Below are positions 1 to 37,941 of a DNA stretch of 37,941 nt, one piece after another; within the stretch, counting starts at the first letter, position 1, and the number at the start of each line of letters is the position of its first letter. The stretch is from Desulfobulbaceae bacterium (lineage in GTDB: Bacteria; Desulfobacterota; Desulfobulbia; Desulfobulbales; Desulfobulbaceae): the NCBI GenBank assembly GCA_013201405.1, contig JABMJC010000004.1, positions 1 through 37,941 on the forward strand, given 5' to 3'. Below the pieces are notes generated by a model that saw nothing but the letters and a program-made list of their open reading frames with translations, was not told the DNA's origin and searched no databases. The position numbers and the translations under genes were made by a program.

Positions 1-59
1 TCAAGTTCGATAACAGTGGCAAAGTGCGTGATTTTGCTTACCATAGCTCCAGGTTCTAG
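1..59 (+). CDS. C-terminal end of an upstream lipoprotein-like protein (partial)
   Basis: An open frame enters from the left edge (first complete codon at 3) and stops with TAG at 57-59, encoding KFDNSGKVRDFAYHSSRF. The pattern of a hydrophobic-polar strand, a DNSGKV turn and a final SSRF resembles the C-terminus of small outer-membrane lipoproteins of the SmpA/OmlA (BamE-like) type. The next gene starts two bases after the stop, so this is probably the first gene of a three-gene lipoprotein operon. The family call is inference from 18 residues only. Confidence 0.45.
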   Translation, partial: KFDNSGKVRDFAYHSSRF

Positions 60-61
60 CA

Positions 62-613
62 ATGCCTGGCAGGCCACATGTTTTTATACTGCTTGTTTGG
101 CTTCCACTCCTTGTACTCAGCGCCTGTGCCACAGTACCTCCCAATCTTTTTGTGGTTTCAGATACCCAGTTGGAGCGGCGGCTGATCGAAACCCGCCGTT
201 ATGGCGGTATCAATGAAACCGATTTACTGGCTGCCAGTGCCAATGTCTTGCAAGACCTCGGTTTTAGTCTGGAAAACTCCGAAACCAAACTGGGAGTGAT
301 TACGGCCAACAAGCAGCGCAGTGCACGCAATAGCGGTGAAATCGCTGTTTCTCTGCTGTTTGGCACCTTTGGTGGGGTGCATATGCCGGTTAGTGAAGAG
401 CAGAATATCCGGGTTGCGCTTGTTGTTCGTCCGGTGCTGGACAGCAAGGGAATGGCCATGGAAAAAGACCATTATGTCAGGGTCAGCTTCCAACGGGTGG
501 TGCGGCGGTCTGACAACAGTACCACAGCCCAAACCCTGACTGATCCGGCGCTGTACCAGGATTTTCACGACCGCTTATCCAAATCTGTTTTCATCGAGGC
601 ACAGAAAATATGA
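62..613 (+). CDS. Putative lipoprotein, paralogue of the next gene
   Basis: This is a 183-residue protein with a lipoprotein signal peptide: a short basic N-terminus, a hydrophobic core and the lipobox LSAC, which makes Cys22 the likely lipidated residue. The mature part has the segment LQDLGF followed by a LGVITA strand, and near the end YQDFHDRLSKSVFIEAQ. Both segments recur in the next gene (LQDLGF, LGTVSG and YQDFFSSLEKSLFLTAH), so the two look like paralogues. Its stop overlaps the next start by four bases (ATGA), which indicates translational coupling. The function is not recognised. A role at the cell envelope follows from the lipobox only. Confidence 0.8.
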   Translation: MPGRPHVFILLVWLPLLVLSACATVPPNLFVVSDTQLERRLIETRRYGGINETDLLAASANVLQDLGFSLENSETKLGVITANKQRSARNSGEIAVSLLFGTFGGVHMPVSEEQNIRVALVVRPVLDSKGMAMEKDHYVRVSFQRVVRRSDNSTTAQTLTDPALYQDFHDRLSKSVFIEAQKI

Positions 614-1041
614 AGTCCCTGTCAATTCTTGCCCCCTTGTTTGCCGGTCTGATACTGCTGGCTGGCTGTGCCATGCCCTCAACAGACCAGCGCATACTGG
701 ACACCGGTTCGGAGAGCCAGTTGCAAAAACGCAGCTACCAGTCACGCATGTTTGAAACTGGCGACAAGGAAAAGGTCATGCGGGCAGTAATTTCCACCCT
801 GCAGGATCTGGGTTTTATTATTGATCGGGCCGACCTTGTGCTGGGTACGGTCAGCGGCACCAAGCTGGACTACAATCAAATAAAAATCACTGTTTCGGTG
901 CGGCCCAGGGGAGAGGAGCAGATGCTCGTACGCGCCAACGCCCAGTTCAACCTGTATCCCATTGAAGACCCACAGCAGTACCAGGATTTCTTCTCATCCC
1001 TCGAAAAATCCCTCTTTCTCACTGCCCATGCAGGCGAATAG
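610..1041 (+). CDS. Putative lipoprotein, paralogue of the preceding gene
   Basis: This 143-residue protein has a lipoprotein signal peptide ending in LLAGC, with Cys20 as the lipidation site. The mature domain shares the LQDLGF...LG(T/V) core and the YQDF...KSLF ending with the gene before it but is about 40 residues shorter. It starts inside the stop codon of that gene. A strong hairpin at 1082-1107 follows, so this is probably the last gene of the operon. I do not recognise the function. The paired paralogues with one lipid anchor each suggest an envelope complex, which is inference. Confidence 0.8.
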   Translation: MKSLSILAPLFAGLILLAGCAMPSTDQRILDTGSESQLQKRSYQSRMFETGDKEKVMRAVISTLQDLGFIIDRADLVLGTVSGTKLDYNQIKITVSVRPRGEEQMLVRANAQFNLYPIEDPQQYQDFFSSLEKSLFLTAHAGE

Positions 1042-1081
1042 CCTGCAACAGCCTGCACTTGGGTAAAAAAGCGACAAAGTG

Positions 1082-1107
1082 ACTGGGGGCCGCCTCTGCC
1101 CCCCAGT
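1082..1107. terminator. GC-rich hairpin between convergent genes
   Basis: ACTGGGGG at 1082-1089 pairs perfectly with CCCCCAGT at 1100-1107 around a 10-base loop. It lies between the + strand lipoprotein operon (ends 1041) and the - strand oxidoreductase (ends 1172). An A-run at 1065-1070 would be read as U-rich RNA a little beyond the stem by - strand transcripts. No T-run follows immediately on the + strand. It may act in both directions, better for the - strand. Confidence 0.5.
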
Positions 1108-1171
1108 GTACACGCAGTCTGCGTTCCTTTGCTGTGCCCATCCCGTGGGCGAAAAGTGCTGGATAGGCAGC

Positions 1172-4100
1172 CTAAAAAGCGATAATCTCGGCGTTTTTGA
1201 GTAACTCCTTTGCCTTTTCCCGCCAGTCCTGCCCACCAATTCTTTCTGCCAGATACTCGGCCAAGTGTAGAGGTACAGGTCCATTGCCAGCATGTCGGCC
1301 CAGGCCGGTCAGACAGGAGGGGCAGTTGGTGACCACCATATCCTGGGGTGTGCATACCTGGCACTGGGCAATAGCCGCTTCTTTACGCTTGAGCATGGCG
1401 TCCGTAATGTCCGGCCGCGACAGGGACAGGGTGCCTGCCTCGGAACAGCAATGGGGCAGCGGAACAACGTTGTGCTCCAGGCGTTTGAGCAGGGGTACGC
1501 CTTCATTTTGCAAGGAATCGTGGCAGGGTGCATGATACGAGAGTTGTCCATCGCGGCGCTCTACTGATAGCGGAGTGTGTTCCAACACGAACAGGGAGGC
1601 ATCCTCCAGTCCACAGGAAAAGATATCTTCCACTCCGAGTTCGTGCAGCGCCTCCCGGCAGGTGCCACAGCTGACCACAACCGCATCGAAAACCAGGTAG
1701 CCGAGCATATCCCGGATCTGGCTTAAAATGATAGTGTCGCGCAGGGTGATATCACTGTGCATTTCCACCTTTGCATTGGCCTTGGCCGGGAAACCACAGC
1801 AGAGATTGGCCGGTGGCAAGACCACCCGCACACCTGCTTGGATGAGGATATACAAGACTGCCCTGGCCACGTCGCTGTACAAGCGCTCTGAGCCGCAGCC
1901 CGGGAAGTAAAATACTGCCTTGCCCAACGCCTTGTCGGGGTTGGCCGGGTTGAAAAGGAGCGCTTCGTTGAGCGATGTTTGGGGTAGATAGTCGCGTAGC
2001 ACCTTGGTTGCAGGTTGGGGCATGGGCGCGGCGAGCATGGCCAGTGGCCGCCATTTTTTCTCCCGCAGTGTAGCGGGTAGTTTGAGCAGAAGCGCTGCGG
2101 CCAGGCGCTGCACTGCTGCACCCCCCTGAACCACTGTGGTGTGGAAGAGGCGGTTGAGGGCCCGGTTTCTGGTTTTCAGGTACCAGAGTGACAGGCGGGT
2201 AGGCAGGGGAGAATGCTTGTAGCCACGCTCGGTTAAAATACGACGCTCCAGCACGGAGATGGAGGCGGTATCAATGTTGACCGGACATGGCGGCAGGCAT
2301 TTACCGCACAGGGTGCAGTGGTCAGCCACCTCCTCCAGGTATTTTAGCTGGTTGAAACGGGGAAAATGCGAGCGCTGCATGTCGTACAGCAGGGCTTCGA
2401 TGAGCGAACCAATGGCCAGGTTTTTGTTGCGCGGGTGAAAAAACAAGGCGTTGGCCGGTGAAAAAACACAGCAGTCTGGCTTGCACTTACCGCAGCGGAT
2501 GCACTGGGCAATGCTTGCGGCCAGGGTTTCCAGTGAGTTGTGTTGCAGGATGCGCGCCTCCAGTTCCAGCAGGTTGAAGGATGGAGTAAAAACCCGCTCC
2601 ATGATGTCGGTGGCGTCCAATTTGCCGGGGTTCATCAAGCCCCTGGGATCCACCTGCTTACGGTATTCGCGCAGGGCCTCCAGCCGTTCATGGTCAAGGA
2701 ACTTGATTTTGGTGATGCCAATGCCGTGCTCGCCGCTGACCACGCCGTCCAGTTCCATGGCCTTGCACATCACTGCATCGGCGGTCTGTTCTGCCCGCTG
2801 CATCATCACCCGGTCGTTGGAAAAGACCGGGATATTGACATGGACATTGCCATCACCGGCATGCATGTGGGTGGCGATGATGATGCGGCGTTTACGGGTT
2901 TCATCGTAGATGCGGCGCAGGGTAGCCAAGATGCGGGGATAGCCGCGGAAGAGTTCGCTCAGTGCGGCCAGCAGGTTTTTAATGGGCAACTCCTGTTGGA
3001 GTACCGTGCGCTTCTTGTCTGCCAGGTACTGCAGTGCAGTGGCACAGAGCTCCTCGGCCTTGGGCATCTTGGCCTCCAGCCAGTCCGGATCTTCAATGGG
3101 TTCGGCAATGGTGAGATAATCCATGATTTCATGGATAACGCATTTTTGGCTGAACTGATCTTCATCCAGATTGTAGGCATCCACATAACGGGCAAAGTCA
3201 GCCAAGGCATGCAGGGGCAGAACAATATCTTCGTTGAGCTTGAAGGCATTGGTGCGGGCGGCGATGGCACCCAGACGTTTGCGATCGCGCCAGAAGCGGG
3301 TCGCCTCGTCACTGTCGGCGGCCACAAAGATTTCAGTGTTGGGGTACTGCTTCAGCAGATCCAGCAGGTTAGCCTTGCCACGCAGTATCTGCTCGGTGTT
3401 ATGTGCCACCATGTCGATGAGCAACACGGCCTTGGGTGGCATGCTGCGTGCAGCCTTGAACTTGTAGTCAATGGCGCGGATATACTCCTCGTCAAAGTGC
3501 TCCAGCGCCATGAGCGCCTCTTCCCCCCGATTGACAAAAAAATCGGAGAGGGCGACAATCACGCGGCTGGCCTCATCCATGCTGTCGCCGAAGAATTCGA
3601 GGCAGAAGGTGAGTTTTTTCGGATAATTTTTGTAGAGTATGAATTCCGCCGAGGTAATGATCCCGTCGGTACCCTCCTTTTGCACGCCGGGCAGGCCGCC
3701 CAGCGCCTTGTTGGTGATATCTTTCCACAACCCTTTTTTGCGGATTTCATCGCCCCGCAGGCTGATACTGCGCAAGAGGTCGTTCGCCTGGTTGCGCACT
3801 TCAAAGACAACGGTATCTTCTGGCAGAATTTTTCGCTGCGGATGCTTGATCCGCTGAACCTTTATTAATCCGGCACCGGGCATGGCCATGGTGTAGGCGC
3901 TAATATTGTCGATCGCTGTGCCCCATAGCACCGCAGTTTTGCCGCCAGCATTTTCCGCGATATTGCCGCCAATGGTCGAGGCCCAGGCGCTGGTGGGGTC
4001 GGTGGCAAACACGTAACCGCGGTCTTCTGCATACTGCATGGCCTGCTGGGTAATTACCCCAGCCTCCAGCCGGAGTACGGTGCAGGCGGGCAGTGCCTCG

Positions 4101-4813
4101 TCTTGCGTCGGTAGTTCGCTGATACCCTGGATGCGGTTGAGTTTTTCCGTGTTGATGATCACGCAATCAGCTGCTATGGGCACGCTGCCGCCGGTCAACC
4201 CGGTGCCCCCGCCCCTGGGAATGGCGTGTAAGTCCAGGGCGGCAATGGCCTCGAGCAGTGGCGGTACCTGCTCTTCCGCATCTGGCCGCACCACAGCCAC
4301 TGGCAGAAAAAGACGCCAGTCCGTGGCATCAGTGGCATGGCTGATCAGGGTAAAGGGATCCATGCACACATTATCTGTTCCCACCACTGCTCCCAACCGC
4401 CGGCGCATGGCCGCCTGCCTGGTTTTGGCATGGTCGAGATTGATACGCAGCTTGCCCGCTTCCTGTCGACACAGATCCACCAGGCGCAGTACCTTGGCCA
4501 TGCGCTCTGTGTCCTGGTTATGTTTTTGTGCTGTTTTTTCGATAATGCGCAGATCCTTGAGCATGGCCTCAATGAGGTAGCGGCGGCGTCTGGGCGAATC
4601 GATCAGTTCCTGACGCAGGAAGGGATTGCGGTGCAGGATGAACAGATCACCCATGAAGCGCATCAGCAGGCGAGCAGAGCGGCCGGTGACCCGTTGGCTG
4701 CGCAGTTCTTCCACATCATCCCAAACAGATTCGCCAAACAAATGGCGGATGATGAGGCGATCGTCGGCAGAGGTAAAATTGTAGGGAATTTCGCGGTAGG
4801 TACTCGTTCTCAT
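1172..4813 (-). CDS. FAD-linked oxidase / iron-sulfur oxidoreductase with DUF3683-type N-terminus
   Basis: I chose the ATG at 4813 (1213 residues). The longer frame needs a TTG start at 4933, and its extra residues do not look like this family. The N-terminus (REIPYNFTSADDR, then RVTGRSARLL) matches what I know of DUF3683 proteins. An FAD-binding PP-loop follows (PRGGGTGLTGGS, residues 199-210), with a GlcD/D-lactate-dehydrogenase-type cap domain ending in MNPGKLDATD. The C-terminal third has two ferredoxin motifs (CIRCGKCKPDCC and CTLCGKCLPPCP) and two CCG-type cysteine domains (GCGSERLY...NLCCGFPA; APCHDSL...HCCSEAG). Glycolate- and lactate-oxidase subunits are thus fused in one chain, probably oxidising a 2-hydroxy acid and passing electrons through iron-sulfur clusters. 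The substrate cannot be told from sequence. No export signal is seen. Confidence 0.85.
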   Translation of the reverse strand: MRTSTYREIPYNFTSADDRLIIRHLFGESVWDDVEELRSQRVTGRSARLLMRFMGDLFILHRNPFLRQELIDSPRRRRYLIEAMLKDLRIIEKTAQKHNQDTERMAKVLRLVDLCRQEAGKLRINLDHAKTRQAAMRRRLGAVVGTDNVCMDPFTLISHATDATDWRLFLPVAVVRPDAEEQVPPLLEAIAALDLHAIPRGGGTGLTGGSVPIAADCVIINTEKLNRIQGISELPTQDEALPACTVLRLEAGVITQQAMQYAEDRGYVFATDPTSAWASTIGGNIAENAGGKTAVLWGTAIDNISAYTMAMPGAGLIKVQRIKHPQRKILPEDTVVFEVRNQANDLLRSISLRGDEIRKKGLWKDITNKALGGLPGVQKEGTDGIITSAEFILYKNYPKKLTFCLEFFGDSMDEASRVIVALSDFFVNRGEEALMALEHFDEEYIRAIDYKFKAARSMPPKAVLLIDMVAHNTEQILRGKANLLDLLKQYPNTEIFVAADSDEATRFWRDRKRLGAIAARTNAFKLNEDIVLPLHALADFARYVDAYNLDEDQFSQKCVIHEIMDYLTIAEPIEDPDWLEAKMPKAEELCATALQYLADKKRTVLQQELPIKNLLAALSELFRGYPRILATLRRIYDETRKRRIIIATHMHAGDGNVHVNIPVFSNDRVMMQRAEQTADAVMCKAMELDGVVSGEHGIGITKIKFLDHERLEALREYRKQVDPRGLMNPGKLDATDIMERVFTPSFNLLELEARILQHNSLETLAASIAQCIRCGKCKPDCCVFSPANALFFHPRNKNLAIGSLIEALLYDMQRSHFPRFNQLKYLEEVADHCTLCGKCLPPCPVNIDTASISVLERRILTERGYKHSPLPTRLSLWYLKTRNRALNRLFHTTVVQGGAAVQRLAAALLLKLPATLREKKWRPLAMLAAPMPQPATKVLRDYLPQTSLNEALLFNPANPDKALGKAVFYFPGCGSERLYSDVARAVLYILIQAGVRVVLPPANLCCGFPAKANAKVEMHSDITLRDTIILSQIRDMLGYLVFDAVVVSCGTCREALHELGVEDIFSCGLEDASLFVLEHTPLSVERRDGQLSYHAPCHDSLQNEGVPLLKRLEHNVVPLPHCCSEAGTLSLSRPDITDAMLKRKEAAIAQCQVCTPQDMVVTNCPSCLTGLGRHAGNGPVPLHLAEYLAERIGGQDWREKAKELLKNAEIIAF

Positions 4814-5122
4814 GGGACTTGTTTCATGCAGAAAGGCTGTTGACGCAGACAGGCACAGCTGCGCTTGGCAGGACAGGACAGGCTGGGCTGAACCGTGGCG
4901 TTTTCGGCTTGAAGGTAGCTGTTTCTTTTGCAAAAAGGATGCAGCTTACACCAAATGAAAGAGCTTCAGTACAAGTTTCTTCATTGGTTTGCTCTGCATA
5001 TCTCTTTTAGGCGTGCAGAGGGAAATATCGAAGCAGAGAAAGGAACTTCCGGCGAGCAACAAAAAAATAGATAATGGCCACTGCAGTCGACAGAGTTCCA
5101 CAAGGGGTGGAAGGTCATAAAT
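4814..5122. other. Intergenic region upstream of the flavin oxidoreductase
   Basis: No convincing gene is seen here. Short frames exist on the - strand (for example 4946-5143) but they lack a ribosome binding site and any recognisable pattern. The region should carry the promoter of the - strand oxidoreductase. I could not find a clear -35/-10 or -24/-12 pair. The rpsT terminator begins at its right edge. Confidence 0.5.
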
Positions 5123-5157
5123 AAAAAAACCACGGACCCGCAATGGTTCCGTGGTTT
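5123..5157 (-). terminator. Rho-independent terminator of rpsT
   Basis: AAACCACGGA (5127-5136) and TCCGTGGTTT (5148-5157) form a perfect 10-base-pair stem around an 11-base loop. Read on the - strand, the stem is followed by a run of Ts (A-run 5123-5129 on the + strand). It lies 47 bases after the rpsT stop. Confidence 0.9.
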
Positions 5158-5203
5158 GTAGCAGCGAAAACAGGAAAATCAGTCAGTTTCGCAACAGCTG
5201 CAA

Positions 5204-5476
5204 TTAGGCCAGGGGCTGCATGGTGTTGACCCGTTTGGTAAGGCGGGAGATCTTGCGGGCAGCGGTTTTCTTGTGAATGGTACCCTTGGCTGCTGTTTTC
5301 CCGATAATGGGGATGGCGCGCTGCAGGGCAGCCTTGGCCTCTTCTTCAGAGCCGGCAACCAGAGCCTCCTCAACCTGACGAACAGCACTTTTCATGGCCG
5401 ATTTGTTCATACGATTGCGCAAACGGCGCACCTTGGATTGACGATCTCTTTTTTCAGCAGATTTATGTTTAGCCAT
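5204..5476 (-). CDS. rpsT: 30S ribosomal protein S20
   Basis: This 90-residue, strongly basic protein begins MAKHKSAEKRDRQS and contains the conserved helix RRLRNRMNKSAMKSAVRQVEEAL and the ending GTIHKKTAARKISRLTKRV, the pattern of bacterial S20. S20 binds 16S rRNA early in 30S subunit assembly. The length is normal for the family. A GAGAGGAG ribosome binding site precedes the ATG. The gene has its own sigma-70 promoter upstream and a terminator downstream, so it is a single-gene transcription unit, as is common for rpsT. Confidence 0.98.
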   Translation of the reverse strand: MAKHKSAEKRDRQSKVRRLRNRMNKSAMKSAVRQVEEALVAGSEEEAKAALQRAIPIIGKTAAKGTIHKKTAARKISRLTKRVNTMQPLA

Positions 5477-5521
5477 GGAGAACTCCTCTCGACTTGTAAT
5501 AATAGCGCAAGTGAATCTCTT

Positions 5522-5550
5522 TATATATCAGGGGTTATTCATGCTGTCAA
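5522..5550 (-). promoter_or_regulatory. Sigma-70 promoter of rpsT
   Basis: On the - strand, TTGACA (5550-5545) is followed after exactly 17 bases by TATATA (5527-5522). This is a near-consensus sigma-70 promoter. It predicts a transcription start near 5515 and a leader of about 40 bases before the rpsT ATG at 5476. Confidence 0.85.
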
Positions 5551-5588
5551 CGCAAAACAATCTGTTCGTGCTGAGCAGGATTAATTCA

Positions 5589-7019
5589 TTAATCCGTTGT
5601 AGCCTGAGTCGGCATATAACCGCTGGCACCGCTCAGGTCGGCAGAATCAAGGAGGGCGCCGTTAAGGCGGGCGTCGGTCAGGTCAGCTCCGCGCAGATTG
5701 GCGCGGTACAAATCTGCCTTGCGCAGATCAGCACCCTGCAACAGGGCACCGCTCAAATTGGCACCCTTGAGGTTGGCGCTGCGTAAGTCAGCCTTGGTCA
5801 AGTTGCTGCCCTGGAAGTTGGCCCGCTCCAGGTCAAATTTTCTGAAGCTACGACCGGCAAAGTCCAATTGGGAGAGATTGCAGTCAATGCACTGTTTTTG
5901 TTTGAATAACTGTTTGATAAACTGGTCGCGATGCCCATCAACTATCTCTTCCTCCAGTTGCTCTGCTGTGCTGGACGGCGCAGGCATAGCTATGGTTTCA
6001 TCCGCACCGTCAGGGCTGGCAGCGGGTTCTGTTGTTGGTGGGGCTAGTTCTTCTTCAATCGGTGCAGGTTGTGCTTCTGATGGGACAACGGCAGTCACCT
6101 CACTTTGTCCAGGAGGTGCCAATTCGGTCTCAGGGGACTCCTGTGCGACAGCAGGGGCCGGTGATGGCAAGCCCTGTTCGTTCGCACTAGGTGTGTCAAG
6201 TGTTCCTGGTGATATGGGAAGCGGTTTGGCCGAGGTATCACTGGTTCTTGTAGAAGATACTGTGGCGTTTCCCTCTGCCAAAGGAGCAGATTTTTCTTCA
6301 GACTGGGCTGGCGCGGGCGCTAGCATCGGAGATGCTGTCTCTGTCTGGCGAGCATCAAGAGTTTCTTCTGTAGGGATGGTTGTTGGGGCAACAGGCAGAG
6401 ATTTACTTGTCACCGGACTGGCGTCTTGCCCTTCTTCTGGCCCTGTAACCGGTGTGGGTTGCGTTTTAAGGGCTGCAGGGGCCTTATGGTAGTCTGTGGC
6501 ATCCATGCTTGGTGCCATTGCACTGTCCAAGCTGTCCGGGCTTGCAGTGGCAGAGGCAGAGGCAGACTCGGCAGGCAGGTTGGTAACGGGTATCTGTATG
6601 CGCTTTTCCGGAACATACCCAGTTGCCGACTGGATCTGTTCTGGGCTGATAAAAGCGCCTTCCAGCACTGCGCCGTCAAGTCTTGCGCCGCTCAAGTCCG
6701 CTCTGGCCAAGTCAGCCCCGCCCAGGTTCGCTCCGCTGAGGTTTGCATTGCGCAGGTTGGCCCCAGCCAAATCCGTTAAAAGCAGACGCGCTCCAGTCAG
6801 GTTGGCCCCTTCCAGATTGACCCCGGCAAGTTTCATGCGAATGAGTTCTGCTCCGGCAAAATTGCAGGAGGGGCAGGCCCTGGTTACCAGCAGGGTGTCC
6901 AGGTTCTTTTGGATTTCTTCTGCAGATACTTTGGGTGCTGTGGCAGCCCCCAGGGCAATGCCACTGGTGGCAAGCAAGACAAGGCAGCAGCTTGCGGCAA
7001 GCTGAAATACTGTTTTCAT
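5589..7019 (-). CDS. Secreted protein with two pentapeptide-repeat blocks and a long Pro/Ala/Ser/Glu linker
   Basis: This 476-residue protein has a signal peptide (hydrophobic core, likely cleavage near ALGA at residue 24). A first block (about 49-130) begins with a CPSCN motif (Cys49, Cys52) and continues with A(N/D)LxxA pentapeptide repeats, ending in ATGYVP. A disordered Pro/Ala/Ser/Glu/Thr-rich linker follows (about 140-370). A second block (about 377-465) begins CIDCN (Cys377, Cys380), has similar repeats and ends in ASGYMP. The protein therefore contains an internal duplication: CxxCN, right-handed beta-helix, GY(V/M)P. Pentapeptide repeats fold as a quadrilateral beta-helix and usually serve as protein-binding scaffolds. 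The role is unknown. The export signal suggests a periplasmic or surface location, where the CxxC pairs could be oxidised. Confidence 0.85.
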   Translation of the reverse strand: MKTVFQLAASCCLVLLATSGIALGAATAPKVSAEEIQKNLDTLLVTRACPSCNFAGAELIRMKLAGVNLEGANLTGARLLLTDLAGANLRNANLSGANLGGADLARADLSGARLDGAVLEGAFISPEQIQSATGYVPEKRIQIPVTNLPAESASASATASPDSLDSAMAPSMDATDYHKAPAALKTQPTPVTGPEEGQDASPVTSKSLPVAPTTIPTEETLDARQTETASPMLAPAPAQSEEKSAPLAEGNATVSSTRTSDTSAKPLPISPGTLDTPSANEQGLPSPAPAVAQESPETELAPPGQSEVTAVVPSEAQPAPIEEELAPPTTEPAASPDGADETIAMPAPSSTAEQLEEEIVDGHRDQFIKQLFKQKQCIDCNLSQLDFAGRSFRKFDLERANFQGSNLTKADLRSANLKGANLSGALLQGADLRKADLYRANLRGADLTDARLNGALLDSADLSGASGYMPTQATTD

Positions 7020-7250
7020 GGTGGATAGAAGTACAAGCGTTCAGGTAGGTGAGACATTGCAAAATATGGCTTTGCAACGGCATTTATTACTTCAACAGGC
7101 ACAATGTATACCCGATAAGTCTGTGGGATTCAATCAACTTTCATGGAAACTTACATGGATGGAAGGGGAGTTGCCGGCAAGGACGACGCGCAGCAGGGCA
7201 GGTTCAAGTCTGCCTCTGCTGCGCGCGCATGGGATTGATTTTATGTGTCT

Positions 7251-7640
7251 TTACTTGCTGGCGCTGTTGGTGCGTGCGCCACTGTCGTTTGTGTCTCGCA
7301 ACTTTTTACCCCTGATCGGTGCAAGCTGCTTGGGGACAAGATTGTTGGAGAAAATGGCAGTGCACAATTTGCGACGATCCTTCGAACAGTTGGCAATATT
7401 CCAGCATGGAGTATATGTCAGGAGTTTTTTCAATGCCTTGATAGACATACCATGCACATGGATCATTTCGCGGATGCATTCAATCCATTTGATATCATCG
7501 GTTGAGTAATAACGCCATTTTCCCCGTCGGGCCGGTTTGATCAAGCCCTCTTTCTCGTAGCTCCGCAGGGTGCGTGGATGCAAACCGAGAATTTCAGCGG
7601 CCATGCCAATAGTGAAAAGCGCTTTGCTGTCATCAACCAT
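7251..7640 (-). CDS. MerR-family transcriptional regulator with C-terminal cysteines
   Basis: This 129-residue protein starts with a winged-helix MerR DNA-binding domain (FTIGMAAEILGLHPRTLRSYE, then GLIKPARRGKWRYYS) at residues 9-75. Past the dimerisation helix it has TPCWNIANC and RRKLC, giving Cys79, Cys85 and Cys93. CW...C...C arrangements near the end of HspR/MerR-like proteins can bind a metal or iron-sulfur cluster. Whether this one does is inference. It lies 92 bases beyond the first NrfD gene on the same strand and 231 bases before the pentapeptide gene. Its effector and targets cannot be read from the sequence. Confidence 0.85.
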   Translation of the reverse strand: MVDDSKALFTIGMAAEILGLHPRTLRSYEKEGLIKPARRGKWRYYSTDDIKWIECIREMIHVHGMSIKALKKLLTYTPCWNIANCSKDRRKLCTAIFSNNLVPKQLAPIRGKKLRDTNDSGARTNSASK

Positions 7641-7652
7641 TTTTCCTCACTT

Positions 7653-7706
7653 CAGCAAGAACTGCTTGCTGGAGAGATTGTCTGTATCCAGGGTCTGAAC
7701 TGTTCA
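7653..7706. promoter_or_regulatory. Two inverted repeats upstream of the MerR-type gene
   Basis: CAGCAAG (7653-7659) and CTTGCTG (7665-7671) form a 7-bp inverted repeat just upstream of the MerR start codon. An 11-base palindrome TGAACTGTTCA lies at 7696-7706, in the gap after the NrfD gene. Either could be an operator for the regulator. Neither is followed by a T-run, so a terminator is unlikely. Confidence 0.35.
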
Positions 7707-7732
7707 AACCTTGTGCGCCTGCATGGATGGGT

Positions 7733-8920
7733 TTAGTGAGCATCTGTTTCCATGAAGCGCGCACCAAAGTAGCGCTCGCCCTGAACAAAAAGCAGCCCGG
7801 TCAGTCCGAAAGCGGCTGCAATAATCAGCCATTCCCAAAAGGAAGGCGAGTAGGGCGCATACACGGCAGCTTGTTCCAATCCAAAGGTAGGATACACAAT
7901 TTGGCCTGCAACCACCTGGTTCAGGCGTGCGAAAAACATGCCGGTAAGGGCCAACAATGAAGAGAGTGTTAAAATAAGAGGGCTTTTGAGGCGCGAGAGG
8001 AGGAGCAGGATTATAGGTGCCGCCAGTCCAGCACCGACCTCAAATACCCAAAATTGATTTGACAAAGGGCCGGAAAGCAGGGCATCGGCTGCTGTTTTGC
8101 CGGCCATGGTGCCGCCCACGTAGTACGATGTTATTTTCCAGAAAAGAGAAACGCTGATCAGCACCAGCATGAGCAACAGTACCTTGCCCGCGGCCTGCAT
8201 GCTGCTGGCAACCTCGCTGGGAATGCTTCTGGCGCGCAGGGCATAGGCAAAGTGGGTGAAACAGATGGTTGCTGCTGCGCCGGAAAGAAAGGCGCAACCC
8301 AGAAAGTAAATCGGCAACTGCGCCCCATACCAATATGGGCGTGCGGCCAGAGTGGAAAATACGCCGCCCAGACAGGTGTTGGCCGCAACTTCGGCCAGGG
8401 CACCGATTATGCCCAAAGCAATGGCCAAACTGTAGCGTTTTTTAATAATAAGCCAGAATTCCAGGAGGATAAAGACCAGAGCCAGGCCATACAATGTACC
8501 CATCCACCAGATGTTGGAGGCTAAATTCGGGGAAATGACATTGTAGATCACCATCCGCCAAGGACTTTCCAATTCCATGCCAATGGCGAAAAAGGCGCTG
8601 AGAATGGTGACAATGGAGAGCCAGACCATGCGGTTGGCCAATGGTGCGATCTTGTTGCCACCAAAGAGATGACTGATTGCCGCCAGCAGGCAGAGGCCGG
8701 TGGAGGTGATGGCAAAGAAGGCATAGGTGGAAATCGGTACCCCCCACGGAATTTCACGGGTGGTATTAAAGAGATGGCCATGGCCTATCACGAAGCCTGT
8801 CAGGCCCACCAGCAGACCTACAAGCAACCAAAAGCCAAAAAATACAGAAAAACGTTTGACCCTCGACCAACTGACAACATCTGTGTGGACAGCAGTTGTT
8901 GTGGTTCCTGAAGAAAGCAT
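7733..8920 (-). CDS. NrfD/PsrC-family membrane quinone-interacting subunit (copy 1)
   Basis: This 395-residue, very hydrophobic protein has about ten membrane segments. It shares the signature PWRMVIYNVISPNLASNIWWMGTLYG and the segment REIPWGVPISTYAFFAITSTGLC with the gene at 10154-11350, so the two are paralogues. NrfD/PsrC proteins anchor molybdopterin-ferredoxin complexes and exchange electrons with quinones. They carry no cofactor of their own. An AAGGAG site lies 7 bases before the ATG. The catalytic and ferredoxin partners are not adjacent. The nearest candidates in the window are the genes at 14247-16852. It follows the small membrane protein gene (8967-9194) by 46 bases, behind a -24/-12 promoter. 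Confidence 0.88.
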   Translation of the reverse strand: MLSSGTTTTAVHTDVVSWSRVKRFSVFFGFWLLVGLLVGLTGFVIGHGHLFNTTREIPWGVPISTYAFFAITSTGLCLLAAISHLFGGNKIAPLANRMVWLSIVTILSAFFAIGMELESPWRMVIYNVISPNLASNIWWMGTLYGLALVFILLEFWLIIKKRYSLAIALGIIGALAEVAANTCLGGVFSTLAARPYWYGAQLPIYFLGCAFLSGAAATICFTHFAYALRARSIPSEVASSMQAAGKVLLLMLVLISVSLFWKITSYYVGGTMAGKTAADALLSGPLSNQFWVFEVGAGLAAPIILLLLSRLKSPLILTLSSLLALTGMFFARLNQVVAGQIVYPTFGLEQAAVYAPYSPSFWEWLIIAAAFGLTGLLFVQGERYFGARFMETDAH

Positions 8921-8966
8921 GGGGTGACTCCTTGATGGATGTGGTGAAAGTGGTAATGGGGTGGAC

Positions 8967-9194
8967 TTACAGACTCAGCGGTTCCTGCATGCCCTCTTGT
9001 TGCGCCTTGCGAGCAAGGTGCGCCAGGGCGAGCAAAACAACAGGCGTGCAAAATGGACCGGAAAGAAGAAAGAGAAGGCACGCACAGCTTCCCCACCAGA
9101 TCTCGCTTACAGTATGGCGATGCAACTGTATCCAGGCGTGTAGCGATGGAGTATCGCTCTTGCACTTGCCCTGACAAATCTTTGGTTGTTCCAT
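8967..9194 (-). CDS. Small CxxxC membrane protein upstream of NrfD copy 1
   Basis: I place the start at ATG 9194 (75 residues), not the longer in-frame start at 9368, because GAGGAA sits 5 bases before it and the extra N-terminus looks unstructured. The protein begins MEQPKICQGKC (Cys7, Cys11), has a polar stretch with WIQLHRHTVSEIWWGS, then one hydrophobic segment (about 36-60) and a short charged tail. It is probably a single-pass membrane protein with a cysteine pair near the N-terminus. It sits 46 bases upstream of the NrfD gene on the same strand and shares its predicted sigma-54 promoter. I do not recognise the family. A small accessory or assembly subunit of the NrfD complex is plausible but inferred. 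Confidence 0.6.
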   Translation of the reverse strand: MEQPKICQGKCKSDTPSLHAWIQLHRHTVSEIWWGSCACLLFLLSGPFCTPVVLLALAHLARKAQQEGMQEPLSL

Positions 9195-9263
9195 GGTATT
9201 CCTCGTGGTGTAGCGGGAAAGGGAAAATTGGGAAAAGGGGCGCCTCCCTCTATCTTGGTGTGA

Positions 9264-9279
9264 TGCAAAAGAGATGCCA
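9264..9279 (-). promoter_or_regulatory. Sigma-54 (-24/-12) promoter of the CxxxC-NrfD operon
   Basis: The - strand reads TGGCATCTCTTTTGCA, which fits the RpoN consensus TGGCACG-N4-TTGCW at all positions except two between the elements. The GG and GC dinucleotides have the required spacing. Transcription should start near 9253, about 60 bases before the ATG at 9194. A sigma-54 activator is encoded nearby at 11436-13904. Confidence 0.7.
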
Positions 9280-9404
9280 GGTTTTGTCCGTATTAAAAAC
9301 CTGGAGACAGGTGCAGAGGCAATATGTTGATATTCTGATTCAAATATTATCTGCCTGTGCAAGCGCATAAGAAATGTACCTACATTCCCAGGAAGAATAT
9401 CTTG

Positions 9405-9462
9405 GCCTACGGCTTATTTTGCTGCATTCGCGCAGGAATTTGCGGCAAAATAAGCCGTAGGC
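9405..9462. repeat. Perfect 18-bp inverted repeat with 22-base loop
   Basis: GCCTACGGCTTATTTTGC (9405-9422) is exactly reverse-complemented at 9445-9462. CTTG before the left arm and CAAG after the right arm extend the pairing with a small bulge, and TTTTTTT follows at 9477-9483 on the + strand. No + strand gene ends here, so a plain terminator is unlikely. It could be a small mobile repeat (MITE or REP-like), the end of a small RNA, or an activator-binding region about 150-210 bases upstream of the sigma-54 start. Confidence 0.75.
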
Positions 9463-9803
9463 GGGCAAGACGGTGTTTTTTTGTTTAGTTGTCACTGGGA
9501 AAGGTTTTCATCTTGTTATTGCATGAATCCATAGGGATAGAGAGTGTGCGGCAAATGAAATCCCTGGGCATGGGGCGTTTTTTGAGTGAGCTTCCGTGTG
9601 CAGTCAGAAATGGTGTGGAACGTCAGGATTGGTGGACAAAGAGGATTGCTGTTGCGAAGGTGTGTGTTTGTGCAAATCCTACTTAGGGCATCATTTTATG
9701 ATATTTATATGTTAACAATTTGTTTTACTTAATTTTTTTATTTTTGCATAAATTGTCTGTGTTTGGTGTGAGGTAATATGTACATATAATATGTAAACTC
9801 CTC

Positions 9804-9833
9804 TTGACAGTGTGCGGAGTGAACAGGTAATAA
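9804..9833 (+). promoter_or_regulatory. Possible sigma-70 promoter upstream of NrfD copy 2
   Basis: TTGACA (9804-9809) is a perfect -35 hexamer followed after 18 bases by TAATAA (9828-9833), a four-of-six match to the -10 hexamer. A very AT-rich stretch lies just upstream. The leader to the ATG at 10154 would be more than 300 bases and would contain the direct repeats and the dyad. Confidence 0.4.
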
Positions 9834-9850
9834 AAAACGGCAAGGCTGTG

Positions 9851-9976
9851 GCCGAACAGGGAGCATGTAAACCTGATTGGTACGGAGCGCCTGACATGCA
9901 AAGTCGCATGAGGACACAACTGGTTCGCGCAGTGCGGTCAGTTCATGTCGCCTTTTTAGCCGGATAGGGAGCATGT
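9851..9976 (+). repeat. Pair of 18-base direct repeats
   Basis: GCCGAACAGGGAGCATGT (9851-9868) recurs as GCCGGATAGGGAGCATGT (9959-9976), 16 of 18 bases identical and 108 bases apart start to start. The flanks do not match, so this is not a simple tandem duplication. It may be a pair of protein-binding sites upstream of the second NrfD gene. Confidence 0.5.
9921..9936 (+). promoter_or_regulatory. Weak sigma-54-like site upstream of NrfD copy 2
   Basis: TGGTTCGCGCAGTGCG matches the TGG, CG and TGC parts of the -24/-12 consensus with correct GG-to-GC spacing. It differs at three conserved positions. It points toward the + strand NrfD gene at 10154. It is weaker than the site at 9264-9279. Confidence 0.25.
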
Positions 9977-10034
9977 GCATGGATATCGCAGCATTTGTCG
10001 TTATTTGGGTGTTTTGTGTCGCGACGCACACGTT

Positions 10035-10054
10035 GTTTGATTTGAAAATCAAAC
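10035..10054. promoter_or_regulatory. CRP/FNR-like dyad operator upstream of NrfD copy 2
   Basis: GTTTGATTT and AAATCAAAC are perfect 9-base inverted arms separated by two bases. The core reads TTGAT-N6-ATCAA, the 16-bp geometry of CRP/FNR-family sites, with N6 spacing where classical FNR boxes have N4. The two-base centre makes an RNA hairpin unlikely, so a dimeric protein operator is the better reading. It lies 100 bases before the start codon. Confidence 0.45.
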
Positions 10055-10153
10055 CAGTGCTTAATGCTCTTCTTGAAGAGAGTGATTTGCGCTGACTGGT
10101 ACAACAGGGTGTGCGCCTGTGTTTTGTAAATACAGCTCACTACTTGGAGGAGG

Positions 10154-11350
10154 TTGGGTATGGCGGTGCAGGCAGATGTTCTCTCCCACAGCGGAGAATT
10201 GACAGGTACTCCATCAGCGGCCTATAAACGGGCGCTTTGGGCTCTTGGTATTTTTACCTTCCTGGGTATTCTTTTTGGCTTGCATTCCATGATTGCCGGC
10301 CATGAACACACCTTTGGTGTGTCAAGAGAAGTGCCATGGGGCATGGTTTTGGCTGCGTATGTTTTTTTTGTAGTCACCTCCACTGGTTTGTGTCTGGTTT
10401 CGTCCATTGGCCATGTCTTTGGTTATGAGGCTTTCAAGCCCATTGCCAAGCGCTCTGTTTATCTGGCCATCGCCACCATTGTTGCAGGTTTTCTGGTTAT
10501 TTTTTTCGAAATAGAGAATCCGTGGCGTATGGCGGTATACAACGTTATTTCGCCCAATCTCACCTCCAATATCTGGTGGATGGGTACCCTGTATGGTGCG
10601 TATCTGTTTTTTATGCTGATAGAGTTTGCCCTGTTGCAACTGGGCAGGCACCGGGCCGCCGGACTAAGCGGCCTGCTTGGGGTTATCTCGGGCGTAGCGG
10701 CACACTCCAATTTGGGTGCGGTTTTCGGGCTGCTCAATGGCCGTGAATTCTGGCATGGGCCGTATTTGCCCATTTATTTTATTGTATCAGCCATGATGTC
10801 GGGCTGTGCTACCATCATTTTCTTCCACTGGCTGGCCTATCGCATTAACGGCTGGAAGATGAGTGAAAAGCTGCAGGAATCCCTGCGGGCGGTGGCCAAG
10901 CTGGGCGCTTTGCTCTACATTACCATCATTTTTTTCACCTCATGGAAGCTGATTTCCGGACTTGCCGGCAAGGTGCCTGGGAAATATGAGGCCATCATGG
11001 CCGTGCTGACCGGGCCATATGCCTCTCATTTCTGGTTTGGTGAGATCTTTTTGGGTTTGGCTGCTCCCTTGATCATCATTTTGGCTGTGCGGGCGCGGCA
11101 CATCGGCGCAATGGCCTTTGGTTCCCTGCTGAGCATTATCGGTATCTTTATCATGCGCTATGATTTGCTGCTGGTCGGTCAGGTCATTCCGGGCTTCCAC
11201 ACCATGCACCTGCTGGGCGTGCCCAAAATTCTGCCATACACTCCTTCGCTGCACGAATGGATGATCACCTTCTCGGGTTTCACCTTCTGCGGTGTCCTGT
11301 TTATGTTGGGAGAACGCTATTTCAAGGGTCATTTGTCTGAAGACCACTGA
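10154..11350 (+). CDS. NrfD/PsrC-family membrane quinone-interacting subunit (copy 2)
   Basis: This 398-residue protein has about ten predicted membrane segments and is a clear paralogue of the gene at 7733-8920 (REVPWGMVLAAYVFFVVTSTGLC; PWRMAVYNVISPNLTSNIWWMGTLYG). A GGAGGAGG site precedes the start. Such proteins pass electrons between a quinone pool and iron-sulfur/molybdopterin subunits on one side of the membrane. No partner gene is adjacent. The molybdopterin and ferredoxin genes at 14247-16852 lie beyond the intervening regulator, so a split-locus complex is possible. It ends just before a strong terminator. Its orphan position, opposite its paralogue across a repeat-rich region, suggests duplication followed by separate regulation. 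Confidence 0.88.
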   Translation: MGMAVQADVLSHSGELTGTPSAAYKRALWALGIFTFLGILFGLHSMIAGHEHTFGVSREVPWGMVLAAYVFFVVTSTGLCLVSSIGHVFGYEAFKPIAKRSVYLAIATIVAGFLVIFFEIENPWRMAVYNVISPNLTSNIWWMGTLYGAYLFFMLIEFALLQLGRHRAAGLSGLLGVISGVAAHSNLGAVFGLLNGREFWHGPYLPIYFIVSAMMSGCATIIFFHWLAYRINGWKMSEKLQESLRAVAKLGALLYITIIFFTSWKLISGLAGKVPGKYEAIMAVLTGPYASHFWFGEIFLGLAAPLIIILAVRARHIGAMAFGSLLSIIGIFIMRYDLLLVGQVIPGFHTMHLLGVPKILPYTPSLHEWMITFSGFTFCGVLFMLGERYFKGHLSEDH

Positions 11351-11361
11351 ACCTGCATCGG

Positions 11362-11385
11362 GGGGAGGAGGGCAAACTCCTCCCC
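11362..11385 (+). terminator. Hairpin terminator after NrfD copy 2
   Basis: GGGGAGGAG (11362-11370) and CTCCTCCCC (11377-11385) form a perfect 9-bp stem around a 6-base loop, 11 bases after the stop codon. A modest T-rich stretch (TTCCTGTTCT) follows. It lies between two convergent genes. Confidence 0.65.
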
Positions 11386-11435
11386 TTCCTGTTCTAGCAG
11401 TACGGCTGTTCCCCTGCCTGCAGGAGTTTTCCCTT

Positions 11436-13904
11436 CTATTTTTTTCGCACCCTGTTTTTTGACTCCACTCCCCTTGGCGTTTGCTTGTCTTGTTTTTTGT
11501 CCTTTTTCTTGTGGTCGTGCAAACCGTACGCCGCAATCTTTCTGCGCAGGGTATCACGGGAAATACCGAGTTCCTGGCTGGTGACGTTCCTTTGGCCATG
11601 ATTGCGGGCAAGGCTCGATAAAATGGCCTGCTTTTCGATTTCGGCCAGTGTTTGACCCTGGCTGATTGGAGTCGCTTCTGTACGATGCGTTGGAGCTTGG
11701 TCGGAGAATGGCTCCGGCAGGTGTTGTGGTTGGATATAGCCGCCTGGGCACAGGATGAAGGCAAATTCGATGATGTTTTCCAGTTCCCGGATATTGCCTG
11801 GATAGTTGTAGCGCATGAGCAGGTTAAGGGTTGTGCTGGCCAGGCCAACAATGTCTTTTCCCTGTTCCGCGTTGAATTTATTTATAAAATGTTCGGCAAG
11901 CAGGGTAATGTCTTCCTTGCGTTTCCGCAGGGGTGGTAGGATGATGTTGACCACATTGAGTCGGTAAAATAAGTCGTCACGGAAAGAGCCTCCCTGCACC
12001 AGCGTGTGTAAATCGCGGTTGGTGGCGGAGATGATGCGGACATCGGCATAAATGGAATTGTTGGAGCCCAAGGGTTCATACATTTTTTCCTGCAAAACGC
12101 GGAGCAGTTTGGCCTGGACGCCACCGGACAGCTCACCAATTTCATCCAGAAAAATGGTTCCCCCTTCAGCTGCGGCAAAGCGGCCGATCCTATCTTTTTT
12201 GGCATCAGTGAAGGCGCCGGCCTTGTAGCCAAACAGTTCCGATTCCAGCAGAGTTTCGGGCAGGGCGGCGCAGTTGACCACGATAAAGGGTTTGTCGCTG
12301 CGCTCGCTACTGGTGTGAAGTGCCCGTGCCACTAATTCTTTGCCCGTACCACTTTCACCGGAGATGAGCACCGTGCTGGTACTGCGGGCGATATCCGGCA
12401 AAATAGCAAAAATCCGTTGCATAGCTGCAGATTTGGATACGATGGCGTCAAAGGTGTAGCGCTGGTGCAGTTGGGTGCGGAGGGCTGTGATGGTGCTCAG
12501 ATCGCGGAAGGTTTCCACGCCACCGATAATGGCGCCGTCATTATCGATCAGGGGCGACGCGCTGATACTGATGGGTACCTTTTTGCCTACGTGGTTTTTT
12601 ATGGTAATGGCTCGGTTGGCCACGGGTTCGCCGGTGTAGAGGGCCTCTGCAATGGCGCAGCTGCTGCCACAGATGGAGGAGTGGAAGATATCGGCACACG
12701 ACTTGCCTATGGCCTCTTCCTGGCGCCAGCCGGTGATTTGCTCGGCTGCCTGGTTAAATGAGGTGATGGTCCAGTTTTTGTCTACAGTGAACACGCCATC
12801 GGCAATGGAATCCAGGATAAGCCGTGCCCGCAACGAGGTTGTCCGGTCTCGCAGAACGGCTATGTTGCCGATGATGTTGCCTAGATCGTCATACAAAGGT
12901 TCTGAGCTGGCAGATACCGGTATGGAGGTCTTGTTTTTGTGTTTGATGAAGTGCGTCTGGGTAACTACCTCGCCATCGAGACGGGAGGACCGCTGTGCCA
13001 GGCACTGGGTGTCGCAGAGGCTGGAACGCATGACATCCCGGCATTTCCGACCAAGCACCTCTTCTGCCTTCCAGCCGGTCAGTTTTTCCGCGGCCCGGTT
13101 GAACGAGGTGATGACGCTGTCTGTATTAATAGAAAAAACAGCATCTGTCACAGATGACATCACCTGTCTAATGTACAATGAATCTGTACAATCGTGAAAA
13201 CAGAAGACTGTGCCCAGCACCTGCCCTGTCCTGTTTTGCAGGGATGAAGAGCGCACAGACAAGGTGGCATGTCCGCCCTTTTTTTTGGGGAGCAGTACAA
13301 TTTTGGTGGGTTGACACAGGCCGTACATTCCCTGCAGATCAGGTTGAGCCGCTCCGTTCTGCAGTAAAGCCGGAAAGAGTGTTTCGATGCTTTTTCCAAC
13401 CGCTTCAGGTCCGCTCCAACCGGTCAGACGCTCGGCAGTCCAGTTCATGGCCACGATTCTCAAGGCCGCATCACCGATGAGCACCCCCTCAAACAGGGTG
13501 TCGGCGATTTGCCTGCCAAAGTGGCTGGGCATATCGGGCCAGATGATCAGGAGGTACTGATACGCCCCGGTCGATGCTGTTTCATTCCCTTCCTGTGTAT
13601 AATTTGGAGGCGCAGGTATGACACAGACAGAGCAGGGCAGGTTGTTTTGTAGGTGAAGATGAAGGGGTGTCTCCAGGTGTGAACAGGCAGTCGGATCGGT
13701 AGACAGCTTGTGCAGGCGCTGGAGCAGGGCGTTGTCGTTTGTATCGTGGAGCAGGTCTGCAAGTGGCATGCCCTGTACATTTTTGGCGGGCATGCCGAGT
13801 AGTTCTTCCGCTTCTGCGCTGAGCGCCGTGATACGCAAAGCTGTATCAAGAAAAAGTAGGGCAGGGGACGGTGAGATTTTTTCTGCTGTGAAGTGGTTGT
13901 TCAT
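11436..13904 (-). CDS. PAS-domain sigma-54-dependent transcriptional activator
   Basis: This 822-residue protein has four PAS-like regions (about 12-60, 133-245, 247-355 and 360-470), an AAA+ sigma-54 interaction domain and a C-terminal Fis-type helix-turn-helix (about 765-800, ELGISRDTLRRKIAAYG). Walker A is GESGTGKE (516-523) and Walker B is FLDEIGE (585-591). The sigma-54 contact loop reads GAFTDA (563-568), not the usual GAFTGA. PAS 3 and PAS 4 carry the same cysteine pattern C-x8-C-x3-C (Cys288/297/301 and Cys403/412/416), which suggests a redox or metal sensor. No response-regulator receiver domain or membrane segment is present, so it probably senses a cytoplasmic signal. It lies between the NrfD genes and the molybdopterin-nuo operon and is divergent from the latter. 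No clear ribosome binding site precedes the start. Confidence 0.92.
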   Translation of the reverse strand: MNNHFTAEKISPSPALLFLDTALRITALSAEAEELLGMPAKNVQGMPLADLLHDTNDNALLQRLHKLSTDPTACSHLETPLHLHLQNNLPCSVCVIPAPPNYTQEGNETASTGAYQYLLIIWPDMPSHFGRQIADTLFEGVLIGDAALRIVAMNWTAERLTGWSGPEAVGKSIETLFPALLQNGAAQPDLQGMYGLCQPTKIVLLPKKKGGHATLSVRSSSLQNRTGQVLGTVFCFHDCTDSLYIRQVMSSVTDAVFSINTDSVITSFNRAAEKLTGWKAEEVLGRKCRDVMRSSLCDTQCLAQRSSRLDGEVVTQTHFIKHKNKTSIPVSASSEPLYDDLGNIIGNIAVLRDRTTSLRARLILDSIADGVFTVDKNWTITSFNQAAEQITGWRQEEAIGKSCADIFHSSICGSSCAIAEALYTGEPVANRAITIKNHVGKKVPISISASPLIDNDGAIIGGVETFRDLSTITALRTQLHQRYTFDAIVSKSAAMQRIFAILPDIARSTSTVLISGESGTGKELVARALHTSSERSDKPFIVVNCAALPETLLESELFGYKAGAFTDAKKDRIGRFAAAEGGTIFLDEIGELSGGVQAKLLRVLQEKMYEPLGSNNSIYADVRIISATNRDLHTLVQGGSFRDDLFYRLNVVNIILPPLRKRKEDITLLAEHFINKFNAEQGKDIVGLASTTLNLLMRYNYPGNIRELENIIEFAFILCPGGYIQPQHLPEPFSDQAPTHRTEATPISQGQTLAEIEKQAILSSLARNHGQRNVTSQELGISRDTLRRKIAAYGLHDHKKKDKKQDKQTPRGVESKNRVRKK

Positions 13905-14246
13905 AATAAAAATTGAATGATTGAAATAAATGGGATCTGCTCGTATAGACCTTATACCAGCCCGGCCGCTGATTGGAAACCCGTTTGCCTTTCATACGCA
14001 GGGTTGGCAGTGTGGCAATACAGAAAGCACTCAAAAACAGACAGAAGCAAAAAAATATATGGGGAAGAACAGGCTGGCTGTATCCTGACATCAGGGAAAA
14101 GGCGGCAGCACTCTCACTCGTTTACCTGCAGCGCCTGGTACAGTTTTTCCTTGAAGAATTTTATCAATGTGATTTATTGGCCTGATGGTGCTGGGTCAGT
14201 TTAAGTCGAGCAGAAATCTATTGAAAGAGGCATCAGGACACTATCT
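13905..14246. other. Divergent promoter region between the regulator and the molybdopterin-nuo operon
   Basis: No gene is seen in these 342 bases. The short + strand frames (13917-14204) lack ribosome binding sites and family patterns. The region should hold promoters in both directions. One reasonable -24/-12 candidate is listed separately. The leader of the + operon would be about 250 bases from that site. Confidence 0.5.
13974..13989 (+). promoter_or_regulatory. Candidate sigma-54 promoter of the molybdopterin-nuo operon
   Basis: TGGAAACCCGTTTGCC has TGG and TTTGC with the exact GG-to-GC spacing of RpoN promoters, but the bases after TGG deviate from consensus. It would start transcription near 14000, about 245 bases upstream of the first ATG. 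The divergently encoded sigma-54 activator next to it makes it more plausible. Confidence 0.35.
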
Positions 14247-16349
14247 ATGAGCGAGATAAAACATACAATTTGCGGGATGTGCGCTGTCCGTTGCCCCGTT
14301 ACAGTGCGTGTGCAAGATGGCAAGCCCGTATGGATTGAAGGAAACGCCAATGATGCGGCCATGGGTAAAAGCCTGTGTGCCAAGGGCGGGGCCACCTTTG
14401 CCCAGCGTGACGACAAGCAGCGTCCTCTGGGTCCACTTCTGCGGATGGGCAAGCGCGGCGAAGGGCAGTGGCGGGAGGTGACGTGGGAAGAGGCCTTCTC
14501 CTTTGTGAGCAGCAAGTTGCAGGGTATTATTGAGGAGCACGGCGGACGTTCGGTGATGTTCTCCGACCGGGGCGGCCCCTTTGCCGACTTGCGCCAGGCC
14601 TTTGTCAAGGCCCTTGGTTCACCCAATTACATGAACCATGACTGCACCTGTGGTCGCAATACCCACCATGCCTCTCGTTCTGTATATGGCATGGGGCGTA
14701 AGGGTTTTGATTACGATTACGCAAACACGCGTCATCTGGTTTTGTTTGGCCGTAATATCACCGAATCGCTGAAGGTGAAAGAGGTGAAAAACGTGCTCAA
14801 GGGTCTGAAAAACGGCGCGCATCTCACCTACATAGATCCACGTTTTTCAGTGACCGCAGGTAAGGCCACCAGGTATTGGCAGATAAAACCAGGTACAGAC
14901 TATGCCCTGCTTCTGGCTATTGCCCACCATGTGCTCGACCGAGGATACTACGATGCGACTTTTGTCGAGCACTATGTGACGGGCCTTGATGAGTTCAGAA
15001 CCTTTCTTCAGCCCTATACTCCAGAATGGGCGGAAGAGCAAACCGGCATCAAGGCCAAGGATATCATGGCATTCTGCCATCAACTCAATGAAGATCGGCC
15101 CAGTGTGATCTTTCATCCCGGCTGGTTGTATACCCGCTACCAGGATTCGTTCTACGCCTCTCGCATGATGCACATCATGAACGCCCTCATGGGGTCAATT
15201 GAGCAGAAGGGCGGGCTTTTTTATGTCAAGGGTGCGAAAGATGCCGGTAAGAAGGGATTGAAAAGCATTGCCGCTGCCGTGCCAGCGGTCAAGGAGGAGC
15301 GTGCCGATGGTTGCGGTTCTCGCTATCCCCACTTCGACACCAGTGGTGGTATGCTGCACCTTGCCCTGGAGGCCGCTGATAAGGCAGATCCCTACCCTAT
15401 CAAGGCCTATTTTATTCACCGGCACAACCCGCTTATCGCCCTGCCTGATCCAGAGGAGCAACGCCGCATCCTGGACAAGCTAGAGCTAATCGTGGCAGTT
15501 GATATCAATTACAGCGATTCGGCTTGGTATGCAGATGTTATTCTGCCGGAAAGCACCTATTTGGAACGCAGCGACATCCTGCGCATGGAAAAGGGTTTGA
15601 AGCCTGGGTTCGGTCGCCGTCAACAATGTGTGGCTCCGATCAACAATACCAAGGCTGGCTGGGAGATTTACGTAGAACTGGCCCGGCGTCTGGGTAAAGA
15701 GGAATACCTGCCCTTTAAGACCATCGAAGATATTTGGAACTACCAGTTACAGGACACCGGCGTATCCATTGAGGACTTCGAGGACAAGGGTTTTATCAAG
15801 CTGTGCGACGACCCGATCTGGTACGACCGTGACAAGCTGAGTTTTGGTACTGAATCGGGCAAAATTGAGCTGTTTAATAAAAAGCTCGAAGCACAGGGTA
15901 TCCCTTCCTTCATTCCGTATGCTGCACCTGATGAAGGCCCTAGCGGCAGCTTCAGGCTGCTGTTTGGCCGTTGCGGTTACCAGGCCCATGGCCAACACCA
16001 AAACAATCCGATTTTGTCACAGCTGCTCGATGAGAACCATTTGTGGATTCATCCTACGCCTGCAGCGGAACTGGGCATCAAAGATGGCGATTGGGTCGAG
16101 GTCGCCCAGGGAAATGTTTCCGGACGTATCCGCGCCAAGGTGACCGGCAGAATTCATCCGCAGGCGGTTTTCATGCTGCATGGCTTTGGTACGCAGGTGC
16201 CGTTGCAGAAGCGGGCCTTGAACAAGGGATTGGCGGATCAGATCTTTCTGCAAGGAAAACTGACCGACTGGGACAAGGCTGGAGGAGGCGTCAATCTGTG
16301 CCAGAGTTTCGTCACCATTAAGCCGGCGGCCAGCCAGGAGTTGAAATAA
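14247..16349 (+). CDS. Molybdopterin oxidoreductase catalytic subunit, PsrA/PhsA-like, without a Tat signal
   Basis: This 700-residue protein belongs to the DMSO-reductase superfamily. An N-terminal 4Fe-4S motif is visible (Cys9, Cys12, Cys16, Cys44). The region LGSPNYMNHDCTCGRN aligns with the polysulfide/thiosulfate-reductase motif that carries the Mo-coordinating cysteine, here most likely Cys135. The C-terminal molybdopterin-binding domain (about 580-690) includes HPTPAAELGIKDGDWVEV. The N-terminus starts directly at the cluster domain with no twin-arginine signal, so the enzyme should be cytoplasmic, unlike classical PsrA or PhsA. Substrate is not determinable: a sulfur compound, formate or another oxyanion are all possible. 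Its stop overlaps the ferredoxin start (TAATG). It heads the run that continues into nuoA-N. Confidence 0.88.
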   Translation: MSEIKHTICGMCAVRCPVTVRVQDGKPVWIEGNANDAAMGKSLCAKGGATFAQRDDKQRPLGPLLRMGKRGEGQWREVTWEEAFSFVSSKLQGIIEEHGGRSVMFSDRGGPFADLRQAFVKALGSPNYMNHDCTCGRNTHHASRSVYGMGRKGFDYDYANTRHLVLFGRNITESLKVKEVKNVLKGLKNGAHLTYIDPRFSVTAGKATRYWQIKPGTDYALLLAIAHHVLDRGYYDATFVEHYVTGLDEFRTFLQPYTPEWAEEQTGIKAKDIMAFCHQLNEDRPSVIFHPGWLYTRYQDSFYASRMMHIMNALMGSIEQKGGLFYVKGAKDAGKKGLKSIAAAVPAVKEERADGCGSRYPHFDTSGGMLHLALEAADKADPYPIKAYFIHRHNPLIALPDPEEQRRILDKLELIVAVDINYSDSAWYADVILPESTYLERSDILRMEKGLKPGFGRRQQCVAPINNTKAGWEIYVELARRLGKEEYLPFKTIEDIWNYQLQDTGVSIEDFEDKGFIKLCDDPIWYDRDKLSFGTESGKIELFNKKLEAQGIPSFIPYAAPDEGPSGSFRLLFGRCGYQAHGQHQNNPILSQLLDENHLWIHPTPAAELGIKDGDWVEVAQGNVSGRIRAKVTGRIHPQAVFMLHGFGTQVPLQKRALNKGLADQIFLQGKLTDWDKAGGGVNLCQSFVTIKPAASQELK

Positions 16350-16852
16350 TGAGCAAGTATCACGTTCTTCAGGATGTTAAGGACTGTATTGGCTGCCGCG
16401 CCTGCGAGGTGCATTGCAAGGAAAAGAACAACAGCGGCCTTGGAGTGTATAATTGCAAAATGGTGGAGGTGGTTGCGCCAGAAGGCGAGAAGATGCGGGT
16501 GGATTTTGTCTATCTTTCCTGCTTCCATTGCAAGAAGCCCTGGTGTGTCGACGCCTGCCCCACCGGGGCCATGCGCCAGCGGGATGAAGACGGTATTGTC
16601 TACGTGGAAGGGGCGGCCTGTGTGGGGTGCAAAGCCTGCATTACCGCCTGTCCCTGGACCGTGCCACAGTGGAATCCGGAAACGGGTCGAGTGGAAAAAT
16701 GTGATCTGTGCAAGGACAGAATCGATGCCGGGTTGGAGCCAGCCTGTGTCACCAAATGCACCACAGGCTGCCTTACCTTCACCACTCCGGCAAAGGCTTC
16801 GCAGGCAAGTCGGCAGGCCTTTGCCGAGCGGATCATGAAGCACAGACGCTGA
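16349..16852 (+). CDS. Four-cluster ferredoxin electron-transfer subunit, PsrB/DmsB-like
   Basis: This 167-residue protein has sixteen cysteines in four motifs: CIGCRACEVHC (Cys13-23), CFHCKKPWCVDACP, CVGCKACITACPW and CDLCKDRIDAGLEPACVTKC. This is the standard layout of the PsrB/NrfC/DmsB family, which relays electrons between the molybdopterin subunit and a membrane partner. It has no signal peptide, consistent with a cytoplasmic complex. It overlaps the catalytic subunit gene at its start and ends 12 bases before nuoA, with no room for a promoter or terminator. That spacing suggests co-transcription with complex I. The usual NrfD-type anchor gene is missing from this position. Confidence 0.93.
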   Translation: MSKYHVLQDVKDCIGCRACEVHCKEKNNSGLGVYNCKMVEVVAPEGEKMRVDFVYLSCFHCKKPWCVDACPTGAMRQRDEDGIVYVEGAACVGCKACITACPWTVPQWNPETGRVEKCDLCKDRIDAGLEPACVTKCTTGCLTFTTPAKASQASRQAFAERIMKHRR

Positions 16853-16864
16853 TGAGGCCCGGTT

Positions 16865-17233
16865 ATGGATTTTATTCCCCGCGAATACTTGGGCATCCTG
16901 CTGCTGTTGCTTTTTGCTTCGCTCTTTGGTGTGCTCATCTTGTTCTTTGGCCGATTTTTCCGCCTGAGCAGACCGTATCATGAAAAGTTAATCGCCTATG
17001 AGTCTGGCAATGAGCCAACGGAAGAGCCACGTATGCGCTTTTCCATCAAATTTTATCTGATTGCTATTCTCTTTGTGCTTTTTGACGTGGAAGCCATCTA
17101 TCTTTATCCCTGGGCGGTCACCTATGATTACCTTGGTCTCTTTGCCCTGGTGGAAATGCTGCTCTTCCTCTTTTTACTAATGGTTGGCTATGTATACGCC
17201 TGGAAAAAGGGTGCCTTGGAGTGGTCCAAATGA
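16865..17233 (+). CDS. nuoA: NADH-quinone oxidoreductase subunit A
   Basis: This 122-residue protein has three membrane segments. It carries the conserved motif [40 protein letters not shown] in the expected place (quoted in part: ESGNEP, FDVEA). NuoA is a small membrane-arm subunit at the junction with the quinone site. A GAGG site precedes the ATG. It overlaps nuoB by four bases (ATGA). It is the first of eleven nuo genes in this run. Confidence 0.96.
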
Positions 17234-17742
17234 GTTCCGACAAGGTGGTGCACCTGCCTGAAGGTCTACGACTGTTTCCGGGTGCGGGCGCCCTTTTGGG
17301 CCCCCTCGACAAATTGGTGAACTGGGGCCGGGCTGGCTCCATTTGGCCGGTAACCTTTGGCTTGGCCTGTTGCGCCATTGAAATGATGGATACCGGCGCC
17401 TCCACCAATGATCAGGACCGCTTTGGTATCCTGTTTCGTGCCAGCCCAAGACAGGCGGATTGCATGGTGGTGGCCGGTACACTCACCAAGAAAATGGCTC
17501 CTGCCCTGCGCCGGGTATATGATCAGATGCCCGAACCCCGCTATGTGATGGCCATGGGCAGTTGCGCCTGCAGTGGCGGGGTGTTTGACACCTATGCTGT
17601 GACCCAGGGGGTAGACCAAATTGTGCCGGTGGATGTGTATGTGCCTGGCTGTCCGCCGCGTCCCGAGGCCCTTTTGGAAGGGTTTCTCAAGTTGAAGGAA
17701 AAAATTATGGCAGAAGAGTTCCGATGGAGCAGCGTGCGATAG
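17230..17742 (+). CDS. nuoB: NADH-quinone oxidoreductase subunit B
   Basis: I use the ATG at 17230 (170 residues), which overlaps the nuoA stop, and not the GTG at 17221. Cluster N2 ligands are visible: [10 protein letters not shown] (Cys47, Cys48), MGSCACSGG and [11 protein letters not shown]2 is the terminal cluster that reduces quinone, so the electron path to quinone appears intact. The end overlaps nuoC by 19 bases. Confidence 0.96.
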
Positions 17743-18452
17743 CCGATACCCTCAAGACGCAGTTTTCCGAAGAGGTGGTGGACATTGTCGAGTACCAGGG
17801 TCAGGTTGGGGTGCTCCTTCGCCCCGATCAAATCGTGCCGATTCTGCGTTGGTTGCGCGATAGTGCAGACCTGCGCATGGATCACCTGCGTGCCCTGTGC
17901 GGTGTAGACAACAGTAAACGAAAAACATCGTATCCCGAACGTTTTGAGGTGGTGTATCAACTGTATTCCACAGAGTTGCGCCACGAAATTCGTCTGCGCG
18001 TGCTGCTGCCCGAAAAAGATCCCCATGTGGACTCCGTGGTTTCCCTGTGGTCGGGTGCCAATTGGCTGGAGCGCGAAGTTTTTGACATGTTCGGCATTCG
18101 TTTCAATCAACATCCCAACCTGAAGCGGGTGCTCTTGCCCGATGATTGGGAAGGACATCCCCTACGTAAGGAATATCCCCTCAAGGGTAGAAAGGAGTGG
18201 CAGGGGCTGGTAGAACTGAAAGAGCGGATTCAAGAGCTGGATCAGCACGGATTCTATCCTCCCCCGCCTGTTGAGGCGAAAAAGGGTGGAACAGCGAAGA
18301 AAGGCGCGAAAAATCCTGTGGAGCCCCAAAAAACCGTAGCACAGGCTGCAGGACCTGCGTCTGCAGGTAAGGAAAAGACAGCCACCGTGGCCGCGGCACT
18401 ACCTGCCGGTGTCAATACAGGCAAAACACTGCGCGAGAGGGACCAGGCATGA
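17724..18452 (+). CDS. nuoC: NADH-quinone oxidoreductase subunit C with extended low-complexity tail
   Basis: This 242-residue protein has the normal 30-kDa subunit core up to about residue 165, including [18 protein letters not shown] and the [11 protein letters not shown] motif. It then has an unusual tail (about 179-242) rich in Ala, Lys, Pro and Gly, beginning with [12 protein letters not shown]. NuoC supports the NuoD/NuoB quinone module. The tail is probably flexible and is not part of the usual family length. C and D are separate genes, not fused as in some enterobacteria. It overlaps nuoD by four bases. Confidence 0.95.
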
Positions 18453-19678
18453 AAGAGCCCAGCAAGCAGACAGTGGAAGTACCGGTCGCCACAGGCGATG
18501 AAGACCGCTACCGCCTGCGCATGGGGCCACAGCATCCAGCGACTCACGGTGTTTTGCGGGTGGATTTGGAGTTGGATGGCGAAACCATTGTTGCCTGTGA
18601 TCCCCAGGTCGGCTACCTGCACCGCGGCATCGAGAAGCTGGCTGAAAACCGCACCTATGCTCAAACCCTGATCCTGACTGATCGGCTGGATTACATTGCA
18701 GCCATGTCCAATAACTGCGGCTTTTGTGTGGCTGTGGAAAAACTTTTGGCCATTACTCCGCCCCTACGTGCCCGCTATATCCGTACCATAGTCAACGAGA
18801 TGTCACGCCTGGCCTCGCACCTGCTGTGGCTGGCTACCCATGCCCTGGACATCGGCGCCATGACAGTTTTTTTGTACTGTTTTCGGGAACGGGAGATCTT
18901 GCTGGAACTCTTCGAAGAATTGTGCGGCGCGCGCCTTACCTTTTCCTATCCCCGCATCGGTGGAGTACGTCAAGATGTAAACGCCTACTTTATCGATGGT
19001 CTGCAGCGCTTTATCGACATCTTTCCGGAAAAGATTCTGGAATACGAAACCTTGATCGACACCAACCGCATCTGGCTGAAGCGCACCGTGGGCATCGGCA
19101 AGGTGTCCAGGGAAAAGGCTCTGTCGCTTGGCCTGACCGGAGCCTGTCTGCGTGCCTCGGGTGTGGATTATGACGTGCGCAAGCACCAGCCCTATGACGC
19201 ATATGATTTAGTCGACTTTGAGGTGCCAATCGGCCAGGAAGGCGACAGTTATGCCCGTTATCGTTGCCGCATGGAGGAGATGCGTCAGTCGGTGCGCATT
19301 CTTCAGCAATGTATCGACCAACTGCCACCTGGGCCTATTGTTGGTGAAGATGCGCCGGATTTGCATATGTCACAACGGATCATCCCATTTCGTGAGGCAC
19401 GGGTCAGCGCGTATGGCACAGGTCTGATTGCGCTTTCCCACAAGACAAAACCCACCTATCCAGCGGGCGATATTTATGTGGCCACCGAGGTGCCCAAGGG
19501 CGAGCTGGGCTTTTACATTATTTCCGACGGCTCACCGCGCGCCTACCGCATGCATATCCGCTCGCCATCCTTTATCCATATCAGTGCGCTGACCGCGCTT
19601 TCGGAAGGTGGGCTGGTGGCCGATCTCATAACCAATATCGGCAGCGTTGACGTGGTGCTGGGCGAGTCGGACAGGTAA
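18449..19678 (+). CDS. nuoD: NADH-quinone oxidoreductase subunit D
   Basis: This 409-residue 49-kDa subunit carries the family signature RMGPQHPATHGVLR near residue 25, the GYLHRGIEKLAENR motif and the C-terminal DVVLGESDR typical of NuoD. Together with NuoB it forms the quinone-reduction site. It is related to hydrogenase large subunits, but the C-terminal cysteine pair for a NiFe centre is absent, so it is not a hydrogenase. The start overlaps the nuoC stop. Confidence 0.97.
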   Translation: MKEPSKQTVEVPVATGDEDRYRLRMGPQHPATHGVLRVDLELDGETIVACDPQVGYLHRGIEKLAENRTYAQTLILTDRLDYIAAMSNNCGFCVAVEKLLAITPPLRARYIRTIVNEMSRLASHLLWLATHALDIGAMTVFLYCFREREILLELFEELCGARLTFSYPRIGGVRQDVNAYFIDGLQRFIDIFPEKILEYETLIDTNRIWLKRTVGIGKVSREKALSLGLTGACLRASGVDYDVRKHQPYDAYDLVDFEVPIGQEGDSYARYRCRMEEMRQSVRILQQCIDQLPPGPIVGEDAPDLHMSQRIIPFREARVSAYGTGLIALSHKTKPTYPAGDIYVATEVPKGELGFYIISDGSPRAYRMHIRSPSFIHISALTALSEGGLVADLITNIGSVDVVLGESDR

Positions 19679-19694
19679 GACGAAGGGGAACACG

Positions 19695-20660
19695 ATGCAT
19701 ATTCTCATTCTTTTATTATACATACTGCTCCTCTTTACGGTGGTTATGCTGCACGTTGCCTATGCCACCTATTTTGAACGCAAGATTATCGGCCACATGC
19801 AGGTGCGTATGGGGCCCATGGAAGTGGGCTGGCATGGTCTGCTGCAACCCATTGCCGACGGGATCAAGTGTTTTTTCAAGGAAGATATCATTCCGGAAAA
19901 TGTCGATCCCCTGGGTTTTCGCCTGGCACCTGTGGTCAGCCTCACTGCCATGGTTGCCTCGTTGGCAGTGTTGCCCTTTGCCCCGGGCTGGGTGCTGGCG
20001 GATATCGACATTGGCCTGCTTTTTGTTTTCGCCATGAGCGGCTTGGCTGGCTATGGTGTGATTTTGGCCGGCTGGGCATCCAACTCGAAGTTCAGTTTCC
20101 TGGGCGGACTCCGCTCCATGGCCCAGGTGATCAGCTATGAAATTGCCCTGGGACTTAGCCTGGTTGGAGTGATGCTCCTGTCAGGTTCCTTGAACCTGAG
20201 CACCATTGTTGAGGCGCAAGGCGGCACCTTTGGCGGTATGTACATTTTCCCGCAGTTCATCGCCTTTGGTGTCTTTTTCGTGGCCATGTTGGCTGAGACC
20301 AATCGGGTGCCCTTTGACCTGCCAGAGGCAGAGGCTGAGCTGGTGTCCGGCTATTCTACCGAATACAGTGGCATGCGCTACGCCATTTTTTTCATGGCGG
20401 AATACGTGGGCATGTTGGTGATGTCGTCCTTGGGCACTATCTGTTTCTTTGGCGGCTGGAGCGGTCCCTTTGCAGTGCCGTACTTTCCCGCCTTGTGGTT
20501 TGTGCTCAAGGTGTACGCCTTTATGTTTGTTTTTATCTGGATACGGGCGACCATGCCGCGCTATCGCTACGATCAGCTCATGGAATTGGGCTGGAAATGG
20601 CTCATTCCGCTTGCCTTGGCCAATATTGTCTTGACCGCAGTGTGCAAGGCGTTGTTCTGA
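19695..20660 (+). CDS. nuoH: NADH-quinone oxidoreductase subunit H
   Basis: I use ATG 19695 (321 residues) because AAGGGGAA lies just before it; the longer frame from 19647 would overlap nuoD with non-family residues. About eight membrane segments are present. The signature ETNRVPFDLPEAEAELVSG (quoted in part: PFDLPEAE) and EYSGMRYAIFFMAEY form part of the quinone channel. NuoH connects the peripheral arm to the proton-pumping antiporter-like subunits. Confidence 0.96.
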   Translation: MHILILLLYILLLFTVVMLHVAYATYFERKIIGHMQVRMGPMEVGWHGLLQPIADGIKCFFKEDIIPENVDPLGFRLAPVVSLTAMVASLAVLPFAPGWVLADIDIGLLFVFAMSGLAGYGVILAGWASNSKFSFLGGLRSMAQVISYEIALGLSLVGVMLLSGSLNLSTIVEAQGGTFGGMYIFPQFIAFGVFFVAMLAETNRVPFDLPEAEAELVSGYSTEYSGMRYAIFFMAEYVGMLVMSSLGTICFFGGWSGPFAVPYFPALWFVLKVYAFMFVFIWIRATMPRYRYDQLMELGWKWLIPLALANIVLTAVCKALF

Positions 20661-20681
20661 GGTTGAGGCTGGGACAATTTT

Positions 20682-21320
20682 ATGCAGATTCAATACAAAA
20701 AAAAGCGCAACCTGCTGCAAAACCTGTTTCTGAGCGAATTGGTTCAGGGAATGTGGCTGACTTTGCGTCGTTTATTCACCAAGCCCATTACGCTGCAGTA
20801 TCCCCACGAGCAACCGAATGTGCGGCGAGGATTCCGGGGGCAACATGCCCTAGTGCGGGATCCCGAGACCCACACCACCCGTTGCGTGGGCTGCATGAAG
20901 TGCGTAATGGTCTGTCCATCCCGCTGTATCCGCATCCGCATCCAGAAAAGACCCGAGCATGGCAACCGCCGCTTTATTAGCGCATACCACATTGATGCGC
21001 TCCGCTGCGTATATTGTGGCTATTGTGCAGAAGTCTGCCCGGTGAATGCCATCATCCTTACCGAAGTTTTTGCGTATTCTGCCTTTGACCGCAAGAGTCT
21101 CTCCTATGACATGCCCCAGTTGCTTGACAATTGGGATCGTTACCTTGCAGAACAAGGCGAAGATTTGGCACAGTATGTCAATCCCACCTGGCGACCGCGT
21201 GGTTTGCCGGAAGGCCCCATGCCCGCGGGCAAACGTTTGCCTGTGCCCGATGATTGGAAGGGGAAAGGGCAGGTGGTGGGCAGGTTGTGGCGTCAATCCG
21301 TTCAAGGACAGAACAGGTAG
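20682..21320 (+). CDS. nuoI: NADH-quinone oxidoreductase subunit I
   Basis: This 212-residue protein has two 4Fe-4S motifs, CVGCMKCVMVCP and CVYCGYCAEVCP, for clusters N6a and N6b. It carries electrons from the input module to N2 on NuoB. The C-terminal part after the second cluster (about 130-212) is longer than in minimal NuoI. With NuoEFG absent, NuoI is the expected docking point for any alternative electron donor such as ferredoxin or the ferredoxin subunit encoded at 16349. Confidence 0.95.
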   Translation: MQIQYKKKRNLLQNLFLSELVQGMWLTLRRLFTKPITLQYPHEQPNVRRGFRGQHALVRDPETHTTRCVGCMKCVMVCPSRCIRIRIQKRPEHGNRRFISAYHIDALRCVYCGYCAEVCPVNAIILTEVFAYSAFDRKSLSYDMPQLLDNWDRYLAEQGEDLAQYVNPTWRPRGLPEGPMPAGKRLPVPDDWKGKGQVVGRLWRQSVQGQNR

Positions 21321-21324
21321 AGGC

Positions 21325-21912
21325 ATGTTTATTCCCATATATTTTTGGTATAGCGCCTTTGTGATCGTGCTCTGTGGCATTTTGGCCATCAGCCTGCGCA
21401 ACCCGGTGCACAGTGTGCTGGCAGTGCTGGTGCTATTCTTTCACATGGCGGGGTTGTACCTGCTGTTGCAAGCCGAATTTTTGGCGGCCGTGCAGATCAT
21501 CGTCTATGCCGGGGCCATATTGGTTCTCTATCTCTTTGTGCTTTTTTTGGTGAATTTAAAGGAAGAACTCAAACTCAGTGCCTTTGTTCCCGGTGTGTGG
21601 CTGGGACGCGGTATTGCCGCCGGACTTTTTGTTCTGCTCATCTGGATGCTGCCCTCCTTCACCAGTGGTATCAAGGGAAACTGGCCCAGCGCTGCAGTCA
21701 GCCAGGCCGGGCACACTAAGGCCCTGGGCGGAGAACTCTTTACCACCTATCTGATCCCCTTTGAGATTGCCGGGCTCATCCTCTTGGTGGCCCTGGTGGG
21801 TAGCTTGGTGCTGGCGGCAAGGATCGAGGGTGAGCAGTCGGGTCGTTCTGGGAAAAGAGACCAGAATGAACATCCGGCATTGCCACCGCATCAGGAGGAG
21901 GTGCAGCCATGA
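21325..21912 (+). CDS. nuoJ: NADH-quinone oxidoreductase subunit J
   Basis: The frame extends upstream but the family start is ATG 21325 (195 residues), five bases after the nuoI stop and behind a GGTAGAGG site. Five membrane segments are present, with the conserved AEFLAAVQIIVYAGAILVLY segment (quoted in part: VQIIVYAGA). The C-terminus is polar and charged. Its stop overlaps the nuoK start. Confidence 0.94.
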   Translation: MFIPIYFWYSAFVIVLCGILAISLRNPVHSVLAVLVLFFHMAGLYLLLQAEFLAAVQIIVYAGAILVLYLFVLFLVNLKEELKLSAFVPGVWLGRGIAAGLFVLLIWMLPSFTSGIKGNWPSAAVSQAGHTKALGGELFTTYLIPFEIAGLILLVALVGSLVLAARIEGEQSGRSGKRDQNEHPALPPHQEEVQP

Positions 21913-22211
21913 TTCCCTTGCACTGGTATGTCGGGCTTGCCTCTGCGCTGTTCTGTATAGGTGTCTGCGGTTTTCTCACCCGGCGTAACCTCATCATGAT
22001 GCTCCTGTCCGCTGAACTCATGCTCAATGCGGTGAACCTGAACTTGGTTGCCATGAGCTATTACCTGGAATCCCTGCGCGGTCACGCCTTTACCTTTTTC
22101 ATCATCACCGTGGCAGCAGCAGAGGCGGCCATTGGCCTGGGGATTGCCATTGCCCTGTACCAGCACCGCCGCAGTGTGCATACAGATTCCTTCACCGACC
22201 TGAAAGGATAG
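21909..22211 (+). CDS. nuoK: NADH-quinone oxidoreductase subunit K
   Basis: This 100-residue, three-helix membrane subunit has the conserved glutamates in the second and third helices (LLSAELMLNAVNLN and TVAAAEAAIGLGI), which are essential for proton transfer in the family. The length is typical. A strong AGGAGGAGG site lies inside the end of nuoJ. Confidence 0.96.
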   Translation: MIPLHWYVGLASALFCIGVCGFLTRRNLIMMLLSAELMLNAVNLNLVAMSYYLESLRGHAFTFFIITVAAAEAAIGLGIAIALYQHRRSVHTDSFTDLKG

Positions 22212-22213
22212 CC

Positions 22214-24136
22214 ATGCCGATTTCGCTCCTCGCCATTCCTTTTCTACCCCTGGCAGCCTTTGTGCTGACCCTGCTGTTTGGCAAACAGATGGGGACCAGG
22301 GCGCATTGGCTACCCATTGTCACGGTGCTGTTGTCCTTTTGCTGTGCCCTGGCGGCTTTTTTCCGCGTGCAAACAGGCACTGTTGTCAATGCGGATATCT
22401 ATACCTGGATCAGTTCCGGCGACTTCAAGGTCTCTGTGGGTTTTCTGGTGGATCAGCTCACCGCGGTCATGCTTCTGGTGGTCACCAGTGTCAGTTCTCT
22501 GGTGCATATCTATTCTGTGGGCTATATGCGGGGTGAAGAAGGGTACTACCGTTTCTTTGCCTATTTGAGCCTGTTTACCTTTTCCATGCTCATGCTGGTG
22601 ATGGGCAATAACTTCCTGCAGCTCTTTTTTGGCTGGGAGGCGGTGGGCTTGTCTTCTTACCTGCTCATCGGTTTTTACTACGAAAAGCAATCGGCCAGCG
22701 ATGCGGGTAAAAAGGCCTTTATTGTTAACCGGTTTGGCGATTTTGGTTTTCTTCTGGGCCTGTTGCTCATCTTCACCCAGTTCGGCAGCCTGCACTACAC
22801 CGAAGTCTTTGGCATGGCACAGAGCATTGACGGGAAATCTTTCAGCTTGCTGGGCATGGAGGTGCTGCTTCCCACGGTGATCGCCCTGTTACTCTTCTGC
22901 GGAGCCATCGGTAAATCGGCCCAAATTCCCCTGCATGTCTGGTTGCCGGACGCCATGGAAGGACCCACTCCGGTGAGTGCTCTCATCCATGCGGCCACCA
23001 TGGTTACTGCTGGTGTGTTTTTGGTGGCCCGGTGTAATCCGATCTTTGCGCTTTCGCCTTTTGCCTTGGATTGCATTACCGTGCTGGGAGCACTCACCGC
23101 ACTGTTTGCCGCAACCATTGCCCTGGTGCAGACGGATATCAAGCGGGTGGTGGCCTATTCTACGGTTAGCCAGTTGGCCTATATGTTCATTGCCTGTGGG
23201 GTCGGCGCCTATGCGGCCGGGATCTTTCATCTGTTCACCCATGCTTTTTTCAAGGCGCTACTCTTTCTTGGCTGCGGTTCGGTCATCCTGGGCATGCACC
23301 ACGAGCAGGATCTGCGTCATATGGGTGGCCTGAAAAAGTACATGCCCATCACCTACTGGACCTTTCTCCTAGCCTCGCTCTCCATTGCCGGTATGCCTCC
23401 CTTTGCAGGCTTTTTCAGCAAGGATGAAATCCTGCTCATGGCCTTTAATACAGGTACACCTGTTGGTCAGTTTGCCTATTGGATCGGGCTTTTTGTCGCC
23501 TTCCTCACCGCGTTTTATTCCTTTCGCTTGCTCTTTCTGGTCTTTCACGGGGAATTTCGCGGTACGGATGAGCAGAAAAAACATGTGCGTGAATCACCTT
23601 TGGTGGTCACCTTGCCACTCATACTTTTGGCGTTTGGTGCTGTGGCTTCAGGCTGGGTCGGCATCCCCGCAGCCCTGGGAGGTTCCAATCGCTGGGCACA
23701 TTTTCTGGAACCAATACTGGGTCATCCCCATGTACAGCTTTCCCATGGGGCGGAGTTGGGTTTGATTCTGCTCTCGGTCGTTGCCGGTGCAGCAGGTATT
23801 GTCCTGGCCTTTTTCATGTACAGGAAACGGCCAGAGCTCTCCACTGGCCTGGCCAGCCGTTTTGCAGGCATCTACCGGCTGCTACTCAACAAGTACTATG
23901 TGGATGAGCTGTACCAGCTGGCTATTGTCCGCCCTGCCTTGTGGTTCAGTCAGCGTGTGCTGCTTAGGATCGTTGATATGCGTGCCATCGAGGGGGTGGT
24001 CAATGGCCTGCCCCGCCTGATCGGTGCCTTTGGGCAAAAGTTGCGTTTGCTGCAAGATGGAGTGGTTTCACACTATCTGGCCTGGATGGGCGGCGGAGCC
24101 CTGGTGCTGATCGCCCTGCTGTTGACCAGAAATTAA
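22214..24136 (+). CDS. nuoL: NADH-quinone oxidoreductase subunit L
   Basis: This 640-residue antiporter-like subunit has about 16 membrane segments. It shows the family blocks GWEAVGLSSYLLIGFYY, IGKSAQIPLHVWLPDAMEGPTPVSALIHAATMVTAGVFLV (quoted in part: HVWLPDAMEGPTPVSALIHA) and the amphipathic lateral helix near the C-terminus. It pumps protons at the far end of the membrane arm. The key Glu, Lys and His residues of the discontinuous helices appear present. It lies two bases after nuoK. Confidence 0.96.
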   Translation: MPISLLAIPFLPLAAFVLTLLFGKQMGTRAHWLPIVTVLLSFCCALAAFFRVQTGTVVNADIYTWISSGDFKVSVGFLVDQLTAVMLLVVTSVSSLVHIYSVGYMRGEEGYYRFFAYLSLFTFSMLMLVMGNNFLQLFFGWEAVGLSSYLLIGFYYEKQSASDAGKKAFIVNRFGDFGFLLGLLLIFTQFGSLHYTEVFGMAQSIDGKSFSLLGMEVLLPTVIALLLFCGAIGKSAQIPLHVWLPDAMEGPTPVSALIHAATMVTAGVFLVARCNPIFALSPFALDCITVLGALTALFAATIALVQTDIKRVVAYSTVSQLAYMFIACGVGAYAAGIFHLFTHAFFKALLFLGCGSVILGMHHEQDLRHMGGLKKYMPITYWTFLLASLSIAGMPPFAGFFSKDEILLMAFNTGTPVGQFAYWIGLFVAFLTAFYSFRLLFLVFHGEFRGTDEQKKHVRESPLVVTLPLILLAFGAVASGWVGIPAALGGSNRWAHFLEPILGHPHVQLSHGAELGLILLSVVAGAAGIVLAFFMYRKRPELSTGLASRFAGIYRLLLNKYYVDELYQLAIVRPALWFSQRVLLRIVDMRAIEGVVNGLPRLIGAFGQKLRLLQDGVVSHYLAWMGGGALVLIALLLTRN

Positions 24137-24167
24137 GCCATAGTCATTCAAGGTTGAACAGGTACCC

Positions 24168-25667
24168 ATGCCTCTGCTCAGTGTTTTAATATTTTTCCCG
24201 GTGCTTGGCGGTCTTTCCCTCTTGTTTCTGGAGCGGAAAGCCGAGACAGTGCGACTGGTGGCCCTGGTGGTCAGCCTCTTTGAGTTGCTCTTTGTGCTGC
24301 CGATCTTTTTCTTGTTCGATAAAGGTACGCACCAGATGCAGTTTCGGGAGCAGTACGACTGGATTAGCGCCCTCAACATCAATTATGCCCTGGGAATCGA
24401 TGGCATTAGCGTCCTGTTTGTGCTGTTGACCGCCCTGATCACCGTGCTTTGTGTCTTGGTCTCCTGGGAGAGTATCCAAGAGAAGGCCAAAGAATTCTAT
24501 ATGGCCCTGCTGGTGTTGGAGGGGGCGATGGTGGGGGTATTCTGTGCCCTGGATTTCTTTCTCTTCTACGTGTTCTGGGAGGCCATGCTCATCCCGATGT
24601 TCCTGATCATCGGGGTGTGGGGTGGGCCAAATCGCCTCTACGCCACTATCAAGTTTTTTCTTTATACCCTGGTGGGCAGCCTGCTCATGTTGGTGGGCAT
24701 CATCCTGCTGTACCTGGCGGCCGGACGCAGCTTCGATATCTTGTTCTTGGCTGGGCAGGCCTATCCATTCAAGTTGCAAGTGCTGGTGTTCTGGTTGTTT
24801 TTCGCGGCCTTTGCGGTCAAGGTACCAATGTGGCCGGTGCATACCTGGTTGCCCGACGCCCATACCGAGGCCCCGACCGCAGGGTCGGTCATCCTAGCTG
24901 GTGTCTTGATCAAGATGGGGGCCTATGGTTTTCTTCGTTTTTCTCTGCCCATACTGCCCCAGGCCACCCAGGCCATGCTCACGCCCATGCTCGTGCTCTC
25001 GGTGATCGCCATTGTCTACGGCGCTTTGGTCTGTCTTGCCCAAACAGATATGAAGCGGCTTGTTGCCTACAGCTCGGTCAGCCATATGGGCTTTGTTACT
25101 CTGGGCCTTTTTGCCCTCAACCAGCAGGGGCTGGAAGGTAGTATCCTGCAGATGATCAACCATGGTCTGGTAACCGGGGCCCTCTTCCTTGCCATCGGCA
25201 TGGTGTATGATCGTACCCACACCCGCGAGATTGCCGCCTATGGCGGGCTGGCCAACATCATGCCCCTCTTTGCCGGCTTTTTTATGGTGTTCACCCTGGC
25301 AGCGGTGGGATTGCCCGGCACCAATGGCTTCATTGGAGAATGGCTTATCCTGCTTGGGGCTTTCAGGGCGCAGCCCCTGTATGCGGTTATTGCGGCCACC
25401 GGTTTGATTTTGGGTGCCTGGTATATGTTGTGGCTCTATCAGCGCATTTTCTTTGGCGGGGTGAACGAGGGACTGCGCCAGCTTGCTCCACTGAATCTGC
25501 GTGAAATTTTAACGCTTGCGCCGCTGGTGCTGCTTATTTTCTGGATTGGTGTCTATCCTGACGCCTTGCTGGATTTTCTCCGGGTTTCCGTGGGTCACCT
25601 GGTGGAACAGGTGCATGGTGCCGGATTGGCAGAGGCCGGGCGTACAGCCTTGATGGCCATCCCCTGA
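24168..25667 (+). CDS. nuoM: NADH-quinone oxidoreductase subunit M
   Basis: This 499-residue antiporter-like membrane subunit shows NYALGIDGISVLFVLLT, FWEAMLIPMFLIIGVWGG and VHTWLPDAHTEAPTAGSVILAGVLIKMGAYG (quoted in part: WLPDAHTEAPTAGSVILAG), all typical of NuoM. It provides one of the proton channels of complex I. The gap to nuoL is 31 bases with no terminator. Confidence 0.96.
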   Translation: MPLLSVLIFFPVLGGLSLLFLERKAETVRLVALVVSLFELLFVLPIFFLFDKGTHQMQFREQYDWISALNINYALGIDGISVLFVLLTALITVLCVLVSWESIQEKAKEFYMALLVLEGAMVGVFCALDFFLFYVFWEAMLIPMFLIIGVWGGPNRLYATIKFFLYTLVGSLLMLVGIILLYLAAGRSFDILFLAGQAYPFKLQVLVFWLFFAAFAVKVPMWPVHTWLPDAHTEAPTAGSVILAGVLIKMGAYGFLRFSLPILPQATQAMLTPMLVLSVIAIVYGALVCLAQTDMKRLVAYSSVSHMGFVTLGLFALNQQGLEGSILQMINHGLVTGALFLAIGMVYDRTHTREIAAYGGLANIMPLFAGFFMVFTLAAVGLPGTNGFIGEWLILLGAFRAQPLYAVIAATGLILGAWYMLWLYQRIFFGGVNEGLRQLAPLNLREILTLAPLVLLIFWIGVYPDALLDFLRVSVGHLVEQVHGAGLAEAGRTALMAIP

Positions 25668-25693
25668 ATGTCAGAAAGGAAGTCTAGACTGAG

Positions 25694-27157
25694 ATGATTG
25701 AACAGCTCGTTGTTCTCAATCCCGCCGCCTTTTCCTGGGGCATGATTACCCCGGTTTTACCGGAACTGGTCTTGCTGGCCATTGGTGTGGCCCTGATTGT
25801 GCTTGATCTGTTCGCCCCCCGTCAGCGTCAGCTTTTGCCCTGGATGACTGTTTTGGGCGTCTCTGCTGTTCTTCTGGTGAATCTGGGCATGTATACACCG
25901 GCTGAGCCAGGGGCTATGCTTCGAAACGATGCCTATTCGGCCTTTTTCTGCACCCTCTGTCTGGCCAGTGTCATTCTGGCCGCCCTGATGCGGGAGTTTT
26001 ACAGTACGCAGGTACAGTCCCATCAGGGTGAATTCTATAGCCTCTTGGTTTTTTCCGCAGTGGGCATGATGATCATGGTCGCCTCGGTGGATCTGATCAC
26101 CATCTACCTGGGACTTGAACTGATGGCCCTGCCCATCTACGTGCTCACCGGCATGCACAAAAAGGACCTGCGCACCAGCGAAGCAGCGGCCAAGTATTTT
26201 CTCATGGGCGTTTTTGCCTCGGCCTTTCTGCTCTTTGGTATGTCCCTGCTGTTTGGCCTGACCGGCACCACCAATGTGGCGGAAATTGGCGCATATATTG
26301 GCAGGAACAATCTTGCTGACAATGCCAGCCTGGTGATGGCATTAGCCCTGCTTATAGCTGGTTTGTGTTTCAAGGTGGCAGTGGTGCCCTTCCATATGTG
26401 GACGCCGGATGTCTACGAAGGCGCACCCACGGTGCTCACCGCCTTCATGAGTGTGGGACCCAAGGCAGCGGGTTTTGCCGTTTTCGGCCGCATCATGTTG
26501 GCAGTCTTTCCGGAGCTACACGCAAACTGGGGGCCGGTGTTGGCGTTGCTTGCGGTATTGACTATGCTGGTCGGTAATATTACTGCCTTGGTGCAAAGCA
26601 GCCTGAAGAGAATGCTCGCCTATTCGGCCATAGCCCATGCGGGTTATGCCCTGTTGGGAATCGCAGCCGGTAGTGCCAGCGGCATGGCAGCAGCCATGAG
26701 CTATCTTTTTATCTATCTGTTCATGAATATGGGAGCCTTTGCCATTCTCATCATCTTCTCGCAGGGCGTGGAGCAGGGTGAATCTATTGACAGCTGTCGG
26801 GGCATGGCATCGAGAAATCCGGTACTGGCTCTATGTATGTTGATTTTTATGTTTTCCTTGACCGGTATTCCGCCGACAGGCGGTTTTACTGGCAAATTTT
26901 ACCTGTTCCAGTCTGCTGTGGCTGCCGGATATACAGCAGCGGTGATCGCGGCGGTGCTTTTAAGCGCCATGTCTGCCTTTTTCTACCTGCGGGTGATCCG
27001 CCTGATGTACATGAGCGGGCCTGAACAGCAGCCGGCCATCACTGCTCCTTCTGTGGGGATGCTGGTGGTGCTGGGCATTGCCGTGGCTGGCGTGCTGGCC
27101 ACAGGCCTTGTTCCGGGTGCGCTATTCGACTGGGCACAGCGGGCCATGCTGCCCTGA
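25694..27157 (+). CDS. nuoN: NADH-quinone oxidoreductase subunit N
   Basis: This 487-residue antiporter-like subunit shows YLGLELMALPIYVL, VVPFHMWTPDVYEGAPT and GIPPTGGFTGKFYLF, which are NuoN signatures. It is the third proton-pumping subunit. An AAGGAAG site precedes the start. It closes the nuo run, and no NuoE, NuoF or NuoG gene follows within the window. I see no strong terminator in the 102 bases to the next gene. Confidence 0.96.
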   Translation: MIEQLVVLNPAAFSWGMITPVLPELVLLAIGVALIVLDLFAPRQRQLLPWMTVLGVSAVLLVNLGMYTPAEPGAMLRNDAYSAFFCTLCLASVILAALMREFYSTQVQSHQGEFYSLLVFSAVGMMIMVASVDLITIYLGLELMALPIYVLTGMHKKDLRTSEAAAKYFLMGVFASAFLLFGMSLLFGLTGTTNVAEIGAYIGRNNLADNASLVMALALLIAGLCFKVAVVPFHMWTPDVYEGAPTVLTAFMSVGPKAAGFAVFGRIMLAVFPELHANWGPVLALLAVLTMLVGNITALVQSSLKRMLAYSAIAHAGYALLGIAAGSASGMAAAMSYLFIYLFMNMGAFAILIIFSQGVEQGESIDSCRGMASRNPVLALCMLIFMFSLTGIPPTGGFTGKFYLFQSAVAAGYTAAVIAAVLLSAMSAFFYLRVIRLMYMSGPEQQPAITAPSVGMLVVLGIAVAGVLATGLVPGALFDWAQRAMLP

Positions 27158-27259
27158 GCCAGCGTTCTTTTATAAGACACTTATTTTCGGGTCGCACAGT
27201 ACTGCGCTTGGAGGCAAGAGTCTGGCTTACTGAACTGCGGACCTTGCCAGGAGAACAGC

Positions 27260-27457
27260 ATGCCATATGCGAACATCAAGGTAACCGACGAAGGGGTGAG
27301 CCCTGCGCAAAAGGTCGAGTTGATTACCGGTGTCACTGAGTTGCTGCAGCGGGTGCTGCACAAAAATCCGGCGACCACCGTGGTGGTCATTGATGAGGTC
27401 GCCACCGACAACTGGGATGTTGGCGGCGAGCAGGTCAGCATCTTGAGGAAGAAATAG
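27260..27457 (+). CDS. 4-oxalocrotonate tautomerase-family protein
   Basis: This 65-residue protein begins MPYANIKVTDEGVS, so that Met removal exposes the catalytic N-terminal proline of the tautomerase superfamily. The rest (AQKVELITGVTELLQRVLHKNPATTVVVIDEV, quoted in part: KNPATTVVVIDEV) fits the beta-alpha-beta fold and length of 4-oxalocrotonate tautomerase. Such enzymes interconvert enol and keto acids, but small members have varied substrates. An AGGAG site precedes the ATG. It sits between nuoN and the deacetylase cluster, and no aromatic-degradation genes are nearby, so the substrate is open. Confidence 0.88.
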   Translation: MPYANIKVTDEGVSPAQKVELITGVTELLQRVLHKNPATTVVVIDEVATDNWDVGGEQVSILRKK

Positions 27458-27575
27458 GTACTGCTTTCGGTAGGTAAGCGGATGTGGTCGTAGACGCTTT
27501 TAGGTCTCCTCTTATTTATCGAAATGAGTTGACTTGGACCACCCCGGTGTAATTTCGTTTGCCGTGGAGAGTTGC

Positions 27576-28541
27576 ATGCGGCACGGTTCTTCACTTATCC
27601 TCATTACAGATCCCGCCTATAGTCGGCACGATACCGGCGGCGGCGACCATCCGGAAATTGCGGAACGCCTGCAGGTGATTCGCGAGGCCCTGGACCAGAG
27701 TTCCTTTGCCCAAAACATCCATATAGCAGTACCCCGGCCTGCAAGCCGCGCAGAACTCTTGGCCTTTCATGATGAGGCCTGGCTCTTTCGCTTTGAAGAA
27801 GCAGTGCTTTCCGGCCGCACCTATGTGGATCATCCTGATAATCAGGTCTGTTACGAATCCTACGCCATTGCCATGCTGTCGGCCGGTGCCGGGCTCAGTG
27901 GCATCGACCAGGTTGAACGGGGCCAGGTTGGCAACGTGGTTTTCTGCCTGACCAGGCCGCCAGGCCACCATGCCGAGGCAAACCAGCCCTTTGGTTTCTG
28001 TTTTTTCAATAACTGTGTCATTGCTGCCCGTTACTGGCAAAACCATTATGGTCGCACCAGAGTGGCAGTATTTGATTTCGATGCCCACCATGGCAACGGC
28101 ATCCAGAGCGCCCTGGAATCCGAGAACAATAGTGCCTACGTGTCCATCCATGAGCACCCCAGCTTCAGTTTTTCCGGTACCGGCTGGGAGGAGGAGCGGG
28201 GACTCGGTTCGGGCAAGGGAAGCATCCTCAATCTGCCGCTTCCGCCAGGTGCAGGTGATGCGCAGGTACAGCGCCTGCTTCCGAGAATTCGTCTTTTTCT
28301 TGAGGAGATGCAGCCCGATGCCTTGGTTGTTGGTGCAGGATTCGATGCCCATGTGGAAGATGACATGTCTGGCTTGGCCTATACAACTCCACTGTATCAG
28401 GAACTTGGTCGTTTTGTTCGCGCACTGGGGCGGGATATCTGCAGTGGCCGGGTGGTATCCATTCTTGAAGGCGGTTATCATCTGCCGCGGCTGGGCGAAT
28501 GTGCTACGGCTTATCTTGCCGGACTTTTGCAAGAAGAATGA
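27576..28541 (+). CDS. Histone-deacetylase-family protein deacetylase, AcuC-like
   Basis: I use the ATG at 27576 (321 residues) with a GGAGAG site; the frame from 27534 starts with TTG. The class II HDAC-type signature is visible: RPPGHHAEANQPFGFCFFNN (His131, His132), zinc ligands in DFDAHHGNG (Asp169, His171) and a third Asp in GAGFDAHVEDD. Bacterial relatives remove acetyl groups from protein lysines or from polyamines. Here it is the first gene of a set with an AcuB-like CBS protein, an acyl-CoA synthetase and a GNAT fusion, so reversing acetylation of the acetate-activating enzymes is the likely job. That role is inference from context. Confidence 0.88.
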   Translation: MRHGSSLILITDPAYSRHDTGGGDHPEIAERLQVIREALDQSSFAQNIHIAVPRPASRAELLAFHDEAWLFRFEEAVLSGRTYVDHPDNQVCYESYAIAMLSAGAGLSGIDQVERGQVGNVVFCLTRPPGHHAEANQPFGFCFFNNCVIAARYWQNHYGRTRVAVFDFDAHHGNGIQSALESENNSAYVSIHEHPSFSFSGTGWEEERGLGSGKGSILNLPLPPGAGDAQVQRLLPRIRLFLEEMQPDALVVGAGFDAHVEDDMSGLAYTTPLYQELGRFVRALGRDICSGRVVSILEGGYHLPRLGECATAYLAGLLQEE

Positions 28542-28595
28542 TCCTGCACCTGCCAGGCGCAGCAAGAGTACAGAACGCAGGGTTTTGGAGGCAAT

Positions 28596-29252
28596 ATGTT
28601 CATCCATTATCATATGACCCCCACACCAACCACCATGCATCCGGAGCAAACCGTGGCCGAGGCCATTGCTATACTGGAGCACTATCCTTTCCGGCACCTG
28701 CCTGTAGTGGATGATGAGGGGGTGCTGCAGGGTATGATTTCCGATCGGGATTTGCGCTCTGCCCGGCCGTCCAATGTGGCCAGCAGCAGTCAGCGGGAAA
28801 TAGTGGAGAGCAAGGTCATGCAAACAGGGCTTGCACAGATCATGAGTACCAATTGCCGCACCCTTTCTGCCATGGCCACCCTGGATGACGCCCTGTTCCT
28901 CTTTGAGGCGAACGCCATTGGTGCTCTGCCGGTTTTGGATGATGAGCGACGGGTGATTGGCATCTTTACCAATGGCGACTTGCTGAAGGCCTACAAGAAT
29001 CTCTTTGGAGTGGGCGAACGCGGCGCTGCCCTGATCTCCATTGTGGATGATGATGATCCGCGCATCATGAGTAAACTCATTTGCATCCTGGAGGAAAAGA
29101 ATGTGCACTGCACCCGGTTGCTGCGCAAGGCTGCGACCCGGCGCACTAGGGCCATGATCTATTTGCGGGTGAACACTTACAATATCCGTGCCGTGCAAAA
29201 GGCAGTCGAGGCGGCCGGGTATGAGATCCACGTACCCTACGCCACCCGTTGA
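28596..29252 (+). CDS. CBS-domain protein with C-terminal ACT-like region, AcuB-like
   Basis: This 218-residue protein has two CBS domains (about 3-60 and 80-140; HLPVVDDEGVLQGMISDRDL and ALPVLDDERRVIGIFTNGDL) followed by a C-terminal region (about 143-215) that fits an ACT-like fold. This is the layout of AcuB from the Bacillus acetoin/acetate locus. CBS pairs often bind adenine nucleotides and could report energy charge. A GGAGG site precedes the ATG. It is placed between the deacetylase and the acyl-CoA synthetase. Confidence 0.85.
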   Translation: MFIHYHMTPTPTTMHPEQTVAEAIAILEHYPFRHLPVVDDEGVLQGMISDRDLRSARPSNVASSSQREIVESKVMQTGLAQIMSTNCRTLSAMATLDDALFLFEANAIGALPVLDDERRVIGIFTNGDLLKAYKNLFGVGERGAALISIVDDDDPRIMSKLICILEEKNVHCTRLLRKAATRRTRAMIYLRVNTYNIRAVQKAVEAAGYEIHVPYATR

Positions 29253-29293
29253 ACTGCAAGTGTCTGTGTACCATCTAAGAGCGCGAGGTCTGT

Positions 29294-31411
29294 ATGCTTG
29301 AGAAACTCTTTTCTCCCCAATCGGTTGCAGTTATCGGCGCCTCGAAGGTAAAGGGCAAGGTTGGCCACACCACCTTGCACAATCTTGTCCAGGCGGGTTT
29401 TAGAGGGCCGATTGTTCCGGTCAACCCGCAGGGGGGGGAAATTCTGGGTCTTAAGGTATATGCACATCTTGCCGATTATCCCCATGTCATTGATTTGGCC
29501 CTGATCACAGTGCCTGCTGAAAAAACCCTGGATGCGGTGCAGGACGCCATTGCCAAGAAGGTGAGCGCAGTGGTGGTAGTGGCTTCAGGATTCAAAGAAA
29601 GCGGTCCGAGCGGTGCACAACTGGAAGAGGAGTTGGTGGCTCTGTGTGCCAAGGGAGGAGTACGGCTTTTGGGTCCCAACTGCCTGGGATTGATCAACAC
29701 GCATCTGCAACTGAACGCCTCCTTTTCCCGGCGTATGCCGCAACTAGGAAAGTTGGCGGTATTTTCCCAGTCCGGTGCGCTCTGTACTGCCATGATGGAT
29801 GAGGCTGATTCCCGCAGGCTGGGAGTGAGTGTGTCAGTATCCATTGGCAACAAGGCAGACATTACCGAGGTGGATATCCTCTCCTATTTGGCCAGCGATG
29901 AGGCCACTAAGGTTATCACCGGTTATCTGGAAGATATTACCGATGGTGACCAGTTCGTCAAGTCGGCGGAGGAGGCGAGTAAGCAGAAACCAGTGGTGAT
30001 CCTCAAGGCAGGCATCACCGAAGCGGGTGCGCGGGCAGCATCGCACCACACCGGGGTGGCCACTGGCCAAGACACAGCCTATGGGGCGGCCTTCAAGCGG
30101 GCGGGCATCTGTCGGGCCGACACCTTTGAAGCGCTCTTCGATTACGCTACAGCCCTTGCTCTGCAACCGCCACCCCAGGGAGACCGGGTTTTCATCCTGA
30201 CCAATTCTGGCGGCACCGGTACTGTGGCAGCCGATGCAGTGGAAAAGGCAGACATGTTGGTTCCCCAGTTGTCTGAGGACCTGCGTGCGGAACTCACCCG
30301 CATTCTGCCGGTGCGGGGGTATATCAATAATCCCACCGATGTGTCGGCCGGAGCCACACCGCAACAGTACGTGGATGCACTCAAGGCAGTCCAGGCCAAT
30401 CCTGATATTGACGCGGTACTGGTGGTGCTGGCGCCGCAATACATCAACGAACCTGCAGCCACGGTGCGTGCCATTGCCGCCAACCTGGATGGTGTCACCC
30501 CGGTACTGGCCTCGTTCCTCGGTAGCCGCGAAGGTATGCCTACCCGGGCCGAACTGGCCGAGGCTGGTTTGCCTTTTTATCCCTCGCCCGAACGGGCCGT
30601 AGGCGCACTCAAGGCCATGCACGAATACGGGGTGTGGCGGCGCAGACCTGCACGCCACGTGGTGCGCTTCCCGGTGAATCGCCGCCGGGTGGAGCGAATC
30701 ATTACCCATTGGCAACGCAGTGGCCATTCACGGCTGGATGAGGTCAGGTCAAAGAGCATTCTCAAATCTTACGGCTTTCGTATCATGTCTGGCCGGCTCA
30801 CCAGTAGCCCGGAGGAGGCCATAGAAATTGCCCAATTCATCGGTTATCCAGTGGCCATGAAAGTTGTCTCGCCCCACATTGTGCGGAAAAGTGATCTGGG
30901 CGGGGTGCGCCTCAACATCGGTTCCAGCGAAGAGGTGGCCGATGCCTTTGACCTGATGATGCTGCGTTTGCGCAAACATGCGCCCAATGCACTCATTGAG
31001 GGTGTGTATGTGGAGAAGATGGCGGAAAAGGGCCTGGAGGTGATCATCGGTATGACCCGTGATCCCCAGTTCGGTCCCATGCTCATGTTTGGTTTGGGCG
31101 GCATTTTTGTGGAGGTGATGAAGGATGTCACCTTCCATTTGGCACCCATCACCGAAGGAGAGGCGGTGCAGATGCTCAAGTCCACCCGTTCCTATGAGCT
31201 GTTGGAGGGCAAACGCGGTACCAAGGAAGTGGACATTGCGGCCATTGCCGTGGCTCTGCAGCGCATCAGCCAGCTGACCACCGACTTTCCGCAGATTGTC
31301 GAACTGGATATCAACCCACTCATTATTGGTGAGCGGGAGCTTGAGCCGGTGGTGGTGGATGCGGGCATGACCTTTGCCAGCAATGTGCAAGAAAATGGCA
31401 AGGGCAGTTGA
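29294..31411 (+). CDS. ADP-forming acetate/acyl-CoA synthetase, fused alpha-beta form
   Basis: This 705-residue protein carries a CoA-binding Rossmann domain at the start (SVAVIGASKVKGKVG), two succinyl-CoA-ligase-like domains (VFSQSGALC at 157-164; SHHTGVATGQD with His252 as the likely phosphohistidine) and a C-terminal ATP-grasp domain (about 480-700). The enzyme converts an acyl-CoA, ADP and phosphate to the acid, CoA and ATP, or runs in reverse. It conserves energy in anaerobes and differs from AMP-forming AcsA. The next gene starts at or near its stop, which indicates an operon with the CoA-transferase. The specificity for acetate is not proven by sequence. Confidence 0.92.
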   Translation: MLEKLFSPQSVAVIGASKVKGKVGHTTLHNLVQAGFRGPIVPVNPQGGEILGLKVYAHLADYPHVIDLALITVPAEKTLDAVQDAIAKKVSAVVVVASGFKESGPSGAQLEEELVALCAKGGVRLLGPNCLGLINTHLQLNASFSRRMPQLGKLAVFSQSGALCTAMMDEADSRRLGVSVSVSIGNKADITEVDILSYLASDEATKVITGYLEDITDGDQFVKSAEEASKQKPVVILKAGITEAGARAASHHTGVATGQDTAYGAAFKRAGICRADTFEALFDYATALALQPPPQGDRVFILTNSGGTGTVAADAVEKADMLVPQLSEDLRAELTRILPVRGYINNPTDVSAGATPQQYVDALKAVQANPDIDAVLVVLAPQYINEPAATVRAIAANLDGVTPVLASFLGSREGMPTRAELAEAGLPFYPSPERAVGALKAMHEYGVWRRRPARHVVRFPVNRRRVERIITHWQRSGHSRLDEVRSKSILKSYGFRIMSGRLTSSPEEAIEIAQFIGYPVAMKVVSPHIVRKSDLGGVRLNIGSSEEVADAFDLMMLRLRKHAPNALIEGVYVEKMAEKGLEVIIGMTRDPQFGPMLMFGLGGIFVEVMKDVTFHLAPITEGEAVQMLKSTRSYELLEGKRGTKEVDIAAIAVALQRISQLTTDFPQIVELDINPLIIGERELEPVVVDAGMTFASNVQENGKGS

Positions 31412-31434
31412 GGCTTTATTACCAGGGGGCTGCA

Positions 31435-33315
31435 ATGCGCTACGATCAAGATTGGCAGACACAGTATGCAGATATGGTGGCCACGCCCCAGGAGGCACTG
31501 GTCCATTTGAAATCTGGCCAACGGGTGTTCATCGGTACTGGTTGCGGCGCGCCCCAGGAACTGATTGCCGCCATGACCGCCCGGGGCCGTTCAGTCACCG
31601 ATGTGGAGATCATTCAACTGATCACCAAGGGCGATGCGCCCTATGCCAGCAAAAAACTTTCCGACAGCTTTACCTTGAACGCCTTTTTTATCAGCTCCAA
31701 TATCCGCGAGGTGATTCAAGAAGGCTTTGGCGATTACACTCCGATTTTGCTCTCTGATGTGCCTCAGCTCCTGGATTCCGGGGCCATGCCCATTGACTTG
31801 GCCCTTATCCAAGTGACCCCGCCGGATACTTATGGCCGGGTAAGCCTGGGTGTTTCGGTGGACATTGTTAAAAGTGCCATTGGTAACGCCAGTCTGGTGA
31901 TTGCTGAAGTGAATCCAAATATGCCCTGGACCCACGGCGACACCTTGGTGGATGTGTTCGACCTCGATATCCTGGTACCGGTGGACAGGCCTATCCTGGA
32001 ACGGGAGCTTGACCCGCCCAATGAAATTGCCCTCAAGATTGCCAAGTCAGCTGTGGCCCTTATCCCCAATGGCTCGACCATTCAGTTGGGCATTGGCCGG
32101 GTGCCGGGGTATGGGCGTATCCCCCAGGTAGTGATGCGTTTTTTGTCGGAACGCAAAGATATCGGTTTTCATACAGAAATGATCTCGGATGCCATCATCC
32201 CACTGATCGAGTCGGGTGCGGTCACCGGTGCAATGAAGTCCATTGACCGGGGCAAGATCACTGCCAGTTTCTGCATGGGAACCAAAAAACTCTACGATTA
32301 TATCCACGACAACCCGCTGTTTAGCTTCCGGCCAACTGAGTACATTAACGACCCCAACGTGATCGGCAAGCACCGGCGCATGGTATCGGTGAATATGGCT
32401 CTGGAGATCGATCTCACCGGCCAGGTCTGTTCGGATTCCGTGGGTGGTCGTTTTTATTCCGGCGTGGGGGGGCAGGTTGATTTCAACCGTGGTGCGGCCA
32501 AATCAGAGCGGGGCCGCGCCATTATCGTGCTTCCCTCGGTGAGCAGCGACGGTACACGTTCACTGGTGGTCAGCGCCCTGCAGCCCGGTTCCGGCGTGGT
32601 CATCAACCGAGCCAGCGTGCACTACGTGGTCACCGAGCATGGCGTTGCCTATCTGCACGGCAAATCCATACAGGAGCGGGCCATGGAGCTGATCTCCATA
32701 GCCCATCCGGATTTCCGTGAACAGCTCTTCCGCGAAGCAGTGGCCGCCAGGTACCTGCGGCCCGATCTGGCCCGCTTCGGCAACCGCTTTACCCTGCCTG
32801 GCGAAGAGGGCATGCGTGCCACCTTCCTGCTCGAAGACGGCACCCAGGTAAATTTCCGTTCCATCCGCCCCACGGACGAACCGCATATGCGCGATCTCAT
32901 CCACAATCTCTCGCAGGAAACCATCTACTACCGCTTCATGAGCCATCAACAGCGCTTCACTTCGCGCCAGATTCAGGACTTTGTCTATATCGATCACCGC
33001 CGCGATGTGGCGGTGGTGGCCACCCTACCTGATGTGCAGGGTGAGCAAATCATTGCAGTGGGCACCTATTATCTCAACGAAAGTACCAACAAGGCCGAGG
33101 TGGCCTTTGTGGTGCGGGATTCCTGGCAGAGCAAAGGGCTGGGAACCTTTATCTTCCAGCATCTGATCAAAATTGCCAAGCGCAACGGCATTGCCGGCTT
33201 CACCGCCGAAGTGCTACGCGAGAACGAACGCATGCAAAGCGTATTCAATAATTCTGGCCTGCGGGTGACCAGCAGCCTGGAGGAGGGCGTGTACAGCTTT
33301 GATATGTTGTTTTAA
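31435..33315 (+). CDS. Acetyl-CoA hydrolase/CoA-transferase fused to a GNAT acetyltransferase domain
   Basis: I chose ATG 31435 (626 residues) behind an AGGGGG site; a TTG at 31408 would add nine residues. Residues 1-450 form a Cat1/AbfT-type CoA-transferase: the catalytic glutamate lies in FHTEMISD (Glu248), followed by GGQVDFNRGA and VTEHGVAYLHGKSIQERA. Residues from about 470 to the end form a GNAT domain with the acetyl-CoA-binding motif QSKGLGT. Fusion places a likely lysine acetyltransferase on an enzyme that handles acyl-CoA. It lies next to an AcuC-like deacetylase and an AcuB-like CBS protein, so it may supply the AcuA function in cis. Confidence 0.9.
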   Translation: MRYDQDWQTQYADMVATPQEALVHLKSGQRVFIGTGCGAPQELIAAMTARGRSVTDVEIIQLITKGDAPYASKKLSDSFTLNAFFISSNIREVIQEGFGDYTPILLSDVPQLLDSGAMPIDLALIQVTPPDTYGRVSLGVSVDIVKSAIGNASLVIAEVNPNMPWTHGDTLVDVFDLDILVPVDRPILERELDPPNEIALKIAKSAVALIPNGSTIQLGIGRVPGYGRIPQVVMRFLSERKDIGFHTEMISDAIIPLIESGAVTGAMKSIDRGKITASFCMGTKKLYDYIHDNPLFSFRPTEYINDPNVIGKHRRMVSVNMALEIDLTGQVCSDSVGGRFYSGVGGQVDFNRGAAKSERGRAIIVLPSVSSDGTRSLVVSALQPGSGVVINRASVHYVVTEHGVAYLHGKSIQERAMELISIAHPDFREQLFREAVAARYLRPDLARFGNRFTLPGEEGMRATFLLEDGTQVNFRSIRPTDEPHMRDLIHNLSQETIYYRFMSHQQRFTSRQIQDFVYIDHRRDVAVVATLPDVQGEQIIAVGTYYLNESTNKAEVAFVVRDSWQSKGLGTFIFQHLIKIAKRNGIAGFTAEVLRENERMQSVFNNSGLRVTSSLEEGVYSFDMLF

Positions 33316-33362
33316 CTTATCGCACCTCGGGATGATGTACGGATGAGTTCAAACAGACAATA

Positions 33363-33400
33363 CAGCTTACAAACCAAGGCTGTACCTGGTCTGTAAGCTG
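33363..33400. terminator. Hairpin between convergent genes
   Basis: CAGCTTACA (33363-33371) and TGTAAGCTG (33392-33400) form a 9-bp stem around a 20-base loop that contains an inner ACCA/TGGT pairing. It sits between the CoA-transferase (ends 33315) and the inositol phosphate synthase (ends 33423 on the other strand). No strong T-run follows on either side, so termination is probable but not certain. Confidence 0.5.
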
Positions 33401-33422
33401 GTCTTACGGTTTGGCTGCAGTC

Positions 33423-34505
33423 CTATTTTTTACCGTATTGCTCGATGAAGGCTTCTGTCTTGCGCCGACATTCATCATCATAGTACTGCACTGGTGGTGA
33501 TTTGAAAAAGTAGGAGGAGGGGGCGGTAATTGCGCCGGACAGCCCATTTTCCAGGGCGAGTTTGGCGCAGCGTACTGCATCAATAATAACTCCGGCCGAG
33601 TTGGGGCCGTCTTGCACCTCCAGCTTACCCTCGAAATTGAGAGTCACATCGCCAAAGGCAGTGCCCTCCATACGAATATAGCACCATTTGCGGTCATCAA
33701 GCCATTCAATGTAGTCTGAAGGGCCAATGTGCACGTTTTTAGGCTTCATCCCGCCGGGGATCTGGCTGGTGACTGCATCGGTCTTGGATATTTTCTTGCT
33801 TTCCAGCCGTTCCCGCTCCAGCATGTTCAAAAAGTCGGTATTACCACCCACGTTCAGCTGGTAGGTTCTGTCCAGACGTACGCCGCGGTCTTCAAACAGC
33901 CTGGCAAGCACGCGGTGCAAAATGGTAGCGCCCACCTGGCTTTTGATGTCATCGCCCAAACAGGGCAGACCTTTTTCCTGAAAACGCTTGTGCCAGTGTG
34001 CCTCCCGGGCAATAAACACCGGGATGGCATTGACCAGGGCACAACCTGCCTCCAGGATCTGTTCCACGTACCATTCCGTGGCCTTCTCACTGCCCACGGG
34101 CAGATAGTTGATCACCACATCCGTGCGGGTAGCCCGCAGGATGGAAACGATGTCAACGGACTCACCAGGAGCTTCCTGCACAACCGGCTGCACATACTTA
34201 CCGATACCATCAAGGACCTTGCCGCGTTGTACTGGTACGCCCAGGTTGGGCACATCGCAAAATTTGATGGCGCAGTTGGGTTCGGCAAAAATGGCCTCAC
34301 CAAGATCTTTGCCTACTTTGGTGGCATTGATGTCAAAGGCCGCTGAGAACTGGACGTCACGCACATGCAGGCCGCCCAAGTTGACATGCATCAAACCCGG
34401 TACCTTGTCACTATCTTGGGCATTTTTGTAGTATTCGACCCCCTGAACCAGGGCACTTGCGCAGTTCCCTACGCCAATAATCGCTACCCTCACTTTTCGC
34501 GCCAT
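33423..34505 (-). CDS. Inositol-3-phosphate synthase
   Basis: This 360-residue protein opens with the NAD-binding glycine motif [14 protein letters not shown] and contains the conserved [23 protein letters not shown] and [13 protein letters not shown] segments of bacterial/archaeal-type myo-inositol-1-phosphate synthase. It converts glucose 6-phosphate to inositol 3-phosphate. The length matches the shorter actinobacterial/archaeal form. A GGAGG site precedes the ATG. The CDP-alcohol phosphatidyltransferase gene lies 46 bases upstream on the same strand, which points to inositol lipid synthesis. Confidence 0.95.
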
Positions 34506-34551
34506 ATGCGTCCTCCATATCCATTGGCATCATGGCCTGATGGCCTCTGTT

Positions 34552-35145
34552 CTAAGACTTCCATCTAAAAATAGTAAAGAGCCGCTGCAGTGCTGTTGCC
34601 CAAGCTCCCAGGGCAACCAGTACGCAGGCAAGCACAAGTGTGACGCTGCCGAGCATGTCTGCAAGGAACAGGGCTGCTATCATGACCACCAGCCGTTCCA
34701 TACGGGTAAACAGACCCACAGAGCAGGGAATACCGAGCCCCTCGGCCCGTGCGCGCACATAGCTCACCATAAAGGAGCCAACCATGGCGAGCGAGGCGGT
34801 GCACACCAGGCTGGGATGTAGTTTGGCAGCGCTGCCCGCCAATAAGACGATGAAGAGAGCTGCTTCGGCAATCCTGTCCAGACTGGAGTCCAGTGCGGCT
34901 CCAGCTTTTGATGCCGTACCAGTCAGTCTGGCCACGCCGCCATCAAGCGCATCAAAGAGGCTGCCTATGGTGAACAGCAAGCCAGCCTGCCAAAAGTGTC
35001 CGACCCAGGCAAACCCTGCGGCAATCAGGCAGAGTAGTAAGCCTGCGACAGTGATCGCCACAGGGTGGATATTGAGGGCTGCCAGCAGCCTGACGAATGG
35101 ATGCAGCAGTTTTCTGCCCTGATCATGAAGAGTGTTGAGATGCAT
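34552..35145 (-). CDS. CDP-alcohol phosphatidyltransferase, probable phosphatidylinositol-phosphate synthase
   Basis: I use ATG 35145 (197 residues) because CGGAGA sits six bases before it; the longer frame needs a GTG at 35160. The full catalytic motif D-x2-D-G-x2-A-R-x8-G-x3-D-x3-D is present (DALDGGVAR to Asp90; aspartates 65, 68, 86, 90). About six membrane segments are expected. The family joins a CDP-activated lipid to an alcohol. Being next to inositol-phosphate synthase suggests that the alcohol is inositol 3-phosphate. Phosphatidylglycerophosphate synthase is the main alternative. Confidence 0.88.
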   Translation of the reverse strand: MHLNTLHDQGRKLLHPFVRLLAALNIHPVAITVAGLLLCLIAAGFAWVGHFWQAGLLFTIGSLFDALDGGVARLTGTASKAGAALDSSLDRIAEAALFIVLLAGSAAKLHPSLVCTASLAMVGSFMVSYVRARAEGLGIPCSVGLFTRMERLVVMIAALFLADMLGSVTLVLACVLVALGAWATALQRLFTIFRWKS

Positions 35146-35331
35146 GACAAATCTCCGCACACTGCCCTGGTCACAATCTTTGCCTGCTGCTTCTTCCTGT
35201 TTTTATCCGTTACACCGTGGGCAAGTGCAGCAGGGTGTACATTTTTCTCTGTTCTATCATGGGTCGGGATGCCCAAGTATGGCAAAGCCGCGCAGGCAGA
35301 CACATTGGACGATCCCTGGCAACAGAGGTGA
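35125..35331 (+). CDS. Possible small exported protein (weakly supported)
   Basis: A 68-residue frame starts at ATG 35125 with an alternative ATG at 35140. It has a basic N-terminus, a strongly hydrophobic core (ALVTIFACCFFLFLSV) and an ASA-type signal peptidase site, followed by about 34 residues. The ribosome binding site is poor and the start overlaps the opposite-strand gene. It could be a chance frame. Confidence 0.25.
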   Translation: MKSVEMHDKSPHTALVTIFACCFFLFLSVTPWASAAGCTFFSVLSWVGMPKYGKAAQADTLDDPWQQR

Positions 35332-35673
35332 ATTGTTTACAATATCAGCGTGTTGTGCCTTATGCTCGTAAAATTGTATCAAATCGGGACGATAGCGCAG
35401 GTTAAGATAACTAGCTGATTAAAGCAATAGATTTTATTTGCAGCGGAAAGTCCCCAGGCAAGCGGCACTGTTGGGTGGCTACTGAGCCCAGGTCGTTGGC
35501 GTGCAAAAGCCGCGTGCAAGTCAACGGGATAAATAGATACTTGCTAGGCAAGCCGCTGGGGCCGCTGACAGAAGGTGTTCAGATCACATTGATTCTGTAT
35601 GCCGCAAGCCCAGCGGCCAAACTGCTCAGCTTTTACTAAAGGTTCATGTTACATGATGTGCCACGCATTGTGG
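35146..35673. other. Intergenic region holding the candidate structured RNA
   Basis: This 528-base gap lies between the - strand CDP-alcohol transferase start and the - strand GH13 gene end. It holds the weak exported-protein frame on the left and the structured segment in the middle. An AT-rich leader (35400-35440) precedes the structured segment. I see no convincing promoter for the phosphatidyltransferase on the - strand. Confidence 0.5.
35441..35617 (+). ncRNA. Candidate structured non-coding RNA of unknown class
   Basis: Long-range pairing is visible: CAGCGG (35441-35446) with CCGCTG (35562-35567) and CCCCAG (35452-35457) with CTGGGG (35556-35561). These stack on the right strand with a five-base bulge on the left. 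Inside are the hairpins TGGG/CCCA (35472-35490), CGTTG/CAACG (about 35493-35526) and CTTGC/GCAAG (35540-35552). A further hairpin GCCGC/GCGGC (35601-35617) carries a second CAGCGG that could compete for CCGCTG. No protein frame fills this region. GAAAGTCC and the branched layout recall the first domain of group II introns, but no GUGYG start, domain V or reverse transcriptase is present. Strand is uncertain. Confidence 0.45.
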
Positions 35674-37488
35674 TCATTTCTTATCTTGGCTGTAGACGAG
35701 TATGGTATATGGTCCAATGGCAACTGTGGCCTGCGCCTGCAGCCCGTCACGCTCACCTGGCTCTGCATGGAGATCGCTGCTAGCGAAGTTGGAAAAATCA
35801 TCGCTGTAGATGCTGGCATCCGTATTGATCCGCAACTTCCACAGGCCTTCTTCCGGCAGACCGATCAGGTAGTTTTCCTTGGGAGTATTACTGCAATTCA
35901 CCACGACCACCACGTCGTCCCCTGGACCATGCTCATCCCAGCGCTGAAAAGCGATCATGTTTTCCGCATCATTCACATGAAAGACCTGCAGGTGTTGGCC
36001 GCAGAGACCACGGGTGTGGCCCTGCCGGTTCAGGCGTAATGCAGCCAAATCGCGATAGAGACGCACTATGCTGTGGAATTCGTCGTTGAGATCCCAGTCC
36101 AGTGGTACGTCATCCCGAAACCATTCGCCCTGGAGAAATTCCTGTCCCTGGAAGAGCATGGGGATGCCAGGGGCAGTAAAGACCAAACCGACTGCCAGGG
36201 TGGAGCGTTTTTGTGCATACCAGCCGGTGGGGTCATCGGCATTTATTTCCTGGGGCACCCGCGCCTTACCGTTGGCAACCTCATCGTGGGATTCACTGTA
36301 AATGATCCGGTGGAAGGCATCGTCCCCATAGCGGAAACTGATGGCCTGGCGCACCGCCTCCATGGAGCGGTGGGCATCTTCGGCTGCAATGACCATGGCG
36401 CGGATAGGGTGCACAAACTGGGCGTCCCATTGACTGTGGAAACCGGCGCCACCGTGTTCGACATCAGCGGTAACCGCATTTTGGTCGTGCAGGTCTTCGG
36501 CAATGAGGATACGGCCTGGGAAGCGCTCTCGCACAGTGTCATTAATATACTGCATCAGGGTCCAGCCTTCGGGGATCTCTTCTCCACCGTCTCCGTGCAC
36601 ACTGCGAATATACAAGGTCATGTCATAGCGCAGTCCATCGACGCGGTAGTCTTCCAGCCACATCAGGGCGTTGTCGTGGATGAACTGACGTACCTCGCCC
36701 CGGCCGTAATCGGGCCGGGTATCGCCCCATGGAGTTTGTGAGCGGTGATCGTTATAGAAGTAGATGCCACCCTTGTCGTTTTCCTGCCAACCGTCAAACT
36801 GCCAAAGATCCAGATCGCTGGGGCCAAAATGGTTGTAAACTACGTCGAGAATCACTGCCAGGCCCCGCTTGTGCGCTTCACGTACAAAGCGCTTGAATTC
36901 ATCTGGGCCACCATAAGCACTTTCCACCGCAAAGATGTGGGCTGGATTGTAGCCCCAGGAGTAGTCCCCGGCAAACTCGGCAATGGGCATAATTTGCACC
37001 GCATTTACTCCCAGTTTGATGAGATGATCGAACTTGTGCAACACAGCATCAAAATCACCAGGTCTGCCTTCCGCATCTGTAAAAAAAGAGCCGATGTGCA
37101 TCTCATAGATGATGAGTTCATTGTGCGGTGGCAAGGTGAAATCATCACCCTGCCAGTCAAAGCTAGCGTGGTCGTAAATGACCCCATTGCCAACCGAATT
37201 GGTGACCTGACGGGCATACGGATCGATGCGCTCCAGTTCCATCTCCCCGTTTTTGATCAGGAACTTGTATTCCTGGCCAGGCTTTGCTCCAGTAATATCA
37301 AGGTACCAGTAGCCGTTTTCCTCGCTTGCCATGGGAGCCTTTGTTTTGGACCAGTTGTTGAAATCGCCCATCACAAAAACCTGCTGTGCGTGCGGTGCCC
37401 AAACGCGGAAGGCAGTACCGCCCTCGTGGGGTATCGCGCCCATACCGGCTTGTTTTTTTTCAAAGTGATTTGCTGATGATGCGCCCAT
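35674..37488 (-). CDS. GH13 alpha-glucan enzyme with N-terminal CBM48, branching-enzyme or trehalohydrolase type
   Basis: I use ATG 37488 (604 residues) with AGGAGA 8 bases upstream; an in-frame ATG at 37509 is possible. An N-terminal CBM48 domain (about 20-110, FRVWAPHAQQVFVMGDFNNW) is followed by a GH13 barrel. The catalytic residues are Asp289 (VDGLRYDMT), Glu331 (ILIAEDL) and Asp402 (SESHDEV). The segment DVVYNHFGPSD resembles maltooligosyltrehalose trehalohydrolase, while YGRGEVRQFIHDNALMWLEDY resembles branching enzymes, so subfamily is unresolved. A C-terminal beta domain closes the protein. No other glycogen or trehalose gene is in the window. Confidence 0.88.
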   Translation of the reverse strand: MGASSANHFEKKQAGMGAIPHEGGTAFRVWAPHAQQVFVMGDFNNWSKTKAPMASEENGYWYLDITGAKPGQEYKFLIKNGEMELERIDPYARQVTNSVGNGVIYDHASFDWQGDDFTLPPHNELIIYEMHIGSFFTDAEGRPGDFDAVLHKFDHLIKLGVNAVQIMPIAEFAGDYSWGYNPAHIFAVESAYGGPDEFKRFVREAHKRGLAVILDVVYNHFGPSDLDLWQFDGWQENDKGGIYFYNDHRSQTPWGDTRPDYGRGEVRQFIHDNALMWLEDYRVDGLRYDMTLYIRSVHGDGGEEIPEGWTLMQYINDTVRERFPGRILIAEDLHDQNAVTADVEHGGAGFHSQWDAQFVHPIRAMVIAAEDAHRSMEAVRQAISFRYGDDAFHRIIYSESHDEVANGKARVPQEINADDPTGWYAQKRSTLAVGLVFTAPGIPMLFQGQEFLQGEWFRDDVPLDWDLNDEFHSIVRLYRDLAALRLNRQGHTRGLCGQHLQVFHVNDAENMIAFQRWDEHGPGDDVVVVVNCSNTPKENYLIGLPEEGLWKLRINTDASIYSDDFSNFASSDLHAEPGERDGLQAQATVAIGPYTILVYSQDKK

Positions 37489-37623
37489 GGTGTTTCTCCT
37501 CAACAACATATTGATATATAAAGAATTTATAACTGATCACAGTTTGCCTTTTACTCCTCGTTCTTTGCCTTTGTTTGCCAAGATACCATAGAAATGGGCG
37601 ATTTTATATGGCCAGAAAGCAAG

Positions 37624-37677
37624 AGTCATTACTGGCAAATTAGAAGAACGGTGTAGTTCTTCAAAAAAAGAATGACT
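37624..37677. repeat. Nested inverted repeats
   Basis: An outer pair AGTCATT (37624-37630) and AATGACT (37671-37677) encloses an inner pair GAAGAAC (37643-37649) and GTTCTTC (37656-37662) with a six-base loop. Both pairs are perfect over 7 bases. The inner stem is followed by AAAAAAA on the + strand, and no T-run is seen in the termination direction. A regulatory site or a small RNA structure is more likely than a terminator. Confidence 0.5.
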
Positions 37678-37740
37678 TGGGCTGTTCCAACCTTAACTTT
37701 TTGAGACGACACACAGAAAAATACAGTTTTTCCCTATGGA

Positions 37741-37772
37741 TGTGTACTGTGCACGACCTGTCACCGTACACA
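37741..37772 (+). promoter_or_regulatory. Inverted repeat upstream of the edge gene
   Basis: TGTGTAC (37741-37747) and GTACACA (37766-37772) are perfect inverted arms separated by 18 bases, ending 40 bases before the ATG at 37813. It could be a leader hairpin or an operator. Confidence 0.35.
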
Positions 37773-37812
37773 CCGTTTGTTAGTTGTTCAAAACGATCAA
37801 AGGAGGTCTGCA

Positions 37813-37941
37813 ATGTATTTTAAGCAAATTGCCGTTGAGGGTATGGGGTGTTGCTCATACGTTATTGGTTGCCCCAGGACAAGGCAAGATGTGGTCTCCA
37901 TTTTCCGACAGTTTGGCGGCAAGTTTAAGGTGGGTTCAAAT
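37813..37941 (+). CDS. N-terminus of a possible metallo-beta-lactamase-fold protein (partial)
   Basis: An AAAGGAGG ribosome binding site precedes ATG 37813, and the frame stays open to the window edge (43 codons). The start MYFKQIAVEGMGCCSYVIGC resembles the N-terminus of persulfide-dioxygenase/rhodanese-type metallo-beta-lactamase proteins, which often begin MYFKQ...LGC.SY.IG. The following residues (PRTRQDVVSIFRQFGGK) do not match the usual continuation, so either the protein differs or the resemblance is misleading. The remainder lies outside the window. Confidence 0.6.
   Translation, partial: MYFKQIAVEGMGCCSYVIGCPRTRQDVVSIFRQFGGKFKVGSN

Follow-up and report, generated by a model that had tools for sequence, protein, structure and literature searches.

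In Bacillus, AcuA, AcuB and AcuC control the AMP-forming AcsA, which is acetylated by AcuA, a stand-alone GNAT. A contig from a sulfate-reducing Desulfobulbaceae bacterium (JABMJC010000004.1; the window, i.e. the whole stretch analysed, spans 37,941 nucleotides) raises the question of whether the same kind of control can be built beside an ADP-forming enzyme. Four genes in the window encode a deacetylase (HDAC), an AcuB-like protein, an ADP-forming acyl-CoA synthetase (ACD) and a CoA-transferase fused to a GNAT domain (CoAT-GNAT) (Table 1). They probably make up an operon in which an acetate/acyl-CoA exchange pair, the ACD and the CoA-transferase, is coupled to a switch that controls acetate activation by reversible lysine acetylation.

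Layout and conservation of the cluster

All four genes are intact and lie on the forward strand, separated by gaps of about 54, 41 and 23 bp, and most likely form one operon. Between the cluster and a convergent myo-inositol-phosphate synthase gene lies a hairpin with its T-run on the minus-strand side; in the region as a whole, the terminator scan gave no more sites than shuffled sequences, and the promoter scan stayed near the shuffle level. Conservation of the gene order, which the sequence-only reading had named as a check, was confirmed: the full order is kept in 22 of the 57 informative loci (homologous loci whose sequence reaches far enough upstream), and the ACD gene is directly upstream of CoAT-GNAT in 67 of 69 loci. 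This recurring order rules out a chance neighbourhood. The ACD/CoAT-GNAT pair was found as far as Verrucomicrobia and Planctomycetes, and it frequently occurs without HDAC-AcuB among the homologous loci. All examined homologues of the HDAC, ACD, CoAT and GNAT keep their catalytic residues.

Table 1. Features of the cluster, with positions in the window
Feature	Position	Strand	Evidence
Class II-type Zn-dependent lysine deacetylase (HDAC6/HDAH-like)	27576..28541	+	Pfam PF00850
AcuB-like CBS-CBS-ACT protein	28596..29252	+	phmmer and AlphaFold model
ADP-forming acyl-CoA synthetase (ACD), single-chain alpha-beta	29294..31411	+	Pfam set
CoA-transferase with fused C-terminal Pat-type GNAT (CoAT-GNAT)	31435..33315	+	Pfam, AlphaFold
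CoA-transferase domain, catalytic Glu in HTEM motif	31435..32754	+	Glu conserved; structure matches
GNAT domain with AEVAF catalytic Glu, Q-x-x-G-x-G acetyl-CoA loop and YYRFM motif	32767..33312	+	phmmer, alignment
Hairpin with T-run, 16-pair stem	33363..33400	-	Terminator scan

Components of the predicted switch

The description of the second gene product as an AcuB-like CBS protein held up well. Pfam identified two CBS domains, phmmer matched the protein over its full length to Geobacillus AcuB (E=1.1e-23), and the nine best PDB matches of its AlphaFold model were all AcuB structures (Z 19-20, ~200 aa). The tandem CBS (Bateman) domains, the C-terminal ACT domain and the nucleotide-bridging Arg-His pair of the acuABC AcuB are all kept (Arg in 28/29 homologues, His in 29/29), as are Asp47 (28/29) and Asp123 (29/29). 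We predict an adenine-nucleotide-sensing regulator of the deacetylase. It was only in 2026, for Bacilli, that AcuB itself was explained: under nucleotide control, it inhibits a class I HDAC-like enzyme, the HDAC AcuC (PMC13121692, PMC13039410). Mutation of Met188/189 of AcuB abolishes AcuC inhibition. The Met188 position is occupied by Tyr, Met or Phe in 26 of 29 AcuB-like homologues; because it is Tyr here and the HDAC belongs to another class, the inhibitory contact is not guaranteed in this system.

The deacetylase matched Hist_deacetyl (PF00850) with 271 bits in the Pfam search, and its residues His131-His132, Asp169-x-His171, Asp257 and Tyr301 were invariant (24/24). Its best PDB matches were HDAC6 and bacterial HDAH, and no class I HDAC was named among the best 60 of 137 PDB matches. 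AcuC is a class I HDAC (PMC13039410), and orthology is rejected on this difference in class, as judged from the PDB matches. Of the proposed AcuC-like deacetylase, a Zn-dependent deacetylase and predicted functional counterpart of AcuC thus remains, of class II and HDAC6-like rather than an AcuC ortholog. HDAC6 and the Bordetella-type HDAH (class II HDAC-like amidohydrolases) are its closest sequence relatives and have all catalytic residues in common with it, whereas the enzyme here is genetically paired with an AcuB-like regulator. We found no description of an AcuB-class II HDAC pairing in the literature, although a larger library could hold one.

Pfam (AcetylCoA_hydro N and C plus GNAT) and the AlphaFold model (pLDDT 86) agree on the fused architecture of the 627 aa CoAT-GNAT, as had been read from the sequence. 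The CoA-transferase domain has the family I fold (Z 51.8 to 2oas) and the catalytic Glu (73/73 homologues). Its nearest structures are 4-hydroxybutyrate CoA-transferases, and it shares fold and catalytic Glu with the 4-hydroxybutyrate/butyryl-CoA:acetate CoA-transferase family, from which the fusion differs by its added C-terminal GNAT. The GNAT fold, catalytic Glu and acetyl-CoA loop are all present, with Glu111 and YYRFM each conserved in 72/72. Its best phmmer matches were SlPatA (2e-18), Pat-type 'protein acetyltransferase' chains (1.4e-16) and mycobacterial Pat (6e-12); the Pat-type match NF058543 scored 76 bits, below its cut-off. The top structure match, 4u5y (Z 18.1), is the SlPat GNAT with the C-terminal domain of AMP-forming acetyl-CoA synthetase (Acs). 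In both sequence and structure, the GNAT lies closest to proven protein-lysine acetyltransferases. With Pat enzymes nearest, it is Pat-type rather than AcuA-type; AcuA stands alone, whereas the GNAT here is a domain of the fusion. A Pat-type GNAT on an acyl-CoA-handling domain is also the arrangement of E. coli PatZ, Salmonella Pat (type I) and S. lividans PatA (type II); here the fused domain is a CoA-transferase. The five GNAT types of a 2021 review (PMC8556138) do not include a CoA-transferase-GNAT, and no description of this architecture was found in the literature, to which a larger library could add. A similar GNAT is present in 140 of 247 genomes of the phylum, often in several copies, and the fusion is too widespread to be a peculiarity of this genome.

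The carrier of the acetyltransferase can change while its partners stay. In four loci (L135-L138) Pat replaces CoAT-GNAT, and the HDAC-AcuB pair there follows a Pat-type acetyltransferase. Both trees, of the HDAC and of AcuB, give one clade (100/99) of acetyltransferase-linked pairs, with either CoAT-GNAT or Pat as the acetyltransferase; one CoAT-GNAT locus (L062) sits among Pat-linked rows. Since the same HDAC-AcuB pair is found downstream of Pat in other families, an acuABC-like control loop is well supported. The claim that the same three functions (acetyltransferase, AcuB-type regulator and Zn deacetylase) stand beside the ACD was likewise upheld by their conserved catalytic residues and by the persistence of the trio when the carrier is Pat. 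In Bacillus and Geobacillus, acuABC-acsA likewise ties these functions (GNAT lysine acetyltransferase, CBS-CBS-ACT AcuB, Zn-dependent deacetylase) to the synthesis of acyl-CoA; there, the AMP-forming acsA is adjacent and divergent, whereas here the linked synthetase is ADP-forming.

The likely target

The linked synthetase is an ADP-forming acyl-CoA synthetase as proposed, with fused CoA_binding, Succ_CoA_lig and ATP-grasp_5 domains (Pfam) and a phospho-His252 kept in 61/61 homologues. Its best PDB match was 8wzu, a 4-hydroxybutyrate-CoA ligase (ADP-forming; E=4e-152). Domain set and phospho-His are common to the Nitrosopumilus 4-hydroxybutyrate-CoA ligase and archaeal ACD, whereas the enzyme here is bacterial and linked to an acetylation module. 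The naming of synthetase and transferase as acetate enzymes stands for the enzyme classes, with acetate as a presumed substrate: both fall below curated substrate-specific cut-offs (530 bits against 567 for TIGR02717, acetate--CoA ligase, ADP-forming; a substrate-specific NCBIfam model for the CoAT).

The AMP-forming Acs of this genome lies outside the window on another contig, with no deacetylase genes as neighbours; in the window it is the ACD gene that adjoins the switch, which counts against Acs as target. Nevertheless, Acs is the likelier target. This genome and 39/39 locus-bearing genomes tested encode an Acs with a PX4GK site, against Acs in 203/247 genomes of the phylum, counts that are not phylogenetically independent. 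The PKTRSGK motif occurs in the Acs of this genome and in linked Acs of relatives. Acs adjoins HDAC-AcuB (paralogous pairs) in four loci (L145, L163, L164, L168), the last three with the divergent layout of acuABC, and is divergent from ACD-CoAT-GNAT in another four (L072, L075, L078, L081). One genome (G068) has Pat-HDAC-AcuB and Acs without a free ACD; in another of its genus (G053), Acs, free ACD, AcuB-like protein, CoAT-GNAT and HDAC ortholog are all absent together. Acs and ACD are kept without this GNAT and AcuB in G234, and HDAC-AcuB relatives also occur in three genomes that have no Acs at all (G103, G166, G152). This genome also encodes a second HDAC, two sirtuins and a Pat-type ACD-GNAT, which could control Acs instead. 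The suggestion that the loop had been rebuilt around the ADP-forming enzyme is thus partly supported, in that the trio is encoded with an ACD and the acetyltransferase sits on a CoA-transferase; a rebuilding in place of Acs, which is still encoded, is not supported.

At high levels of acetyl-CoA (or propionyl-CoA), the GNAT on the CoA-transferase would inactivate an acyl-CoA synthetase by acetylating its catalytic lysine, and the class II HDAC would remove the acetyl group. The AcuB-like protein would bind adenine nucleotides and, when their state signals a low energy charge, inhibit the HDAC. Acs, at its PKTRSGK site, would be the likeliest target, with the neighbouring ACD a plausible second. 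Of this model, the gene content, conservation, catalytic residues, folds, linkage patterns and the carrier swap were observed; the enzymatic activities, the HDAC-AcuB binding, the nucleotide response and all targets are predictions.

Alternatively, the loop could act mainly in cis, the GNAT acetylating the neighbouring ACD and/or its own CoA-transferase domain and the HDAC reversing this, with Acs not the main target. The tight ACD/CoAT-GNAT linkage is consistent with this, as are the free ACD linked to Pat-HDAC-AcuB in three loci (L135, L137, L138) and invariant ACD lysines at functional motifs (K532 in the ATP-grasp motif). As lysines conserved specifically in HDAC-linked loci, K318 (0.91 against 0.41) and K268 (0.95 against 0.69) are only weak candidates, relatedness being uncorrected. 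However, a shared metabolic role explains the linkage equally well, the ACD has no PX4GK motif, and in two loci (L058, L061) the trio stands without linkage to the ACD. Together with G068 and the presence and linkage of Acs described above, this makes a cis loop unlikely and weakens the ACD as sole target.

Other readings and implications

Quite improbable is a purely metabolic cluster, in which a general deacetylase sits with its regulator but no dedicated control loop operates. The many substrates of Bacillus AcuC (PMC13039410), the presence of HDAC-AcuB pairs in further contexts (L139-L144, L148) and their frequent absence beside ACD-CoAT-GNAT speak for it. Yet the HDAC and AcuB of the cluster fall in their own supported clade, which stays with an acetyltransferase of either architecture, and HDAC genes are independently linked with Acs. 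A GNAT acting on a small molecule or as a regulatory acyl-CoA sensor, with HDAC-AcuB serving unrelated proteins, is also quite improbable: GNAT substrates are hard to predict and most copies of this common fusion lack linked HDAC-AcuB, but each of the nine PDB matches with E<=1e-3 was named a protein or lysine acetyltransferase or SlPat GNAT, the catalytic Glu and YYRFM are invariant, and Pat takes its place beside the same HDAC-AcuB clade.

The acetylation switch on acetate activation thus remains our preferred reading. We put forward only tentatively, as a rather unlikely extension, that an active CoA-transferase domain supplying or sensing acyl-CoA for a Pat-type GNAT forms a new lysine acetyltransferase class, which with an AcuB-regulated class II HDAC controls Acs and, as a first case, an ACD. 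Across Desulfobacterota, AcuB-type proteins are paired with HDACs of class II, and the two move together between AMP- and ADP-forming acetate enzymes. Whether control by reversible acetylation extends to ADP-forming synthetases can be tested directly on this locus, which also bears on the balance that sulfate reducers strike between excreting acetate and taking it up. If the extended proposal is true, the switch would allow them to opt for ATP-yielding release of acetate or for its ATP-costing uptake.

Layout and conservation of the locus

The sequence-only reading had proposed acuABC-like control rebuilt around ADP-forming acetate activation, with a deacetylase (HDAC), an AcuB-like CBS protein, an ADP-forming acyl-CoA synthetase (ACD) and a CoA-transferase–GNAT fusion (CoAT-GNAT) encoded side by side; all four were confirmed as intact genes on one strand, the last two separated by 23 bp, and the AcuB-like protein has a CBS-CBS-ACT domain order. 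In the 2.46-Mb host genome, nuoN-like and other respiratory genes lie 5′ of the cluster and a convergent myo-inositol-phosphate synthase gene lies 3′. A small ORF precedes the HDAC gene.

Features of the window, the host genome (locus L099) and homologous loci
Feature	Coordinates	Strand	Remark
Small ORF	27260-27457	+	MPYANIKVTDEGVSPAQKVELITGVTELLQ...; 4-oxalocrotonate tautomerase-like; between nuoN and HDAC gene
HDAC gene	27576-28541	+	intact
AcuB-like gene	28596-29252	+	intact
ACD gene	29294-31411	+	intact
CoAT-GNAT gene	31435-33315	+	intact; ATG start at 31435
CoAT loop motif with insertion	about 32089-32124		GIGRVPGYGRIP
Pat-type ACD-GNAT	L099 3967-6633		888 aa; adjoins P-type ATPase gene
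Divergent Acs	L072 2482-4428
Divergent Acs	L075 3618-5576
Divergent Acs	L078 3590-5476
Divergent Acs	L081 5-514

Conservation of the gene order, proposed earlier as a check, was found across 80 loci retrieved with the fusion protein: the gene immediately 5′ of CoAT-GNAT was ACD in 67 of the 69 informative loci, and the complete order was present in 22 of the 57 with enough upstream sequence. The pair extends to Verrucomicrobia, Planctomycetes, Kiritimatiellae and Lentisphaerae. All four genes together were found mainly in Desulfobulbaceae and their neighbours, and in the fusion-protein search the nearest named relatives are Desulfobulbaceae, i.e. sulfate reducers. Similar GNATs occur in 140/247 sampled phylum genomes, often in several 630–660-aa frames. 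Beside ACD-CoAT-GNAT, two loci (L033, L043) carry a CBS gene without a linked HDAC, and L057 an HDAC without a CBS gene. Further HDAC-AcuB pairs (L140, L141, L144, L148) lie in a recurrent gene setting that includes a conserved ORF of unknown function and a metallo-beta-lactamase-like ORF, with a CooC-like ATPase in some and a sirtuin-like ORF in L144.

The four proteins and the acetyltransferase carrier

Catalytic residues are retained throughout: the ACD phospho-His (61/61 homologues), the CoA-transferase Glu (73/73), the GNAT Glu (72/72) and the HDAC zinc ligands, His pair and Tyr (24/24). The closest structure to ACD in the PDB search is 4-hydroxybutyrate-CoA ligase. HDAC6 and bacterial HDAH-type enzymes lead the PDB matches listed for the HDAC, and class I names were absent among the best 60 of 137, whereas AcuC has been described as a class I homologue (PMC13039410). 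The AcuB-like protein aligns over its full length with Geobacillus AcuB (E=1.1e-23), and the nine best solved structures against its AlphaFold model (pLDDT 89.5) are all AcuB (Z 19–20, about 200 aa). Its nucleotide-bridging Arg-His pair is conserved (Arg 28/29, His 29/29); the position of Met188, which in AcuB protrudes into AcuC, is mostly Tyr.

At E≤1e-3, sequence searches of the PDB matched the GNAT domain only to Pat-type and similar protein acetyltransferases. The top structural match of its AlphaFold model (Z 18.1) was 4u5y, the SlPat GNAT solved with the acetyl-CoA synthetase C-terminal domain. An invariant YYRFM motif opens a low-confidence model loop (residues 498–519) that could serve as a substrate loop. 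In the CoAT domain, a six-residue insertion in the glycine-rich active-site loop is present in 48/73 homologues and missing from 25.

A phylum search with the AcuB-like protein recovered four genomes in which the HDAC-AcuB pair lies 3′ of a Pat-type ACD-GNAT (about 900 aa); a free ACD follows in L135, L137 and L138, not in L136. These loci belong to other families, and two of them (L137, L138) continue with an ORF similar to the N-terminal portion of Pta. The HDAC and AcuB trees each unite CoAT-GNAT- and Pat-linked pairs in one 100/99 clade, with L062 (CoAT-GNAT) among the Pat-linked pairs, so acetyltransferase, HDAC and AcuB remain together while the GNAT carrier changes. This swap is the strongest argument that the fusion's GNAT would perform a Pat's function.

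Acs or ACD as the predicted target

The host genome encodes an AMP-forming acetyl-CoA synthetase (Acs) with a PKTRSGK site. It also carries genes for Pta, AckA, a further Pat-type ACD-GNAT, one additional HDAC and two sirtuins. Acs was present in 39/39 locus-bearing genomes tested, modest evidence by itself since the genomes are related and the phylum background is 203/247. Linkage says more. Paralogous HDAC-AcuB pairs adjoin or diverge from Acs in L145, L163, L164 and L168, as acsA and acu are arranged in Bacillus, and Acs diverges from the ACD-CoAT-GNAT pair in four Verrucomicrobia/Kiritimatiellae/Lentisphaerae loci; in one (L072) an unrelated HDAC sits between them. Genome G068 combines Pat-HDAC-AcuB with Acs but contains no free ACD. 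In G053, which belongs to the same genus as the window, Acs, free ACD, the AcuB-like protein, CoAT-GNAT and the HDAC ortholog are all absent. Against Acs count G234, in which Acs and ACD persist although this GNAT and AcuB are missing, and HDAC-AcuB pairs in genomes lacking Acs (G103, G166, G152). Weighing these patterns, we consider Acs the likelier target and ACD a possible second one.

A candidate control loop

Systems of this kind are already known (acuABC; Pat/Acs). New within the literature searched are the pairing of an AcuB-type protein with an HDAC of class II, a predicted acetyltransferase of CoA-transferase-GNAT architecture that falls outside the five GNAT types listed in PMC8556138, and the exchange of both the acetyltransferase carrier and the type of synthetase next to a single HDAC-AcuB pair. 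When acyl-CoA is abundant, the GNAT would acetylate a synthetase lysine and stop the enzyme, the HDAC would restore its activity, and the AcuB-like protein would restrain the HDAC in the nucleotide state marking low energy charge. Candidate ligands include AMP, the low-energy ligand of Geobacillus AcuB (PMC13121692), and Ap4A, which increased the inhibition exerted by AcuB in another study (PMC13039410). Control of ADP-forming synthetases by such a loop is a candidate claim. Sulfate reducers of the Desulfobulbus group release acetate, so a switch between the ATP-yielding ADP-forming and the ATP-costing AMP-forming routes would be sensible.
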